Positions 1 through 64,000 of a stretch of DNA of 64,000 nt are shown here, one piece after another (the stretch's first letter is position 1; each line of letters opens with the position of its first letter). Position numbers and translations under genes: made by a program. The stretch comes from Nitrospina sp. GTDB taxonomy: Bacteria; Nitrospinota; Nitrospinia; Nitrospinales; JACRGP01. The stretch is from NCBI GenBank assembly GCA_024648695.1, contig JACAVV010000006.1, forward strand, positions 124,001 to 188,000, written 5' to 3'. The notes beneath the pieces are model-generated. The model had not been told where the DNA came from, made no database searches, and was given only the letters and a program-made list of their open reading frames with translations.

Positions 1-1
1 T

Positions 2-3000
2 GAAGAGGGTTATGAGGTGGTCCTGGTCAATAGCAACCCCGCCACCATCATGACCGATGCCGAATTTGCCACGCAAACCTATGTGGAACCGGTCACACCC
101 GAAATTGTGGAAATGATCATCGCCAAGGACAGGCCCGATGCCTTGCTTCCCACCATGGGTGGCCAAACAGGACTGAACACCGCCTTGGCCCTGGCGGAAT
201 CCGGTGTTTTGGATAAATATGGAGTCAAAATGATTGGGGCAGATGTGGCCGCGATCAAAAAGGCCGAGGACCGGAGTCAGTTTAAAGAGGCAATGATGGA
301 TATCGGCCTGCAAGTGCCTCCCAGTGGATACGCTCAAACTTTACAGCAAGCTCGGGATGTGGTCGAGGAAACCGGGTTCCCCGCAATCATCAGGCCCTCA
401 TTTACATTGGGTGGAATGGGTGGCAGTGTGGTGTACCATCCAGACGATTTTAATTCGCAGGTCTTATGGGGATTGAATGCCAGCCCTACGAATGAAATCT
501 TGATCGAAAAGTCGCTCCTGGGATGGAAGGAATACGAGTTGGAGGTGATGCGCGACAACAAGGATAATGTCGTGATCGTGTGTTCCATCGAAAACCTGGA
601 TCCGATGGGGATTCATACCGGCGACAGCATTACAGTCGCTCCCTCGCAAACGCTCACTGATAAGGAATATCAGATCATGCGCAATGCGGCCATCGATATC
701 ATCCGGGAAATCGGTGTGGAAACCGGGGGGTCGAATATTCAGTTTGCCATCAGTCCGGACAACGGAGAAATGTTCATCATCGAGATGAATCCCCGCGTTT
801 CGAGAAGCTCTGCCCTGGCATCAAAAGCTACCGGATTCCCCATCGCTAAAATTGCCGCCAAACTGGCCATTGGCTATACCCTGGACGAAATTCAAAACGA
901 CATCACTCAAGTGACTCCCGTTTCTTTCGAACCCACCATTGATTATTGCGTCGTAAAAATCCCTCGCTTCACGTTTGAAAAATTTTTCAATACCCCTCCA
1001 CTGTTGAGCACCCAAATGAAATCCGTGGGCGAGGCCATGGCCATCGGACGCACCTTTAAGGAAGCGGTTCATAAGGCAGTACGTTCGCTGGAAATTGGGT
1101 CTTTTGGATTTGAGGACAAGCTGAAACCAGATAATGGTACCGGTGCGAATCTTTCGGATCAGCAGGTAGACAACCTGAGCGAAACCCTGAAGAAACCCTT
1201 ATCGGACCGGCTATGGACGGTGGTTTCATCTTTGCGCAGGGGGTTTACCATCGATACCGTTTATGAATTAACGGGAATTGATCGCTGGTTCCTTCAAAAT
1301 TTTAAGGAAATCATCGACCTTGAAAAGGAAATTCAAGGCGTTCCCGATTTAAATGCCCTGGCCAATGATCTATTGTTAAAAGCGAAAAGGTTCGGGTTTT
1401 CGGATGTAGTTTTATCCAAACTTTTGCACACGACAGAAAAGGAAGTGACCCAAAAACGCAAACTGGCCGGAATCAGGCCTGTGTTCAAACGGGTTGATAC
1501 CTGTGGCGCGGAATTTGAAGCGCACACGCCCTACTTGTACTCGACCTACGAAGAAGAATGCGAAGCAGAACCCACTTCCAAAGACAAGATAGTGATTCTG
1601 GGAGGAGGCCCCAATCGCATCGGCCAGGGAATTGAGTTTGATTACTGCTGTGTTCATGCTTCCTTCGCCTTGAAGGAAGATGGGTTTGAAACCATCATGG
1701 TCAATTGCAATCCGGAAACTGTAAGCACCGATTACGACACCTCCGACCGACTGTACTTTGAACCCCTGACCTTTGAAGATGTCATGCACATCATCGAAGT
1801 GGAAAAACCCAAAGGAGTGATCGTACAGTTTGGCGGACAAACGCCACTGCGTCTGGCGCTGGCACTGGAAGAAGCGGGAGTGCCCATTATCGGAACCAGT
1901 CCTGAGAACATCGACCGCGCTGAAGACCGCAAGCGGTTTCGGGAAGTCCTCGAAAAACTCGAATTGAAACAACCCCTCAATAAAACCGCTACCTCAACCG
2001 AAGAAGCGGTCGTCATCGCAGAGGACATAGGCTATCCCGTGCTGGTACGCCCCTCCTATGTGCTGGGTGGCAGGGCCATGCAGATCGTGTACAACCGTGG
2101 GGAGCTGGAACACTACATGACCCATGCCGTCGATGCATCACCAGAACACCCGATTCTTGTTGACCAGTTTTTAAAAGATGCCACCGAAGTGGATGTCGAT
2201 GCCCTTTCCGATGGCGAGACGGTAATGATTGGCGGTATCATGGAACACATTGAGGAAGCCGGGATCCATTCCGGCGACAGCGCTTGTTCCCTGCCACCCT
2301 ATTCCATTGCAAAATCGGTTATCCAAGATATCAAACATCAAACCAAACTATTGGCAAAAGAGTTGAATGTGGTGGGATTGATCAACGTTCAATTCGCCAT
2401 CAAGGATCGAGACGTTTATATACTGGAAGTCAATCCGCGCGCATCACGGACGATTCCCTTTATCAGTAAAACCATTGGAGTCCCTTTGGCCAAACTTGCC
2501 GCCAGGGTCATGGCCGGAAAGAAATTAAGCGAACTGGGATTCAGTGAAGAAATCACCTATTCCCATGTGGCGGTTAAAGAATCCGTTTTCCCCTTCATCA
2601 AATTTTCTGAAGTGGATGTGTTGTTGGGACCTGAAATGAAATCGACTGGTGAAGTGATGGGGATCGATCGTTCTTTCGGACGCGCATTTGCCAAGTCCCT
2701 GATTGCCACCGGGGTGACCATGCCGCTCGAAGGCACCATCTTCATCAGCGTAAAAGATGCAGATAAAGTTTATATGGAAAAAATCGCCAAAGAAGTTCAC
2801 GAAATGGGTTTTGAAATCCTGGCAACCTCCGGAACCGCAAAGTACCTGTCACAAGCGGGATTCACCGTAAGAACCGTCAACAAGGTGAAAGAAGGTTCTC
2901 CTCATGTAGTTGAAGAAATTGAGGACGGAAAAGTAAATTACGTGATCAACACTACCTTTGGGGAGCAAGCCATCAAGGACTCCTTCTCCTTGCGCAGAGC

Positions 3001-3127
3001 CTGCCTCACGCACAACCTCCCCTACTTCACGACAATCCCAGGAGCCTTCGCCCTGGTAGACGCGTTGAAATCCCTCAAAGAAAGCCAGCTGTCCGTAAAC
3101 TCCTTGCAAGATTACGCCCGAACCTAA
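2..3127 (+). CDS. carB: Carbamoyl-phosphate synthase large subunit, 5' end cut by window
   Basis: Makes carbamoyl phosphate from bicarbonate, two ATP and ammonia supplied by the small subunit (CarA), for arginine and pyrimidine synthesis in the cytoplasm. The frame is open to the first base of the window, so the GTG at 17 is internal; roughly 30-35 N-terminal residues are missing compared with the ~1070-residue family. Two homologous ATP-grasp halves are visible: the first carries [11 protein letters not shown] and the carboxyphosphate-site run [19 protein letters not shown], the second carries [15 protein letters not shown] and [11 protein letters not shown]. The C-terminal ~140 residues form the MGS-like regulatory domain ([10 protein letters not shown]...). 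No frameshift. It converges on the DUF4112 gene. carA is not in the window. Confidence 0.97.
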
Positions 3128-3181
3128 AAACCACAGAGGGCATCTAAGGTTGAATACCTACCCAATCCGTCTCCATACATT

Positions 3182-3649
3182 CTAAACGGATGTCCAAAGC
3201 AAACGCACCAACAGAAACCCGAGCATCCCAATAAAGACAACGGAGCCAAGCACAAGTAAAACCAGAAACCCTACAAATAAGCGACTTTGGACCTCTGTTT
3301 TTTGAGGTTGCTCCAGAAAATCATTCAACAATTTGACATTTCGAACATTTGCTTTCCAAAGAAAATCTGTAAAATCTCCCAATATTGGAACGATTCCCAA
3401 AAGAGCATCCACACCAATATTAAACGCCATTTTTAAAAGTACCGATTTGGAAGCCCCCATTTTCGCCGCCTCAGCTAAAATGTAACTTGATATGATCGCA
3501 CCTGCAGTATCCCCAATACCAGGAATCAAACCTATCAATCCATCAAGACCAAAGCGCACCTCGGTTCCAGGAATAGGGATGGAACGGTCCATCAACCAAA
3601 CCAATCTGTCCAGTTTTTTAACCGAATCTTTTTTGGAGGAGACACTCAT
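3182..3649 (-). CDS. DUF4112 membrane protein
   Basis: 155 residues. The pattern LDGLIGLIPGIGD (about 34-47) followed by a second related half, GVDALLGIVPILGDFTDF (about 80-97), is the DUF4112 signature. A hydrophobic C-terminal segment (about 124-152) should be a transmembrane helix; the two glycine/proline-rich segments are probably membrane-associated. Function is unknown for the family. Convergent with carB, and followed upstream on the same strand by a tiny YqaE-like proteolipid gene, so the two may be co-expressed membrane-stress genes (inference). Confidence 0.85.
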   Translation of the reverse strand: MSVSSKKDSVKKLDRLVWLMDRSIPIPGTEVRFGLDGLIGLIPGIGDTAGAIISSYILAEAAKMGASKSVLLKMAFNIGVDALLGIVPILGDFTDFLWKANVRNVKLLNDFLEQPQKTEVQSRLFVGFLVLLVLGSVVFIGMLGFLLVRLLWTSV

Positions 3650-3708
3650 ACCAAAACTCCTGGATTAAAACTTTATAACTTCGATTTTTGAGGAGATTGA
3701 GTGACTTT

Positions 3709-3870
3709 TTATTTAACTTTGGCAATTATCCAGACCGCATGCACGATGCCTGGAATATAACCAAATATGGTGAGCAGAATATTGATCCAAAAATGTTTTC
3801 CAATTCCCACCTGTAGAAAAACTCCCAAAGGGGGTAAGAGTATTGATAACAAAATACGAACTAGATCCAT
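3709..3870 (-). CDS. YqaE/Pmp3 family small membrane proteolipid
   Basis: A 53-residue gene. Translation begins MDLVRILLSILLPPLGVF and continues with VGIGKHFWINILLTIFGYI and PGIVHAVWIIAKVK. The LPPLGVF...NILLT.FGY.PG..HA.WI pattern is the UPF0057/Pmp3 (YqaE) signature. Two transmembrane helices fill almost the entire protein. An AGGAGA Shine-Dalgarno lies 7-8 bases before the ATG at 3870. Homologues in yeast and plants influence membrane potential and salt tolerance; the bacterial role is poorly known. Lies 59 bases upstream of the DUF4112 gene on the same strand. Confidence 0.9.
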   Translation of the reverse strand: MDLVRILLSILLPPLGVFLQVGIGKHFWINILLTIFGYIPGIVHAVWIIAKVK

Positions 3871-4104
3871 AATTTATTCTCCTATGTTGGCCCCGTGATC
3901 GTGGTAGTGAGATAATCCCTGACTTTTTTATTAAGAAACTTTAGAGTCGTAAGAGCTTCAACAACAGCATTGATTCTATCAAATTAATCTTTGGGTTCAA
4001 TCCCATATGGGTACAAAATGTTTTTTAGGATTATTGAGCCAGTAGCGGAAGTCGATTTCTACCATTGCGGTGCTTTTTTACATAAATCAAACTCCTTGAT
4101 CTAT
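3871..4104. other. Intergenic region, no gene seen
   Basis: About 230 bases between the YqaE-like start and the end of the FlgT-C-like gene. It must hold the promoter for the YqaE-like gene, but no convincing -35/-10 pair was found. A perfect 10-base palindrome cccatatggg lies at 4002-4011. No ORF with a ribosome site was found. Confidence 0.4.
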
Positions 4105-4137
4105 TTCAAAAAGAATACCTATTTAAGGTAAGGTATT
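4105..4137 (-). terminator. Intrinsic terminator of the FlgT-C-like gene
   Basis: On the minus strand AATACCT (4137-4131) pairs with AGGTATT (4120-4114) across a 10-base loop and is followed directly by CTTTTT. The hairpin overlaps the last codons and stop of the gene ending at 4123. AT-rich stem, so moderate strength. Confidence 0.5.
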
Positions 4138-5139
4138 GATGCCATAAGAGATCCACCAAGGGCTTACCTGATCCGATACGGTAGGTTTACCTTTGGAATT
4201 ATTCATTTCCCTGATTGAAATCTTTGGAAACAAGCGGACCAAGTGTCCTGGCTTGATGTCCGATCCGGCCTGAATTACTGCGGTGGATAAATTGCTTCCT
4301 ACCTGTTTTACTTTCAGCACGCCTTCTTTGATGATATGGTCTCCCAAGTTACTTTGGGTCAGTGGATCCATAAATGGCGAGGTGACGGAATATACCTGAA
4401 AACGGTCGAGCATTTCAACCCCATCGTTGGAGCCGGCGTTGATCATGGCTGTCCTGTTTTCCTGATCGACCGAAATGACATGCGCTTCGAAGGGTGTGCT
4501 TCGGGTCGATTTTTTAATGAAGGCAATAGCCGATTGCGCGATGTTTTCGAGTGAATGTTCAATATAAAACGGATTTTCTTCACTGTCCATTGATTCAAAA
4601 TCGGTCCAGAATCGCTTGTTGGCAAAAGGGCGATCCGAACCCGGATGAACGAGTTTCAAATTCAGGGCAATATCACGAGGATGTTCTTTATCCATCAGCG
4701 GATTGGCGTCCAATACGGAAGCGGGTTTTTCCATTTTCAGGAATTCGATATCTCCACCGATGATCACCTGTGATGCGTGCCTTAATCCAGGTTTCATCTT
4801 CGATTGAGAAACCTCCTTTTTCATTCCATCCGAGGCTTCAGGTGTCTTTGCCTGGTTTCTCACCTTTTTCATGCCGTTGGAAACTTTCTCTTTTCTCATG
4901 GCGTGACTTTTTGGAATGGCATCAATCAATCGAAATCGAGGGTCCCGCTCCAACTCTTCCCGTATTTTACTTTGGATTAAGTGAGTTTGAATAAAGGTAC
5001 CTTTTGTTCCCTTGGGTGAAGATAAAGGTTCCAAAGTGACCCGAATGCTCAAGTTTTTATAAGCAAAAACCGGGGCACTTAAAAGTGTCACCATTGCAAA
5101 AATAAAGGCCAGACTGATTACAGACTTTATGCTATTCAT
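4123..5139 (-). CDS. Secreted protein with FlgT C-terminal-like domain
   Basis: 338 residues with a clear signal peptide (about 1-26, cleavage near VFA-YK). The middle part (about 85-125) is lysine-rich and contains two similar short segments around the word GMKK. The C-terminal ~110 residues include HVISVDQENRTAMINAGSND followed by a D-RFQVYS strand, a pattern seen in the C-terminal domain of flagellar assembly protein FlgT and related periplasmic proteins (family knowledge). It is not next to the flagellar genes here (those start near 10 kb), so a flagellar role is only possible. Divergent from the SUMF1-like gene, with about 119 bases between them. Confidence 0.6.
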   Translation of the reverse strand: MNSIKSVISLAFIFAMVTLLSAPVFAYKNLSIRVTLEPLSSPKGTKGTFIQTHLIQSKIREELERDPRFRLIDAIPKSHAMRKEKVSNGMKKVRNQAKTPEASDGMKKEVSQSKMKPGLRHASQVIIGGDIEFLKMEKPASVLDANPLMDKEHPRDIALNLKLVHPGSDRPFANKRFWTDFESMDSEENPFYIEHSLENIAQSAIAFIKKSTRSTPFEAHVISVDQENRTAMINAGSNDGVEMLDRFQVYSVTSPFMDPLTQSNLGDHIIKEGVLKVKQVGSNLSTAVIQAGSDIKPGHLVRLFPKISIREMNNSKGKPTVSDQVSPWWISYGINTLP

Positions 5140-5258
5140 AATGTAAAATTACTGTGGATTTGATTTTTTGTGAATATAATTTATTATGTGCGCTGGTAAA
5201 ATTCAGCAATCATTTTTTATACATTGTAACCCCGAATACGGATTTATTTACAAAGACC

Positions 5259-6014
5259 ATGAAAACATTCTATTTTCTTACCCTCAATTTAATTCTTATC
5301 GGTTTATTTCCTGTTTTGGTTAATGCTAAAACCGCGCCGGATAACATGGTGTTCATTAAAGGTGGATGCTATATGATGGGAACGGATGAGAAGCATGAAT
5401 ATGAAGAAGGACGGGATAACTCCCGCGAACAACCGGCGCACAAGGTTTGCCTTGATGATTTCTTTTTGGATAAATACGAAATCACCCAAAAGCAATTTAT
5501 GTCGGCAATGGGCACTCATGCTTCAATCATGCTTGGCGACGATTTTCCTGTAGATCACATGACGTTTGAGCAGGCTGTGAATTACTGCAAAAAACGAGGT
5601 GCGCGCCTTCCAACAGAAGCGGAATGGGAGTATGCCGCCCGCGCGGGAAGTCAGACCCTTTTTCCGTGGGGCGATGAAATGAACGGCGATTATGTTTGGT
5701 ATGTGACCAATTCAGTCAGAAAACCGCATCCTGTGGGCTCTCGCAAACCCAATGCCTGGGGATTGCACGATATGATGGGAAGCGTTTGGGAATGGGTGTC
5801 TGACTGGTATTCGGAATCGTATTTCGCCGAATCGCCTGAGAAAAATCCGCAAGGACCCCAAACCCGACGCATGTGGCGGGTCATTCGCGGCTTGTCCTGG
5901 GTGGATGAGGAAGAATTGTTTCGTGTAACACGTCGTCAATACGGCATGGCGGATCCCACGGAGCATTACTTGGTAGGTGCACGGTGCGCTAAATCTGCAG
6001 GTGAGGCTGAATAG
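5259..6014 (+). CDS. Secreted SUMF1/FGE-sulfatase domain protein
   Basis: Start taken at ATG 5259, which gives a signal peptide (MKTFYFLTLNLILIGLFPVL...); an upstream TTG would add 35 residues and bury it. The mature 230 residues show the SUMF1 fold: MVFIKGGCYMMGTDE, CLDDFFLDKYEITQKQF, RLPTEAEWEYAARAG, FPWGDE, WGLHDMMGSVWEWVSDWY, VIRGLSW and VGARCA. Most family members of this type are not formylglycine-generating enzymes but ligand-binding or pathway-specific domains; the paired active-site cysteines of true FGE are not apparent. Likely periplasmic. Followed 5 bases later by nth, so the two are probably co-transcribed. Confidence 0.85.
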   Translation: MKTFYFLTLNLILIGLFPVLVNAKTAPDNMVFIKGGCYMMGTDEKHEYEEGRDNSREQPAHKVCLDDFFLDKYEITQKQFMSAMGTHASIMLGDDFPVDHMTFEQAVNYCKKRGARLPTEAEWEYAARAGSQTLFPWGDEMNGDYVWYVTNSVRKPHPVGSRKPNAWGLHDMMGSVWEWVSDWYSESYFAESPEKNPQGPQTRRMWRVIRGLSWVDEEELFRVTRRQYGMADPTEHYLVGARCAKSAGEAE

Positions 6015-6019
6015 TTTTC

Positions 6020-6679
6020 ATGTCCTCCTCCACTCTGCTGGATTTAAAAACAATCCAAAGCCTGTATAAAAAACTGGATAAAAGCATTCCTGATGCGAAA
6101 TCGGAGTTGATCTACCGAAACCATTTCGAACTTTTAATCTCCGTGATCTTAAGTGCACAGGCTACCGATAAAACCGTTAATTCGGTAACTGTGGGACTGT
6201 TTAAAAAATACCCGGATCCACAAAGCCTTCTCCAATTGGGACAATCAAAACTCAGCCAGGAAATCAAGAGCATTGGACTCGCCCCGACAAAAGCGAAGAA
6301 TATTATTGCCACCTGTAAAATTCTGATTGAAGATCACTTGGCTCAAGTCCCATCCACACGCGAGGAACTCGAACGTTTGCCGGGGGTCGGGCGCAAAACG
6401 GCTAATGTGGTTTTAAATGAAGCATTCGACAAACCCACGATTGCAGTGGACACACACGTTTACCGGGTCGCCAACCGTACCGGTCTGGCCCCTGGAAAAA
6501 CAGTGGTAAAAACTGAAGAAAACCTGTTAGAAGTTACGCCCAGGCGTTGGCTGAAACAGGCGCATCGATTGCTCATTTTGCACGGGCGTTACGTATGCAA
6601 GGCAAAAAACTTTCAATGCGGCCCCTGCGCCATTGAAAAAGAATGTCAATTTGAGGATAAACATTTTGAAAATCAATGA
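6020..6679 (+). CDS. nth: Endonuclease III
   Basis: Base-excision repair DNA glycosylase/AP lyase that removes oxidised pyrimidines. 219 residues, typical length. The helix-hairpin-helix LPGVGRKTANVV (120-131) holds the catalytic lysine K126, and VDTHV holds the catalytic aspartate D144. The C-terminus has the exact iron-sulfur motif C-X6-C-X2-C-X5-C (C193, C200, C203, C209). The stop overlaps the start of the next gene, which suggests translational coupling. Confidence 0.97.
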   Translation: MSSSTLLDLKTIQSLYKKLDKSIPDAKSELIYRNHFELLISVILSAQATDKTVNSVTVGLFKKYPDPQSLLQLGQSKLSQEIKSIGLAPTKAKNIIATCKILIEDHLAQVPSTREELERLPGVGRKTANVVLNEAFDKPTIAVDTHVYRVANRTGLAPGKTVVKTEENLLEVTPRRWLKQAHRLLILHGRYVCKAKNFQCGPCAIEKECQFEDKHFENQ

Positions 6680-7412
6680 TTATTCAATAGTACTCAAACG
6701 GGTCCGTGACGCCGTACCCCACTCATCAATCAGCCAATTAGGAAAGGTCGAAGGCAACGGAAAGGTATACACTTTCCCAAAAATCGTATTGGGAAACGAA
6801 CAGGGGAAAAAGGTTCTTATCACAGGAGGAATTCACGGGGATGAACCTGCCGGCGTGGAATCGGTGTGCGCTTTTCTGGAAGGAAACCATTTCACACCTT
6901 TTTTAAAAGACTGGCACTTTACAATCGTACCCTGTCTAAATCCCGGCGGTTACGAATTGGGAACCCGGGAGAATCACCTGCAGAAAGATTTAAACCGCGA
7001 GTTCAAATTAAAGGACCCATCGACCGAAGTTATTTTAGCGCAATCCCTCTATAATGGGATTTCATATGATCTGTCACTGGAACTCCATGAAGATGTGGAC
7101 AGTACCGGGTACTACCTGTTCCAAAAGGACCGCATCCCACGAGATACGCTTCTGGGAAAAATAATTATCGATCAAGTCGAACCTATCATGGAAATCAATC
7201 GAAGCGAGGAGATAGAAGATATTCCCGCTGAAGAAGGAATCATCAGTCGCTTGAAAGAACCCGATGAAATGGACTGGTGGCCGATGGCCGTTTTTTCTTA
7301 CTGGAAAGAGACGAAAAGTTGTTTTACTTTGGAAACGGGTACCTGCTTCGACATGAAAACCAGGGTCGAGGCTCACCTGATTGCGCTTATTACAGCTCTT
7401 AAAGAATTTTAA
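6666..7412 (+). CDS. M14-family zinc hydrolase (carboxypeptidase/deacylase-like)
   Basis: About 248 residues. TTG at 6666 is preferred because GAGG sits 9 bases upstream and the start overlaps the nth stop; TTG 6633 and 6651 are alternatives. Zinc-binding signature GGIHGDEPAG (H-x-x-E), then NPGGYELGTREN and DLNREF, which match M14 peptidases such as murein peptide amidase and the aspartoacylase/succinylglutamate desuccinylase branch; SLELHED supplies the third zinc histidine. FTLETGT supplies a probable catalytic glutamate. No signal peptide, so cytoplasmic. Substrate cannot be fixed from sequence. Confidence 0.8.
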   Translation: MKINDYSIVLKRVRDAVPHSSISQLGKVEGNGKVYTFPKIVLGNEQGKKVLITGGIHGDEPAGVESVCAFLEGNHFTPFLKDWHFTIVPCLNPGGYELGTRENHLQKDLNREFKLKDPSTEVILAQSLYNGISYDLSLELHEDVDSTGYYLFQKDRIPRDTLLGKIIIDQVEPIMEINRSEEIEDIPAEEGIISRLKEPDEMDWWPMAVFSYWKETKSCFTLETGTCFDMKTRVEAHLIALITALKEF

Positions 7413-7453
7413 AAATTTTAACCCAAGTTAGGGAACTCTGGAGGAGTTAACCC

Positions 7454-9694
7454 TTAAGCCGCTTCGGTCTTGATGGGGGTGACCATTGGGATGATGATGG
7501 AATCGTTTGGCTTTAATTCATTGATATCTTTTCCGGGATTATAATTGCCCAGCAACCAAAAGGGAATAAAATACATTTCGTTGCAGATTTCCCAAACTGT
7601 CTCGCCTTTACGCACGTTTTTGACAATCACCTTTTGGACCCTGTAATTGCTGAAAAAATCCTCCTGAATGGCTCGGTGATATTCTTGCCTTCTTTCTTCA
7701 AATACTGCCGGGGTTCTGCGTCTGAAGGGGACTTTTATTTTTTGATTGACGTGTAAGGTAGCTTTTCTGCTTAAATTATTGAAACGCCGCAGTTCCAGAA
7801 TACTCAGTCCTGCCCAGTCAGCAAAATGACTCAGGGTTTCATCGAAATCTACGGTGATAATACCCACAGGACTCCTCGTCTTTTCGGAGGAGACAAAGGA
7901 AACGGGTAGAAAGGCCGGCCGGTTTTTATTCAGTTTTCTGGGTGGAGTCCCATTAATGTCGGCGATCTTGATTTTTACATCAGAAAAATCGACTTCGGGG
8001 GCTTTTTTTTGATTACCTTTTTCGACTTTAATATCGAAATTTTTAATCGCAGTATTTCTCTTTACCGGAGCCACCTTTTTACTCGCCTCAACAGCCTGGG
8101 ACACAATAACAGACTTGGGTATCTTTAGTACCTGACCTGGAAAAAGAGAATCCGGATCACGCAGGTTATTAATTCGAGTTAACATCATTGGAGAGGTATT
8201 GAACCTTTTCGCAACTCTGGACAGCGAATCATATTTTCTGACCTTGTAGGAAACCGTTTCCTTCGGCGTTTGAGGCTTTTTAGTGACCGTACGTTTAACC
8301 TTATTTGAAGCCTTTGCCACACGTATGGATTTGGAAGAATTATAGGGATCTGGCAAGCGCAAGACCTGACCTTTATAGATGCGATTGCTTCGTCCAATAT
8401 TGTTCAACCGCTTCAGCTTCCAGACGCTGGTTCTGAATCGAGACGCAATTTTAGATAAATTATCACCACGCCGTACGGTGTACCATTTGGATCGAATTTG
8501 TCTACCGTGCTTGTGTTTTTTTGGTATTTGACGATAATATGCCGCTAGGTTTTTTACCTTATTTTCCGGGGCTTTAAAGATAAAACCCTTAGGTATTCGT
8601 TTGCTTCCAGACAACACCGGAGGCCGTAATGCCGGATTGTATTCTGCAATTTCATCAGGGGTCATTTTAAAATAATTATTGGCCGTCCTGACATCGATAT
8701 AATCCTTAAATTTAAAAGAAACCAATCGTTGCGGTGGCGCTTTTTTGAGTCCGGGAAAATATTTTTTATAATTGTGCGCAACCTCAAGCGCCGCCAGGAA
8801 TTCAGAATAGAAGTTTCTCGATGCAAAACCAAAGGTTCTGTTTTTATAACTTTTAACAATTTTACCGAGGTCACTGCCATGACGCCTTTTGGCACGCTTC
8901 ATTCCCTCAAGGCCATGATTGTAGGCGGTAACCGCCAAAGGCCAACTTCTCAGGGTTTCATAATTGAGTTTCAGCAGTTTTGCCGCCGCATAAGTTGCTA
9001 AAATAGGATCTCTGCGTTCATCCACTTCATAACCCACTTTCATGAACAGCCGACCAGTACCTCGGGTGAATTGCCAGATACCTGCCGCACCTGCACTGGA
9101 ATAAGCTCCAATTTGAAAAGAGGATTCTACATGGGGAAGAACCGTTAAGGCCTGAGGCAAACCAAATTCCTCGAAAATCTGGTTGATTCGCGCTTCATAC
9201 ATTCCTGAACGGATCAACCCATCGCGAAACCTGTCCTTTTGACCCTTTTGCGCCCTAAGGTTTCTTGAAGCCCTGTAGTAGGACCCTTTCGCTATTTTTT
9301 TGACTCGCTTTTCAAACTGGGTCAAACGGGAATTCTTTTGCTTTCTTGAAAGGTTACGAAGTGCTTTTTTATATTTTGCAATAACTGCATTGATCCTTCT
9401 TTGATTCCGGCGCCGACTGGCGTTTGGATCAAGATCCACCACTTCATATACAACACTTAAATCTCTGGCATCGTGAATCACCGATTGCCTGGTGGTGTAT
9501 TTGCTATATATATCTTTCCAGAATTTAACGTTCGGTTCGAGTCCCCGTGGGATTTTGAAGGAATAATCCTTCATGGGGTTTCGATGAGGATTGGTTTTTG
9601 CGTATGCTGGGAAGCAAAGAACCGCGATCAGCAGATAAATCCAGAAAACCCTGTTAATTTGCCGGATAATAACCAAAAGCAACCGCCCTATCAC
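7454..9694 (-). CDS. mltD: Membrane-bound lytic murein transglycosylase D-like, four LysM domains
   Basis: 746 residues, longer than E. coli MltD. The GTG start gives an N-terminal hydrophobic export signal ending near AYA. A very basic stretch (about 70-160) precedes the lytic transglycosylase domain: GLPQALTVLPHVESSF with the catalytic glutamate, SSAGAAGIWQFTRGTG, and LAVTAYNHG. Four LysM-like modules follow, the first two canonical (YTVRRGDNLSKIASRF, YKVRKYDSLSRVAKRF), the third divergent (ITVDFDETLSHFADWAG) and the fourth at the C-terminus (VRKGETVWEICNEMY). Cleaves peptidoglycan glycan strands in the periplasm. Convergent with the M14-like gene. The GTG start lacks a strong Shine-Dalgarno, so a nearby start is possible. 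Confidence 0.92.
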   Translation of the reverse strand: MIGRLLLVIIRQINRVFWIYLLIAVLCFPAYAKTNPHRNPMKDYSFKIPRGLEPNVKFWKDIYSKYTTRQSVIHDARDLSVVYEVVDLDPNASRRRNQRRINAVIAKYKKALRNLSRKQKNSRLTQFEKRVKKIAKGSYYRASRNLRAQKGQKDRFRDGLIRSGMYEARINQIFEEFGLPQALTVLPHVESSFQIGAYSSAGAAGIWQFTRGTGRLFMKVGYEVDERRDPILATYAAAKLLKLNYETLRSWPLAVTAYNHGLEGMKRAKRRHGSDLGKIVKSYKNRTFGFASRNFYSEFLAALEVAHNYKKYFPGLKKAPPQRLVSFKFKDYIDVRTANNYFKMTPDEIAEYNPALRPPVLSGSKRIPKGFIFKAPENKVKNLAAYYRQIPKKHKHGRQIRSKWYTVRRGDNLSKIASRFRTSVWKLKRLNNIGRSNRIYKGQVLRLPDPYNSSKSIRVAKASNKVKRTVTKKPQTPKETVSYKVRKYDSLSRVAKRFNTSPMMLTRINNLRDPDSLFPGQVLKIPKSVIVSQAVEASKKVAPVKRNTAIKNFDIKVEKGNQKKAPEVDFSDVKIKIADINGTPPRKLNKNRPAFLPVSFVSSEKTRSPVGIITVDFDETLSHFADWAGLSILELRRFNNLSRKATLHVNQKIKVPFRRRTPAVFEERRQEYHRAIQEDFFSNYRVQKVIVKNVRKGETVWEICNEMYFIPFWLLGNYNPGKDINELKPNDSIIIPMVTPIKTEAA

Positions 9695-9976
9695 AATAAT
9701 TTATCGAGATGACAACACCTACGGTGTTAAAAAAACAAAAACAACATGAAATCATTTGCTTTTGGAGCAAACCAAAACTGTAAAACCATTAATTTTATCA
9801 ATAGTTTGTATCGTCAAGGATATCAAAGCAGGACTCCACGCGTCAAGTTAAAAACCCCGGCTATTATCAGTTTTTATGTTAAAGGTTTTATTAAATTTAT
9901 CAAATTTATATAAATTAATACAAATTTAGAATTTAATTTTTTCCTTAACTTTCTATTATAAGGAAAGGCTCCGGAA
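9695..9976. other. AT-rich intergenic region
   Basis: About 280 bases between the mltD start and the end of the FlhB-like gene, both minus strand. Bases 9880-9960 are almost pure A/T (runs such as aaatttataaatt). It should hold the mltD promoter. No ORF, RNA or clear terminator was recognised. Confidence 0.4.
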
Positions 9977-10279
9977 TTAGCCATCAGGCTCCTGGGTTTT
10001 ATATTGATCATTCAATTTATAGACGAACGCTAAAAGCTCGGCAACCACCTGGTACACTGAGGATGGAATTTCCTGATTGATATCGACTCCCGACAAAACT
10101 TCTACAAGGTCCGGATCCTCTTTTATCGGCACCTTATGCTCTTGTGCCTTTGCTATGATTCGCTCAGCGATCAAGCCTTCACCTTTGGCGGTTACTTTAG
10201 GAGCCTTATCCTTGGGAGGAGAATACTTTATAGAAACCGCTGACTTTTTGTTTTTTCTCTTTTTAGTGGCGTCGGTCAT
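9977..10279 (-). CDS. Stand-alone FlhB C-terminal-like flagellar protein
   Basis: 100 residues. SIKYSPPKDKAPKVTAKGEG, then IAERIIAKAQEHKVPIKEDP and EIPSSVYQVVAELLAFVY follow the FlhB cytoplasmic domain (FlhB_C/FhlX type). The autocleavage NPTH motif is replaced, so it cannot self-cleave like FlhB. Such stand-alone proteins sit beside fliK in many flagellar loci and can substitute for or interact with FlhBC in export-switching (family knowledge). Its ATG overlaps the fliK-like stop by 4 bases, so the two are translationally coupled. Confidence 0.88.
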   Translation of the reverse strand: MTDATKKRKNKKSAVSIKYSPPKDKAPKVTAKGEGLIAERIIAKAQEHKVPIKEDPDLVEVLSGVDINQEIPSSVYQVVAELLAFVYKLNDQYKTQEPDG

Positions 10280-11757
10280 GTTTGAATATCCACCAAACGG
10301 GAAAATTTTTTGACCATCACGTCATTCAGAGGATCCTCAACGGCCAACTCCGATTTCGATTGCAAGGAACTACTGACCTCAGCCTGAATACCAATTTCAT
10401 TCAGCTGATCTTTCAATTGCCCGCCATTCATTTGAATAAAATCCACAATTTTCTGACTTGCAGAAAAAAACTTGATAGACACGGCCGAGTCTTTGATGAA
10501 TGTATCGATTTTGAGGTCACCCAAGGCAGTCATGTTCAGTAAAAACACCATGTGAAACCCCTGCTTCTCGAGATTTTGCTCTGAACCTCCCTTTTGGTCC
10601 CTTTTTATGTGAATTTGAAGCGTTTTGCCTTCGCCATTGACCAAATAAGGAATTTGTAACGAAATCGGCTGGTTCTCCTGCCGAGCGAACTGATTGGCCA
10701 ATTGTTGAAATTCAATACCGTCAACTCCATTCCTCACCTGTTGTACCAGTTCAGTCACCAATTTGCTGGGAGGCAGGGGTATTCTGGAGTCTGCCGACTC
10801 CACATTTTCCAAATGATTCTGCAAACGCAGAAGTTGACCTTTAAGGTCCAGTTTTAACGACGAATCGAGGGATTTATTCGTATTTCCTGCAATCAGGTTT
10901 TTTAATTTGGATTCGTAATTGATTCCCGAAAGATCAACCAGCTTTTGCAATGATTTTGCATCGAAAGAGGTAGTGTCCAGCCTGGTCAATGCAGACAAGG
11001 TTTGCTGTATATCCCTAAGAAGTTGAGTATCGAGTTTGAGGGATTGATGGGAATTGATCCTGGACAGAGTGCTTTGCAGTCCCTGAACAATGTCTCCCAA
11101 AGGTTTTTTCAGCGGTAAATAGTTTTTGATCAACGAAAGCGGAACTGTTGGCGTTTCGCGTTGGGCTGGATCCGCGGATATTTGAATTCCATTGAAACCC
11201 TTTTGTACCGTCAAATTCAGAACTTCTCCTGGAGCAGGACGCAATCCTTTGGGATTGACGATCTCCAGCAATTTCCCTTGATGGCGTACCAGCAAGGTGC
11301 CTTTGGCAGTGGTCTCAACAAATTCCGCCTGGAAGGTTTGACCCAGTTTTAAATTCAAACTGTTTAATTGAGTTTTGGTCAATAGCGAGGGTAACGCCTG
11401 TTCACCCGATTGAGACCGGATTCCTGGCTGAATCGTGGTTTGTCGAGAAGCATCTAACGGATTCCTGATATTAACGGTATCTTGAGTCCCCTGCGGTTCA
11501 ATTTTCAGGACAGGAAGTGGCGATACCTGCTGTACCCGCGCCGAAAAAGAACTGCCTTCCTTGAGTCCGGTATTAACTTCCGCCACCAGTGGGGCACCCT
11601 GAACATTAATCAGAGTTTTGCCAGGAGAAAGAAACTGGATCACTTTTCCCTGAACAATCTGACCCAACCGCAAGCTAAGGGCTTGCTCCACCTTGTTGGG
11701 AATCCCGTCAAGATTCAATACTTTGAGAATATTCTGTGCCTGTTGATCAATCAGCAA
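10276..11757 (-). CDS. fliK: Flagellar hook-length control protein FliK-like
   Basis: 493 residues. The C-terminal ~110 residues contain FLLNMTALGDLKIDTFI and VSIKFFSASQKIVDFIQMNG, the FliK/Flg_hook C-terminal domain that interacts with FlhB. The N-terminal part (about 1-100) is glutamine-rich with OB-like beta segments; the centre is low-complexity helical. Start is TTG 11757 with GGGA about nine bases upstream; an in-frame stop lies three codons upstream. Sits between the FlhB-like and DUF2802-like genes, all minus strand. Confidence 0.85.
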   Translation of the reverse strand: MLIDQQAQNILKVLNLDGIPNKVEQALSLRLGQIVQGKVIQFLSPGKTLINVQGAPLVAEVNTGLKEGSSFSARVQQVSPLPVLKIEPQGTQDTVNIRNPLDASRQTTIQPGIRSQSGEQALPSLLTKTQLNSLNLKLGQTFQAEFVETTAKGTLLVRHQGKLLEIVNPKGLRPAPGEVLNLTVQKGFNGIQISADPAQRETPTVPLSLIKNYLPLKKPLGDIVQGLQSTLSRINSHQSLKLDTQLLRDIQQTLSALTRLDTTSFDAKSLQKLVDLSGINYESKLKNLIAGNTNKSLDSSLKLDLKGQLLRLQNHLENVESADSRIPLPPSKLVTELVQQVRNGVDGIEFQQLANQFARQENQPISLQIPYLVNGEGKTLQIHIKRDQKGGSEQNLEKQGFHMVFLLNMTALGDLKIDTFIKDSAVSIKFFSASQKIVDFIQMNGGQLKDQLNEIGIQAEVSSSLQSKSELAVEDPLNDVMVKKFSRLVDIQT

Positions 11758-11838
11758 GATTATTTATCCCATAAATCGTTTTTGGAGAATGAGGACAGTC
11801 CATAAAATGAGAAGGACAACAACCTCTCAGCGAAAAGA

Positions 11839-12297
11839 CTATTTCTTCAGGTTAAGCGCCAATTCCACCTCCCCCAGGGGAATTTTAGTCTTTTTAGATA
11901 TCTCTTCGGCATTCATGCCCGAATCCGCAAGCCTTTGAGCCTCAAGGTACTTATTTTGAATTTTAACCTCTTTGAGATTTTTGGATTCTTTTCGAAGCAA
12001 TTCCGATTCCAGCTTCAATTCTTCCACCATGCGGGAAATGCTTTCCCTTTCAGAATCCATGATTTTTATGATTTCCAGAGCCACCGATTGCTTTCGTTCC
12101 AGGTCTTTATCTACTTTTTTTGAGGACTTTTCTATTTCGGCAAGCAATTCGTGAAGGGACGCTTGCAAATCTGAAGCTTGCTCAGCAGAGGGTTCGTTTT
12201 TTTCCTGGGAAAGTAAACGGAGTTTCCACCAAAGTGTAACGACCCCACCACTCAATAGAAGAATTAGAAAAAGGTTAAAGGACTGCCAGAAATTCAT
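11839..12297 (-). CDS. Membrane-anchored coiled-coil protein, DUF2802-like
   Basis: 152 residues: one N-terminal transmembrane helix (about 7-27), a long coiled coil (about 45-115), and a C-terminal helix-turn-helix-like segment (LADSGMNAEEISKKTKIPLG). This architecture matches the DUF2802-type proteins found inside flagellar clusters between fliL and fliK. Function unknown. Follows the unknown 111-aa gene by 5 bases on the minus strand. Confidence 0.7.
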   Translation of the reverse strand: MNFWQSFNLFLILLLSGGVVTLWWKLRLLSQEKNEPSAEQASDLQASLHELLAEIEKSSKKVDKDLERKQSVALEIIKIMDSERESISRMVEELKLESELLRKESKNLKEVKIQNKYLEAQRLADSGMNAEEISKKTKIPLGEVELALNLKK

Positions 12298-12302
12298 GAT
12301 TC

Positions 12303-12638
12303 CTAGGCCACAACGTCAATGGATTTTCCTTGATTGGACTGCTCTGGAATGGCCATCGAGGATGAAGACTCGTCTGCTTGTGAACTTTGTTCTGATTGAG
12401 AGGGGGGATGGCGCAAACGGCCTTTGCGATTTTTTCCTTCAGGGTTGGATGCTTCGGATTCCTGGGAATCACCGGATTCAGGCACTTCGGTCCTTTTGGC
12501 TTCATCCATCAGAATGCGCTCTTCCTCCAACTGCAAAGCGGTTGTGGAAGGCAACTGCTGAATGGTTTGCTGAACTTTCTCCACATGGGACCCCATCTGA
12601 AGAATTTGCTGTGTGTTCACCGGTTCCACTGTGGGCAT
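12303..12638 (-). CDS. Small flagellar-cluster protein of unknown function
   Basis: About 111 residues from ATG 12638, chosen because AGGTGA lies just upstream; a longer frame reaches 12722. The N-terminal half is MPTVEPVNTQQILQMGSHVE then KVQQTIQQLP, a soluble helix; the C-terminal half is serine/glutamate/glutamine-rich and probably disordered. No domain recognised. Position between fliL and the DUF2802-like gene, with tight spacing, argues for a role in flagellar assembly or regulation (inference from context only). Confidence 0.65.
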   Translation of the reverse strand: MPTVEPVNTQQILQMGSHVEKVQQTIQQLPSTTALQLEEERILMDEAKRTEVPESGDSQESEASNPEGKNRKGRLRHPPSQSEQSSQADESSSSMAIPEQSNQGKSIDVVA

Positions 12639-12734
12639 CACAATCACCTGACAAAAGTTTCCTTTATAAATTAAACTCCTACGCGAACCGATTGTCAAGT
12701 GGATTTGGTCCTTCGTCCGCAAACCTGTCTACTG

Positions 12735-13400
12735 CTACATAGAGCGAATGATGAATTCGGTAAAAAACACGTCGGTGATGGTTCCTGTACCACTGATCAA
12801 CAAGGTGTTGGCGGAGGTGAGGATTTCTTTTTTTAGGCGCTCTTCAATCTGACCCTGGGGCTTTTTAAAATCCGAGGGCTTTTTCTTTTTCAATAGAGCG
12901 TAGATGCTTTTTCGTATCAACGGCAAGACTTTTACGATTTCATTGACCAGCTGATTATTACTCAATTGCAAGGAAGGGGTGATCTTTACAAATTCTCCTG
13001 TCTCCCGGTTTCCATCTCTGAGAGGAATAAAAAATGGACTGAGCTTGTAAATATTTACCTTTTGAACCGCAGGAACCTCTAAATCATCTTCTTCCACTCC
13101 CTCCCCTTCGGCAGGGCTCTCTTCTGTCACTTCTTCAGGGGGCAGTTCCGGTTCCTCTCCGGACATGCCGAAAAAGTAAAAGGCCGCGCCACCCAAAACG
13201 ATCAGTGCAATTCCCGCAAACAGAATCAGCTTTTTCTTTTTTCCAGGCTTGGCCGGGTCTTCATCACCCTCGCCATCACCTTCAGCTCCACCGCCTCCCC
13301 CTTCGCCCTCTTCGGCATCAAGCAACCGGGCCAGTTCCTCCGCCTCATCAAGGGAAAGCTCTTCATCATCTTCGTTTTGTGTGGTTTCTTCTTCAGCCAT
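12735..13400 (-). CDS. fliL: Flagellar basal body-associated protein FliL
   Basis: 221 residues from ATG 13400 (GAGG four bases upstream; a TTG at 13427 is an alternative). An unusually acidic and glycine-rich cytoplasmic N-terminus (about 1-50), a KKKK stop and one transmembrane helix (about 57-77), another acidic linker, then the FliL periplasmic domain: YKLSPFFIPLRD, FVKITPSLQLSN, IRKSIYALL, and the ending FFTEFIIRSM. FliL strengthens stator-rotor coupling. Head of the flagellar block, 50 bases after coaE. Confidence 0.9.
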   Translation of the reverse strand: MAEEETTQNEDDEELSLDEAEELARLLDAEEGEGGGGGAEGDGEGDEDPAKPGKKKKLILFAGIALIVLGGAAFYFFGMSGEEPELPPEEVTEESPAEGEGVEEDDLEVPAVQKVNIYKLSPFFIPLRDGNRETGEFVKITPSLQLSNNQLVNEIVKVLPLIRKSIYALLKKKKPSDFKKPQGQIEERLKKEILTSANTLLISGTGTITDVFFTEFIIRSM

Positions 13401-13450
13401 AGGACCTCGAAACCCTTTCCGGACCAAACTCCTGAATGATTAACCAGCAC

Positions 13451-14059
13451 TCAATCCAGCAAGGTTTGCAATTCACAAAAAACCTGTTTCACCCTGGATT
13501 CCAAGGCCGCAATTGTTAAATCATTATAAATTACAAAATCAGCTTTTTTTATTTTTTCCTCCAGACTCATTTGCGAATCAAGTCTTTGAATAATTTCTTC
13601 ACGCGACCAAATTCCCTTTTTTAAAATTCGATCGATTTGTGTTGTCCTTTCGCACCCGACAACAATCACCCGGTCCATATTTTTAAAGTTTCCTGATTCG
13701 ATCAATAGCGCCGCTTCAACAACTAAAATTCCCTTTGCGTCTCTTTTTTGCAAAGCTTCAAACGCTTTTTTTTCTGCTGAAAAAACTTTGGGATGGAGAA
13801 TGTCCTCAAGGATTTTCTTTTTCTCCGGATCTCCAAACACCAGGATCCCAAGCTTTCGGCGGTTCAGGGAATGGTCCTCCTCCAAAATATCGGAACCAAA
13901 ATACTGAACGATTTCATTCCAGGCAGGTTTTTCTGGTTGCACCAGATCGCGGCAAACTTGGTCCGCATCCAGAATTTTGGCCCCACATTTTTTTAGAAGG
14001 GACGCCACCAGGGATTTCCCAGCCCCCATTCCGCCGGTCAAACCAACGAGTAAAGTCAT
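13451..14059 (-). CDS. coaE: Dephospho-CoA kinase
   Basis: Last step of coenzyme A synthesis: phosphorylates the 3'-OH of dephospho-CoA. 202 residues, standard length. P-loop GLTGGMGAGKS at 7-17, DADQVCRDLV (the DAD motif), LGILVFGDPEKKKILEDILH and VVEAALLIESG are family hallmarks. Twelve bases separate it from the upstream class IV aminotransferase stop; probably one operon with cvpA and the aminotransferase. Confidence 0.96.
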   Translation of the reverse strand: MTLLVGLTGGMGAGKSLVASLLKKCGAKILDADQVCRDLVQPEKPAWNEIVQYFGSDILEEDHSLNRRKLGILVFGDPEKKKILEDILHPKVFSAEKKAFEALQKRDAKGILVVEAALLIESGNFKNMDRVIVVGCERTTQIDRILKKGIWSREEIIQRLDSQMSLEEKIKKADFVIYNDLTIAALESRVKQVFCELQTLLD

Positions 14060-14071
14060 AAAATTATTGAG

Positions 14072-14956
14072 CTAGGAAACGGAGCCTTTAACCGCCTGGC
14101 CGTATTCTTTCTCCAGAAGATCGTGATACAGACTCATGAGCTTGATGGTAACCGGTCCCGGTTTCCCATCTTTAATAAGACGGCCGTCCAAAAGGGTAAC
14201 AGGCATAATCTGTTTTAGCGTCCCGGTAATAAAAGCCTCTTCAGCCAATTGAATTTCTTCCGGCGGCCACTGGCCCTCTTCCAGCAAAAATCCGTTTTCC
14301 CTCGCCAGGCGTAAAATCACTTGGCGCGTAATACCATCCAGAATTCCGCACTCCAGGGAAGGAGTCATTATCCTTCCTTCGCGTATAAAAAAGATATTGC
14401 TTGTGGTGCATTCGGTCAGATACCCCATCGAATTCAACATCAGTGCATCCTTGGCACCCAGTTGGTTCGCCTCAAGTTTTGCCAGGACGTTGTTCAAATA
14501 ATTCCCCGTTTTGATTCCAGGGTTTAGGGCTTCTTTGAAATTTCTTTTGATAGAAACCAGGGCGATATGAATCCCCTTTTCATAATCTTCCTGAGGATAA
14601 GCTTTCAAGGGCGTGACATAGATCAGAACATTGGGACGGGTGCAGGAACCGGGATCAATATCAATTTCTCCCACGCCTCGGGTCACCACAATCCGAATAT
14701 AAGATTCCGGGTTGGCAGATTCCCGGACAGTGCGTTGAATTTCCTGCCAAAACTGTTCGTCACTCAGGGGAATTGATAAGGAAATGGCGAAAGCAGATTG
14801 ACGTAAGCGATGTAAATGTTCTTTCACAAAACACGGTTGGCCGTTATGGGTACAAATCACTTCATAGATACTGTCTCCAAACAGAAAGCCGTGATCGAAG
14901 ACGGAAATGGATGCATCTTCAAGAATTTGCCCATTAAGGTTTATTTTGGTGCTCAT
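14072..14956 (-). CDS. Class IV PLP aminotransferase (branched-chain / D-amino acid type)
   Basis: 294 residues. Fold-type IV features: ISVFDHGFLFGDSIYEVI, the PLP lysine in NPGIKTGNYLNNVLAKLEA, and MGYLTECTTSNIFFI followed by LDGITRQVILRLA. The family includes branched-chain aminotransferase (IlvE), D-alanine aminotransferase and aminodeoxychorismate lyase; the sequence is nearest the IlvE/Dat group by eye, but the substrate cannot be fixed. Between cvpA (18-base gap) and coaE. Confidence 0.85.
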   Translation of the reverse strand: MSTKINLNGQILEDASISVFDHGFLFGDSIYEVICTHNGQPCFVKEHLHRLRQSAFAISLSIPLSDEQFWQEIQRTVRESANPESYIRIVVTRGVGEIDIDPGSCTRPNVLIYVTPLKAYPQEDYEKGIHIALVSIKRNFKEALNPGIKTGNYLNNVLAKLEANQLGAKDALMLNSMGYLTECTTSNIFFIREGRIMTPSLECGILDGITRQVILRLARENGFLLEEGQWPPEEIQLAEEAFITGTLKQIMPVTLLDGRLIKDGKPGPVTIKLMSLYHDLLEKEYGQAVKGSVS

Positions 14957-14974
14957 GGCATTAAATGAGAGGAC

Positions 14975-15682
14975 TCAAGCAGGATCTGCAGGCGACTGTT
15001 TCTGTATGGATTCAAAAATTTTCTTGAGTTGCTCTTTATCCTTTTCAGAATATTGATCCAAAGGTTTCGATAAAAGTGATTGTGATTTTTTCTCAAGGTT
15101 CATACCGTTGGGATCTTGTTTTAAAGCATCAGAAAGTTTTCCCAGTTTCTGTAAAGTCTCTACCTTATCCTTCATGGATTCCAGGGATTTGTTGGGTTTG
15201 TCCATCAGGTTGCTAGTGATTCCCATACCACTTCTCATGTTGATGGATATTTGCTGAAGGGTTGGCGCGATGTTAGAATCCTTTGTTACAGATTTATAAA
15301 AACCCGGAAACAGCTCCATAGGAACCATCACGATAATAAGCAATGCGGCTCCCTTGATCAAACCGATGGCTCCACCAATGATACGGTCGATGGCTGATAA
15401 AGCACCTGCTTTATGCATGACCTTTCGAATCAATTTTCCTATGAAAGACACAATCACCATAAAAAGGATGAACGTTAAAATAAACCCGATGACACGGGCG
15501 GCGGCTTCACTGGTGACGAAACGTCCCATTAGCTCGCCAGATTTATCTTGTAAGTTTACCGCCATCATATAACCCACAACATAAGACATTAAGGAAAAAA
15601 TCTCCTTCACCATTCCACGAAAAATGGAATAAATAATGCTCAAACTCATCACAATAATGGCGACTGTATCAAAAGTTGACAT
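14975..15682 (-). CDS. CvpA family membrane protein
   Basis: 235 residues. Four hydrophobic segments in the first ~130 residues: FDTVAIIVMSLSIIYSIFRG, a helix ending at the AVNLQD segment, IGFILTFILFMVIVSFIGKL and AIDRIIGGAIGLIKGAALLI. This is the CvpA layout (colicin V production / peptidoglycan-linked processes). The cytoplasmic C-terminus (about 140-235) is helical and lysine-rich. GGAG lies 7 bases before the ATG. Confidence 0.88.
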   Translation of the reverse strand: MSTFDTVAIIVMSLSIIYSIFRGMVKEIFSLMSYVVGYMMAVNLQDKSGELMGRFVTSEAAARVIGFILTFILFMVIVSFIGKLIRKVMHKAGALSAIDRIIGGAIGLIKGAALLIIVMVPMELFPGFYKSVTKDSNIAPTLQQISINMRSGMGITSNLMDKPNKSLESMKDKVETLQKLGKLSDALKQDPNGMNLEKKSQSLLSKPLDQYSEKDKEQLKKIFESIQKQSPADPA

Positions 15683-15798
15683 TGATTCTCCTTCAGTTGT
15701 TTAGGACACCAAAGGCCCATATATTTTTGCAACAATATCCTTGATTTTTTCTGTTTTGTAAAGGCCCGGAGGAAAAGAAGCTGAAGCGGGTTTGGGGC

Positions 15799-16218
15799 TT
15801 ATCGGGGTCTGCTGTGTTTTAAATGGAGAACGAAATCCGGATTGCTTTCTTCCTCTGCAGGAGCTTCCTGAGAAAGCGTCACTTTTTCGGAATCCGATTC
15901 CTCTTTTTTCTTGGAGGCCTTTAAATCGACTGGACTTAAAAACACTTCTTCTCCCACTTCAAATTCAGGTTGCAAATAACTTCCTTCTAAATGAATAACC
16001 AGAATGGCACCATCGTCCAAATCCACTTTTGTATCTTTCGGGTGTTCTATACGTAAAATCACACCTCGCCCTTTCCCCTTGTTCTCCTGGGTATCTTTTG
16101 GCGACCCGGACTCTTTATCATGTACGGGTATGGAAAAAGACGCCGCAGGTACAGGGAGGATCGATTCTCTTGGAAAAGCCCAAAAACGGTCATTATTTTC
16201 TGTTTCGGCAATTTGCAT
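15799..16218 (-). CDS. Hypothetical protein, possible TOBE/OB-like segment
   Basis: 139 residues, no known domain recognised with confidence. Residues about 50-105 (GRGVILRIEHPKDTKVDLDD, LVIHLEGSYLQPEFEVGEEV, FLSPVDLK) read as a five-strand beta segment reminiscent of TOBE/OB ligand-binding modules of transporters. The C-terminal 40 residues are acidic and probably disordered. AGGAG lies ten bases before the ATG. A different frame stays open past the stop (see findings). Confidence 0.5.
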   Translation of the reverse strand: MQIAETENNDRFWAFPRESILPVPAASFSIPVHDKESGSPKDTQENKGKGRGVILRIEHPKDTKVDLDDGAILVIHLEGSYLQPEFEVGEEVFLSPVDLKASKKKEESDSEKVTLSQEAPAEEESNPDFVLHLKHSRPR

Positions 16219-16291
16219 GGAAGCTCACTCCTGTTGGAATCCGCCCTCTCATACATCTTATCGGAAATTTTAACAGTAAACTGGAGGCAAA

Positions 16292-16798
16292 TCAGAATCC
16301 TTCCCCGTTTTTTAATAGCTCCTGAAAAATAATGTAAAACGTGGGTGTGAATTCTTCTGGATGATGCCCAAGTGCCCGCTGTAATTCATCCAATTTCCAG
16401 TATCGTCCTTCACTGATCTCTCCCGGATCACATACTACCGGATCATCGGTAACGCAGGTATATACACATACATGTTCCCAAAATGTTTCGGGGCAGGCCT
16501 TGATTTTAAAACGATACGTCAAATCTGCAACCAGGCCCAATTCCTCCTGCAATTCCCTTTGGGCGCTTGCCAGATAGTCTTCGCCCGCCGAAACGTGGCC
16601 CGCAGAGGAGGTATCGAGTAATCCGGGATTTTCATCCTTGGTAAGAACCCGCTTTTGAATGAACAGCTCCCCCCTGGAATTAAAAACCAGGGTATGAACG
16701 GATCGATGAATCAATGCGCTTTTATGCACCTCATCGCGAGTGCCCTGCCCAACCACTTCATCATTTTCATTTACAATATCGAAACGTTCTTCTTCCAT
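16292..16798 (-). CDS. Nudix hydrolase
   Basis: 168 residues with a complete Nudix box: GHVSAGEDYLASAQRELQEE LGL (about 67-89; G-x5-E-x7-R-E-x2-E-E-x-G). The N-terminal FDIVNENDEVVGQGTRDEVH and HRSVHTLVF resemble the Idi/YfcD branch, which hydrolyses or isomerises diphosphates; the isopentenyl isomerase catalytic cysteine is not obvious, so a hydrolase is the safer call. Substrate unknown. Sixteen bases downstream of the HPr-fusion gene. Confidence 0.9.
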   Translation of the reverse strand: MEEERFDIVNENDEVVGQGTRDEVHKSALIHRSVHTLVFNSRGELFIQKRVLTKDENPGLLDTSSAGHVSAGEDYLASAQRELQEELGLVADLTYRFKIKACPETFWEHVCVYTCVTDDPVVCDPGEISEGRYWKLDELQRALGHHPEEFTPTFYIIFQELLKNGEGF

Positions 16799-16814
16799 TC
16801 AATAATACGGTGAC

Positions 16815-18140
16815 TCAAGCGGTCTTTTTTTGCGATTTTTTAAGGTATTGTAACTCTTTTGGTATCGGTTGGTCCTCGCAATAATTATTTTCAGCCAAAA
16901 CCCTGATATCATCCAGAACCCGTTTATCTCCTTCGAACACCACGGATGTATAACCCTTGTCTGCAAGAGCCCCTCCGGCCTGAAGCAGGTTCATCACCGA
17001 TTTTGCATTGAATTTTTCGTCATCGATCCAAAGAAACGCTTCCCCCTCATACTGTCTGACGATCAGGGAAATATAGGTGGAAGGACGTGCATGGAGGCCC
17101 AGGGGTTGCGGCAGAGGCAATTCATATTTTACGGTGATTTCAAAAGTCTTTAACAATTCCTCACTGAGTTTGTCTCCAGACTCAATATAGAAAAGAGCAA
17201 AATACAGGCCGAAGTTAACCACCCTTTCAAGCAACTGGTTTTTGGAAACCAGAGTACTGATTTTCTTTTTACACTCAGTGAATCGAATTTCATCTTCATG
17301 CCTCTCGTAAAAATGGGTCAACCAGAGAACCACTTCAAGCAAGTGGAGAGGCATGGAAATATAACCGCGAAAGTTTTTTAGCTTTGGATGTTCCTGCTCC
17401 AATCGTGTGTTCTTTACATAGGTATCGTAATCAGATTGAACACTATGCACCTGATTCTTGAAATACCTCGCTTTTCGTTCGTCAATTTTGGATGGAATCA
17501 GGTTCTTAAGGTTTTCCAGATCATGCGTTTTTTCTATCTTATAATCGAGAATAGTTTGCGCAAGATTATGAAACTTGTGACAAATGTCTAGAATGCGCTC
17601 TTCTTCATCCTTTACCTGATCTTCCTCAATATTTATTGGAAGTCTTTTATCCGTTTCAATTTCTGCTGAATCATTTTGGTCTTCTTTATCGGTGGTGACT
17701 TGCAATCCATTGGCATATGCCGTTTTCAACACTTCTTCATACAGGTTCTGGACCGAGCGATTCAAAAACTCAAGAGTTTTTTGGGCCTCCTCTTTAAACT
17801 TCAAATCATCCTCTTCCTTTTCAAGAAGATTATAATTAGGAAAACGATCTAAAAGATGCTTTATCAAAAAAGCCGAGATCACCAGGTTTCGAATGGAAGC
17901 GACGAATTCGGTAAAAGGATTCCACTTTCTGTTTTCTCGCGCACCGTGCTCATCAAGAAAACTTTCAAGCAACTCGGCATCCTGAATCAATCGGGAATAA
18001 AACTTGCGGTTGATATCGATTTTATTCTTGATTTTCCAATGAAAAGAATTAAAAGCTCTGAAAAAAGGCGGGCATAATTCCTGAATCAGGGGAAGGAACT
18101 CTTCTTCGGATATGATTTGAATGAGTGATTTGGGTTCCAC
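16815..18140 (-). CDS. HPr-domain fusion protein with large helical N-terminal region
   Basis: 441 residues, GTG start with AAAGGA eight bases upstream. Residues 1-335 are an all-helical, charged region I do not recognise. Residues about 339-425 form an HPr domain: GLHARPS with the phosphorylatable histidine at H350, and NAKSVMNLLQAGG with the serine equivalent to HPr Ser46 at S381. HPr is normally an 85-90-residue PTS phosphocarrier; a fusion to a 335-residue helical module is unusual and suggests a regulatory phospho-relay role. No enzyme I, EII or HPr kinase is in the window. Upstream of Nudix, 16 bases apart. Confidence 0.75.
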   Translation of the reverse strand: MEPKSLIQIISEEEFLPLIQELCPPFFRAFNSFHWKIKNKIDINRKFYSRLIQDAELLESFLDEHGARENRKWNPFTEFVASIRNLVISAFLIKHLLDRFPNYNLLEKEEDDLKFKEEAQKTLEFLNRSVQNLYEEVLKTAYANGLQVTTDKEDQNDSAEIETDKRLPINIEEDQVKDEEERILDICHKFHNLAQTILDYKIEKTHDLENLKNLIPSKIDERKARYFKNQVHSVQSDYDTYVKNTRLEQEHPKLKNFRGYISMPLHLLEVVLWLTHFYERHEDEIRFTECKKKISTLVSKNQLLERVVNFGLYFALFYIESGDKLSEELLKTFEITVKYELPLPQPLGLHARPSTYISLIVRQYEGEAFLWIDDEKFNAKSVMNLLQAGGALADKGYTSVVFEGDKRVLDDIRVLAENNYCEDQPIPKELQYLKKSQKKTA

Positions 18141-18216
18141 AGGACTATTCCTTTAATTTTGCTTGCAACCACCAGACCTTCTAATCAATCCTTCGGTTAT
18201 CATCCCTCGGGCTTCA

Positions 18217-18759
18217 CTAATTCATGGTGGCGTTTTTAAAAAGCTTGGGCGGCAAATATTTTTGCCAACTCTCTAAATGCGTTGGAGGACCGGCGGGAAT
18301 AATGAAAGGGTGCAACTGAAAATCCGGTTTAAACGGTTTACGCATCAGTTTCATATTGGACTCTTCCGGTGTTTGATTGCTCTTGTTCAAATTACAGGGT
18401 TTGCAAGCAACCACCACATTCAGCCAATTGGTTTTTCCTCCCCTTGATTTGGGAATCACATGGTCAACAGTTAAAAACTTGTTACTATTGCCGCAGTATT
18501 GACACGTGTAATTGTCTCTTCTTAAGATGTTTTTTTTGCTGAAGGCGATTCCTTTTTTATAATTGCGTTTCACCATATTTAAAATGCGTATCACCGTAGG
18601 CAGGGGGTAACTTGCGGAGGCGGACCGCACCACATACCCGTCGCATTCCAGTTGTTCGGCACGGCCCGTCAATACCATCAAAAGGCCGCGTTTGGCACTG
18701 CAAAATTGAAGGGGTTCGTAGGAGTAGTTGAGCACTAAAATTTTTAAAGAGTCCAGCAT
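18217..18759 (-). CDS. HNH endonuclease family protein
   Basis: 180 residues. HNH core with zinc-ligand pairs C86/C89 and C119/C122 around VDHVIPKSRGGK (D99-H100) and NWLNVVVACKPCN. The N-terminal 70 residues (VLNYSYEPLQFCSAKRGLLM) match the common stand-alone bacterial HNH family whose cellular role is not established. Preceded by a good sigma-70-type promoter at 18801-18829. Confidence 0.88.
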   Translation of the reverse strand: MLDSLKILVLNYSYEPLQFCSAKRGLLMVLTGRAEQLECDGYVVRSASASYPLPTVIRILNMVKRNYKKGIAFSKKNILRRDNYTCQYCGNSNKFLTVDHVIPKSRGGKTNWLNVVVACKPCNLNKSNQTPEESNMKLMRKPFKPDFQLHPFIIPAGPPTHLESWQKYLPPKLFKNATMN

Positions 18760-18800
18760 GACGTCTTTACTGGTTTTAGTGTTAAAAAAATAATCTCACG

Positions 18801-18829
18801 AGTGTATCTTTACAAATTTCCACTGTCAA
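18801..18829 (-). promoter_or_regulatory. Sigma-70-type promoter of the HNH gene
   Basis: On the minus strand TTGACA (18829-18824), a 17-base spacer, then TACACT (18806-18801), matching -35 and -10 consensus 6/6 and 4/6. Predicted start about 18794, some 35 bases before the ATG at 18759. Confidence 0.6.
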
Positions 18830-18872
18830 TTAATTTTAAATTCCGGGCTAACGGATTCCAAATATTCCTTAT

Positions 18873-20297
18873 TCAGGGATCAAAAATATTTCCAATGCCA
18901 AGCAACCAGTGCGGATCCAATCTTAGTTTAATTCGCCTTAAGTCTTCCAGGGCTTCGGCCCCCGCCATTTGTGCAAAATAGGTTTTCTTTAACTTGCCAA
19001 TACCGTGTTCTGCGGATACGGTTCCATTCCATTCCAACACTCGTTCCACCATGGTTTGATAAGTTTTTCGCGCAAGATCTTTTTCTGATTCTCCGGGCAG
19101 TAAGTTGATGTGAAGATGATTGTCCCCTATGTGACCAAAAGCGACATAATCCAATCCCGATTCTTTTAGCGTCCGATCATAAAATTGCATTAAGGCCAGA
19201 AAATGATCATTTCCGACAGCCATATCAGTGCCCAATTTCACACGGCCCATTCTGGAGTTTTCCTCATTGATAATCTGCGGCAATTCATGCCGAAACTCAT
19301 GAAACCTTTGAACATCCTTTTCGGTTTCCGCAAACCAGGAATCATCCAGGAGAACATTATTCTCGCTCAAAAAATCAAACCAGACTTCTAAAGTATGCTC
19401 AAATTCGGATTGCTGTTCAACATCCTGCTCGAAAAACAAAGCGGCACCTGCTTCTTCAGGAATATTTGGGAACGCCGTTTTTAAACGAATCAGTGAGTTA
19501 CTGTCAAAATATTCGAGTGAACAAGGATCGATGATCGTATCCTCATTGCTTCTCATGACTTCGATCAAATTCCAGCAATCCTCCGCTTCAGGAAAAAACA
19601 AAACGGCACTTAAAAACTGTGCAGGCCGTTTGAGTAACCGGAGTTTAAGTTTCGTAAAAATACCAAGCGTGCCATCGGAGCCGACAAACAAATCCAGCCA
19701 GTCCATTCCTCGGCGCACAAAATAACCAGCCGCATTTTTACAGTGAGGACTTTCATATTCGGTGGCGGGAAACGATAAAATCTCCCCAGTGGCCAAACTC
19801 AGGGGATGATCAATTTTATTGTCTCTCGTGAGATTCAATACGGAACCCTTTGCCAGCACGATTTCAGCAGAATCAATATAGTCTCTGGAAACACCAAACT
19901 TGTAGCTTCTGGACCCCGAAGCATTGGTAGCCATCGTTCCGCCTAGCGAAGCCCAGGTTTCTGTGGGGTTGGGAGGATAAAACCATTCGGTACACTGCAA
20001 ATGGTCTTGCAGATCTTTTAGCGTAACAGCGGGGCCTACCTCAATCGTTCCCTCCCGGATGGGACCAATTTCATTGAATCGTTCCAGTGAAATGATCCAG
20101 CCTCGATTGGGAATTCGCGAGGCGGTAAGCCCGGTTCCAGCTCCGGCTATGGTGATAGGCTCTTTATTATTTTTCAGAAACTCCGTCAATTCCTCCACGG
20201 ATTCCGGGATCAATACACCCGAAGCAAAACCGCCTGGCGTATTGGATGCATCTTTTAGATATGGGGCTATTTCTGCCGAATCAGTTTTTCGAATCAT
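18873..20297 (-). CDS. FAD-linked oxidase (GlcD / D-lactate or D-2-hydroxyglutarate dehydrogenase type)
   Basis: 474 residues, the usual length for this family. PCMH FAD-binding part (about 30-210): ITIAGAGTGLTASRIPNRGW, WASLGGTMATNASGSRSYKF, LFVGSDGTLGIFTKLKLRL. C-terminal cap: GHIGDNHLHINLLP (metal-ligand histidines) and VSAEHGIGKLKK. It oxidises a D-2-hydroxy acid and passes electrons to quinone or cytochrome; the exact substrate is open. Follows the VOC/DUF1338-like gene by 26 bases in the same operon, which hints at a 2-oxo/2-hydroxy acid pathway. Confidence 0.9.
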   Translation of the reverse strand: MIRKTDSAEIAPYLKDASNTPGGFASGVLIPESVEELTEFLKNNKEPITIAGAGTGLTASRIPNRGWIISLERFNEIGPIREGTIEVGPAVTLKDLQDHLQCTEWFYPPNPTETWASLGGTMATNASGSRSYKFGVSRDYIDSAEIVLAKGSVLNLTRDNKIDHPLSLATGEILSFPATEYESPHCKNAAGYFVRRGMDWLDLFVGSDGTLGIFTKLKLRLLKRPAQFLSAVLFFPEAEDCWNLIEVMRSNEDTIIDPCSLEYFDSNSLIRLKTAFPNIPEEAGAALFFEQDVEQQSEFEHTLEVWFDFLSENNVLLDDSWFAETEKDVQRFHEFRHELPQIINEENSRMGRVKLGTDMAVGNDHFLALMQFYDRTLKESGLDYVAFGHIGDNHLHINLLPGESEKDLARKTYQTMVERVLEWNGTVSAEHGIGKLKKTYFAQMAGAEALEDLRRIKLRLDPHWLLGIGNIFDP

Positions 20298-20323
20298 ATT
20301 AATAAGTGTTTGGATCTTGGGCT

Positions 20324-20932
20324 TCAGGGTTTCTGGAACCCTCGGGTCGATTCCATAAGTCCATCTGCCTGGGGTGGGAGGAAACCGGCATATCCGTTAT
20401 GTCTTTCGATCAATTCCAGAACGGTGAATACCTGTCCTTCTTTTAATTCAGGACTGGAAAAAATCTGTCTCAATTCACTACCTGCATCTCCAACGATTTC
20501 TCCGGAAAATTCGATTCCTTTTTTTTTCAGGCTTTGAATGGCGAATTCAATATCTTCCACCAATATTGCGATATGGTGAAAACATTGGTCCCCATGAGCA
20601 TCCACCCAGGCGGGGATTAAACTTTGTTGTCCGCGTACATCGTCATAAGCCTGATCTATGAACATGCTGGGATAACCCGGCTTTCGATAAACTTTAGCCC
20701 ACCAGCTTCCAAATTCCAGCACACCAATGTTTGTATCATAAGTGTATCCAAAATTTAAAATCTCTTGAGCCCGTTCATCCACGTGTTTTGTCCGTATCGT
20801 GCAATGATCGACCAACGGCATCAAACCCACACCACAGTCCCTAAGAGAATCCGACAAAATTTTACCGGCACGGTTACCCTGGAGAAAATCAGCAATATAC
20901 TTTTTAAAATAAAGATCGACCGGTGTATTCAT
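20324..20932 (-). CDS. VOC-fold protein, HPPD/DUF1338(HglS)-like
   Basis: 202 residues. Possible metal ligands: H42 in LVDHCTIRT, the histidine pair in QCFHHIAILVED, and the glutamate in TVLELIERHNGYAGF. VDHCTIRT plus the following EILNFGYTYD resembles the N-terminal part of DUF1338 enzymes (2-oxoadipate dioxygenase HglS), and the C-terminal ERHNGYAGF region resembles 4-hydroxyphenylpyruvate dioxygenase. The protein is half the usual HglS length. Its gene lies 11 bases after the small membrane protein and 26 before the FAD oxidase. Confidence 0.7.
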   Translation of the reverse strand: MNTPVDLYFKKYIADFLQGNRAGKILSDSLRDCGVGLMPLVDHCTIRTKHVDERAQEILNFGYTYDTNIGVLEFGSWWAKVYRKPGYPSMFIDQAYDDVRGQQSLIPAWVDAHGDQCFHHIAILVEDIEFAIQSLKKKGIEFSGEIVGDAGSELRQIFSSPELKEGQVFTVLELIERHNGYAGFLPPQADGLMESTRGFQKP

Positions 20933-20943
20933 TGCAACACAGT

Positions 20944-21102
20944 TTAAGAGCTGGATTCAGTTTCGTCGGAAACCTTATCAGGTGATGCCTGCTTCTTCTC
21001 TACCTCTTTAGGAAATCGGTGAATAAAACGGGCATAATTGATCATCATCATCACAAATCCGATAAGTATTCCGACCACAATAATTAAAATATAAGGTTCC
21101 AA
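20944..21102 (-). CDS. Small single-pass membrane protein
   Basis: A 52-residue ORF with a TTG start at 21102 and AGGAAAG five bases upstream. Sequence starts MEPYILIIVVGILIGFVMMM, then a basic INYARFIHRFPKEVEKK and an acidic serine-rich tail. One transmembrane helix (about 4-21), C-terminus probably cytoplasmic. No homologous family recognised. Eleven bases before the VOC gene start, so it belongs to that operon; a TATAAT lies just upstream (around 21131-21136) but without a good -35. Confidence 0.65.
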   Translation of the reverse strand: MEPYILIIVVGILIGFVMMMINYARFIHRFPKEVEKKQASPDKVSDETESSS

Positions 21103-21177
21103 TTTACTTTCCTTTTGAAATTTTTCCTGATTATATTTTACCTCATCCCGGTTTGACCCGGAAAGTCCTTAAACGGT

Positions 21178-21837
21178 TTAACCCACCCAGGCGTACAATT
21201 TCTTTAGAGAATATTCCAAAGCCCTTTCCAGTTGGTTTTCGGTTAAAAGGGACTGAATATGTTCATCTTTATGAATGGAATATAAAAACTGTTTTCTCTC
21301 TTCAGGACTAAAAATCGCTTCCTTTGCCGAGGCCCTCACTGCATCCAACAATTCGATTTCGAGGCAATCTTTTTGAGTGATCTCTGATTTTAGAATCCCT
21401 TCTATTCTTTCTCTTATGCTACGAGCCATCAAGGGACTCTTTCCCCGAGTCGAAATGGCAACCTGAACTTTGTCGTGCAGGTTAACCACCGCGGGATGAC
21501 TAAAATCGCTGGCATCAGGATCATCCGCCGCATAGGAATACATCCTCATCTGTTTCGCTCGTTCACATAGAGCCCGATTTAATTCGGAATCATCGCTCAC
21601 TGCCATAACTAAAATCAAATTGTCGAATTGTTCCAAACATTGTCCGTCGTCCAGATGGCCTTGATGCAATGTGATTTGTCTGTTATCCGCCCAAGTCAGA
21701 ACATCCTCAGAAAAACTTTCAGCAAACACATGAATTTCACAATCCTGCGTCATTAGGGAATCCACTTTACGGGTCGCTTCCCGTCCTCCCCCAATAACGA
21801 CAACCTGCTTTCCTTTAAGATTCAAGTCAACAATCAT
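21178..21837 (-). CDS. Precorrin-2 dehydrogenase / siroheme synthase N-domain (CysG-N, Met8p type)
   Basis: 219 residues from ATG 21837, where GGAAG lies six bases upstream (a longer frame reaches 21897 and overlaps the upstream gene). The N-terminal Rossmann domain has LKGKQVVVIGGGREATRKVD, then YSYAADDPDASDFSHPAVV and ISTRGKSPLMARSIRERIEG, hallmarks of the NAD-dependent dehydrogenase/ferrochelatase that converts precorrin-2 to sirohydrochlorin and siroheme. No methyltransferase half, so it is the stand-alone form. Siroheme feeds nitrite or sulfite reductases. Starts 19 bases after the SGNH hydrolase stop. Confidence 0.88.
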   Translation of the reverse strand: MIVDLNLKGKQVVVIGGGREATRKVDSLMTQDCEIHVFAESFSEDVLTWADNRQITLHQGHLDDGQCLEQFDNLILVMAVSDDSELNRALCERAKQMRMYSYAADDPDASDFSHPAVVNLHDKVQVAISTRGKSPLMARSIRERIEGILKSEITQKDCLEIELLDAVRASAKEAIFSPEERKQFLYSIHKDEHIQSLLTENQLERALEYSLKKLYAWVG

Positions 21838-21856
21838 GCTTAAACTTCCAATTTCA

Positions 21857-23419
21857 CTAATTTCTACCTGCTGTGGAATTCTTTTGACAATTCTCAATCA
21901 GTTCTATTTCTTCTCCAACCAGATTAATTTCCCTTAAAAGGTCAATTCCTTCCTGACATCGATAAAAGGGAAACCCAAGCATCAGCCTGCCAATGGTATA
22001 GCGGCTGTTTACATATTCCTTTTGGGAAAAACCCACAGTGCGAACGTATTCACCAGGAGATCTCATATTGTCCCATTTCCAGGACTTCTTATTATGCATA
22101 AGGCCATTTCTTGCTATAGAACGCGCAAAGGCATCAGCCATGATCAAATGTCCATTGATATTAGGATGAACATGTTCCAGAAAAAGGTTCTTGCCAACAA
22201 GCTTGTTTTGAGAGGTTTTTTCAAACTCGGACACCATATCCACCACAGGAACCTTGGTTTCTTTCCCCACTTTTTCAATTGCCTGATTAAATATTCTGCA
22301 AGCTCTTAGGTGAAGTTTGTCGAACTCCAATGCGTTGATATACTCTTCTTTAGCCCGACGGTAATCCTTTCGCTCCTCATAAGCCCTGGCCAGATCAAAA
22401 TGAATACGCGCACTGCTTGAATGTTCTGATAATTTCATTTTAATAAACCGAATGGTTTCATCCGCCCGGTTATGCGAGTACTTTTCTTTTTCCCTTTTAA
22501 AATTATTATAAATGATGTTCGGCTTTTCGGGGCTTTCCTGAGTGTCGGATAAAACAGGGGCAAAATCTTTCAGATTCGCCACCAAAGTGGATAATAAAAT
22601 AGGAACTCCGCTCTTTTGGGCAATTTCAACGATTTCCCTGAGATTGGCTTCAAAGTTTTGAACTGTTTTTTGGTGCATATCCTCAGTCCAGGAAATTGTT
22701 TCACCCCCGAGCATCGATTGAAACAAATTGACTTCCTTATTTAAATAAGAATCGCTCCGGAAAAAGTTTTTAAGTTTCAAAATAGACAATTCCATAAATA
22801 GAAACAACCGGGACCGATACATTTGTATGGCCAATTTTGGAATCCACCGGCTCTGCCCATAGTAAATGGCAGAATTGCCACCGAAGTGCCCAATGAACTC
22901 ATTATGTCCCGTATAAGCGATGATAAGGTCCGGATTCAAAGAGACAATGTGCCTGACAATATCCAGGACACCATAACTGCTCAAGGCATCGTACCCGAGG
23001 TTGATCACTTCGATGTTTTTACCCGGAAGGACATCCTTCAACATCGCTTCCAAAATACCACTGTAGCTGATGCGTCGACTGCGAAATGGGAACCCGCGTG
23101 TGGTGGAGGCCCCCACGGAAAATATTCTGTACGTTTCCTTGGGTTTTTTCTTTAGAAATTCGGTGTCCGAAAACCAGGGGTTTTTTTTAAAAATTTTATC
23201 AAATGCAACAGGAAGGTGATGATAATAATGGATTGCCATATACTGGGAATTGATGCAATATTTGGTAGGGGATTGCAGGGAGCTTTTTTGCAATAAAAAA
23301 CGGAAAGGTTCGCCAAATCCACTCACTCTTAAAGTGAATTCAACTCCCACCACAAGGACCACTCCAATCATTATTAACAGGAAATTGAACACAAGCATTT
23401 TTTTTTTGGGAGAGCCCAT
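21857..23419 (-). CDS. Membrane-anchored SGNH hydrolase-like protein
   Basis: 520 residues, one N-terminal transmembrane helix (about 9-28). SGNH block I SVGASTTRG with the candidate nucleophile S105, block III GHNEF (171-175), and the DxxH-like ending EHVHPNINGH. A helical tetratricopeptide-like insert (about 330-375, RIHFDLARAYEERKDYRRAK) precedes the last block. This layout is shared with envelope esterases/acyltransferases that act on glycans or lipids in the periplasm. Divergent from the FG-GAP gene across the MITE-like element. Confidence 0.75.
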   Translation of the reverse strand: MGSPKKKMLVFNFLLIMIGVVLVVGVEFTLRVSGFGEPFRFLLQKSSLQSPTKYCINSQYMAIHYYHHLPVAFDKIFKKNPWFSDTEFLKKKPKETYRIFSVGASTTRGFPFRSRRISYSGILEAMLKDVLPGKNIEVINLGYDALSSYGVLDIVRHIVSLNPDLIIAYTGHNEFIGHFGGNSAIYYGQSRWIPKLAIQMYRSRLFLFMELSILKLKNFFRSDSYLNKEVNLFQSMLGGETISWTEDMHQKTVQNFEANLREIVEIAQKSGVPILLSTLVANLKDFAPVLSDTQESPEKPNIIYNNFKREKEKYSHNRADETIRFIKMKLSEHSSSARIHFDLARAYEERKDYRRAKEEYINALEFDKLHLRACRIFNQAIEKVGKETKVPVVDMVSEFEKTSQNKLVGKNLFLEHVHPNINGHLIMADAFARSIARNGLMHNKKSWKWDNMRSPGEYVRTVGFSQKEYVNSRYTIGRLMLGFPFYRCQEGIDLLREINLVGEEIELIENCQKNSTAGRN

Positions 23420-23524
23420 GAAATCGATTCTTTTATATTAATTTAAAACAAATATTTTAATTTGAAATCTGACAAAAAAAAATGTAAACCTATTTTTAAA
23501 AAATTTTATTTATAATTATTTTTT

Positions 23525-23823
23525 AATCTATTTCACTAGTGTCCGGGGAAAATCAAAATATTCTTTGAAAACGTGAGGCTTAATTGGGCTGTTTTTTAAC
23601 CGGACAGCACGAATAAGCTCCTAAAATGGCTGTAAATGCCTGTTCCCACACTGATAAGGATTTTCAGCGATCTCAGAAAACTCTTTCAGGGGATGTAGAT
23701 TCAGGTTTTCCCGGACAGCATGGATCGAAAACAGGTAACTCCTTAAAAAACAATGAAATATTTTTTAATACTGGACTATCAACCCAATGTTAAAAATTTC
23801 CCCGGACAGTAGTGAATCTATTT
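23525..23823. repeat. Exact 9-bp target-site duplication flanking the MITE-like element
   Basis: The nonamer aatctattt is found at 23525-23533 immediately left of the element and again at 23815-23823 immediately right of it. Nine-base duplications are made by several DDE transposase families (some IS4-type groups among them). The duplications mark the insertion limits to the base. Confidence 0.85.
23534..23814. mobile_element. MITE-like non-autonomous element with 18-bp terminal inverted repeats
   Basis: 281 bases. Left end CACTAGTGTCCGGGGAAA (23534-23551) and reverse complement of the right end CACTACTGTCCGGGGAAA (23814-23797) match at 17 of 18 bases. Exact 9-bp direct repeats flank it. No transposase ORF inside, so it would need an enzyme in trans. 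Two internal copies of the core ccggacagca (23600-23609, 23710-23719) are direct repeats in the same orientation as the right end, which suggests nested or rearranged ends. Confidence 0.8.
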
Positions 23824-23905
23824 TATAAATCGGCCTTACACTTATTAAGCGTATTTAAGTACCAACTGGGACAAATTGAATTAGAGACTTTATCAATTAT
23901 TCCAT

Positions 23906-26900
23906 ATGACTACAAATATTTCTTATTTAATTTTTCGCAAATTTCCTATATTTTTTGCGGTAATTTTTCTTAGTTTTATTTTCGTAGATTTTTCTTTATC
24001 AGAACCCATTGATGCCGACATGGTTTTAAGGAGCGAAAGTACCGAAAGCCTGTTTGGATACTCGGTGGCATCTGCGGGCGATTATAATGGGGATGAAATC
24101 AACGATTTGATTGTAGGTGCCTATAACGATTCCGGCAGTGGGATCAATGCAGGAAAGGCGTTTGTTTTTCTGGGCCGGAATTCAGACGAGGCCCTCACAT
24201 TAAACCCGGAAACCGACGCCGATATCATATTCAATGGCGAAAGCAACAGTTTTTTCGGATTCTCAGTGTCGAGCGCAGGCGATTTCAATGGTGATGGGTT
24301 TGACGATGTCATTGTCGGAGCTCCCTTTGCAGACCGCAACAGCGAGACCAATTCCGGAGCGGCTTATATATTTTTTGGTGGACCCGGGTTTACGATTGGA
24401 AGTCAAACCGAACTGAATGCATCCAGCGATGCCAATGTCATACTCGAAGGCCAAAGTGCCGGGGATCAGTTCGGATTTTCGGTAGCTTCTGCTGGTGATT
24501 TTCAGGGTGATGAGGATGATATTCAGGATGTCATCGTCGGTGCCCCGGAAGATGATAATAATGATCAGGTAGACTCTGGTAGCGTATTTGTTTTTTTCGG
24601 TCAGGATCCCGACTCCCAAATCCTCCTGAGAGCGGATGCTTCTGCCGATATTCGCATTGATGGCCAGGGAAGTAGTGGTAACGATTTCGTGAGGTTCGAC
24701 GATGAATTTGGCTGGTCGGTTGCTTCGGCAGGTGATTTCAACAATGATGACATCAATGACGTCATCATAGGAGCTCCCGGCGACGACAATTCCGGAGATG
24801 AAGGCAGCAATGTGTTCGACGACTCAGGTGCCGCCTTTATTTTTTTTGGAGGAATCCCTGCAGGAAATTATAAAGCGGATGACGATGCAAATGTGATCAT
24901 CAATAGCACCGATTTTCAGGACAATTTAGGATTCTCCGTAGCGGGGGTGGGTGACTTCAATGGAGACGGATTTGACGACGCCATTGTGGGTGCCCCTTTT
25001 GATGATAACAATAACGAGAATATGTCTGGAAGTGCTTTTATCTTTTTTGGAAGCAATATCGTTTCGCAGACAACTTATACCGCAGACACGGATGCAAATA
25101 TTATTCTGAATGGGCAGAGTGAAGGGGACCGGTTAGGCTGGTCGGTTGCTTCTGCAGGGGATTTTAATGGCGATGGACTGAACGATGCGATCGTTGGGGC
25201 TCCCAAGGATGACAATAATAGTGAGATTGGTTCGGGGTCGGCTTTTATCTTCTTTGGGGAAAACCCCGGAATGCAAATCAGCTTGCGTGCCGATTCGGAT
25301 GCAGATTTAATTCTTGATGGAGTAAACGGAAATGGAACCCCAACTGAACAGGGTGATGAGTTTGGCATTTCTGTTTTTTCTGCCGGTGACTTTTTTGGTT
25401 CGGGAACTCCAACGGTGATCATAGGTTCCTGGCTAGCGGATTCAAATGATCTTGATAATAATGCCGGGACTGCCTACCTGCTTCAGGGATTGAATGTGGC
25501 GTTCAACCAGTCGACCTCTGATACCTTGGAATCTGCAGGATCCCATACGGTCAATGTTTCCCTAAGCATACCTAATCCCTTTCCATCCAATATTACCGTC
25601 GATTTTTCAGTCAATGGTTCCGGAACCACTGCCATAGGCGGAGGCACCGATTATTTGTTGAATGCAGGAACTTTAACTTTTCCACAAGGAGTGCAAACTC
25701 AGGGAATCACCTTCCCGATAAACAATGACAACCTGGACAGTGATGACGCCAACGAAAGCGAATTGGAAACGATTGAAATTATTTTATCGAATCCTGTCAA
25801 CGCCGGCCTGGGAATTATTGATTCCCACAATTATACCATTATAGATAATGACGGCGACGACACTACAGCGATGGGAAACATCAGTGCCACCTCCCCCACG
25901 GTATACATGAATACAACCAGTTCCAGTGGTTTTGAATTTGTTACCTCTGTAAATGTCGAAGTGAAATTATCAAACGCGGTTTCCAATCAGGTGGGAGTGG
26001 AATTTGAAATTGCTGGTGGAACTGCAATCGAAGGCACCGATTATAATCTCGTTACCACATCTCCATTAGTATTTAATCCCGGCCAGACTTCGCAAAATAT
26101 CACATTGCAAATTATCAATGAATCGATTTTGGAAAATGATGAAACCATTGAGATCGATTTATCGGAAAGCCCGGTCAATGCCTCCACCGGAATCAGAAGT
26201 TCACACGTGTATACCATTTTAGCGGGGGACAATAGTTTTGTACCTTCTATTGGATTCGATATCACTAACGACTCCATTACGGAATCTGACAGCAATCCTC
26301 AAATAGCGGTTTCCCTTTCCAGCGAAACTGGAAAAAAAGTAACTGTGGAATATCATTTGGTAAATCAAAGTCAGGGAGGAAACAGTTTTTCAATAAACAC
26401 AGGAATGCTCACCTTCGAACCGGGAACCACCAGTCAGAATATTTCGGCCACCGTAGTCGATGACGATAAATTTGAAGGTGAAGAATCGGTGTTATTGAGT
26501 TTGTACCATCCGAAAAATGCTACTTTAGGCGAATCCTCTCATGTTTTCAGTATTACCGATAACGATACGGCTCCAACCGTCGCTTTCGATTCTTCCGAAT
26601 CCGAGGGAGATGAAGGCGACACTACCATTGAATTGGCCGTTTCTCTTTCCGCTGAATCCGGACTAACGGCTACCGTTGATTATGATGTGACTGGGGGAAC
26701 GGCTGAAGGGAGTGGGGCCGACTTTACTCTGGAGTCGGGAACTCTGACTTTCGAACCCGACACCATCACACAAAACATATCTTTAACCATAAATGATGAC
26801 GGCTTGAATGAGGCCATGGAAACCCTGGTGGTCACCTTAAGTAATCCGGATAATGCCACGCTGGGAACCAATACATCCCATACCTTTTCCATTACCGATA

Positions 26901-28084
26901 ATGACTCCGCTCCTACAGTTGAGTTTGACTCCACAAGTTCTCAAGGTGATGAGACGGTGAGCGCCATGGATATTCCCGTATCTCTTTCTGAGGTTTCCGG
27001 ACAAACGGCTACAGTGGATTTTGAGGTTAGCGGAGGAACGGCAGTAGCCAATGGAGAAGATTTCACACTCGATTCAGGAACCTTAACTTTTGAAGCAGGA
27101 AACACCACTAAAAATATTTCTGTCACAATTGCAAGCGATCTGATTGATGAACCGAATGAAACCATAGAAATCACCTTATCCAATCCTTCCAATATCGATT
27201 TGGGCACCAACACGATCCATATCTATACGATAAACGATGATGATGACGCGCCCAAAGTGGCATTCGACTCTTCCGCTTCGGAAGAAATGGAAACGGTAAC
27301 CCCAGCAAAAATTCCGGTTTCATTAACTGGTCCTTCCGGATTTACCGTTTCGGTGGATTATGAAATAACCGGAGGAACGGCTTCTCCAGGCCTGGATTTT
27401 GTATTAAATTCCGGAACACTTTCCTTCGATCCTGGGACACAAACTCAGGAAATTTCAGTAATCCTGAGGGATGACGATTTTACCGATCTTGATGAAACCC
27501 TGATTCTCACCCTCAGCAATCCGTCCAATTCTATAATAGACACCAACAACACGCATACCCTCACCATCATTGACAATGACCTGCAAGTTCCCGTCAAGAT
27601 ACTGGAGGTTGTTTCACCCTACTGGCAATTGGATTCCGCTTCCTATACATTTATAGGAATTTCACACCCTTCCCTATCAAGAATGAGTTCCCGAATCGGT
27701 GTCCGGGTAAAAGTACGGTTAAAATCCGGAGAGTTATTACAGCAACCTTTAGAGTTCACAATCCGTTCTAACCAAACTCAAAGATTATTTATTGTACAAA
27801 GCAACCACCCCTTCCTTAATCCGGTTACACTTCCAAACGCCTTGTTCCTACTTGGTGATTCTACCGCAAGTAAAAGTGGAAATTTAAAATTCCAATCCCT
27901 CGCCTCCAATCCCGATCAACCCCTGAATGGAACTTTGATTTCAGGTCATGCCGACATTTCCATGCTCAATTTTTGGGGAGCGGTCGTGGTTCAAGCCACG
28001 TCCACCGGTTTCGCTATGGAGTTTGTTGGAGATAACAAAGATTCACGTGCCTTCAATACTCTAAATTTTAGTGGCATCAATTAA
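23906..28084 (+). CDS. Giant exported FG-GAP / Calx-beta protein
   Basis: 1392 residues. Signal peptide about 1-32. Residues about 35-530 hold seven FG-GAP (integrin-alpha-like) repeats, six with a calcium-loop GDFNGDG-DD.IVGAP pattern (for example AGDFNGDGFDDVIVGAP); the seventh is degenerate (GDFFGSGTPTVIIG). They should fold as a seven-bladed propeller. Residues about 535-1225 hold six Calx-beta domains, recognisable by V.Y.VTGGTA...DFTL.SGTLTF.PG...Q.I and ETL..TLSNP. The last ~160 residues are a domain shared with the neighbouring giant protein, ending GFAMEFVGDN...FSGIN. Likely a calcium-stabilised cell-surface or secreted adhesin. Start ATG 23906 lacks a strong Shine-Dalgarno. Confidence 0.9.
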   Translation: MTTNISYLIFRKFPIFFAVIFLSFIFVDFSLSEPIDADMVLRSESTESLFGYSVASAGDYNGDEINDLIVGAYNDSGSGINAGKAFVFLGRNSDEALTLNPETDADIIFNGESNSFFGFSVSSAGDFNGDGFDDVIVGAPFADRNSETNSGAAYIFFGGPGFTIGSQTELNASSDANVILEGQSAGDQFGFSVASAGDFQGDEDDIQDVIVGAPEDDNNDQVDSGSVFVFFGQDPDSQILLRADASADIRIDGQGSSGNDFVRFDDEFGWSVASAGDFNNDDINDVIIGAPGDDNSGDEGSNVFDDSGAAFIFFGGIPAGNYKADDDANVIINSTDFQDNLGFSVAGVGDFNGDGFDDAIVGAPFDDNNNENMSGSAFIFFGSNIVSQTTYTADTDANIILNGQSEGDRLGWSVASAGDFNGDGLNDAIVGAPKDDNNSEIGSGSAFIFFGENPGMQISLRADSDADLILDGVNGNGTPTEQGDEFGISVFSAGDFFGSGTPTVIIGSWLADSNDLDNNAGTAYLLQGLNVAFNQSTSDTLESAGSHTVNVSLSIPNPFPSNITVDFSVNGSGTTAIGGGTDYLLNAGTLTFPQGVQTQGITFPINNDNLDSDDANESELETIEIILSNPVNAGLGIIDSHNYTIIDNDGDDTTAMGNISATSPTVYMNTTSSSGFEFVTSVNVEVKLSNAVSNQVGVEFEIAGGTAIEGTDYNLVTTSPLVFNPGQTSQNITLQIINESILENDETIEIDLSESPVNASTGIRSSHVYTILAGDNSFVPSIGFDITNDSITESDSNPQIAVSLSSETGKKVTVEYHLVNQSQGGNSFSINTGMLTFEPGTTSQNISATVVDDDKFEGEESVLLSLYHPKNATLGESSHVFSITDNDTAPTVAFDSSESEGDEGDTTIELAVSLSAESGLTATVDYDVTGGTAEGSGADFTLESGTLTFEPDTITQNISLTINDDGLNEAMETLVVTLSNPDNATLGTNTSHTFSITDNDSAPTVEFDSTSSQGDETVSAMDIPVSLSEVSGQTATVDFEVSGGTAVANGEDFTLDSGTLTFEAGNTTKNISVTIASDLIDEPNETIEITLSNPSNIDLGTNTIHIYTINDDDDAPKVAFDSSASEEMETVTPAKIPVSLTGPSGFTVSVDYEITGGTASPGLDFVLNSGTLSFDPGTQTQEISVILRDDDFTDLDETLILTLSNPSNSIIDTNNTHTLTIIDNDLQVPVKILEVVSPYWQLDSASYTFIGISHPSLSRMSSRIGVRVKVRLKSGELLQQPLEFTIRSNQTQRLFIVQSNHPFLNPVTLPNALFLLGDSTASKSGNLKFQSLASNPDQPLNGTLISGHADISMLNFWGAVVVQATSTGFAMEFVGDNKDSRAFNTLNFSGIN

Positions 28085-28108
28085 TAGTTTTCTGGATTCC
28101 AAATAGGT

Positions 28109-28130
28109 TAGAATGGTGTTCTATTTTTTT
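28109..28130 (+). terminator. Intrinsic terminator after the FG-GAP gene
   Basis: TAGAA-TGGTG-TTCTA hairpin followed directly by seven T residues. Short AT-rich stem, but the uninterrupted T-tract and position 25 bases after the stop support it. Confidence 0.5.
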
Positions 28131-28176
28131 GGGTATTAGACCCATAACCCTTCCATGATTTTGTGAGGGAATCTAA

Positions 28177-31100
28177 ATGGTAAAAATGACTACATTTACA
28201 GCAAAGCTGTTTTTTCCTTTATTTGCACTTATATTTTTCATTCCTTCCCTTTGGGCCTCTCCTGTTCAAAATAAAAGTTTATCTGAAAAATTTTCATTGG
28301 AGTCAAATGGGACTACTTTAAAGTTGCTTCAAAAGGTTGAAGCTCTGAACCTATCTCTCCATCAATTGTCCCTGGATGGCTTTTCCAAAGTGGAAATTCA
28401 TCAACCGTCTCCCACTTCTAAATTTATTTTGAATGCAAATGGTTCAAGTATAAATACAATTGACGCTTTTTGGTCCAATGGCCAATTGGAAATCCGTTCC
28501 CCGGATTCTCTGACCCTTGGTGAGAAAATTAACATCACGGCTCCTTCACTTTTTATTTCTGCAGAAAATATCAACATGGGTGGAGAACTAATTTCAGAAG
28601 GAGGAACCATAGCAATCCACTCAATGGACTCGCTGATTATTAAAGGTAACATCGATGTTTCCGAAGACAAAGCTGGCCTCATTGAATTAGAAGGGCGTGT
28701 TGTGTATGTGTTGGGAAGCCTTGATGCGAATGGAAAATCGCAAGCTGGAAAAATCCTGATAAAGGCCGAAAATATTCTTCAAGCAGGCAACATATCTGCT
28801 GATTCTGAAAATGGCCCTGCTGGAGAAATCGACCTCGAATTCGATCATCGATATATCGACCAGGAAAATAGTAGTGTCACGGCTTCCTCCAATTCCGGAG
28901 AATCAGGAGGGAGCATTCGACTATTAGGCGGACCCAGGGCTCGCCTTTTTTCATCGGGTCAGCACAAGGTAACCGGAAATTCCGAACCAGGCCACGGAGG
29001 AGAAATCCAGTTTTTGGGACAAGACTTGTTTTTAGAAGGTGCCCGGTTGGATGCTTCCGGCTTTGCTGGGGGTGGAATAATCCGCGTGGGTGGCGATTAT
29101 CAAGGATCCGGTTCTCTTCCACAAGCGCGAAGCACCAGGATTTCAGCCGCTTCTGTATTGATGGCTGATGCCAGGGAATATGGATCCGGAGGGGATGTGG
29201 TTATTTGGTCAAAAAATCAAACGCAATTTTTTGGTCAAGTAAGCGCCGAAAGCCCAAATAAAAATGGCTTCGTAGAAATTTCCAGTAAGGACAAACTGAA
29301 CTCGGTCGGGGCGGTTTCTTCGGGAACCCTGCTTTTGGATCCAAAAGATGTCAACGTTGATGATAGCGCCACCACATTTCCTCAAATTACAATCACGGAC
29401 CCCAATCCCAATGGAAGTAATTTTGGAGAATATATTGTTCCTCTTACCAATGGCAACTATGTGATTACCGACTCGGGCGATAACCTCAACGGCACCAAAA
29501 GCGGAGCGGCTTATCTTTTCAATGGCAAGTCAGGAGCTCTGATCGCCACTTTGACGGGGTCCGCAATGGATCACGAGGTGGGTTCAAGTGGTATTACCGC
29601 TTTAACCAATGGCAACTATGTCGTTGAAAGTCCACTTTGGGATAATGGGGGAACTGCAGATGTAGGGGCCGTGACCTGGGGTAATGGCTCTACTGGAATC
29701 AGCGGTGTCGTCAGTACCGACAACAGTCTTCATGGAACCACAGCCGGCGATGAGGTTAGCAGTGAATCTCCTACCGCTTTACCCAACGGCAATTATGTTG
29801 TAACCAGTCCGGAATGGGATAATGGGGGAACTGCCAATGCAGGAGCCGTGACTTGGGCAAATGGCGATAAAGGCCTTACAGGTCCTGTGACCACTGCCAA
29901 TAGTTTATATGGAACTACTGCAAGTGACAGTGTCGGGGATAGTGGTATCGTTGTTTTGAGCAATGGGAATTATGTCGTTCCAATCTCTAAATGGGACAAT
30001 GGGGCAATGATGGATGCGGGAGCCGCAACCTGGGGGGATGCCAGCATGGCTATTATGGGCGCCGTAGACTCTTCCAATAGTTTAGTTGGAACCTCTGCTG
30101 ATGATAAAGTCGGGAGTGGCATCACAGCTCTAACAAACGGCAATTATGTCCTCCGAACTCCCAATTGGGACGATGGGGGAACGGCAAATGTCGGGGCCGT
30201 GACCTGGGGTGACGGCTCCTCAGGCACGAAAGGCCTCGTCAGTAAATTCAACAGTCTGTATGGTTCCACTATGGAGGACCGAATCGGTGATGCTGGGGTA
30301 ATTGCCTTGACCAATGGGAACTATGTGGTTGCCAGCAACGATTGGGATAATGGTGGAACCGTTGATGCCGGAGCTGTTACCTGGGGAGATGGTTCCATGG
30401 GTACCGTGGGCGAGGTAACCACTGCAAACAGTCTTTACGGCACCACAGCCGATGATAATGTAGGCCTCAACCATTTAGCTTTGACCAATGGGAATTACGT
30501 TATTATGAGTCGTCTCTGGGACAATGGTGGGACGGCAAATGTCGGTGCCGTGACCTGGGGAAATGGTTCCATGGGTACCGTGGGCGAGGTAACCACTTCA
30601 AACAGTCTTCACGGAGTCACAGCAGGCGACTCCGTTAGTTTCTCAGCCGGCACGACCGTTGCGGCATTGACTAATGGAAACTATGTTGTGGGAAGCGGTT
30701 TATGGGATAACAACGGGACAGCGGATATCGGAGCGGTTACCTGGTGTGATGGGTCCACTGGAACTACAACGGGACCCGTCACCACATCTAACAGCCTTTA
30801 TGGAACCACGGCAAGCGATAGAATCAGTTCAGGCGATATTACCGCTTTGAATAACGGCAATTATGTGGTGGCGAGCCATCAATGGGATAACAGCGGCACG
30901 GTTGATGCCGGAGCGGTTACCTGGGGAAATGGCACCATGGGAATTACAGGGCCGGTCAGCGTTTCAAACAGTCTGTATGGTACCACCGCCAGTGACCAGG
31001 TGGGAGAAACAGGGATTACAGCATTGGCAAATGGGAATTACGTTGTCATAAGCAAATTATGGGATAACGGCGGCACAGCTGACGTAGGCGCCGCCACATG

Positions 31101-33879
31101 GGGAAACGGAACAACGGGGATCACCGGACCTGTGAGTACTTCCAACAGCCTGCACGGTTCTACGGCCAGCGATGAGGTGGGTGGAACCAATGTTCAGGAA
31201 TTAGACAATGGCTCATATGTGGTGGTAAGTCGTAATTGGGACAACGGGGGCAATGCCGATGCCGGAGCAGTCACCCTTGCCGATGGAAATAAAGGAATAA
31301 CAGGCCCCGTGACTAATCTCAACAGCGTTATTGGACAAGCCGCCTCCACAGTTGTGACAAATAATGTTGATAATGACCCAACAAATAATACCTTTGCAGT
31401 AGGATTTTTGGATGAAGGAACCGGCACCGTCCGGCTTGCATGCGACACCCTGGATTCACTCTCTTTTGGGTGTTTGGCTAATGATTCGGCAACCATCACT
31501 TCTCAGTTTCTCACCGATGTTTTAAATACCGGAACCGCGGTCAGCCTTCAGGCCAACAATGACTTGACCGTGACAAGCGCCATTACGGCAAATAACCCTG
31601 GCGGTGATGGAGGCGCGCTCACGCTTCAAGCCGGACGAAGTGTTTTTATCAATAATAATATCACTACGGACAATGGCGCCCTCACCATTATAGGTAACGA
31701 TCTGCTCGCCAATGGAGTTGAAGACGGCGCTCGGGATGCCGGTAATGCGGTCATCACAATGAATGGAGGAACCAATCTTGATTCCGGTACCGGCCCTATC
31801 ACGATTGAGTTGCGAACTGGAAGTGATAAGACCAATACCGGATGCGGCGATGTGAGCCTCGAGTCGGTGAGCGGAGGTGTTCTCACTGTGGATGTGCAAT
31901 GCAACACGTCCACTCTGATGATTAATAATGCAATCAATGCAAGTTCGGTAACCCTGGATGCCGATAACGATATCAGTTTTTCCGCAAACGGAGACATCAC
32001 CTCTACCGGGACCCTTATGGTGCGAGCCGATTCAGATTCCAATTCCGATGCAGGCTCCGGAGGAGCGCTCACCATGGTGGATGGCTCGGTTCTGGATGCA
32101 GGTGCATCTTCTATCACTTTGAGCGCGGACGAGAACATCACTTTAGCCAAAGTGATGACGACAGGTTCTTCCAATTCTGCGGTGACCCTCACTTCCGTCA
32201 GCGATTCTATTGTAGACGCGGGAACCACGGCTGAAAATGTCACCGCCACCAACGGAGGAATTGTCGTCACTACGGGCATGGACCTTGGTGAGTCGAGCAA
32301 CTTTATCGAAGGCACTGTCAATACACTCGATTTAAGTGGCGTTGCGGGGTCTGACTTTTTCAACAATGCCGGAACCACTGTTGGATTCGATAGCACTTTC
32401 AGCAATGGCGAAGAATCAACCACCAATGTGAACCTCGGTGTTTCCCTAAACCAAATTAATGGCACCACTACGGTGGCCTACGCGGTTACTGGAGGGACGG
32501 CTTCAGGAAGCGGAACGGATTTTACTTTGGCTAACGGCACCCTCACCTTCACGCCCGGAGACAATACAGAAAATATTGCCTTAAGTGTCGTGGATGATTT
32601 TATTGAGGAAGGCGATGAAACAATCATAGTAACTTTATTGAATCCATCCAACGCCAATTTGGGGTCGAACACAACACATATCTATACTATCAACGCAAAC
32701 GATACTCAGCCAACGGTGGCTTTTGATTCTTCCAGTATCGCTGTTGCGGAATCTGCTGGTACGGTAAATATACCCGTCTCCCTTACAAATAACTTTGGTC
32801 TCGCAATCACAATCGATTATACCGTTAGCGGTGGAACAGCCACTGGCGGAGGTGTCGATTACACATTGGCATCTGGAACCCTCACGTTTAATCCAGGCGA
32901 CACCACTCAAAATATTTCGGTAAGTATCGTGGGAGACAGCTTTGTTGAGCTGGATGAAACGGTCACTCTCACCCTGTCGAATCCCGTGAACACCTCCCTG
33001 GGAGGGATTTCAACTCACACTTTGTCGATACAGGACGACGATACCGTCCCTACCCTGGGATTTGATACCACCTCTTCGGAAGCATTCGAATCATCGACCA
33101 ATCCAAGCATTGGATTATCCCTATCCAATATATTTAGTTCAGACATCACCGTGGATTATGGGGTCACCGGGGGAACAGCCACAGGGGAAGGAACCGACTA
33201 CACGTTAGCGAATGGCAACTTGACCTTCACTGCGGGTACCCTCATACAAACTATTTCCCCTACGGTAATAGACGACACTTTGCAGGAAAATAATGAAACC
33301 ATAATCATCACACTCAGTAACCCTGTCGGTGGAGTTTTGGGAAACAATTCATCCCATACATACTTTATAAACGATGACGATTTTAGCTTGCCCGAAGCCA
33401 AACGGGAATCCCAGGTAGTTTCTCCCTATTGGCAGATCGATAGCGCGACTTACACGTTTATTGGAGTGTCTCACCCATCTTTGGAGCAAATGAATTCCAA
33501 TATTGGAGTCCGGGCTTTGGCTATGACCAATGAGGGATTACCTTTGGTTCAACCTTTGGAATTTACCATTGAATCCAGCCAGACCCAGAGGATATTCATC
33601 ATTCAAAGCAATCACCCGTTCCTGAGTCCAACAACAGTACCGGACGGATTATTTTTAGTCGGCAATCCCGATTCCATCAAGCACGGACAATTGCAGTTCA
33701 CACCCCTGGCAACCAATCCTGAAAATATGTTTGACAATGGATATCCCGACATCACCATGTTGCATTATTGGGGCGCTGTGGTTGTTCAGGCAACATCCAC
33801 CGGCTTCGCTATGGAATTCGTTGGCGATAATCAGGACTCCAGAGCTCTCCATACCCCCTACTTCAGCGGAGTGAATTGA
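28177..33879 (+). CDS. Giant exported FHA-like / DUF5650-repeat / Calx-beta protein
   Basis: 1900 residues, ATG 28177 with GAGGG seven bases upstream. Signal peptide about 1-28. Residues about 90-385 are a filamentous-haemagglutinin-like beta-helix (ISAENINMGGELISEGGTIA; SGGDVVIWSKNQTQFFGQVS), typical of large exoproteins. Residues about 420-1055 hold one atypical and ten typical ~58-residue repeats of the form LTNGNYVV.S..WDNGGTA-GAVTWGNG..G..G.V...NSL.G (DUF5650 type). A second haemagglutinin-like segment follows (about 1120-1390), then three Calx-beta domains (about 1395-1740) and the C-terminal domain shared with the 1392-aa protein. No TpsB-type transporter gene is nearby, so the export route is open. 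Confidence 0.9.
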   Translation: MVKMTTFTAKLFFPLFALIFFIPSLWASPVQNKSLSEKFSLESNGTTLKLLQKVEALNLSLHQLSLDGFSKVEIHQPSPTSKFILNANGSSINTIDAFWSNGQLEIRSPDSLTLGEKINITAPSLFISAENINMGGELISEGGTIAIHSMDSLIIKGNIDVSEDKAGLIELEGRVVYVLGSLDANGKSQAGKILIKAENILQAGNISADSENGPAGEIDLEFDHRYIDQENSSVTASSNSGESGGSIRLLGGPRARLFSSGQHKVTGNSEPGHGGEIQFLGQDLFLEGARLDASGFAGGGIIRVGGDYQGSGSLPQARSTRISAASVLMADAREYGSGGDVVIWSKNQTQFFGQVSAESPNKNGFVEISSKDKLNSVGAVSSGTLLLDPKDVNVDDSATTFPQITITDPNPNGSNFGEYIVPLTNGNYVITDSGDNLNGTKSGAAYLFNGKSGALIATLTGSAMDHEVGSSGITALTNGNYVVESPLWDNGGTADVGAVTWGNGSTGISGVVSTDNSLHGTTAGDEVSSESPTALPNGNYVVTSPEWDNGGTANAGAVTWANGDKGLTGPVTTANSLYGTTASDSVGDSGIVVLSNGNYVVPISKWDNGAMMDAGAATWGDASMAIMGAVDSSNSLVGTSADDKVGSGITALTNGNYVLRTPNWDDGGTANVGAVTWGDGSSGTKGLVSKFNSLYGSTMEDRIGDAGVIALTNGNYVVASNDWDNGGTVDAGAVTWGDGSMGTVGEVTTANSLYGTTADDNVGLNHLALTNGNYVIMSRLWDNGGTANVGAVTWGNGSMGTVGEVTTSNSLHGVTAGDSVSFSAGTTVAALTNGNYVVGSGLWDNNGTADIGAVTWCDGSTGTTTGPVTTSNSLYGTTASDRISSGDITALNNGNYVVASHQWDNSGTVDAGAVTWGNGTMGITGPVSVSNSLYGTTASDQVGETGITALANGNYVVISKLWDNGGTADVGAATWGNGTTGITGPVSTSNSLHGSTASDEVGGTNVQELDNGSYVVVSRNWDNGGNADAGAVTLADGNKGITGPVTNLNSVIGQAASTVVTNNVDNDPTNNTFAVGFLDEGTGTVRLACDTLDSLSFGCLANDSATITSQFLTDVLNTGTAVSLQANNDLTVTSAITANNPGGDGGALTLQAGRSVFINNNITTDNGALTIIGNDLLANGVEDGARDAGNAVITMNGGTNLDSGTGPITIELRTGSDKTNTGCGDVSLESVSGGVLTVDVQCNTSTLMINNAINASSVTLDADNDISFSANGDITSTGTLMVRADSDSNSDAGSGGALTMVDGSVLDAGASSITLSADENITLAKVMTTGSSNSAVTLTSVSDSIVDAGTTAENVTATNGGIVVTTGMDLGESSNFIEGTVNTLDLSGVAGSDFFNNAGTTVGFDSTFSNGEESTTNVNLGVSLNQINGTTTVAYAVTGGTASGSGTDFTLANGTLTFTPGDNTENIALSVVDDFIEEGDETIIVTLLNPSNANLGSNTTHIYTINANDTQPTVAFDSSSIAVAESAGTVNIPVSLTNNFGLAITIDYTVSGGTATGGGVDYTLASGTLTFNPGDTTQNISVSIVGDSFVELDETVTLTLSNPVNTSLGGISTHTLSIQDDDTVPTLGFDTTSSEAFESSTNPSIGLSLSNIFSSDITVDYGVTGGTATGEGTDYTLANGNLTFTAGTLIQTISPTVIDDTLQENNETIIITLSNPVGGVLGNNSSHTYFINDDDFSLPEAKRESQVVSPYWQIDSATYTFIGVSHPSLEQMNSNIGVRALAMTNEGLPLVQPLEFTIESSQTQRIFIIQSNHPFLSPTTVPDGLFLVGNPDSIKHGQLQFTPLATNPENMFDNGYPDITMLHYWGAVVVQATSTGFAMEFVGDNQDSRALHTPYFSGVN
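29440..31335 (+). repeat. Array of about eleven DUF5650-type coding repeats, ~174-bp period
   Basis: Each unit begins with an NGNYV-type segment and contains WDNGG, GAVTWG and NSL-G. Protein period about 58 residues, DNA period about 174 bases. A 33-base stretch is identical at 30391-30423 and 30565-30597, exactly 174 bases apart, so at least one unit was duplicated recently. The first unit (around 29440) is atypical. Confidence 0.85.
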
Positions 33880-33883
33880 GGCG

Positions 33884-33912
33884 TTGACAGGTTGTCGTTC
33901 CATCCGTATCCT
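33884..33912 (+). promoter_or_regulatory. Sigma-70-type promoter of the MoxR gene pair
   Basis: TTGACA (33884-33889), 17-base spacer, TATCCT (33907-33912). Begins five bases after the stop of the 1900-aa gene, so the MoxR pair appears to have its own promoter. Predicted start about 33919. Confidence 0.6.
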
Positions 33913-33951
33913 TTAGAGAATTATTAATTCTATTTGGAACGGTCTTATTAC

Positions 33952-34890
33952 ATGGAATACAATAGCAAAACGGTCACTGTAGAAGGAGTGACGCTGGTAC
34001 TCAATCAACCTGACGATTCGGAACCGCAATGGATCGGGCAGGATGAAATACTGAGGCAGATTCTAGCATGCTGGCTGGTGGTATCTGAAAAGGATTTTCC
34101 ACTGTCTCCCCGCATTGTGGGGATGCCGGGCATCGGCAAGACCACATTGGGAATGGTCGCGGCGAAATCGCGCAAACAACCTTTGTATATTTTTCAATGC
34201 ACCAGCGACACGCGTCCGGAGGATTTACTAATCACTCCGGTGTTAGCGGAATCCGGCAAGATTTCGTATCACGCCTCTCCTCTCGTGACAGCCATGCTAC
34301 AAGGCGGCATTTGTATTCTGGATGAAGGCAACCGCATGAATGAAAAGAGCTGGGCTTCGCTCGCGCCTTTGCTGGATCACCGGCGTTATGTGGAATCCAT
34401 CATTGCCGGAATCAAGATTCAGGCTCATCCAGAGTTTCGTTGTTGCGTGACGATGAATAATGACGAATCGACCTTTGAAATTCCGGATTACATTCTTTCC
34501 AGACTGCAACCTACCCTTTCCTTGTCCATGCCTTCGTTCAAGGACGAAATGGCTATTCTCAAATATCACCTTCCCTTTGCGGATGCGGAATTACTTAACA
34601 TGACGGTTGAGTTTTTGCAGAGGTCGCATCAACTGGACCTCGATTATTCGCCTCGTGACGGAATTCATATTTTGCAATACGCGCTCAAGCGCATGAGTCA
34701 GGATTTGGAACATCCTCTCTCCAAAGATTCAGTTTGGCGGGAGTCTATCGAGAAAGTCCTGGGCGAAGAGGCTCTCGATCTGGACAGTCTGGCGGAAAGA
34801 AAGCGCCGTGCTCTTGGAAGCGAGAGCCTTCCAATGGGTCTGGGCGATTTCTTTTTCAACGAGGACAGCCCCTTGCATCCTGATTCCTGA
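33952..34890 (+). CDS. MoxR-type AAA+ ATPase
   Basis: 312 residues from ATG 33952 (TTG 33934 in frame as alternative). Walker A GMPGIGKT (57-64), Walker [11 protein letters not shown] with D124-E125, sensor-1 segment VTMNND (166-171), and a downstream ILSRLQP arginine region. The call is to the MoxR/dynein-like AAA clade, ATPases that usually act as chaperones for a partner protein encoded next door. Twenty bases separate its stop from the next gene, so they form an operon. No von Willebrand-A gene, the usual MoxR partner, is present. Confidence 0.88.
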
Positions 34891-34909
34891 TTTCTATTCC
34901 GACAAATCA

Positions 34910-36733
34910 ATGACCGATATTTTTAAACTCAGCGACCGAGTCCGCTTACTACCCGTAGTGTACGGTAGCGGCAATTTCAGTCAGGCCATTCGCAAACAAT
35001 TGCTAGGATCGCAATGCGATTGCCTGGCCGTATGCTTGCCGCCGGAGTTCCAATCAACCGTGGAGGCTGGAATTGAAAAACTGCCATACATTACCCTGAG
35101 TTGCCTGCCAGAAAAAGAGGACGTGTTTTCATACGTTCCCATCGATCCTTGTCAGCCCACCATCATGGGCTTAAGGATAGCGATGCAGGAGGGAATCCCA
35201 AGAGCCTTTGTGGACCGAAGTGTTGCGGAATACCAAGTACGGCGTTTCGATTTTCCGGACACCTTTGCTTTACGCAAACTCTCTATGGAAACGTTTTGTG
35301 CAGGCTTTCTTCCGGCGATCCCCAAACCTGAACGAGATGACCAGGCGGATTTACGTGCGAAATGGATTGCCTATCGGCTACACAGTCTGGAGGTGGATCA
35401 TTCCCGGATTGTTTGCATTTGTTCGATCCTCGATTGGCCCTGGATCAAGCGCGCATTCGATGAACGGGAAGCCTATAGCAAACCCGAAGCTCTAGATTCC
35501 ACTCCCCGCCTTTGGGGCCTGGAGCCGAACACGCTGTTTTTTGCGCTGTCCGAATTTCCTTACATCACATATTTATATGAAAAGAACCGGGAAGAGTTGC
35601 GGTCGGACAAAGACCTTTCAGTGGACGGGGTTAAAGAAATAATTTTGAAAGCCCGTGACCTGTTTCTCGAAAAGCGCAAAGGGCGGTACCATAATTTAAA
35701 TGCTTCAACTTTACAAATTTACTTGCAATACCTCCGCAACCTGTCGCTGATGGAAAATCGACTCACACCCGATTTATACACTTTAGGTTCCACCGCCAGA
35801 CAGATTGGTGGCGATGTTTTTTCTCTAGCTGTAATTGAAGCCGCCCGGGAATACCCGTTTCAGAGCCAGTATCCGGAAATGGAAACCATGAGTTTGGGGA
35901 TTGAAAAGGCCAGCATTGACGACGAGCATGTGGTGACCATGAAAAACCGTCTTTCCGAAACGGCTTATGAATGGCGTAACCTGAATTTGAAGGTGGAGCC
36001 GGATCCTGAAAAACAGGACCAATGGCGCTATACCTGGAATCCTTACGGACAGTGCTCCTGGCCCCCGGAGGATGACCGAATTGAAAGTTTTCATACCCAT
36101 GTGAGGGAGCAATCGAAACTCTTGCTTTCCTCGGATTTGGCGCGCAGTGAAAAATTTACTTCCTCGGTTAAAGACGGGATCGACATGCGTGAGACATTGA
36201 GAAACTGGCACACTGGGGACATTTATGTTCAGGAAATTCCACCATCAAAAGGCAAAGTCGAGATCGTGGTCTTTCTGTTCGAAATGGAACCCGATCCCAA
36301 GAAGTATTCATGGTGCCAAACCTGGTTTGCCGAGCACCAGGAAGAATCGACCCTTTGTTTTTTCGCAACCAGTTTTGGGGATAAGCTGATAGGTCCCGGC
36401 ATCGCACAAGCCACTTACGGAGGCTGTATGATGATCTTTCCTCCACGTCCCATACCCAATATTTGGGAGGATCCAAGGTTGTATCACAGTTCTACTTTGG
36501 AAGAAAAACTGCTGGAAGGGGCATTTTTTCATTCCCGGGAACGTCACGTGACGGTGGTCTCTCCAAATCTCCCACCTGTAGCATGGAAACAGTTGGCCCG
36601 TTTTTACAAAAAACGGATAATCCACATTCCATTAAAACGCTTTTCTCATCAAACCATCGAAAAAATTCGATGTTTTCATGTTTTAAACGGAAAAGAAATA
36701 CGCTCGTTCGCAAGCCGCTTTATTGGGGAATGA
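34910..36733 (+). CDS. MoxR-associated protein, possible EreA/TraB-like (DUF5682-type)
   Basis: 607 residues, ATG 34910 twenty bases after the ATPase. I do not recognise it with certainty. The N-terminal third has the layout of EreA/ChaN/TraB-like proteins used as the third component of MoxR ternary systems: CDCLAVCLPPEFQSTVEAGI, then YVPIDPCQPTIMGLRIAMQE ending GIPRAFVDRS, and RLHSLEVDHSRIVCICSILD. The middle (about 285-350) is helical. The C-terminal ~200 residues (VEIVVFLFEMEPDP; STLCFFATSFGDKLIGPGIA) are a mixed alpha/beta region without DxSxS, so it is not a plain VWA domain. No signal peptide or transmembrane helix. Confidence 0.55.
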   Translation: MTDIFKLSDRVRLLPVVYGSGNFSQAIRKQLLGSQCDCLAVCLPPEFQSTVEAGIEKLPYITLSCLPEKEDVFSYVPIDPCQPTIMGLRIAMQEGIPRAFVDRSVAEYQVRRFDFPDTFALRKLSMETFCAGFLPAIPKPERDDQADLRAKWIAYRLHSLEVDHSRIVCICSILDWPWIKRAFDEREAYSKPEALDSTPRLWGLEPNTLFFALSEFPYITYLYEKNREELRSDKDLSVDGVKEIILKARDLFLEKRKGRYHNLNASTLQIYLQYLRNLSLMENRLTPDLYTLGSTARQIGGDVFSLAVIEAAREYPFQSQYPEMETMSLGIEKASIDDEHVVTMKNRLSETAYEWRNLNLKVEPDPEKQDQWRYTWNPYGQCSWPPEDDRIESFHTHVREQSKLLLSSDLARSEKFTSSVKDGIDMRETLRNWHTGDIYVQEIPPSKGKVEIVVFLFEMEPDPKKYSWCQTWFAEHQEESTLCFFATSFGDKLIGPGIAQATYGGCMMIFPPRPIPNIWEDPRLYHSSTLEEKLLEGAFFHSRERHVTVVSPNLPPVAWKQLARFYKKRIIHIPLKRFSHQTIEKIRCFHVLNGKEIRSFASRFIGE

Positions 36734-36747
36734 ATTTACGGCGAGTT

Positions 36748-37161
36748 TTAAAAAGGATCACTTTGAAGCGTGTTGGCAATCATAAAAAGGCCAATACAAA
36801 GCAGGCCCATACTGGCGACCAATACCGCGCCTCCCAATATGTCTTTTATTATTTTAATTTTGGGGTGGACGGTAGGATGTAAATGGTCAATCAGCTTTTC
36901 AAATGCAGTGTTGACCAACTCCAGAGCCAAAACGGTTGCTGATCCAAACAGGGCCAATCCCCACCAGAGTGCGCTGGGTTGCAATAGGGCAAGAGTCAGA
37001 ACCATAGCAAAAAAACCCATAACCTGATTTCGAAAGCTCACTTCCTCTCGCCAGGCAAACTGCAAACCTTCCAAACAAACTTTAATCCTTTGAGGCAGTG
37101 ACTTTACAGGGTAAAGTGCTTTGGGATCTCTTAGAATTTCTACGATTCTGGTTTTAACCAT
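36748..37161 (-). CDS. dgkA: Diacylglycerol kinase, prokaryotic DgkA type
   Basis: About 137 residues from ATG 37161; ATG 37200 and TTG 37230 are in frame and the start is uncertain because no good Shine-Dalgarno is visible. Three transmembrane helices; the signature ALELVNTAFEKLIDHLHP and KIIKDILGGAVLVASM matches the DgkA active-site region (E-x-x-N-T-x-x-E and K-D-x-x-x-A-A). Phosphorylates diacylglycerol or undecaprenol to recycle lipid intermediates. Convergent with the MoxR partner gene. Confidence 0.85.
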   Translation of the reverse strand: MVKTRIVEILRDPKALYPVKSLPQRIKVCLEGLQFAWREEVSFRNQVMGFFAMVLTLALLQPSALWWGLALFGSATVLALELVNTAFEKLIDHLHPTVHPKIKIIKDILGGAVLVASMGLLCIGLFMIANTLQSDPF

Positions 37162-37314
37162 GATCGAAAAAAATATAAATAAGAAATTTATTGATCGCAT
37201 CCATTCATATTTAGAATGGAAGGAGATCAAAAGTATATTTTAAAGTTTCAGGTAAACCATTGTATTCACTCCTTCGGGAAAAACAAGGATTTTTGGTCAA
37301 TTTTTTAGTAAATC

Positions 37315-38394
37315 TTGTACTTTTTCAGAAAACCTGCCCTAGTGGAATCTTGCACAAATATTAAACAAGATACTTCCTCAATATCTCTTTTAGTCCGGTT
37401 AGGCATTTCCAGAAAAGCCATGTCTTTTATGGCATGTGGTTTAATTTTTGCCACGGTTCTTATCGCCTGGCAGGGGTTCCAATCTGTCGGCCAGGCATTA
37501 TCCCAGGCGGGTTTCCAATTATTATGGCTATCTGCAATTCATATAATTCCATTTCTTTTTGCCACAGGATCCATCGCCGTTTTATTTAATAAAAACGAAA
37601 GACCTTCATTTTCACTGATATTGAGGGGCAACTGGATAGGCACCTCCATCAACTGGCTATTACCTGTTGCCCAATTGGGGGGAGAGCTGGGCAAAGCCAT
37701 TTGGTGGGCCGGACGCGGGGTACCGGGTCCGAAAGCCGGATCGGCCGTTCTGGTCGACAAGACCTTGCAGGCAGTTGCACAGGTTTTTATATCTGTATTG
37801 GGTGTGGGTTTACTCATTCAATTGGCCGGGGAAGGCCATATTGTCATAGGGGCTATTTTTTTCACTCTGCTTCTTATTACAGGAGTTTACTTTTTTTACA
37901 AAATACAAAGGAAAGGTTTTTTTACCTGGTTGACGACCAAAGCGGAAAAACACATCAAAAATCAGGATTGGAAATCTCTGGGGACCGATGCGGGCGAACT
38001 GGATCGACAAGTAACAGCTACATATCAAAGCCTGAAAACTATTTTAAACTCCATGATTCTCCGCTTGATTCATCGCATCCTGCAAAGCGTGGAAGTGTGG
38101 CTTGGCCTGTGGTTGATGGGATACTCCCTTGAGTTAAGTGAGGTCCTCTTGCTTGAATGCCTGGGGCAAACCATACGGTCGGCTTCCTTTTTTGTCCCGG
38201 CCTCTCTGGGGATTCAGGAGGGTGGGTTCATCCTATTGGGAACGGTGGTTGGCTTGCCGGCAGAGGTTTCACTGGCGCTGTCTCTGGCAAAACGGTCTCG
38301 CGAAATTCTGGTGGGTCTACCAGCCCTGCTCTACTGGCAATGGTCTGAGGGGCAATTATTCATAAAAACCCGAGGGCGACCTGCAGAAGGCTGA
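37315..38394 (+). CDS. LPG-synthase TM-domain / flippase-like integral membrane protein (HpnL/UPF0104-like)
   Basis: 359 residues, about eight transmembrane helices. INWLLPVAQLGGELGKAIWW and AGSAVLVDKTLQAVAQ, then ASFFVPASLGIQEGGFIL are hallmarks of the lysylphosphatidylglycerol-synthase transmembrane family, which includes the hopanoid-associated HpnL. Presumed lipid transporter or flippase; substrate unknown. The TTG start at 37315 lacks a good Shine-Dalgarno; ATG 37420 is an alternative. The hopanoid genes themselves are not in the window. Confidence 0.75.
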   Translation: MYFFRKPALVESCTNIKQDTSSISLLVRLGISRKAMSFMACGLIFATVLIAWQGFQSVGQALSQAGFQLLWLSAIHIIPFLFATGSIAVLFNKNERPSFSLILRGNWIGTSINWLLPVAQLGGELGKAIWWAGRGVPGPKAGSAVLVDKTLQAVAQVFISVLGVGLLIQLAGEGHIVIGAIFFTLLLITGVYFFYKIQRKGFFTWLTTKAEKHIKNQDWKSLGTDAGELDRQVTATYQSLKTILNSMILRLIHRILQSVEVWLGLWLMGYSLELSEVLLLECLGQTIRSASFFVPASLGIQEGGFILLGTVVGLPAEVSLALSLAKRSREILVGLPALLYWQWSEGQLFIKTRGRPAEG

Positions 38395-40263
38395 TTATTT
38401 TTCCTTTTCAGGAAACAACTTTTTGAGCTCCGCTTTACTCCGTGGATCGTGACAATTGGCGATCATGATTTTTTCGTTCACATGCAGATTCGGAATGGAT
38501 GTTTTTTGATTGTAATGAAAAAACGCGGCTGAAAGACTTTTCACATCATGAAATTCATTATAGGTGGAGAGAATATTGGTCATATTCATGATGCCCTTTG
38601 AGTCCAGCCCATCATACAAAATGAATAGTTGCATGGAAAGGTCGTAAAACAACTGGCACAATTCCTGGGAAGCGCCTTTTATAAATGAAAATTTATTTAC
38701 GTTTTCATTGAGTGAGGCATGACCCGACTCCAGCACCATCAGGTTTCTTTTGACGTCAGTCAGTTTTGAATTAATTTCTTCCCAGACATTTTTCTTTCCA
38801 AGCCTTTTTTCCAACTTGTCTTTATTGATCCTGCTTTGAAATGCTTTTTGAAAATTATCAAATAATAGATGAATCAATTTGATTTTATCAGGGTAAGTCT
38901 TTCTTAAATGCTGTTCCATTTCCTTGTCATACTTTTTCATCAAGGTCAGGAACTCTTTTTGGTCAACCGGCTCATCAGCTTGTATCTTCTTTGTGGTGGC
39001 CGACAAATCCTTGAATAAAATTTGTTTGGTTTCCCGCGGGTACCAAAAATCAATTTCCTGGATAACGATGTTGACTCTCTCCAGTAAATCTTTGCCAAAC
39101 TTGGATTCCAGATGAGGGGTTATTTTAATCGTAATATCATCGACATCTTTTTCTTCCAGAACAATATTGAAATCCTTCTTGATGAGTTTGGCCAGGGCCA
39201 TTTCCACAATTTCAAAAGAGATTGTTTTTTCTTCCAATAAGGCATTCAATTCTTTGACTATTGGAGCATACTTACTTTTTTGGTCCGCATATCGCTTGTC
39301 AATAGCCTCCAGGATTTTATTAATTTCATAATCATTATAGATAATCAAACTTTTTTGAATCGATGAAAACTGATCTATCAAGGCTTTAGCTTTATTGAAC
39401 TCCTCCCGAAATGAATATTTTTTACCAACTTTCTTTATCAGGCTTTTGAAAATGGAATTGTATTCAAAAATTTGTTCCATTTTTGAAATTTTATAATTGG
39501 AATTTTCAACCAGTTGGGAAAAGAAAACACCTATTTCAGGCTCATTCCTCTTTTCTTTAAGCAAAGGTTCAATATCAAAGCAAATCTCCTTTAAAACCTT
39601 GTTGAGTTCAATGTACGCTTCAGGCGGGTTCTCATAAAATTGAAACGTTGAGAAAACATTATTGAGAATACGCAATTCGTTATAACCCATGATTTGTTTC
39701 GTACCCTCGGAATAACCGTAGATGAATTCACGCATGGATATCCGGTTTTCTTCCATGCTATAAAACAAATCATCCAGGTCGGCCAATACGGATTCTCCAT
39801 CTCCAGATTTAACCCGGTAAAAATTTTCCAATACTTTTCTTTCGGATTGAATACCTGGAGTAATAAACTCAAACAACTCCATAACGGCTTCCAGGGAGTT
39901 GAGTACTTCCTGTTTGTAAAGCTCCAGTTTACATTCATATTGGTCTTCGACAATCTCCTCCAATTCCGCAGTGAATTTCTGACTGATTTCATCCAATTCC
40001 AATAATTTGGAAAATATGCTGGTGGGAGAAGAATTCTTTAAATCTTGTTTGTTTAAACTGGATTCAACCATCGGAATGATCGTTTTTAACTTTTCCATAT
40101 GACTGTTAAAAACATTCAGAATTCTCGCTTTTTCTTCCTCAGGAGATTTACCCTGACCCTCAATGTCTTCGGACCCCTTTACTTTTTCAATAAGAAGATT
40201 AAATTTTGTAATAAGGGTATTGTGGCTGTCCTTGAGGCTAGTAATTTTTGCGGGGTTGATCAT
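38395..40263 (-). CDS. Large soluble helical protein of unknown function
   Basis: 622 residues, almost entirely alpha-helical and charged, with no signal peptide, transmembrane helix or recognised domain. Composition is lysine/glutamate/asparagine-rich with long coiled-coil-prone stretches (about 60-120 and 430-540). Its stop is adjacent to the flippase-like stop (convergent). A good promoter lies at 40304-40331. I see no repeats. It resembles the helical N-terminal part of the HPr-fusion protein in general composition only. Confidence 0.6.
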   Translation of the reverse strand: MINPAKITSLKDSHNTLITKFNLLIEKVKGSEDIEGQGKSPEEEKARILNVFNSHMEKLKTIIPMVESSLNKQDLKNSSPTSIFSKLLELDEISQKFTAELEEIVEDQYECKLELYKQEVLNSLEAVMELFEFITPGIQSERKVLENFYRVKSGDGESVLADLDDLFYSMEENRISMREFIYGYSEGTKQIMGYNELRILNNVFSTFQFYENPPEAYIELNKVLKEICFDIEPLLKEKRNEPEIGVFFSQLVENSNYKISKMEQIFEYNSIFKSLIKKVGKKYSFREEFNKAKALIDQFSSIQKSLIIYNDYEINKILEAIDKRYADQKSKYAPIVKELNALLEEKTISFEIVEMALAKLIKKDFNIVLEEKDVDDITIKITPHLESKFGKDLLERVNIVIQEIDFWYPRETKQILFKDLSATTKKIQADEPVDQKEFLTLMKKYDKEMEQHLRKTYPDKIKLIHLLFDNFQKAFQSRINKDKLEKRLGKKNVWEEINSKLTDVKRNLMVLESGHASLNENVNKFSFIKGASQELCQLFYDLSMQLFILYDGLDSKGIMNMTNILSTYNEFHDVKSLSAAFFHYNQKTSIPNLHVNEKIMIANCHDPRSKAELKKLFPEKEK

Positions 40264-40631
40264 TAGTAAGCAAAATCCTTGAATTTGGTCGAGTTACACT
40301 ATCATTTTACTAATTTTACGTTGTCTGTCCAGTGGATGTATAGCATTATTTCTTTAAAATCAGTAACTTTGTTTGATATTTTTCACTTTTTCCTTCAAAT
40401 TGATCTAAATCTGATTAAAAATTAATAAACAGACATGGCTTCATAAATAATTCCGTCGCAACAACCCAAATTAGAATTACCGTAAAGGTAATAAAATTTT
40501 ATTATATATAAATTTTAATAAATTATGAAGGTTTATTTTTACCTGTTCCTGGGCTCAACAGGTTTCAACGAGGAATTCAAATGCAATCTAGACCTCGGTT
40601 TTTATTATGAATTTATCTACCCAAATATAGA
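40264..40631. other. Divergent intergenic region
   Basis: 368 AT-rich bases. Left end carries the promoter of the 622-aa gene (40304-40331, minus). ATTACC-GTAAA-GGTAAT (40476-40492) is a perfect 6-bp inverted repeat and could be an operator. ACCTGTT-n9-AACAGGT (40541-40563) is another inverted repeat without a T-tract. Two short overlapping reading frames precede the GNAT start (see findings). Confidence 0.5.
40304..40331 (-). promoter_or_regulatory. Sigma-70-type promoter of the 622-aa gene
   Basis: On the minus strand TGGACA (40331-40326), 16-base spacer, TAAAAT (40309-40304): five of six matches in each box. Start point predicted about 40297, giving a leader of about 35 bases before ATG 40263. 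Confidence 0.5.
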
Positions 40632-41096
40632 ATGTTTGATCCTTCCAAAATAAAATTCAGATTTGCCTCTCAGCAGGATATTCCAACTGTGGTGGAATTT
40701 AATAAAAATATGGCCCTGGAAACTGAATCCAAAGTTCTGGATCCTGATATTTTAAAACGTGGCGTCCAACAAGCTCTTGCTAAACCTGAATTGTGCCGTT
40801 ATTATGTTGCCGAATACATGCAAGCAGTCATTGGTCAGGTTATGATAACTTATGAGTGGAGTGATTGGCGAAATTCGACCATATGGTGGCTTCAAAGTGT
40901 ATATGTCCATCCAGATTACAGAGCCCGCGGTGTATTTCGCGGCTTGTTTCAGCATATAGCATCCATCGTAAAGGAATCCCAGGAAACAGGTTTAATACGC
41001 CTGTATGTTAAAGGGTCCAATAATAACGGACAAAGTGTTTACCAAACCCTGGGTTTTGATTCAACCGGTTACCTGGTTTTTGAACGTCCCGTTTAA
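40632..41096 (+). CDS. GNAT family N-acetyltransferase
   Basis: 154 residues. The domain begins at residue 8 (FRFASQQDIPTVVEFN) and the acetyl-CoA pyrophosphate loop is LQSVYVHPDYRARGVFRGLF. The C-terminal LYVKGSNNNGQSVYQTLGF is the usual beta-bulge and last helix. Acceptor unknown. No Shine-Dalgarno directly before ATG 40632; two mini reading frames end within the preceding 25 bases. murJ follows after 64 bases. Confidence 0.85.
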   Translation: MFDPSKIKFRFASQQDIPTVVEFNKNMALETESKVLDPDILKRGVQQALAKPELCRYYVAEYMQAVIGQVMITYEWSDWRNSTIWWLQSVYVHPDYRARGVFRGLFQHIASIVKESQETGLIRLYVKGSNNNGQSVYQTLGFDSTGYLVFERPV

Positions 41097-41160
41097 AATC
41101 CGAAAATTATAATCCCTCACCTTTCTACTTTTTTAACTTGCCACCCTTAGCGTTTCCCTA

Positions 41161-42753
41161 ATGGAAAGTCAAAAAAATGTAAGCCGTGCGGCTGGAACTG
41201 TTGGAAGTATGACCTTTGTATCACGGATTTTCGGGTTCATTCGGGATCTCGTCATCGCCACCAAATTCGGATCCACAGCGGCCGCCGATGCTTTTTTTGT
41301 GGCTTTTCGTATTCCCAATTTGCAACGCCGGATTCTGGGAGAAGGTGCCGTCAGCGCCGCCTTCATTCCAGTATTCAGTGAATATATGCAAACCGAAAAA
41401 GATCAGGAAGCCTGGAAACTGGCTTCGAATCTTTTTAACATTTTAAGTTTTATGCTTTTGATTTTTGCCCTGGGAATTTATTATCTGGCACCCTGGATCA
41501 TCGCCCTGTTCGCTCCAGGGTTTAACGACGACCCTGAAAAATTCCAGCTCACCGTAAACCTGCTGAAATGGATGGCCCCTTTTCTATTCTTCGTCGGTCT
41601 GGCCGCCTTTTGCATGGGAATACTAAACACTTGTAAAGTGTTCGCACTGTCTGCCGTTGCTCCCACATTATTGAATGTCTGCATGATTTCCAGTGCTTTG
41701 ATGATCTCTCCAATGCTGGAGACACCCATTTATGGTCTTGTTATTGGAGTGGTGATAGGAGGAGCTTTACAGTTTTTTATCCAGTTGCCAAAGGTACTGG
41801 AAAAGGGATTTCACTTTTCGACCGCATTTAACTGGAAGCATCCTGGAATTATCAAAATGGGGAAATTGATTGTCCCGGCCGTTTTGGGTCTGGCAGTGTA
41901 TGAAATCAATATCCTGATTGACACCATATTGGCCTCACTATTGCCGGAAGGCTCTATATCCTATTTGTATTACGCCAACCGGCTGGTCCAGTTTCCCATC
42001 GGCATCTTCGGAGTCGCTTTGGGTGTGGCCTTACTGCCTACTCTTTCCGACCAGGCGGCAAAAAAAAACGTTTCCGACCTCATTAAAACTTTGGCATTTG
42101 GCATTCGCCTCATCCTGTTCATCAGTATCCCGGCAACAGCGGGTTTGATATTACTCAGATTTCCCATCATAAACACACTTTGGGAACGTGGGGAATTTAC
42201 CCGCGCTTCCAGTGAAGGCACCGCGTACGCCTTGCTGTTTTATTCCCTGGGACTGTGCGCTTTTGCAGGCACCAAAGTGATCGTTTCCGCATTTTATTCG
42301 CTTCAAGATACGATGACTCCCGCAAAAATCGGCATCTATTCCATGATCCTCAATATCGTGTTTTGTCTGGTTTTGATGGGACCATTTCAGCATGGCGGCC
42401 TTGCACTGGCGACCTCGCTTTCGGCTCTTTTTAATGTGAGTTCATTACTCTATATACTAAAAAAACGCCTGGGCCGAATGGGTGGCAGGAATATTCTGCG
42501 CTCTACGATAAAACTGATGTTTTCCACTTTTGTCATGGGACTATTTTTGATCGGGTTCAATCAAATGTTCTTTGACCCACAGGACTCCACTCCAATCAAA
42601 TTACTTTGCCTGTCAGGAAATATTGTACTTGGGTCAGCGTTGTTTTATTTTATTTCGCACCTCATGAAGAATGAAGAGCTGGCATTTCTCATTAAATTAA
42701 TACGGGAAAGGAAAGCCAGAACATCAGACATCCCTCCTTCAATAGATGACTGA
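41161..42753 (+). CDS. murJ: Lipid II flippase MurJ (MviN)
   Basis: 530 residues, about 14 transmembrane helices. Family motifs: SRIFGFIRDLVIATKFGSTA, ADAFFVAFRIPNLQRRILGE, LLPTLSDQAA and RAFYSLQDT-equivalent SAFYSLQDTMTPAKIG. It moves lipid II across the inner membrane for peptidoglycan synthesis. Probably terminated at 42750-42768. Confidence 0.96.
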   Translation: MESQKNVSRAAGTVGSMTFVSRIFGFIRDLVIATKFGSTAAADAFFVAFRIPNLQRRILGEGAVSAAFIPVFSEYMQTEKDQEAWKLASNLFNILSFMLLIFALGIYYLAPWIIALFAPGFNDDPEKFQLTVNLLKWMAPFLFFVGLAAFCMGILNTCKVFALSAVAPTLLNVCMISSALMISPMLETPIYGLVIGVVIGGALQFFIQLPKVLEKGFHFSTAFNWKHPGIIKMGKLIVPAVLGLAVYEINILIDTILASLLPEGSISYLYYANRLVQFPIGIFGVALGVALLPTLSDQAAKKNVSDLIKTLAFGIRLILFISIPATAGLILLRFPIINTLWERGEFTRASSEGTAYALLFYSLGLCAFAGTKVIVSAFYSLQDTMTPAKIGIYSMILNIVFCLVLMGPFQHGGLALATSLSALFNVSSLLYILKKRLGRMGGRNILRSTIKLMFSTFVMGLFLIGFNQMFFDPQDSTPIKLLCLSGNIVLGSALFYFISHLMKNEELAFLIKLIRERKARTSDIPPSIDD

Positions 42754-42768
42754 TTTCCATAAAATCAG
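42750..42768 (+). terminator. Possible terminator at the murJ stop
   Basis: CTGATTT-CCATA-AAATCAG, a perfect 7-bp stem overlapping the murJ stop codon, followed by GTTTCC. The T-tract is weak, so it may be a processing or stabilising hairpin instead. Confidence 0.35.
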
Positions 42769-42776
42769 GTTTCCCC

Positions 42777-42804
42777 TTGAGTTGGCCTCGTGTTTACATA
42801 TAAT
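42777..42804 (+). promoter_or_regulatory. Sigma-70-type promoter of thrH
   Basis: TTGAGT (42777-42782), 16-base spacer, perfect TATAAT (42799-42804). Predicted start about 42811, 32 bases before the ATG at 42843; AAGGAA is the Shine-Dalgarno. Confidence 0.65.
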
Positions 42805-42842
42805 ATCCCCTCGAACTTAAACGCTTTTGGAAAGGAAATGCC

Positions 42843-43451
42843 ATGTTAGCTTGTCTGGATCTGGAAGGAGTGCTTGTCCCCGAAATCTGGATTGCTTTTG
42901 CCGAGAAAACGGGAATCGAAAAATTGAAATTGACGACCCGGGACATCCCCGATTACGACGAACTAATGCAAGGCCGCCTGAAAATTCTGAATGAGAATAA
43001 TCTTAAACTTTCCGACATTCAGGAAGTGATCCAGCAAATCAAACCTCTGGAGGGGGCGAATGATTTCCTCAATTGGCTGAGAACGGAATTCCAGGTGATT
43101 ATCCTTTCCGACACCTTTTATGAGTTTGCAGGGCCCTTAATGGCTCAACTGGGCTATCCTACCCTGTTTTGTAATTATTTAATTGCAGACGAAAGCGGAA
43201 AAATCGTCAGCTACCGCTTGCGGCAAAAGGATGGAAAGACGAAAGCGATAAAAGCTTTCCAGAGCCTTAACTTTAAATGCATTGCGGCGGGAGATTCCTA
43301 CAACGATACGGGTATGATTCAACAAGCGGAAGGTGGCATCTTTTTTTGTCCCCCGGACTCCATTCTGGACGAGTTTCCACAGTATAAGGTCACACGAAAC
43401 TACGAAGAGCTAAAGCAGGCCTTTCTGGAAACACGGGCGGATATCCCCTAA
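42843..43451 (+). CDS. thrH: ThrH, phosphoserine phosphatase / homoserine phosphotransferase
   Basis: 202 residues with strong recall of Pseudomonas ThrH: ACLDLEGVLVPEIWIAFAEK, TTRDIPDYDELM, VIILSDTFYEFAGPLM and IAAGDSYNDTGM. HAD-type motif I is D6-L-E8, motif II is the serine of ILSDT, and motif III/IV is GDSYND. The Pseudomonas enzyme dephosphorylates phosphoserine and can move the phosphate to homoserine (family knowledge). Own promoter; convergent with the SH3 protein gene. Confidence 0.92.
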   Translation: MLACLDLEGVLVPEIWIAFAEKTGIEKLKLTTRDIPDYDELMQGRLKILNENNLKLSDIQEVIQQIKPLEGANDFLNWLRTEFQVIILSDTFYEFAGPLMAQLGYPTLFCNYLIADESGKIVSYRLRQKDGKTKAIKAFQSLNFKCIAAGDSYNDTGMIQQAEGGIFFCPPDSILDEFPQYKVTRNYEELKQAFLETRADIP

Positions 43452-43458
43452 TGGACGC

Positions 43459-43971
43459 TCACTCGATTTTTGCAACCAGAAGAGTGCTGTAAATCCAGCC
43501 GGTGGTTTCACCCACCTTGATTTTGGTCCAGTTGCCCTTTTCCTCCAATACTTTCACCCGCGTATCTTTTTCCAAAACGATTACTATTTTGCTTTTGACG
43601 GATCCGCGTTCCCGCACATTGGCCCGGTTGACGTTCACCCTGTGAAATACTTTATAGTCATCTTCCAGTGCAGGCTCTGGTGCCGGGCGTTCTGAGCTTT
43701 TGGTTTCGAGAACTTTATTCACCGGCTCCAAAACAGGGAGATCGTATTTGTAAATCACCAGTCCCGAGAAAACCACCAGCATGATAACGATCAGAACAAA
43801 AGCCATGCCTAGGGACATGCCCTTCTCCTCCTTCGGTTCCTTCAAAACCGGAGGGCCGCAATTTGGGCAGAACAAGGCCTTCGGAGGCAATTGATGTTTA
43901 CAAACAATGCAATAATTGTCCGATTCCAGAGGTGTGGCCTTTTGATTTCGGGTAATATGAGGGTCCGGCAT
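43459..43971 (-). CDS. Zinc-ribbon, single-pass membrane protein with SH3b domain
   Basis: 170 residues. N-terminal zinc ribbon CIVCKHQLPPKALFCPNC (C-x2-C ... C-x2-C), one transmembrane helix (about 54-73), an acidic linker, then a bacterial SH3 domain (VNRANVRERGSVKSKIVIVL; VLEEKGNWTKIKVGETTGWI). Ribbon in the cytoplasm and SH3 in the periplasm would be expected. SH3b domains often bind peptidoglycan peptides. Starts just before the M32 peptidase stop (7-base gap). Confidence 0.85.
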   Translation of the reverse strand: MPDPHITRNQKATPLESDNYCIVCKHQLPPKALFCPNCGPPVLKEPKEEKGMSLGMAFVLIVIMLVVFSGLVIYKYDLPVLEPVNKVLETKSSERPAPEPALEDDYKVFHRVNVNRANVRERGSVKSKIVIVLEKDTRVKVLEEKGNWTKIKVGETTGWIYSTLLVAKIE

Positions 43972-43978
43972 GGGTCGT

Positions 43979-45493
43979 TCAATTCAGCTGGTAAATCTCT
44001 GAGTACTTTTCATTTAAATAGCGGATAAATACATCTGCAGATAAAGGTTGGCCGGTGACCTGTTGAACCAGTTCAGAGGTAGAATACAGCCTTCCCTTTG
44101 AATGAATGTTATCACGAAGCCAGGCTCTTATGGTGGCAAAATCACCCCGCTCCACCAACTCCTCTACGTTGGGGATTTGTAACTTCAACGCCTGGAAAAA
44201 CTGACAGGCATACATAGCGCCCAGAGTATAAGACGGAAAATAACCAAACAAACCACTGCTCCAATGCACATCCTGAAGCACCCCCTTGGCATCGCTTGGT
44301 GGACATATTCCCAGATACTTTTTCATTTTGCCATTCCAGATTTCCGGCAGATCATCAACGGCCATCGATCCGTCGAACAAACCTTTTTCAATTTCATAAC
44401 GGAGGATCACGTGAAGTGGGTACGTGACTTCATCCGCTTCCACTCGAATGAACGAAGGTTTACTGATATTGATAGCCCTGAAAAGTGCATCGGCTGATAC
44501 CCGCTTCAGCGGATTCGGAAACGTTTCGCTGAACAGAGGTTGGTAACGCCGGGCAAAACTTTTGCTCTGGGCAATCATGCGTTCCCAGAACAGGGATTGT
44601 GATTCATGAATGCCCATAGTCAGTGATTCCGCCACAGGCAAATTTCCCCATTCCTTTGGGCGGCCTTGTTCGTATAACCCGTGTCCGGTTTCGTGAATCA
44701 CCGCGTAGAGCGACTCGATGAAATCGTCGTCCCGATAACGTGTTGTGATACGCACATCCGTGGGGTGTCCACCGCCGCAAAAAGGATGAACCGCAACATC
44801 CATTCGGCCCTGATCAAAACAGAATCCCATATCTGTGCTTATTTGTTTTCCCAAAGCTTCCTGTTTTTCGATGGGGAATTTGCCTTCCAAAATGGAACCG
44901 TCCGGCTTATGATCACTTTCGGCAATCTGTTTGATAAGGGGAATCAACTCGGCTTTCAGGCCTTCAAACAGCGGATCCAGTTGCTCAATAGTCGCCCCCC
45001 GCTCAAAATCATCGAGGTTCACCTCGTATTCCGGGGTATTGGGGTCGATATGGTGGGCGTATTGTTTTTTCAAATCGATGAATTTACTCAGGACAGGAGC
45101 AAAATCCTTAAAGCTATTCTCCTGTCGGGCCTTCACCCAAACCTCGTGACCCCGCGACGACAATTCGGCGATCTCCTGCACTAGAGATTTTGGAACCTTG
45201 GTCTCGCGTTCAAAATCACGTTGCGCCTCTTGGATATTGCGCCATTCAACCTCCGAAAATTGTGGCGATCCGGCATGGGCTAATTTACGTATCGTTTCCC
45301 CCACCTTTGTGTCGGTGGACTTTTCATGAATCACACCTGAAAGTGTAGCCAGTTGATGCGCCCGTGCACCGCCACCACCCGAAGGCATGATAACCTCCTG
45401 ATCCCAGTGTAAAACGCCCATTACCCCGGATAGGTGCGAGACCTCCTCCAGGTGATCAGCAAGCTGTTGATAGTCCTGTTTTAAATCATCCAT
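43979..45493 (-). CDS. Carboxypeptidase Taq, M32 family
   Basis: 504 residues from ATG 45493 (TTG 45505 is the upstream alternative). HEXXH zinc motif in VIHETGHGLYEQGRP, plus the conserved HWDQEV (near the N-terminus), DVRITTRY, GIHESQSLFWERM and IRVEADEVTYPLHV motifs of thermostable metallocarboxypeptidases. Cytoplasmic peptidase that removes C-terminal residues from peptides. Likely operon with the SH3 gene. Confidence 0.95.
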   Translation of the reverse strand: MDDLKQDYQQLADHLEEVSHLSGVMGVLHWDQEVIMPSGGGGARAHQLATLSGVIHEKSTDTKVGETIRKLAHAGSPQFSEVEWRNIQEAQRDFERETKVPKSLVQEIAELSSRGHEVWVKARQENSFKDFAPVLSKFIDLKKQYAHHIDPNTPEYEVNLDDFERGATIEQLDPLFEGLKAELIPLIKQIAESDHKPDGSILEGKFPIEKQEALGKQISTDMGFCFDQGRMDVAVHPFCGGGHPTDVRITTRYRDDDFIESLYAVIHETGHGLYEQGRPKEWGNLPVAESLTMGIHESQSLFWERMIAQSKSFARRYQPLFSETFPNPLKRVSADALFRAINISKPSFIRVEADEVTYPLHVILRYEIEKGLFDGSMAVDDLPEIWNGKMKKYLGICPPSDAKGVLQDVHWSSGLFGYFPSYTLGAMYACQFFQALKLQIPNVEELVERGDFATIRAWLRDNIHSKGRLYSTSELVQQVTGQPLSADVFIRYLNEKYSEIYQLN

Positions 45494-45566
45494 ATATAAA
45501 CTCAATTCCTTTATTGTAGATTTACAAATATTTTAAACCAGCCGACGCAAACCCTTCAAAAAAACA

Positions 45567-45595
45567 TTGAAACTCCGGGGCACCTCTCCTAGGAT
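45567..45595 (+). promoter_or_regulatory. Sigma-70-type promoter of the ferritin-like hairpin gene
   Basis: TTGAAA (45567-45572), 17-base spacer, TAGGAT (45590-45595). Predicted start about 45602; GAGGA Shine-Dalgarno precedes ATG 45630. Confidence 0.5.
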
Positions 45596-45629
45596 AAACA
45601 CAAACCTTTAACCATTAAATGAGGAAACC

Positions 45630-45881
45630 ATGACCGACCACCCGGAAACAAAGGGAACGATCCAGGGTCGACTGGACGTATTACGCAAACAATTAGTCAG
45701 CGAACAAAACTCCGTTCAATATTATCTCACCTTGCTGGAAAAAACGAACGAAGATTCCGAAGAAAACATCGGTGCCCGCAGAATTTACCAGGACCTCCAC
45801 GAAGAGGAAAAGAAACACGTTAAATTTTTTGAAGAGCAAATCAAGTTCTGGGAACAAAAACTTGAAGAGGCTTCAGAATAA
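45630..45881 (+). CDS. Small ferritin-like helical hairpin protein
   Basis: 83 residues, GAGGA five bases before the ATG. Two long helices: LVSEQNSVQYYLTLLEKTNE and IYQDLHEEEKKHVKFFEEQI. The E...E...E-E-x-x-H arrangement (EEKKHV) resembles rubrerythrin/encapsulated-ferritin half-domains, in which a hairpin dimerises to build a di-iron site. This is a pattern match only. No encapsulin gene is nearby. Upstream of the decayed Calx-beta gene. Confidence 0.5.
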   Translation: MTDHPETKGTIQGRLDVLRKQLVSEQNSVQYYLTLLEKTNEDSEENIGARRIYQDLHEEEKKHVKFFEEQIKFWEQKLEEASE

Positions 45882-45963
45882 TAATGAAGGATAGATAAGG
45901 GCCGATAAACCCCTGAACGAACTCAGGTAAGGAGAAGAACTTTTAAATCGTTTCAAACACTCA

Positions 45964-47330
45964 GTGTTTGCTGGCGAAACCTTATTTACTGTAACCAGTG
46001 TTGAAATTGACCTAAACCCTGAAACCAGCGAAGAGAACGATTCATTAATTACCGGTTCCGGGACCGAAATTGGTACAGGTGAGGGCTTGGTCGAATACTT
46101 ATGGAAGGTGAATCAACCCGACGGAACTGAAATTACCAGCAAGATACTTTCCACCAACATGTTCAAGGGCACTTCTTCTATCTCTGAATACACCAGCTTC
46201 CCTACGGCGTCACCCGGTGACTATTCGGCACATATAGAGATTATCAGCCCAATAACTTCCCCGGTTGTACTATCCAACAAGGAAAACTACAAAGTGGTTG
46301 CCGATGAAACCCCTGAAATTGCCTGGGTATCCACTACATCTCAGTCGGATGAAAACGAAGAAATTATTGCCGTTGATTTGAGCTTAACGCATGAATCCCG
46401 CAAAGCCGTTTCTGTGAAGTATAGAGTAACGGGAACTGCCAATGGAAATGGCGAAGATTACAAATTAAAAGATGACACGGTTACTTTTCCCCCAGGAAAA
46501 ACCAATAAGCAGATTTCTCTTAACATAGTGGATGACATTCTGATTGAGCCGGACGAAACAGTCATTCTGACCCTGTTCAAACCGGTAAATGCCACTTTGG
46601 GAGAAAACATCGTTTATACGCATACCATTTTAAATGACGATCTACCGCAAATTCAGTTTGTATCGGATTCCTCGTCGGTTAAGGAAACTGAAACCAACTG
46701 GTCTATACCGGTGTCCCTTTCACCGGCATCGATTGAGGAGGTGTCAGTTGATTATTCTGTAACCGGTGGGACCGCCACGGCAGACGAGGATTTTGAGCTT
46801 ACAAACGGAACCTTGACCCTGGCCGCTAATGAAACCTCTGCCTCCATTGATGTATCAATTTTCCTGGACGACCTGATCGAGGATAACGAAACGGTGGTGA
46901 TTGAGCTTGCCGATCCCATAAACGCAAGCCGTGGCCTCTCATCGCATACCCTGACTATCCAAAATGACGATACCGACGGACAATTATGGGTCAATTTTGG
47001 AGCGTTGAAATCCAAAGGGGAACAGTGTTTATCGTGACCAGCAATAATACAACGATCAATCCGACCACCCTCCCTAATGCCTTGTTCATGATCGGTTCAG
47101 AAACGATCTCGGGGCACGGATCGTTAAGAATTACCCCTTTATCCACTTCTCCAAATGAATTATCCGGTCTTCCTTCTTCTCCTGATCGCGGATATCCAGA
47201 CATCACACAATTAAATTACTGGGGAGCTGTGGTAGTCCAGGGCACAGCGACCGGATTCGCAATGGAATTCATCGGCGACGGGCACGATTCCACAGCGTTC
47301 ACCACACCAAATTTTAGCGGCTTGAATTAG
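45964..47330 (+). pseudogene. Decayed Calx-beta exoprotein, third copy of the shared C-terminal domain
   Basis: A first frame (45964-47037) starts at a weak GTG without signal peptide; the open frame begins only after a TAA at 45928, so the export signal and 5' part are missing. It contains a beta-rich N-terminal part and two Calx-beta domains (SVKYRVTGTANGNGEDYKLK; VDYSVTGGTATADEDFELTN). It stops in the out-of-frame tail GALKSKGEQCLS. The correct frame resumes at about 46986-47330 with the last ~110 residues of the domain shared with the two giant proteins (YWGAVVVQGTATGFAMEF ... FSGLN). About 70-75 residues of that domain are deleted at the junction. One out-of-frame deletion would explain both defects. 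Confidence 0.75.
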
Positions 47331-47473
47331 CCATTCATGTTAGATGGAGAATTTGCTTTAAACTCCAAAACAAAATCAAAAATCAAACCACGTCTTGATT
47401 TAAATATACTGGAGTTTTTAGAAAGGTAAAATATCAGGTAATCTGCTCACTATCCCTACTTCTCAGCCAATTT

Positions 47474-49729
47474 TCAGGCCGCTTCGCCGGCTTTTTTGAA
47501 GTCGCATCCTTCGGCTTTGCAAATCAGGGATTTGCCTTCGTTACGCTTCCACTTTTCTACCAGATAAGGGGCTCCGCATTGGGGGCAAGGTTCGGCTACG
47601 GGTTTGTCCCAGGATACAAATTTGCAATTGGGATACTCACTGCAACCGTAAAAAGAGCGGCCTTTTTTAGATCGGCGTGACAGAACCTGGCCTTTGCACC
47701 CTTCTTCCGGGCAAGCTATTCCAAGACTGATGGGTTTGGTAAATTTACAATCGGGATAACTGGAACAGGCAATGAACTTTCCAAACCGTCCCATTTTCAT
47801 GACCAAAGTTCCACCGCATTTATCGCAACTGCCTTCAACGGATTCATTCATCGGACCTTTGCCATCGCCGTCGCCACCAATTTCCTTGGTGGATTTGCAT
47901 TCCGGATAACCGGAACATGCCATGAACTTGCCGAACCGGCCCCATTTGATCACCATGGGTTTTTCGCATTTTTCGCAGACTTCATCAGTTTCTTCCACCT
48001 TACCCTTGATGTCGCGCATTTTTTCTTCGGCTTTTTCGAGGTCCTTTTGAAAGGGATCGTAAAAAGATCGCAGGGTCTTCACCCATTCGGTTTTTCCGTC
48101 CTCGATAAGGTCGAGTTGGTCTTCCATATTTGCGGTAAATTCTTCAGTCATCAAATTGGGGAAGTTTTCAACCAGCAGTTCTGATACCAGGTCTCCCAGC
48201 TCGGACGGAAACAGTTTTCTTTCTTCAAGCTTGATATAGTCCCTGTCTTTAATAACCGAAATGATGGACGCATAGGTACTGGGTCGCCCTACCCCTTTTT
48301 CTTCGAGGGCTTTTACCAGGGTAGCTTCCGAATAGCGTGGAGGGGGTTGGGTGAAATGTTGTTCTCCACCAATTTTCAACAACTCCAGCACATCCTTCTC
48401 TTTTAATGGAGGCAAAATACGGTCGGCTCCCAGGATTCCGTCACTCAACCGTTTGTCATCCGATTCCAGATAGGCGCGGATGAATCCGTCAAATTTCAAA
48501 ATGGAACCATTGGCCCGGAATATATAGTCTTTGCAGTGGATATCGAAATGAGTGGTATCCAAAACCGCCGAAACCATTTGACAAGCGGTGAAGCGGACCC
48601 AAATCAATTCATACAAAAGGAAAAGGTCTTTCTCCAGCTTGCCCTTGATTTCTTTGGGAAGAATACTCACATCGGTCGGACGAATCGCCTCATGCGCTTC
48701 CTGCGCGCTTTTTTTGCTTTTAAAGGTATTCGGTTCCTTGGGAATATATTTCTCACCGTACAATTCCCCGATTTGATCCCGAACCGCGTCGACGGCTTCC
48801 TGTGCTATTCGAGTGGAATCGGTCCTCATATAGGTAATCAGACCTACGGTCCCTCGCTCTCCAATATCAATTCCTTCGTAAAGCCTTTGCGCCAGCATCA
48901 TAGTCTTTTTGGGAGAAAAATTAAGTTTGCTGGACGCTTCCTGTTGCAGGGTACTGGTTATAAAAGGCGCGGAAGGGTTTCGCTTTCTTTCTTTTTTAAC
49001 TATTTCCTTAAGGACGAATTCTCCACTCTCGACTTCCTTGAGGATTTTGTTGGCTGCCTCTTCATTACCAATCTCTGCTTTGTCGTTGCCGATTTTAAAC
49101 AATTTGGCCTGAAACTCCGGCGGAGTTTCTCCTTTGAAGTCGGCGGTGATGGTCCAGTATTCTTCCGGTTTGAATTCCCTGATTTCTCTTTCCCGGTCGC
49201 AAACCATGCGCAGGGCAACCGACTGGACCCGCCCGGCACTCAATCCACGTTGCACCTTTTTCCATAAAAGCGGACTGATTTTATAACCGACCAATCGATC
49301 CAGAATCCTGCGAGCCTGCTGGGCATTCACTTTATTCGGGTTCAGTTCGGTGGGATGCTCAATCGCCTCGGTCACAGCGCGTTTGGTGATCTCATTAAAC
49401 ATGACACGGTAGATTTTACCTTTGGCGAACTTGGAAACTTCAGAAAATATATGATGAGCGATCGCTTCACCTTCACGATCCGGGTCCGGTGCCAGGTAGA
49501 TGGTATCCGCTTTTTTGGCCGCCGTTTTTAATTCATTGAGGATTTTTCCCTTGCCCCGAATGGTAATGTAATCAGGCGCAAAATCATTATCGACATCCAC
49601 GCCCAGTTTTTTCTTAGGCAAATCCTTGAGGTGCCCAACGGAAGCCTTCACCACAAAGTTTTTCCCTATGATCTTCTTCAGGGTCTGAACTTTTGTTGGA
49701 GACTCAACGATTAATAGAGACTTACCCAT
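47474..49729 (-). CDS. topA: DNA topoisomerase I
   Basis: 751 residues. TOPRIM start MGKSLLIVESPTKVQTLKKI, acidic triad region LAPDPDREGEAIAHHI, catalytic tyrosine in GLITYMRTDSTR, and PPRYSEATLVKALEEKGVGR. Four C-terminal zinc-finger modules: CEKCEKPMVIKWGRFGKF, CDKCGGTLVMKMGRFGKF, a C-P-E-E-G-C type, and CPQCGAPYLVEKWK. Relaxes negative supercoils. Follows dprA by 10 bases, so dprA-topA is an operon. Confidence 0.97.
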   Translation of the reverse strand: MGKSLLIVESPTKVQTLKKIIGKNFVVKASVGHLKDLPKKKLGVDVDNDFAPDYITIRGKGKILNELKTAAKKADTIYLAPDPDREGEAIAHHIFSEVSKFAKGKIYRVMFNEITKRAVTEAIEHPTELNPNKVNAQQARRILDRLVGYKISPLLWKKVQRGLSAGRVQSVALRMVCDREREIREFKPEEYWTITADFKGETPPEFQAKLFKIGNDKAEIGNEEAANKILKEVESGEFVLKEIVKKERKRNPSAPFITSTLQQEASSKLNFSPKKTMMLAQRLYEGIDIGERGTVGLITYMRTDSTRIAQEAVDAVRDQIGELYGEKYIPKEPNTFKSKKSAQEAHEAIRPTDVSILPKEIKGKLEKDLFLLYELIWVRFTACQMVSAVLDTTHFDIHCKDYIFRANGSILKFDGFIRAYLESDDKRLSDGILGADRILPPLKEKDVLELLKIGGEQHFTQPPPRYSEATLVKALEEKGVGRPSTYASIISVIKDRDYIKLEERKLFPSELGDLVSELLVENFPNLMTEEFTANMEDQLDLIEDGKTEWVKTLRSFYDPFQKDLEKAEEKMRDIKGKVEETDEVCEKCEKPMVIKWGRFGKFMACSGYPECKSTKEIGGDGDGKGPMNESVEGSCDKCGGTLVMKMGRFGKFIACSSYPDCKFTKPISLGIACPEEGCKGQVLSRRSKKGRSFYGCSEYPNCKFVSWDKPVAEPCPQCGAPYLVEKWKRNEGKSLICKAEGCDFKKAGEAA

Positions 49730-49739
49730 AAATCCTCAT

Positions 49740-50891
49740 CTATATTCCTATGTTTGAAGAAAACATCTTTCCGTTCCTTTGATTCACCAGCCCCCTCAAT
49801 TCCATTTCCACAAGAGTTGCGGAAACTTCTGAAGGATTCAATCCACTTTGTTCAATCAAAGTGTCTATATGCCGGTCTTCTTCCTTTAATAAGGAAAGGA
49901 TTCTACTCTCACTATCTGAAATTGCAATTTCTTTCTCACTTTCAGGGTTTTGGGCAAAATTGCCGGTTTCCTGAATTTGAGGCAATTCCTCCAGGATAGA
50001 TTCCACACCATCCACTAATTTGGCTCCCATTTTCAACAATCGATGCGTTCCCACGCTTTTTGAAGAAAATATGGACCCAGGCACTGCAAACACTTCACGG
50101 CTTTGCTCCAAAGCAAATTGCGCGGTGATCAGCGCCCCACTTTTTTCACCGGCCTCAACAATAATCGTTCCTAATGACAAACCGCTGATCACACGGTTCC
50201 TTGCGGGAAAATTGTTTCTGTCTGGTTTAACCGACAAGGCAAATTCGGATATCACAGCGCCGTTTTCCTGAATTTTCTTTCTTAAAGAAAAGTTCTCAGG
50301 GGGATAGGTATGGGCCAGGCCATTGCCAAATACAGCTAGAGTTTTTCCTCCGGATGCAAGGGCTTGCCGGTGCGCCGTGGTATCAATTCCCCGCGCCATT
50401 CCACTCACAATGCAAATATTTCTATCGGCTAAACGCGAACACAGAAACTCTGTAACCTTTATTCCATAATTGCTTGGCGTACGCGCTCCAACCACCGAAA
50501 TTGATATTGGAAAATGATTGAGAGACTCGCCCATAAAATACAAAACCGGGGGTGGATCATAAATATTCTTTAATGCCTCCGGGTATTCCTTGCAATCCAG
50601 GGTACAAATCTCAGCACCCAGCTTTTTGGCCATCCTGAACTCACGTTGAACCTGTGAATCGAAATCAAAAGCCAGGATTTCATTAGCTGTTTTGGGTCCG
50701 ATTCCTTCCACTTCCATCAATTCGCCGCGTTTTGCCTTGAAAACGCATTTCGGTGTCTCAAACCTTTTTAGTAATCGGTGAAATAATGTTTTACCAACTC
50801 CTAAAACCATATTCAGACCCACCCAATACTCTTTCTCCACCGGGATCTGATCATCGGACAATAGTCCTTCTGCACCTAGAGGCAAATTCAT
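49740..50891 (-). CDS. dprA: DNA processing protein DprA
   Basis: 383 residues. N-terminal HhH/SAM-like segment (VEGIGPKTANEILAF), Rossmann core (VVGARTPSNYGIKVTEFLC; VSGMARGIDTTAHRQALASG; RNRVISGLSLGTIIVEAGEK; TAQFALEQSREVFAVPGSIF), and a C-terminal winged-helix (LIEQSGLNPSEVSATLVEME). Loads RecA on incoming single-stranded DNA. Natural-competence genes are not in the window. Confidence 0.96.
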   Translation of the reverse strand: MNLPLGAEGLLSDDQIPVEKEYWVGLNMVLGVGKTLFHRLLKRFETPKCVFKAKRGELMEVEGIGPKTANEILAFDFDSQVQREFRMAKKLGAEICTLDCKEYPEALKNIYDPPPVLYFMGESLNHFPISISVVGARTPSNYGIKVTEFLCSRLADRNICIVSGMARGIDTTAHRQALASGGKTLAVFGNGLAHTYPPENFSLRKKIQENGAVISEFALSVKPDRNNFPARNRVISGLSLGTIIVEAGEKSGALITAQFALEQSREVFAVPGSIFSSKSVGTHRLLKMGAKLVDGVESILEELPQIQETGNFAQNPESEKEIAISDSESRILSLLKEEDRHIDTLIEQSGLNPSEVSATLVEMELRGLVNQRNGKMFSSNIGI

Positions 50892-50973
50892 GGTCAGCTA
50901 ATCTAATAATTTGAAAGAAATCGTATGAAACGCCCAAACCCCTTAACAGGTATCCAAGCATTCCCTGATTTAA

Positions 50974-51002
50974 AGGTTAGGGCAAGGATCAAACTCTGTC
51001 AA
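50974..51002 (-). promoter_or_regulatory. Candidate promoter of dprA-topA
   Basis: On the minus strand TTGACA (51002-50997), 17-base spacer, TAACCT (50979-50974). Strong -35, weak -10; 80 bases before the dprA ATG. Confidence 0.4.
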
Positions 51003-51068
51003 GTTTTCATGATTAGGCTAGAGCCTTGGTTTTAATGACAGGATTTTCCGAATTGCGGGTGCAAAAAT

Positions 51069-51986
51069 TTAATTTTCAAATAATTCGGCATTAAGTTGAA
51101 AAAAATTTGAAACAGAAACATTAAAGTCATAAACCGTTTCAAAATAGCCCTTCAAGACTCGAGTATAAATGATTAGCCCCTCAAACAAATCCTCGGGGTC
51201 TCCAATTCCAAAGTCATAATTGGCCAATTCGGTAACCAGCAGAGCCCGTGTTATTTTTCTGTTTTTCCTAGCAAGCTTCATTTTCCTTTTGGATTTTTGA
51301 ATTTGTAAAAAGGCCTTTTCCAGCTCTAGCAAAGCTTTTCTATCCACCTTGCTTAACAGGAACCCCGGATTCTTTTTACTTTTTGACAATATTGGAGTTT
51401 TATTTTTACTTTTGTTGTCCGTTTTCTTCCCAGTTATAGTTTCCTTCCCAAAACCATTCACAAAATCCATCCAATTGAGGTAGGGAAACTTTTCTGGACT
51501 GAGTTTTTCTTCTTCAACTTTAAGAGGGTGATTTATATCGAGACCCAAAAGCAGGGCCAATTCCAGCTTTGCACTGGCAATATTATGCTCCAGGTCAATG
51601 ATATCATTTTCAGTCCCTGCCAAACCAAGCTTCAGCTTGGTAATATTGGATTGAGAAACATCGCCCTCCCCTTCATCAAAACTTTCTTCCGCTTTGGATA
51701 TGGCTTTTTCGAAATGGCCTTTCACTTCTTTTGAAACGACCAACTGTTCTTTACTCGATAAAATTAAATAATAGTTTCTCTCGACTTTGTATCTCAGTTG
51801 ATGCCTGGTTCCATAATCCTTCGCATTCTCGTTTTTTAAAACCAAAGCTTTAGTAGTAGGTAAGCCAGAAATCACAAAAGGGTTGGGCTTTTCACTGGCC
51901 CAAACCTGGGGAGTATAAGGAATCCATAGCAAACCGAGGGAATAAATACATAAAAACGAAACGATGAAAGTCTTAAAAAAGCGCAT
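51069..51986 (-). CDS. TolC-like secreted helical protein
   Basis: 305 residues from ATG 51986, which places a signal peptide at the N-terminus (MRFFKTFIVSFLCIYSLGLL...). Two long helical hairpins, one in YYLILSSKEQLVVSKEVKGH through ENDIIDLEHNIASAKLELAL ending LLGLD, and one near the C-terminus (LIIYTRVLKGYFETVYDFNV), follow the TolC efflux-protein helical pattern (alanine/leucine coiled coil with L-A-L-LLG). It is shorter than TolC (about 420) and lacks a clear beta-barrel half. Preceded by a candidate structured RNA that ends in a terminator 66 bases upstream. Confidence 0.6.
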   Translation of the reverse strand: MRFFKTFIVSFLCIYSLGLLWIPYTPQVWASEKPNPFVISGLPTTKALVLKNENAKDYGTRHQLRYKVERNYYLILSSKEQLVVSKEVKGHFEKAISKAEESFDEGEGDVSQSNITKLKLGLAGTENDIIDLEHNIASAKLELALLLGLDINHPLKVEEEKLSPEKFPYLNWMDFVNGFGKETITGKKTDNKSKNKTPILSKSKKNPGFLLSKVDRKALLELEKAFLQIQKSKRKMKLARKNRKITRALLVTELANYDFGIGDPEDLFEGLIIYTRVLKGYFETVYDFNVSVSNFFQLNAELFEN

Positions 51987-52054
51987 GGTAAACTTTGCCT
52001 GTGCGGGATGGAAAATGGTTGGGGAAGTAAGGAGGGATAAGTTCGATTCCAAAT

Positions 52055-52167
52055 AAAAAAGGGTACTGAACTATACTAAAGAGACCTTGATGGCAACCAA
52101 GTAAGATTAAAAATCTTCACGCCTCTATTAGATAGGGTCTACGACCTGAATTCAGTACCCCTTAACG
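52055..52167 (-). ncRNA. Candidate structured RNA or attenuating leader
   Basis: On the minus strand: GGGUACUGAA near the 5' end (52160-52151) pairs with UUCAGUACCC (52070-52061), followed directly by UUUUUUAUUU, so the closing stem doubles as an intrinsic terminator. Inside are hairpins GGUC-GUA-GACC (52145-52135), CUAU-CUA-AUAG (52134-52124), AAGAUU-UUU-AAUCUU (52117-52103) and CUUG-n8-CAAG (52100-52085). A TTGACA-17-TAGATT promoter sits right upstream. Length about 110 nt. It does not match SRP, 6S, tmRNA or a riboswitch class I know. It could be a free sRNA or a leader regulating the TolC-like gene. Confidence 0.5.
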
Positions 52168-52403
52168 GCTTCGAATCTATCATATGGCCTATCTCCTGTC
52201 AATAAATTTTTGAGAAATCTAACGGAACTAAAACTCAATATAATTTTTAATTTACAATAAAATCAACAAAATAATACATATTTTTAAATCTAATAGATAA
52301 AGAATCTACTACTAACTTATTATATTTAAACAAAAATTTTAATTACAAAAATTTCTTTACTGCTTCCGGGGCTGATTCCATAGTTCATTTAACCCTTTTA
52401 AAA
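52168..52403. other. Intergenic region between the ncRNA and the M50 gene
   Basis: Upstream of the ncRNA promoter the sequence is extremely AT-rich (52201-52350, runs such as ttttttgag, aaaatttta). It carries the ncRNA promoter and, at the other end, the 3' side of the M50 gene. No ORF or hairpin terminator recognised. Confidence 0.5.
52174..52202 (-). promoter_or_regulatory. Promoter of the candidate ncRNA
   Basis: On the minus strand TTGACA (52202-52197), exactly 17 bases, TAGATT (52179-52174). Start expected about 52167. Confidence 0.6.
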
Positions 52404-53309
52404 TCAGATTCTTATCAACTCAATTACTTTAAATGGGACGGGAATGAAACTGACCGCAAAAATCAATATTGAAATGTAACCTAAAGCTTTATGCCGGGGT
52501 GAAAGGTCCAGTTCTTCATCATCCAAAGGAGGATGTTTGAACCCAAACAATGTGATCAAAAATGCCCAAAACCACCACCCGTACCAGAAGAACCCAAGAG
52601 GGAACAGGGCCAGAAAGAACACCTTGGCCAGAATAGAATGTTTATCCTTATACAATGAATAAATAATATGGCCTCCATCCAATTGGCCAATGGGTAAGAG
52701 GTTTAAAGCAGTGATTAAAAGTCCGATCCATCCGGCCATGGCCATGGGGTGGAACAAAATATCCACTTCGGTCGAAGAAGGGCTCACCCCCAAGGTCATT
52801 ATGGAAAACAATTGGAGCAACAAGGAATTCCCAAAGGCGAGTCCCCCGACATTGGTGGGTAAAACAATATCAGATAGAGATAAACCAATAAATAAAACGG
52901 GAAGCGTAACAATGAACCCAGCGATGGGACCTGCCGACCCAATTTCCATCAGCACACGCCGATCCGGGATGGGGTCCCGTATTTGGATAAAAGCTCCGAA
53001 GGTTCCAAAAAGGAGTGGCGGTGGAGCTGGAATGAAAAAGGGTAATGTCGCATTCACCCCATTTTTTCTACTAGCATAATAATGGCCGAATTCATGGGAC
53101 CCTAGAATCAAAAGCAGACTCAATGAAAACGAAAACCCGCCTGCAAAATATGTCGTGAACACGGTGGCCACCAAAAGCAGGCTGAAAACGATATAGGACT
53201 TTCGGGAATTCCCCCCTGGATTGGAGGCGTTGTCAATATAGTACTGGTGGCTATCCCGTTCACTTTCGGGAGATTCTAAATCAGGGTCACGATTATTCAA
53301 GGAATCCAT
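52404..53309 (-). CDS. Site-2 protease family (M50) membrane metalloprotease
   Basis: 301 residues, about six to seven transmembrane helices. Zinc motif GSHEFGHYYASRKNG (HExxH) and the second ligand motif NLLPIGQLDGGHIIYSLY, with PFFIPAPPPLLFGTFGAFIQ between, all in the order of the site-2 protease family. Cleaves membrane-embedded substrates such as anti-sigma factors or processes peptides; substrate unknown. 5' to proA with 53 bases between. Confidence 0.93.
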   Translation of the reverse strand: MDSLNNRDPDLESPESERDSHQYYIDNASNPGGNSRKSYIVFSLLLVATVFTTYFAGGFSFSLSLLLILGSHEFGHYYASRKNGVNATLPFFIPAPPPLLFGTFGAFIQIRDPIPDRRVLMEIGSAGPIAGFIVTLPVLFIGLSLSDIVLPTNVGGLAFGNSLLLQLFSIMTLGVSPSSTEVDILFHPMAMAGWIGLLITALNLLPIGQLDGGHIIYSLYKDKHSILAKVFFLALFPLGFFWYGWWFWAFLITLFGFKHPPLDDEELDLSPRHKALGYISILIFAVSFIPVPFKVIELIRI

Positions 53310-53362
53310 AACATTGAGTTTGTAGCTAACAAAAAACGGGAATATTTTAGACTGAAATAAAT

Positions 53363-54649
53363 TTAAGAAAGAGGCTTGTGCGAAAACTCTCTGGAGTTTT
53401 CACCGCTATAATCCTTCACCGCCTGACCATCCCCATACAAAAGGTACTTGTAAATCACCAAGCCTTCGAGTCCCACAGGACCCCGCGCATGAGTTTTATT
53501 GGTGCTGATTCCAATTTCGGCCCCCAACCCATAACGAAACCCATCGGCAAACCGGGTCGATGCATTCCACATAACACTGGCGGAATCAATTTCCTTCATA
53601 AAGCGGTCAGCGCTCTCTTTATCTTCGGTGATGATAGTATCGGTATGGCCTGACCCATAAGTATTGATATGATCAATGGCTTCATCCAGACTGGAAACAA
53701 TTTTTATGGCTAACTTAAGGTCGTTGTATTCACTTTCCCATTCTACAGGATCCGCAGGCATTACTTCAGAAGATAGTTTACAAGTTTTCTCACAACCCAC
53801 CAATTCCACATTATTTTCTTTTAACCCTCGAATGATAACAGGCAACAATTGTTCCGCCACATTTTCATGAATCAAAAGGGTCTCCAGGGCATTACAGGCG
53901 GCAGGGTATTGCAGTTTGGAATCTAGTACGATTCGGCAGGCTTTTTCTGGGTTAGCTGAAGAATCCACATAAGCATGGCAAACTCCCTCAGAATGACCGA
54001 GCACGGGAATTCGGGTATTATCCTGAATGTATTTCACAAAGGCATTGCTTCCTCTGGGGACAATCAGGTTGATGTATTTTTCCTGATTCAACATTTCAGC
54101 CACTTCCGCCCGGGTTTCGATCATTTGAATTGCAGAGGGTGGCGCTCCTTCGACTTCTGCTATGGCGTCTCTCAAAATACCGACAATAACCTTATTGGAA
54201 TTTTGCGCTTCCGCCCCACCCTTCAAAATGACAGCATTTCCCGACTTAAAGCAAAGTGAAGAAATCTGTGGAACCGCGTCCGGACGCGATTCAAAAATTG
54301 CCCCTATGACACCTAAAGGACAAGATACTCGATAAACCACCAGGTTTTCATCCATTTCCATAGCGCTTTGCTTTTGGCCTATAGGGTCGGGCAATGCCAC
54401 GACACTGCGAATCCCTTTCGCCATTCCAAAAACCTTATTTTCATTTAATGCCAGACGTGCCACTAAGGGACCCGGTATATTCTCTTTTTCAGCAAATTTA
54501 AGATCCAACTGGTTTGCTTTTAAAATGGACTCGGAATGAATTTCAAGGGCTGTTGCCATTTTCAAAAGAACCTGATTTTTAACTTCAGTGTCCAATCGTG
54601 ACAATTGCAAAGCTGATTTTTGAGCTGTTTTGGCTATTTCTTCAATCAT
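53363..54649 (-). CDS. proA: Gamma-glutamyl phosphate reductase
   Basis: 428 residues. Reduces gamma-glutamyl phosphate to glutamate semialdehyde for proline synthesis. Catalytic cysteine in LQYPAACNALETLL; also GVIGAIFESRPDAVPQI, KGGAEAQNSNKVI, LIVPRGSNAFVKYI and SVMWNASTRFADGFRYGLG. proB is not in the window. Confidence 0.97.
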   Translation of the reverse strand: MIEEIAKTAQKSALQLSRLDTEVKNQVLLKMATALEIHSESILKANQLDLKFAEKENIPGPLVARLALNENKVFGMAKGIRSVVALPDPIGQKQSAMEMDENLVVYRVSCPLGVIGAIFESRPDAVPQISSLCFKSGNAVILKGGAEAQNSNKVIVGILRDAIAEVEGAPPSAIQMIETRAEVAEMLNQEKYINLIVPRGSNAFVKYIQDNTRIPVLGHSEGVCHAYVDSSANPEKACRIVLDSKLQYPAACNALETLLIHENVAEQLLPVIIRGLKENNVELVGCEKTCKLSSEVMPADPVEWESEYNDLKLAIKIVSSLDEAIDHINTYGSGHTDTIITEDKESADRFMKEIDSASVMWNASTRFADGFRYGLGAEIGISTNKTHARGPVGLEGLVIYKYLLYGDGQAVKDYSGENSREFSHKPLS

Positions 54650-54687
54650 ATTTTTTACCTTAAAACCAATAACTTACTTATAAAAAC

Positions 54688-56823
54688 CTATGGAAAATTA
54701 TGAACCATGATTCGAACATTGAGGCCATCCTGCATCCAACCAATATTATCGTTTCCGGCGATTGTGGTGATAATTCCATCCGGATCAATTTTTCGAATAC
54801 GGTTCTCATCCCGATCCGAAAAGTACAAATTCCCTTTAGAATCCATACTCATGCGGTAGGGGGTTTTGATTTGAGCATCCTTTGCAAATCCTCCATCTCC
54901 GGAATATCCTTGCTGGCCGGTTCCTGCAAACAGTGAAATGATGCCACTTTTATCAATTTTTCTTATGATGTGAGCGGACTCCTCCGCAATCAACAAGTCG
55001 CCGCCATTGGTGAAAGTCAACCCACCAGGCGACCGGATACCAGCAGATTTGGCCGGTCCCCCATCACCAAAATCCTTGAATTCTCCCGTCCCGGCCACCA
55101 AACTAACCTTTCCGTCCTTACTGATTTTTCTTATGACACTGCTCCCGGAGTCCGACACAAAAAGATTGCCCTCGGAATCCAGCGCCAGGCCCTTGGGATG
55201 AATTTCACCAAAGAGCTTTCCCCAGGATGCCTCCGCCACCTTATTGATGATCCCATTTTTGTCAATTTTGCGCACAAAAGGATTACTTTGATCCGCAATA
55301 TACATTTCACCCTGAGGACCCATCAGAATGTCGCTGATCGCATAAAACTCTGCGGACTTAGCAGGCCCCCCATCTCCTTTAACACCCACCCTTCCGTTAC
55401 CTGCGAACAGGGAAATGATACCATTGGAATCAATTTTCCTGATACCCCAGCCGCTTCCCACGCGGGCGGCAAAATAAATATTATCCTCTGGATCTATAGT
55501 AAGAGCGGAAGGTAATTTCAACGCCGCATCGACCGCCAGTCCGCCATTGCCTTCACTGCCTTCAAATCCGTTACCTGCGATAGTTGTTATGTAACCCTCA
55601 GGGTCTACCTGACGAATCCGGTGGTGTTGTTTATCGCAGAAAACAACGTTTCCATGACTGTCCACAACGAGGCCCGACGGCGAGTCCAGGTTAGCCCCCC
55701 GACCCGGCCCACCATCTCCCTTGAAGAACGATTTTCCATTGCCAGCCAAGGTACTTACGGTATGATTCTTCATGTTAAACTTTCGCACTCTGAAATGAGA
55801 ACGGTCCACGACCAGAAGGTTTCCTTTTCCATCCAGAGCGATGGCAAAAGGCAAGTGCAGGTTGGTTTCGGAACCGATTTCATTATCTCCATTATAATCG
55901 GCCTTTCCGGTTCCCATTACAGTCGTAATAATTCCCAGGTTATCTACTTTACGAACGCGATTGTTATTGCGGTCGGCTATGAAGACATTTCCTGTTGGAT
56001 CGACAACCACATCGGTTGGATAAGCAAGACTGGATTGGTTCGAAGGTCCATAATCACCACTGAAGGAATGCAGACTGTCCCCGGCCAGGGTTGTGATAAT
56101 CCCTCGGGAGTCAATTTTTCGAATCCGGTTATTGCCCCGGTCGGCGATATAAAGATCGCCCTCGTTGCCCAAGGCAATTCCAAAAGGATATTTAAGAAAG
56201 GCATCCAACGCCGGGCCAAAGTCGCCCCCATACCCAGGCAAACCCAGCCCGGCAATGGTGGATATGATACCTTCAGGGTCAACTTTACGTATTCGGTTGT
56301 TGGACCGGTCAGATATGAACAGGTTTCCATCTGGATCCACTGCCACATCCGATGGATAGTTTAAATGCGCTTCTAAAGCAGGCCCGTCATCCCCACCCAT
56401 ATCGGGAGTTCCGGTTCCTGCAACCGTGGAAATGATCCCCCTGGAATCAATCTTTCTGACCCGATGATTGTTCCTGTCTGCAATATACAGATCTCCTTTT
56501 GAATCGAAAGCCAGTCCCGCCGGAAAATTGAGGGCCGCTTCCCTTGCCGGTCCTCCGTCACCACTGAAACCTGCATCGCCATTTCCTGCATAGGTCGTGA
56601 TGATTCCCTTTTCATCAATTTTCCGAATCCTGTTTTTTGAGCGATGGGAGATGAATATCTCACCATTGGAATTAACCGCGATACCATCTACTAATGTCAG
56701 GACCACAGAAGTTGCTTTCTGATAATCTCCCAGGTATTTTTCAGCCCCGAAGAGGTTTGCTGGTATAATAAATGAAAGGAAAATTATTAAAAGCGGTATG
56801 GTTTTATGAATAAGACTGGTCAT
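54688..56823 (-). CDS. Secreted NHL-repeat beta-propeller protein
   Basis: 711 residues. Signal peptide about 1-27. About twelve NHL-type repeats with the unit pattern DSKGDLYIADRNNHRVRKID followed by GIISTVAGTG and a glycine-rich DGGPA linker, so two tandem six-bladed propellers are possible. No enzymatic domain. Probably a periplasmic or surface scaffold or receptor. proA and the LRR gene flank it; both the NHL and the LRR protein are exported repeat proteins. Confidence 0.9.
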   Translation of the reverse strand: MTSLIHKTIPLLIIFLSFIIPANLFGAEKYLGDYQKATSVVLTLVDGIAVNSNGEIFISHRSKNRIRKIDEKGIITTYAGNGDAGFSGDGGPAREAALNFPAGLAFDSKGDLYIADRNNHRVRKIDSRGIISTVAGTGTPDMGGDDGPALEAHLNYPSDVAVDPDGNLFISDRSNNRIRKVDPEGIISTIAGLGLPGYGGDFGPALDAFLKYPFGIALGNEGDLYIADRGNNRIRKIDSRGIITTLAGDSLHSFSGDYGPSNQSSLAYPTDVVVDPTGNVFIADRNNNRVRKVDNLGIITTVMGTGKADYNGDNEIGSETNLHLPFAIALDGKGNLLVVDRSHFRVRKFNMKNHTVSTLAGNGKSFFKGDGGPGRGANLDSPSGLVVDSHGNVVFCDKQHHRIRQVDPEGYITTIAGNGFEGSEGNGGLAVDAALKLPSALTIDPEDNIYFAARVGSGWGIRKIDSNGIISLFAGNGRVGVKGDGGPAKSAEFYAISDILMGPQGEMYIADQSNPFVRKIDKNGIINKVAEASWGKLFGEIHPKGLALDSEGNLFVSDSGSSVIRKISKDGKVSLVAGTGEFKDFGDGGPAKSAGIRSPGGLTFTNGGDLLIAEESAHIIRKIDKSGIISLFAGTGQQGYSGDGGFAKDAQIKTPYRMSMDSKGNLYFSDRDENRIRKIDPDGIITTIAGNDNIGWMQDGLNVRIMVHNFP

Positions 56824-56907
56824 TCAGAAATTAACGAAAAATAGAGGTTGAGATAACAGAATGGGTTCATTGGCAAAACTCAAGTTTTCTAAGGAAGCTC
56901 AATTAAA

Positions 56908-57738
56908 CTAACGAATCACGATTTGAACAGCCCCGTCTTTATTGTATTTGAAAACCGCCTTCATGGTTTCTTTTCCCAGCTGATTTTTCACAAGGTCCAG
57001 GAGTTTCAGATTTGGAAAGCTATTAGATTTTATCAATGCCACAGCACCGGTATCGGTCAATCCGTTTTGCCCCAGGTAAAAATTGATCAATTTTGGGAAA
57101 TGTGTGGATTTTGCCAGGGAAACAGCACCTTCATCGCGAATTTCATTTCTGAACAGGCTCAAAGTTTCCAATTCCGGAAAATTTTTGGATTGTGCAATCT
57201 GCTCCGCACCTAAAGGGGTGATCAGGTTATCGTTCAGCAATAGCGTCTTTAAATGTAAAAAATGGTCCGACTCCACCATCAGGCCGACGCCATCATCACC
57301 CACTTCGTTTTTCCAGAGTTTCAACGATTCCAGGTTTTTTATATAAGGAGACTCCACAAGCGCCAGCACCCCTTCATCACCCAGAAAATTTCCCCACAGA
57401 TCCAAATGTTTTAAATTGGATAAATGTTTTGACTTGGCCAGTGCTTTCATTCCGGCGTATTTGATCCTGTTTCCCTGCAATAAAAGCATCGTGACATTTT
57501 TCAACTCTTTCATCTTTGCTAGTTTCCTGGCTCCTGCAGTTCCTATTTTGAGGCCGGATAAATCCAAAGTGTCGCCATTTTCGCTTAATCTTTCCATTAT
57601 GGTGGCCTTGAAATCCTTAGCCTCCACATTATGTATTGGGCTAATAAGAAATATTAAAACTGCGATCCAATATAGGGCTTTCAACGGATAGTTTGTCGAG
57701 GATGTCATAGGTTCCGGATGGTAAAGGTTATTTCCCAT
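56908..57738 (-). CDS. Secreted leucine-rich repeat protein (RNI-like)
   Basis: 276 residues. N-terminal hydrophobic export signal after a short polar start (ATG 57738; ATG 57708 is an alternative), ending near VEA-KD. Then about seven ribonuclease-inhibitor-type LRRs of period ~26 (LDLWGNFLGDEGVLALVES; LSLFRNEIRDEGAVSLAKS; LDLVKNQLGKETMKAVFKY). The start overlaps the glycosyltransferase stop by 11 bases. Role unknown; protein-binding is expected. Confidence 0.85.
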   Translation of the reverse strand: MGNNLYHPEPMTSSTNYPLKALYWIAVLIFLISPIHNVEAKDFKATIMERLSENGDTLDLSGLKIGTAGARKLAKMKELKNVTMLLLQGNRIKYAGMKALAKSKHLSNLKHLDLWGNFLGDEGVLALVESPYIKNLESLKLWKNEVGDDGVGLMVESDHFLHLKTLLLNDNLITPLGAEQIAQSKNFPELETLSLFRNEIRDEGAVSLAKSTHFPKLINFYLGQNGLTDTGAVALIKSNSFPNLKLLDLVKNQLGKETMKAVFKYNKDGAVQIVIR

Positions 57739-58429
57739 ATGAGTAATAGGTTATCAGATATTTGATAAGGGTCCATATTATTTTTGAACCAGCTTTCAGC
57801 GTACCGGAAACGGTGCCGGTGATTTTAGAGACGCCTACTCTCTTCCTGTAATGAACCGGAATTTCCAAAGTTCTTAATTTATGCTTGATCGCCTTGATCT
57901 GCATTTCAACTGTCCAACCGAAATTTGTGTCCTCCATTTGCAAGGTCTTCAACGATGAGTACCGGATAGCGCGGAACGGACCAAGATCGGTATAGCGGCC
58001 CCGAAAAAACATTCGCATCATTGAAACGGCAAGAACGTTTCCGTACCGGGCCTGGGGGAGCAAAGCATCCCGGCTTTCAGGCAGGATCATCCTGCTCCCC
58101 AGCACAAAATCCTTTATCCCCTCTTCGATGGGCGCAATCAATTGGATGAGTTCTTCAGGATAATCGCTGTAATCTCCGTCAATAAAAACCACAATTTCTG
58201 GGTTGTCCAGAACGCTCATTCCTTTCAGACAAGCGCTTCCGTAACCTTTGCGGTCTTCAGTGACAACTTTAGCACCGTTTTCCTGAGCGACTTCAGCAGT
58301 ACGGTCGGTGGATCCGTTGTTTACAACAATGATTTCGTGGATTAATTTCCGGGGCAGGTCGTTCAGTACAAGAGGAAGCGAAGATTCCTCATTAAATGCG
58401 GGGATGATGACAGATATTCTGCTGGACAT
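57728..58429 (-). CDS. Family 2 glycosyltransferase (dolichyl-phosphate mannosyltransferase-like)
   Basis: 233 residues from ATG 58429. GT-A motifs: VIIPAFNEESSLPLVLNDLP, VVNNGSTDRTAEVA, FIDGDYSDYPEELIQLI (DxD equivalent), LGSRMI, DLGPFRAIR and FGWTVEMQIKAI. Acts on a nucleotide sugar and likely a polyprenyl phosphate. No transmembrane helices. 25 bases downstream of trpA, so it may be on the trp transcript. Confidence 0.88.
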   Translation of the reverse strand: MSSRISVIIPAFNEESSLPLVLNDLPRKLIHEIIVVNNGSTDRTAEVAQENGAKVVTEDRKGYGSACLKGMSVLDNPEIVVFIDGDYSDYPEELIQLIAPIEEGIKDFVLGSRMILPESRDALLPQARYGNVLAVSMMRMFFRGRYTDLGPFRAIRYSSLKTLQMEDTNFGWTVEMQIKAIKHKLRTLEIPVHYRKRVGVSKITGTVSGTLKAGSKIIWTLIKYLITYYSYGK

Positions 58430-58454
58430 GGGGTCCAATTGCCCTTGCGGGGTG

Positions 58455-59255
58455 TCAGGATTTCAAGGTTTGGTGAATGCTGGAAATAAACTCTGCCACC
58501 TTTTGGTCCCGTATTTCGGGGTTGCCACTATGCTCTTCTATCAGTTTGACGATGGCGCTACCGATGATAACTCCATCCGAAATTCCAGAAGCTTGCCGGG
58601 CCTGTTCGGGACCCGATATGCCGAATCCCACCAAAACAGGCCGTTCGCTTGCTTTACGAATCTCCAGCAATTTGGTCTCGATACCGGGTGGCAATTGACT
58701 TCGTACACCGGTGGTCCCGGTGAGGGAGACGTAATATATAAACCCCCGACTCCTTTGAGCGACCATTTCGACCCGATCAGGAGTGCTGGTCGGGGCCAAT
58801 AAGAAAATCATATCCAGACCTTTGCTATTGGCATAGTCTTCCAACTCTTTAGATTCTTCCGGTGGCAAGTCGGGCACGATGATTCCATCGACTCCTGCCG
58901 ACACGGCATCGTCTACAAATTGGCGGAATCCGTAAACGTGAATCGGGTTGAAACTGGACATCAACACTATAGGCAATTCTGAGTCCTTGCGAATTTCCGA
59001 AACCAAATTCACTATTTTCTTCAGGGTCGTCCCGTTTTTCAGGGACCGTTGCGACGACTTTTGTATTACGGGACCATCAGCCAAAGGGTCAGAAAAGGGC
59101 ACGCCTAACTCTACAATGTCAGCGCCATTTTTCTCTATGACGGAAAATAACTGGCGCGTGGACTCCAGGTCGGGGTCCCCCGCAGTGATAAAAGCGACCA
59201 AAGCTTTTTGATTATTTGACCTTAAGGTATTAAACCGTTCTTCGATTCGACTCAC
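58455..59255 (-). CDS. trpA: Tryptophan synthase alpha chain
   Basis: 266 residues. Cleaves indole-3-glycerol phosphate to indole and glyceraldehyde 3-phosphate. Catalytic glutamate in [17 protein letters not shown], and the phosphate-loop [25 protein letters not shown] is conserved. ATG overlaps the trpB stop by four bases (ATGA). Confidence 0.97.
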
Positions 59256-60451
59256 AATTGAATTCCCATTCTCTCAGCAATTTGGGTGACGTCTTTATCT
59301 CCACGTCCAGAAAGGCAGACTACAATGATTTTATCTTTACTCAATTTCGGCGCAAGTTTCGCTACATGGGCGATGGCGTGCGATGACTCTAACGCGGGGA
59401 TAATTCCCTCGGTTTTGGACAATAACTGAAAACCTTCCAGAGCTTCATCATCGGTGATGGTTTCGTACTGGATTCTACCGGTATCCTTGTAATAACTGTG
59501 CTCGCATCCTACACCCGGATAGTCCAGGCCCGCAGAAATAGAATGCGCCTCTTGCACCTGGCCATCATCGTCATATAACAGATAACTCATCATGCCATGC
59601 AAAACCCCATTATTGCCATGCGATAAAGAAGCCCCGTGCTTGCCGGTCTCGATTCCCAGTCCAGCGGCCTCCACACCGATTAATCCAACATCCTTATGAT
59701 CGATAAAGGGGTAAAACAGACCCATTGAATTGCTTCCGCCCCCAACACAGGCAACGCACAAATCCGGAAGCCTCTGCTCGGTCTCCTGAATTTGCTCAAT
59801 CGTCTCCTCACCAATAATTTTCTGAAAGTCACGGACGATCATTGGATAAGGATGCGGACCCACTACAGACCCAATAATGTAATGCGTGGTTTCCACGGTT
59901 GTGATCCAGTTGCGGATAGCTTCGCTTGTTGCATCTTTTAGAGTACGCGTACCCGAAGAAACAGGGATGACCTTTGCACCAAGCAACTGCATTCGAAAAA
60001 CATTCAACGCCTGCCGCTTGATATCTTCTTCCCCCATGAACACATCGCATTCCAGACCAAACAAAGCCGCCGCCGTTGCCGTGGCCACACCGTGCTGGCC
60101 CGCTCCGGTTTCGGCAATCACCCGCTTCTTTCCCATTCTCAGGGTGAGGAGCGCACTTCCAATGGTATTGTTGATTTTATGAGCGCCGGTATGGTTCAAG
60201 TCTTCACGCTTGAGATAAACCTTCGCACCTCCAAGCTCTTTGGTCAGGTTTTCAGCAAAATATAATGAAGAAGGCCTTCCTACATATTGCTTAAGGTAAT
60301 ACTTTAAATCTTTCTGGAATTGAGGATCGGTTTGAGCTTCCTTGTAAAGGGCTTCCAGTTCCTTTAACGCGGGCATCAGGGTTTCAATAACGTATTTTCC
60401 GCCATACATCCCAAAGTGCCCCTTGGCATTTGGCAATTCCGCCGCTTTCAT
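59252..60451 (-). CDS. trpB: Tryptophan synthase beta chain
   Basis: 399 residues, PLP enzyme that joins indole and serine. PLP lysine in [35 protein letters not shown] and [15 protein letters not shown] are the glycine-loop and phosphate motifs. This is the classical TrpB1 type coupled to TrpA. 42 bases separate it from trpF. Confidence 0.97.
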
Positions 60452-60493
60452 AAATCGCTTCCTAATTTTATTTTTAAGTACATTAACCTGGTT

Positions 60494-61120
60494 TTAATCA
60501 CTATGAACTGCTTTTAAAAAGGACATTACTTTTTTAAAATCCTTACGCCCAGGAGATTTTTCCACTCCAGAGGACACATCAACTCCGTATGGACGCGCTT
60601 GCCTTATGCCCTCCCGGACATTCTCCGAGTTTAACCCACCTGCTAAAATTACAGGTCCTAAGCCCTTTGCTTTTTTGACCAATTTCCAGTCACAAGTTTC
60701 ACCGGTCCCACCTCTTCCTTTTTCAGAATAAGCGTCTAGCAGGAATCCCCGAACGCCCGAGTATTTATCCAGACCTTCAAGGGACCTGGCATCTTTTAAA
60801 CGAATCGCCTTGACAATCTTCCGAGTGATCTTTTTGCAATAAGCCGGAGACTCCTCACCATGCAGTTGAACGACATCTAACCGACACCGTTCCGCGATGG
60901 CATTGACCTTGTCCACCTCTTCATTCACAAACACGCCTACAGACTCAACAAACGGTGGCAGTTGGGAAACAATCTCCTTAACCGTTTTTTGCGATACCCA
61001 ACGGGGACTTTTTCTAAAAAAAATGAATCCCAGAGCATCGGCACCTGCTTCGATGGCCAATTGGGCGTCTTTTAAATTCGTGATGCCACAAATTTTAACC
61101 TTAACCCGAAGAGGGCTCAT
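60494..61120 (-). CDS. trpF: Phosphoribosylanthranilate isomerase
   Basis: 208 residues. KVKICGITNLKDAQLAIEAG with the catalytic cysteine, VQLHGEES, LLDAYSEKGRGGTGETCDW and VSSGVEKSPGRKDF are family hallmarks. The start overlaps trpC by 20 bases. Confidence 0.97.
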   Translation of the reverse strand: MSPLRVKVKICGITNLKDAQLAIEAGADALGFIFFRKSPRWVSQKTVKEIVSQLPPFVESVGVFVNEEVDKVNAIAERCRLDVVQLHGEESPAYCKKITRKIVKAIRLKDARSLEGLDKYSGVRGFLLDAYSEKGRGGTGETCDWKLVKKAKGLGPVILAGGLNSENVREGIRQARPYGVDVSSGVEKSPGRKDFKKVMSFLKAVHSD

Positions 61121-61916
61121 TTTCCTTACCTAACAAGCTTGCGAGTTTTTCTGAAATATTCTCCGAACGCATCAAGCTTTCCCCTACCAAAAACGCATGG
61201 GCTCCCCGCCCTTCAAATTCCTCAATTTCTTCCCGCCCGTGAATTCCGCTTTCACATACCAGAATCACATTGGGGTCGTAGGATGCCATTTTGATCAATC
61301 GCCGGGCTATATTGAGATCCGTTTTGCCAGTTTTCAAATCGCGGTTATTGATTCCCAGCAAATGGGCACCGGCATTATAAGCCATTTCCACATCCTTCTC
61401 ATTATGAGTTTCCACCAAAGCGGTCAATCCCAATTCCTTACCCAGACAAAGAAGATCGGAAAGCTGATTTGGATCCAACCAGGTGGCAATCAATAAAAAT
61501 AAATCGCCTCCAAAAGCTCTAGCTTCATACACCTGATATTCAGCAAAAATGAAGTCCTTGCGCAAACAGGGAATGGTCACCTCAGCCTTGACTTTGGAAA
61601 GGTTCTCAATATCCCCTCCAAAATAACGGCTTTCAGTCAAGACAGAAATAGCGGCGGCACCACCTTCATCATAGGCTTTAGCGATTTCCAGAAGATCAAA
61701 GTTTTCGCGTAGCGCGCCTTTGAACGGACTTCTTGGTTTGATTTCTGCAATCAGGCGCGTTCCCGAATCCTCTCCAGACTTCAAAGCTTTGCTTACATCT
61801 AAAGTGGGTTCGCGCTCTGCAATAGAATCCTTCAATTGGGATAAAGAAACTTTACGGATCGTTTCCTGCAATTCCAGCTTTTTGTCTGCGAAGATTTTAT
61901 CAAGGATATCACTCAT
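61101..61916 (-). CDS. trpC: Indole-3-glycerol-phosphate synthase
   Basis: 271 residues. EIKPRSPFKGALREN and DEGGAAAISVLTESRYFGGD, then LLGINNRDLKTGKTDL and ESGIHGREEIEEFE. Separate from trpF, as in most non-enteric bacteria, although the genes overlap by 20 bases. Confidence 0.97.
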   Translation of the reverse strand: MSDILDKIFADKKLELQETIRKVSLSQLKDSIAEREPTLDVSKALKSGEDSGTRLIAEIKPRSPFKGALRENFDLLEIAKAYDEGGAAAISVLTESRYFGGDIENLSKVKAEVTIPCLRKDFIFAEYQVYEARAFGGDLFLLIATWLDPNQLSDLLCLGKELGLTALVETHNEKDVEMAYNAGAHLLGINNRDLKTGKTDLNIARRLIKMASYDPNVILVCESGIHGREEIEEFEGRGAHAFLVGESLMRSENISEKLASLLGKENEPSSG

Positions 61917-61933
61917 GTCATTTGTCTCAAATT

Positions 61934-62953
61934 TCAGCCACCGTGGCTGATCCGGCCTAATTCCTTCAATTTGTTTTTAGCAGATCCACTTTGGATCGAT
62001 TCCCGTGCCATTTCAATTCCCTGCTTCATATCTTCGGCTTTTCCACACACATAAAGTGCCGCGGCGGAATTCAATAACACAATATCCCTGGGAGGCCCTT
62101 CCTTGCCGGATAAAATATCCCGAATGACCTCTGCATTGTGATCTGGGTCGCCCCCTTTCAGATCCTCGGCCTTACAAAGATTCAGACCAAACTGTTCGGG
62201 GTTCCATTGAAAACTATTCACCTGGCCATCGCGTAATTCGCAAACCCGGGTTGGACCCGTCAAGGTAATTTCATCGAGCCCGTCTTCGCCTTGAACCACC
62301 AATGCCCGTGAACTTCCCAGGCGCAAAAGCACATGAGCCAGAGGTGACAACCATCGATCGTCAAAAACGCCCAAAACCTGAAACCTGGATCCAGCAGGAT
62401 TGGTCAAGGGTCCAAGCAGGTTGAAAAGGGTGCGAAACCCCAATTGCTTTCTTACACCTACAGCGTGTTTCATCGCTTTGTGCATGAGGGGAGCAAACAG
62501 GAATCCGATACCTGCTTCGCAAATACAGCGTTCCACCACAGCCGTTTCCGCATCGATATTGACGCCAAGCGATTTTAAAACATCTGCACTGCCGGATTTA
62601 CTCGAAACCGCACGGTTCCCATGCTTGGCGACCACAACGCCTGCTCCTGCCACCACAAACGCAGAGGCAGTCGAAATATTAAACGTGTCTGCACCATCTC
62701 CTCCTGTACCACAGGTATCTACGCGGTCGCCTTCCGGAAGGTCCAGGCGTTGGGCTCTTTTTCGCATGACCCTGGCGGCACCCAGAATTTCCTCAACGCT
62801 TTCGCCTTTCATGCGCAGAGCGGTGAGAAACGATGCGATCAAGGTGGAATCGATTTCCCCTTCCATTATCCGGTCCATGGCAAAGACCATTTCATCTTCT
62901 GTCAGGGAATCACCCAGAACCACTTTGTGCAGTAAGGTCTGAAAGTCCATCAT
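61934..62953 (-). CDS. trpD: Anthranilate phosphoribosyltransferase
   Basis: 339 residues. [51 protein letters not shown] and GEDGLDEI are the PRPP/anthranilate motifs. Overlaps trpG by 44 bases; 17 bases before trpC. Confidence 0.97.
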
Positions 62954-63533
62954 TTCGATAGGTCCGGTCCGTTAAGTCCAAAAAGTTTTTCAACAAGTCT
63001 TTTCCATGTTTGGTGAGAATCGATTCCGGATGAAATTGCACTCCCTCAAGAAAATGCTCTTTATGCCGAATCCCCATAATTTCCTTTTGGTCTGTTTCAC
63101 TCGTGATTTCGAAATCAGGCGGAAGCGACTCCCTGTCGATGATCAGAGAATGGTAACGAGTCGCTTCAAACGGATTGGGTAGGCCATCATAAACCGATTT
63201 GCCATCATGATGCACCCAGGAAGTTTTGCCATGCATCAAGCGCGGAGCCTTTACGATCCTGGCCCCAAAGGCTTCCGCAATGGATTGACATCCCAGGCAA
63301 ACTCCAAGAATAGGAATCTTTCCTGTAAATTCAATAACCACTTCCTTGGAAATGCCCGCTTTTTCGGGAGTGCAGGGTCCTGGTGATATCACAATTTTCT
63401 CCGGTTTCATGTCCCTGATTTCTTTCAACCCAATTATATCATTCCGGTACACCTGAATGTCGGCACCCAGTTCACCCAGATATTGAACCAGATTGTAGGT
63501 GAACGAATCGTAATTATCGATCATCAGGATCAT
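62910..63533 (-). CDS. trpG: Anthranilate synthase component II (glutamine amidotransferase)
   Basis: 207 residues. Nucleophile cysteine in [15 protein letters not shown]; catalytic histidine-glutamate in VQFHPESI. N-terminal [20 protein letters not shown] is typical. Could also serve p-aminobenzoate synthase. The last ~14 residues overlap trpD. Confidence 0.96.
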
Positions 63534-64000
63534 AAGAGGAGTCCCCTTTCAGCCAGTTCAATGGCTTTTAGCAAAGCTTTACCTTTATTCATCGTTTCCT
63601 GGAACTCGTTTTCCGGAACCGAATCGGCGACGATTCCGGCACCCACTCCCAAAAATGCGGTTTGGTCCTTGATCACCAGGGTACGGATGGCAATAGCCGT
63701 ATCCATATTTCCTGAAAAGCCGATATAGCCGACGGCTCCGGCGTACAAACCCCGTTTATTCGGTTCCAGTTCCTCAATGATTTCCATGGCCCGGATTTTG
63801 GGTGCTCCGGAAACGGTACCCGCAGGAAATGCGGCGCGCAACACATCAAAACAGTCCATACCTTTTTTCAGCAATCCGCGCACGTTAGACACAATATGCA
63901 TGACATGGGAATAACGTTCAATAGTAAAACGTTCATTCACGTTTACGGAACCAATTTCCGAAACCCGTCCAAGGTCATTTCTCCCCAGATCCACCAGCAT
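63530..64000 (-). CDS. trpE: Anthranilate synthase component I, 5' end outside window
   Basis: Only the C-terminal ~156 residues are visible; the frame stays open to base 64000. [17 protein letters not shown], then [20 protein letters not shown] and [20 protein letters not shown] are chorismate-binding-domain motifs. ATGA overlap with trpG (63530-63533). No leader peptide or trp attenuator can be assessed because the start is outside. Confidence 0.95.

Follow-up and report, generated by a model that had tools for sequence, protein, structure and literature searches.

Why do two giant, neighbouring genes of a Nitrospina sp., a marine nitrite-oxidising bacterium, end in the same domain, and what does this domain do for the proteins that carry it? 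The window, that is, the whole stretch of DNA that was analysed, comprises 64,000 nt (GCA_024648695.1, contig JACAVV010000006.1:124,001-188,000, forward strand), and both genes, here termed clients, are present in it as the initial annotation had it, judging by their open reading frames and Pfam. The first (23906..28084, + strand, 1392 aa) encodes, from the N- to the C-terminus, a signal peptide (about 23906-24001, +), FG-GAP repeats, Calx-beta domains and the C-terminal domain (27608..28081, +; profile match with iE 2.6e-63), with the terminus SGIN-COOH at 28070-28081 (+). The second (28177..33879, +, 1900 aa) encodes a signal peptide (about 28177-28260, +), DUF5650 repeats, Calx-beta domains and the same C-terminal domain (33415..33876, +; iE 6.9e-64), with the terminus SGVN-COOH at 33865-33876 (+). 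An FHA/haemagglutinin module, also proposed for the second client, was not detected in it by Pfam; the FG-GAP and DUF5650 assignments hold. Both reading frames end exactly with the domain, which measures 154 residues plus a four-residue tail and is 64% identical between them, confirming the common C-terminus that had been proposed. Directly downstream of the second client, on the same strand (33934-36733), lie a gene for a MoxR-like AAA ATPase and a large gene with no function assigned.

The third, decayed copy noted before is real and has the same kind of ending (SGLN), with the qualification that the first third of the domain (VVSPYWQ...SHPSL) is missing and only the last two-thirds, profile positions 58-157, remain (47019..47327, +). 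Its Calx-beta part (45964..47037, +) runs into a stop. Because the domain is partial and lies in a different frame from the Calx-beta part, which is without a signal peptide, this third client is a pseudogene.

The sharing of the domain is not due to chance, since the same genome (4.2 Mb, 97% complete) contains 48 matches to it, nearly all with E-values from 1e-104 to 1e-23. After merging, these correspond to about 45 loci: 41 encode multi-domain proteins, 2 are stand-alone copies and the few others are fragments. The genes involved amount to 4.3% of the assembly (60.8 thousand codons). A hydrophobic N-terminal signal was visible upon plain inspection of the sequences in 39 of the 43 non-fragment genes, and three of the other four start near contig ends; no copy was seen in a cytoplasmic protein. 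The cargo is very diverse and all of extracellular type. Namely, the modules found by Pfam ahead of the domain include FG-GAP, Calx-beta, DUF5650, NHL, HYR, BACON-like and He_PIG, as well as an M12B reprolysin-like protease, an S8 subtilase, glucose/sorbosone dehydrogenase and DUF7948 with an SBBP propeller. The earlier impression that the domain always follows Calx-beta domains is thus not borne out, as proteases and NHL, glucose/sorbosone dehydrogenase and SBBP proteins also bear it. The largest client reaches 5370 aa (L045:452-16555, G000:C5) and stands in tandem with one of 2519 aa; elsewhere, five clients follow each other in a row (C45, 149992-179828).

Strict terminal placement, which had also been claimed, holds for 40 of the 41 multi-domain proteins of this genome, one of the 40 (C31) having a damaged end. 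The exception is an RHS protein with inverted order (L056:2552-6979, G000:C34), in which the signal peptide is followed by the domain, Calx-beta and RHS repeats and which lacks the G-x-N tail; it is the only inverted copy seen. What is more, dozens of copies stand alone.

Of 77 Nitrospinota genomes, 40 have the domain. When 84,980 species were scanned with two degenerate peptide patterns, which distant copies could escape, 71 loci came back, whose titles point to Nitrospinota. The few matches that carry labels of other phyla (L136, L137 and L113) are contigs of 3.5-5 kb with Nitrospinota-type copies, placed in gamma- and alphaproteobacterial bins (Gammaproteobacteria, Alphaproteobacteria), and two of them (L136 and L137) group in the tree with clients of the Nitrospinaceae MAG OFTM44; all three are probably misbinned. 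As far as searched, the domain is specific to Nitrospinota. Carriage by viruses, phages or plasmids was rejected, there being no relatives of the domain in the viral, phage and plasmid collections.

The feature is, in other words, real, and it is also unnamed, as had been suspected: there is no Pfam or NCBIfam match, and searches of Pfam, NCBIfam and PDB sequences gave nothing above noise. An AlphaFold model of the window domain, built from 101 sequences, is an all-beta sandwich with a pLDDT of 90.5 for the copy of the second client, and bears a weak resemblance to ASRT and CBM folds. No match in the structural search reaches an E-value of 0.001. For both models, that of the window domain and that of a stand-alone copy (the B protein introduced below), chains of GH50 agarase and Thermotoga TM1070 are near the top. 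The latter (1nc7; ASRT/ASRAH beta-sandwich, PF07100) is the nearest small single-domain fold to both, with weak scores (Foldseek probability 0.9, TMt 0.51 and 0.62, E 0.06-0.2). The ASRT superfamily has an eight-stranded beta-sandwich fold and is defined by a conserved Asn at the end of strand 2 (PMC2739507), whereas our domain has a near-invariant His20/Ser22 at that place, the His standing in for the defining Asn. For this reason, membership of ASRT/ASRAH is not claimed; there is no Pfam match either. A sugar-binding role is possible.

The initial annotation wrongly held that no motif of the kind known from C-terminal export signals such as T9SS or PEP-CTERM was present, having overlooked the conserved terminal tetrapeptide SG[VIL]N-COOH. 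In particular, the last strand, GFAMEF[IV]GD..DS, is followed by a linker that varies in both length and sequence, after which comes a conserved end; this reads SG[VIL]N in clients, as it does in many of the stand-alone A proteins, and RG[IV]N in the B proteins. A terminal G-[VIL]-N is found in 65 of 77 clients, 28 of 50 A and 31 of 32 B proteins, and in none of 1064 control reading frames of 200 aa or more. Other A proteins end in GPAAP-like sequences (15) or in GVNLQ (4), and in some lineages A and clients alike terminate in GPAAP or GVNLQ rather than GxN; the deepest copy (L149) is without the tail motif. For both the window domain and the B protein, AlphaFold predicts an ordered body and a disordered tail. 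That a flexible end with a free carboxyl group is conserved would be accounted for most readily if another molecule recognised it.

The stand-alone copies consist of the domain alone behind a signal peptide, forming proteins of approximately 200 aa that usually occur in tandem, A and then B, as at 7766-9041 of L057 in the genome studied here. Among 41 genomes compared, a long client never occurs without such a copy. At one type of locus, pair 1, families across the phylum share the arrangement A-B-TPR lipoprotein, in some cases reduced to A-TPR lipoprotein (L057, L090, L091, L094, L095, L098, L138, L140, L144, L146, L148 and L149), mostly with the TPR lipoprotein, rodZ-like, pilT-like and pilC genes back to back. 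Many Nitrospinaceae have a second A-B pair. Its neighbours are an aldo-keto reductase gene and the gene of a RIC-like protein, and in many cases an M12B metalloprotease client lies next to it (e.g. L099, L105, L108, L118 and L119). A client of our genome that is related to these M12B clients comes closest, among named models, to the biofilm metzincin Mep72.

An orthologue of the TPR lipoprotein gives one strong match per positive genome, and its distribution over 77 genomes follows that of the domain: 32 have both, 34 neither, 8 the domain only and 3 the lipoprotein only (Fisher p about 8e-11, in a test that ignores phylogeny). In one of the lipoprotein-only genomes (G046), the gene lies at the very edge of a contig. 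Two genomes, G026 and G032 (completeness class 94% and 92%), carry pair 2 together with a client and are without the orthologue; the TPR lipoprotein therefore cannot be the receptor everywhere. The small A-B-TPR-lipoprotein operon is the likely core of the candidate system.

In the tree, clients and stand-alone copies are intermingled, with 11 label changes, at least six of them forced by well-supported branches, the bootstrap not being fully settled, and clients are on average closer to A than to B. On these grounds, A-type domains were joined to exoproteins, or released from them, on several occasions. Tight lineage-by-lineage co-evolution of A and clients is not claimed. Namely, identities support it in f1 and most of f2, and both tree and identities indicate that clients do not track their own lineage's A in f3 and genus g7.

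What, then, does the domain do? The suggestion of a sorting, export or surface module rather than a catalytic one stands insofar as there is no sign of catalysis and the signals are of Sec type ahead of very diverse N-termini; which of the three functions applies has to be weighed. Our best explanation, which we hold tentatively and rate somewhat short of an even chance, is that this beta-sandwich has no catalytic role and serves to anchor Sec-exported proteins to the surface of the cell or to its extracellular coat. Clients and A/B would leave the cytoplasm by Sec, as their signal peptides indicate, and would then reach the outside, most simply through a type II system. Our genome has GspD above the NCBIfam cut-off, and also PilQ, and type II secretion would be the simplest route for Sec-exported clients. 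Once outside, the domain, the flexible linker and the free G-[VIL]-N end would be recognised by a partner that also handles A and B, as homology, tail conservation and co-occurrence suggest; the partner could be A and B themselves, acting as a scaffold, or the TPR lipoprotein, acting as a receptor. The N-terminal enzyme, propeller or adhesin would thereby be held at the surface. This reading is favoured by the number of copies and the variety of their cargo, the secreted stand-alone proteins, the recurrent gene order and co-occurrence with the TPR lipoprotein, the conserved tail, and the mixing of clients with A in the tree. Counting against it are G026 and G032, the lineages with ends other than GxN, the tailless L149, and the clients that do not track A in f3 and g7. 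A more elaborate version, which we consider unlikely, is that secreted A and B form or cap a surface scaffold, that the TPR lipoprotein reads the G-[VIL]-N end, and that an A-type domain plus tail serves to display giant adhesins and enzymes by the dozen, amounting to a dedicated, undescribed Nitrospinota system of sorting and surface assembly.

The strongest alternative, one we regard as unlikely, is a secretion signal akin to the C-terminal domains (CTDs) of type IX secretion (T9SS), in which a dedicated outer-membrane translocon would read the domain and G-[VIL]-N, export the client and possibly cut the domain off, with A and B being auxiliary parts or free signal domains. The nearly invariable C-terminal position in multi-domain copies, the conserved free carboxy end and the unrelated cargo all agree with it, and the T9SS CTDs of Bacteroidota (type A/B) are likewise C-terminal beta-sandwiches on many unrelated Sec-exported proteins per genome (PMC4804311). 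However, A and B consist of a signal peptide and the domain alone, and no translocon candidate accompanies the domain, its neighbours being the TPR lipoprotein and pil genes. The Nitrospinota domain also differs from those CTDs in its length of about 154 aa plus tail, in its stand-alone copies and in its phylum. No T9SS CTD profile was matched up to E 1 (33 members against NCBIfam), and membership of that family was rejected, the defining profile match being lacking; the translocon SprA/Sov (TIGR04189) gave no match in our genome, and none in the control genomes either. Since one copy is N-terminal and others stand alone, a structural or binding module fits better than a signal that works at the C-terminus only.

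Sorting of exoproteins by their C-termini also recalls the PEP-CTERM/exosortase system, and our genome has homologues of an exosortase (C21:7169-7948) and of the PEP-CTERM-associated ATPase, the latter directly beside an MshL-like secretin (L160, G000:C4:49600-50100). PEP-CTERM proteins are marked by a short terminal PEP motif, a transmembrane helix and a basic end. The Nitrospinota domain, by contrast, is folded, with a polar tail, and membership was rejected, as the C-termini inspected have neither a PEP motif nor a terminal transmembrane helix and end in G-[VIL]-N. As for two-partner secretion, the genome has one TpsB, whose neighbouring TpsA does not carry the domain. This TpsB is found at L065:452-7743 (G000:C33) with a TpsA-like protein of 1848 aa, the C-terminal part of which resembles TPR plus a CHAT-type protease. 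Immediately upstream of the pair there is a fossil copy of the domain.

Binding to carbohydrate rather than to a protein partner is rated about as unlikely as the export signal. According to this reading, the domain would bind exoproteins to particles or to the polysaccharide that coats the cell itself, with A and B acting as small lectins. Two independent models rank agarase chains and TM1070 near the top, the ASRT family has been argued to bind sugars (PMC2739507), and the cargo includes adhesin-like and hydrolytic proteins. That said, the Foldseek matches have E-values of 0.01-0.2 and TM scores of 0.4-0.6 only, the ASRT-defining Asn is absent, and the conserved free G-[VIL]-N end and the TPR lipoprotein would be left unexplained. 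Finally, it is very improbable that A and B are accessory parts of a type IV pilus or its secretin, with clients displayed on pili or via that machinery: pair-1 loci do adjoin pilus-type genes across families, and the TPR lipoprotein does match PilW/Tgl and PrsT models, but all of these scores are below the curated cut-offs and the lipoprotein forms an orthologous group of its own that goes with the domain, A-B occurs without these pil genes in L144 and at all pair-2 loci, and the A/B signals are of the ordinary Sec rather than the prepilin type.

Surface attachment remains our preferred reading of the domain. In the literature on surface or exoproteins of Nitrospinota we found nothing on this domain family, no localisation data and no description of how the cells furnish their surface. 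Among marine nitrite oxidisers, the most abundant ones known belong to this phylum (PMC10839748). A phylum-specific module carried by proteases, propellers and giant adhesins is a candidate, compact and open to testing, for a new system that sorts or attaches proteins by their C-termini. Annotators could, moreover, use the domain to spot surface proteins that are now called hypothetical.

Follow-up and report, generated by a model that had tools for sequence, protein, structure and literature searches.

What does a MoxR ATPase do when the large protein encoded beside it is not a VWA protein? In the accessible part of PMC13036017, VWA proteins are described as the typical partners with which MoxR-like ATPases remodel targets and insert metals. 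We examined a two-gene locus in a stretch of 64,000 nucleotides (the window) from a 4.2 Mb genome that is closest, among public genomes, to Nitrospinota. The original prediction had combined a MoxR ATPase with a 607-residue partner of EreA/TraB/ChaN-like N-terminal layout, without a VWA gene and with a promoter of their own, into a possible minimal or diverged conflict or stress module.

Both open reading frames were found as predicted, separated by 19 nt, and the genes that adjoin them are not VWA genes (Table 1). A family profile search detected the partner family in 56 of 100 relatives and in 38 of 246 Planctomycetota genomes, and its presence in the relatives shows that the frames are more than chance. 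The ATPase, which has an alternative TTG start at 33934, scored 65 bits against the Pfam family AAA_5 (cut-off 22) and 27.6 against AAA_3 (cut-off 27). Its closest solved relatives by phmmer are Midasin, CbbQ and NorQ, and it has Walker motifs, which were read by eye. The predicted promoter stood in its sequence and position, with TTGACA at 33884-33889 and TATCCT at 33907-33912, beginning 5 nt past the upstream stop codon that ends at 33879. It did not stand as more than a chance match, since the promoter scan found 7 such sites in the region, close to the level in shuffles (3.9 ± 2.2). In the Pfam scan of 45 window ORFs, several genes near the pair belong to core functions (carbamoyl-phosphate synthase, MurJ, topoisomerase and Trp enzymes), and no VWA family was among the 25 listed of the 76 matching families.

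Table 1. Features of the MoxR-partner locus, in window coordinates
Feature	Position	Strand	Basis
Sigma-70-like promoter match, TTGACA-17-TATCCT	33884..33912	+	10/12 consensus positions
MoxR-type AAA+ ATPase, 312 aa from ATG	33952..34890	+	Pfam AAA_5/AAA_3, phmmer
Walker motif, MoxR residues 57-65	34120..34146	+	Read by eye from sequence
Walker B, CILDE, MoxR residues 121-125	34312..34326	+	Read by eye from sequence
Partner protein, 607 aa, new family	34910..36733	+	ORF and family profile searches
Partner N-terminal domain, residues 1-188, predicted TIKI/EreA/ChaN/TraB-like fold	34910..35473	+	AF2, VIA-align, profile
Tyr18, superfamily His position (His in 44/47)	34961..34963	+	Alignment
Cys42, Glu position (class I and 18/18 DUF5682 have Glu)	35033..35035	+	Alignment
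Asp175, second His position	35432..35434	+	Alignment
Partner helical middle region, residues 189-330	35474..35899	+	AF2 secondary structure; DUF5682 alignment reaches residue 304
Strongly conserved C-terminal region of the partner, residues 331-607	35900..36730	+	Alignment, AF2

In direct searches with the partner, no Pfam family matched at E<=1, NCBIfam, PADLOC and PHROGs gave no match, and the partner profile found nothing among PDB sequences at E<=10. A BLASTP comparison of the single proteins likewise found nothing between the partner and E. coli YehM, the DUF5682 (PF18934) protein that goes with the MoxR YehL and the VWA protein YehP. When family profiles were compared with hhalign, residues 9-304 of the partner aligned with residues 2-331 of YehM, the DUF5682 profile consisting of YehM and 17 sequences. 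DUF5682 ranked first of 47 profiles with the 47-row partner set (P 2.5e-11; next 0.058) and first of 57 with the 57-row set (P 2.5e-14; next 0.031), both sets holding some genomes twice (L057/L132 and L061/L133), and the reversed DUF5682 profile scored 0.38-0.44 as a control. We rejected the window protein as a member of DUF5682 proper, as it has no match above the Pfam gathering score; PF18934 matches 3 of 29 relatives weakly, with a best E of 0.0082.

The AF2 model of the partner, made from 33 sequences, has a mean pLDDT of 68.0, with residues 1-200 reaching 74-97 in blocks of ten. In VIA-align, residues 1-188 matched a Tetrahymena complex IV chain (Z 10.9), ChaN (2g5g; Z 8.6, rmsd 4.1 over 141), HopBA1 (5t09; Z 7.4) and the Ere-like structures 2qgm (6.8) and 3b55 (6.4), while a Foldseek search with the whole model had no match at E<=0.001. 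In the accessible part of PMC6254334, HopBA1, 3b55, ChaN and RRSP are grouped in the TIKI superfamily. Furthermore, the partner family profile matched 396-residue Nitrospinota proteins with E down to 1e-7, and the three that were scanned are all TraB_PrgY_gumN proteins (E 4e-33 to 2e-34). These comparisons show that the first ~300 residues of the partner are homologous to DUF5682/YehM and strongly indicate that its modelled N-terminal domain adopts a TIKI/EreA/ChaN/TraB-type fold, in agreement with the N-terminal layout and the DUF5682 tie that had been proposed.

Another part of the prediction, that no VWA gene adjoins the pair, holds across the relatives. A YehP-type VWA profile matched 19 of 21 DUF5682 loci, whereas it had no match in any ORF of the partner loci examined or of 15 loci around MoxRs that do not adjoin a partner. 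Two broader VWA profiles matched at these partner and MoxR loci only at L105, which also has a second MoxR-like gene nearby. The genome-wide VWA survey covered PF05762, which gave a sub-cut-off match in the window's genome, passed the cut-off in 1 of 61 genomes (the window's own included), and had no match at E<=0.001 in G150 and G171, two Planctomycetota genomes with the pair. Gene context gave no clue to a client, and unlinked partners and MoxRs have different neighbours from one lineage to another.

The MoxR and its dedicated partner co-occur almost perfectly and co-vary. At E<=1e-30, 54 of the 100 relatives and 40 of the 246 Planctomycetota genomes have the cognate MoxR, and both genes are present in 53 of the former (hypergeometric p 2e-23) and 38 of the latter, that is, in all 38 that have the partner (hypergeometric p 1e-42). 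The three relatives with the partner only (G003, G039 and G072) all carry it at a contig edge, and MoxR occurs alone in G108, G254 and G074. A search of 387 genomes also revealed the partner family in 14 genomes of a 'same domain' group, at least two of which are not new, as the match coordinates in G459 and G596 nearly equal those in G126 and G150, Planctomycetota genomes already counted. The assignment to Planctomycetota follows the record title of L064 and the phylum grouping of its genome. In one scan that named 35 partner loci, nearly all from Nitrospinota and one from Planctomycetales, 30 extend 490 bases or more upstream of the partner, and MoxR lies directly upstream in 27 of these 30, but not at L053, L054 and L064. 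Of 28 Planctomycetota loci (L099-L126), 18 have MoxR upstream in the same orientation, once with an intervening gene, while in the other 10 it lies elsewhere in the genome. The two genes of G207 lie on one contig at 1.6 and 4.6 Mb, and gene positions revealed further unlinked pairs in G318, G283 and G329, so that at least 13 of the 38 Planctomycetota pairs are unlinked in total. Several linked pairs have a 4-nt gene overlap.

These unlinked genes weaken the operon argument for the two proteins. Given that they co-occur in all 38 genomes although at least 13 pairs are unlinked, the gene content nevertheless implies that MoxR and the partner very probably work together. Their pairwise distances are correlated over 52 pairs (r 0.92), within the partner classes I (0.85) and II (0.91) described below and among 10 unlinked pairs (0.965), with 0 of 2000 permutations as high in each of the last three; common descent along the species tree accounts for part of this correlation.

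The C-terminal region contains many near-invariant residues. Modelled alone, it reached a mean pLDDT of 56.8 and had no match of note in the PDB (best Z 3.7); its best structural matches, RNase H/integrase-like folds with Z < 4, were discarded as noise. An unlikely reading, although the likeliest of the alternatives, is that a VWA protein is present after all, as part of the partner. The partner would then be a compacted DUF5682-VWA fusion with residues 331-607 as a YehP/CoxE-type VWA domain without MIDAS, and the E. coli yehL-yehM-yehP triad would be contained in two genes. About 25 residues ahead of a predicted strand lies the motif DGIDIRETLR, which is similar to the DFKSTLR that precedes the first VWA strand of YehP, and the weak best hhalign match of the region to a VWA profile falls on this motif, but the match is not significant (P 0.33, rank 22 of 47; 0.16 with 57 members). 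Similarly, AF2 predicts alternating helices and strands in residues 505-606, yet no VWA fold was among the matches listed for the low-confidence C-terminal model. The domain order agrees with that of the single-chain proteins L145 and L152, while residues 331-607, as read from the sequence, contain no DxSxS motif of a MIDAS.

All 18 DUF5682 sequences have His, Glu and His at the three aligned catalytic positions. Among the 47 partner sequences, 15 retain His/Glu/His (class I), one reads PEL, and 31 lack both the Glu and the second His (class II), with Asp at the second His position in 30 of these and Glu in one. The window protein, with Y18, C42 and D175, thus departs from the His/Glu catalytic residues shared by the TIKI/EreA/ChaN/TraB superfamily. 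Class II consists of Nitrospinota and some Planctomycetota, and its 31 sequences form one side of a branch with support 98/96; the DUF5682 rows of this tree are long-branched and its root is unsure, but the placement of class II on one side of the branch is independent of the root. Ten further partner sequences include four HEH as well as the mixed states HDH (L219), HDD (L222) and SGH (L226), suggesting that the loss may have been stepwise and that the class boundary is not perfectly sharp. On the assumption of the ExH spacing of RRSP, the second Glu of the 2His/2Glu set would be at column 16, where 0 of the 47 sequences have Glu. The replacement of the lost His by a conserved Asp suggests a new role rather than decay.

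These residues bear on the possibility that the pair is an ATP-dependent hydrolase or stress module, in which MoxR would hand substrates to the TIKI-like domain for cleavage of their peptide or ester bonds. TIKI enzymes share the 2His/2Glu set and include proteases and Ere-family relatives, as described in the accessible part of PMC6254334, and class I could fit such a function. However, the window protein belongs to the branch from which the Glu and His are gone, and we consider such a module quite doubtful here, although a diverged stress module keeps some likelihood.

Median identity to the relatives is 78.6% for MoxR (25 loci) and 64.1% for the partner (29 loci), as compared to 35.5-72.3% for five flanking genes with at least 10 comparisons each; both genes evolve at the flanking-gene rate or slower, and both are common to most of the larger Nitrospinota genomes. 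In the neighbour ORFs (92 and 94 ORFs), no recurrent VWA or effector was found among the 25 commonest Pfam families. PADLOC matches among the 94 ORFs have 3-4 members each; most are to PD-T4-6 and further models named after kinases, which fits the protein kinases detected by Pfam in this ORF set. The biological-conflict (anti-phage) module of the original prediction, minimal or diverged, is therefore very improbable: MoxR with a DUF5682-like component recalls the MoxR-VWA ternary systems in the accessible part of PMC7159879, but the pair has neither a VWA gene nor, among the commonest neighbour families, a recurrent effector nearby, the PADLOC matches beside it are largely kinase-named, the partner itself is unmatched in PADLOC and PHROGs, and both genes are conserved like core genes. 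The 'DUF5682-type third component' of that prediction did not come from PMC7159879 either, since the strings DUF5682 and EreA are both absent from this paper, the accessible part of which gives VMAP, iSTAND and FtsH as the third components.

We favor, with about even confidence, a two-component, VWA-independent MoxR machine in which the class II partner is a non-catalytic adaptor of TIKI fold. The partner would take the place that the VWA protein has in NorQD, CbbQO and RavA-ViaA. It would bind a client, perhaps via the conserved C-terminal region, and offer it to the MoxR ring for ATP-driven remodelling or activation. A class I TIKI site might still be able to hydrolyze one of the client's bonds. 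Class II partners, the window protein among them, have lost the Glu and His positions, with a conserved Asp in place of the His, so that each is most likely a non-catalytic adaptor, which may serve the maturation or quality control of a putative housekeeping complex. More tentatively, we propose that a MoxR machine swapped its VWA adaptor for a TIKI-fold protein, and that the clade containing the Nitrospinota lost the ancestral class I hydrolase site, a small residue replacing the Glu and the conserved Asp replacing the His. An enzyme would thereby have become a dedicated, co-inherited AAA+ adaptor with a putative housekeeping client.

As compared to DUF5682 systems, the VWA-independent pair has the same arrangement, in which a large protein whose first ~300 residues are homologous is encoded behind a MoxR gene, and class I partners have the His/Glu/His positions in common with DUF5682. 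On the other hand, the window protein is below Pfam detection and differs in its C-terminal region, the window MoxR is not alignable to YehL by BLASTP, and the VWA gene typical of DUF5682 loci is missing; the two families coexist in some Planctomycetota genomes. The partner resembles the TIKI/EreA/ChaN/TraB superfamily (ChaN 2g5g, Bcr135 3b55, HopBA1 5t09 and RRSP) in the predicted fold of residues 1-188 and in its profile matches to TraB_PrgY_gumN proteins, whereas it is much larger, has a conserved C-terminus, is paired with MoxR and, in the window, carries Tyr, Cys and Asp at the catalytic positions. With the NorQD, CbbQO and RavA-ViaA machines it shares a NorQ-/CbbQ-like AAA+ ATPase with a dedicated, co-inherited partner, which in the window is not a recognizable VWA protein. 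The ternary conflict systems of PMC7159879, as far as its accessible part describes them, likewise combine a MoxR-type ATPase with a large companion, but the pair lacks a vWA protein, an identified VMAP, iSTAND or FtsH companion and recurrent effectors among the 25 commonest neighbour families, and it is not patchy in the larger Nitrospinota genomes.

We found no description of the MoxR-partner pair in the accessible text of the literature searched, nor one of the partner branch under the name DUF5682. Since the pair persists without a recognizable VWA protein, even when its genes are megabases apart, it offers a compact system for probing the role of the DUF5682/TIKI component, and the members of classes I and II provide a natural test of enzyme versus adaptor.

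Several minor observations accompany these results. Immediately upstream, two giant proteins (23906-28084 and 28177-33879) contain FG-GAP, Calx-beta and DUF5650 repeats, with 11 DUF5650 stretches in the second; they look lineage-specific, as they have no counterpart in the syntenic loci compared. The 396-residue Nitrospinota TraB/PrgY proteins (L215 4740-5930, L216 5161-6351 and L217 4276-5466) have hydrophobic stretches in their C-terminal part. In the single-chain DUF5682-VWA proteins of Planctomycetota (L145 and L152; 1273 and 1131 aa), YehM and YehP are fused. Two loci in records titled Alphaproteobacteria and Nitrospirota (L062 and L059, respectively) hold copies 74-75% identical to the Nitrospinota gene and are probably mis-binned contigs. 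At L225 (9205-11091), the MoxR open frame is 628 aa long, its second half carrying the AAA domain, and represents either a fusion or an over-long frame. Finally, L214 (2906-5826) encodes a diverged MoxR-partner pair of 284 and 743 aa, in which His/Glu/His is intact and the C-terminal similarity is weak, and which is a possible link between the partner family and DUF5682.
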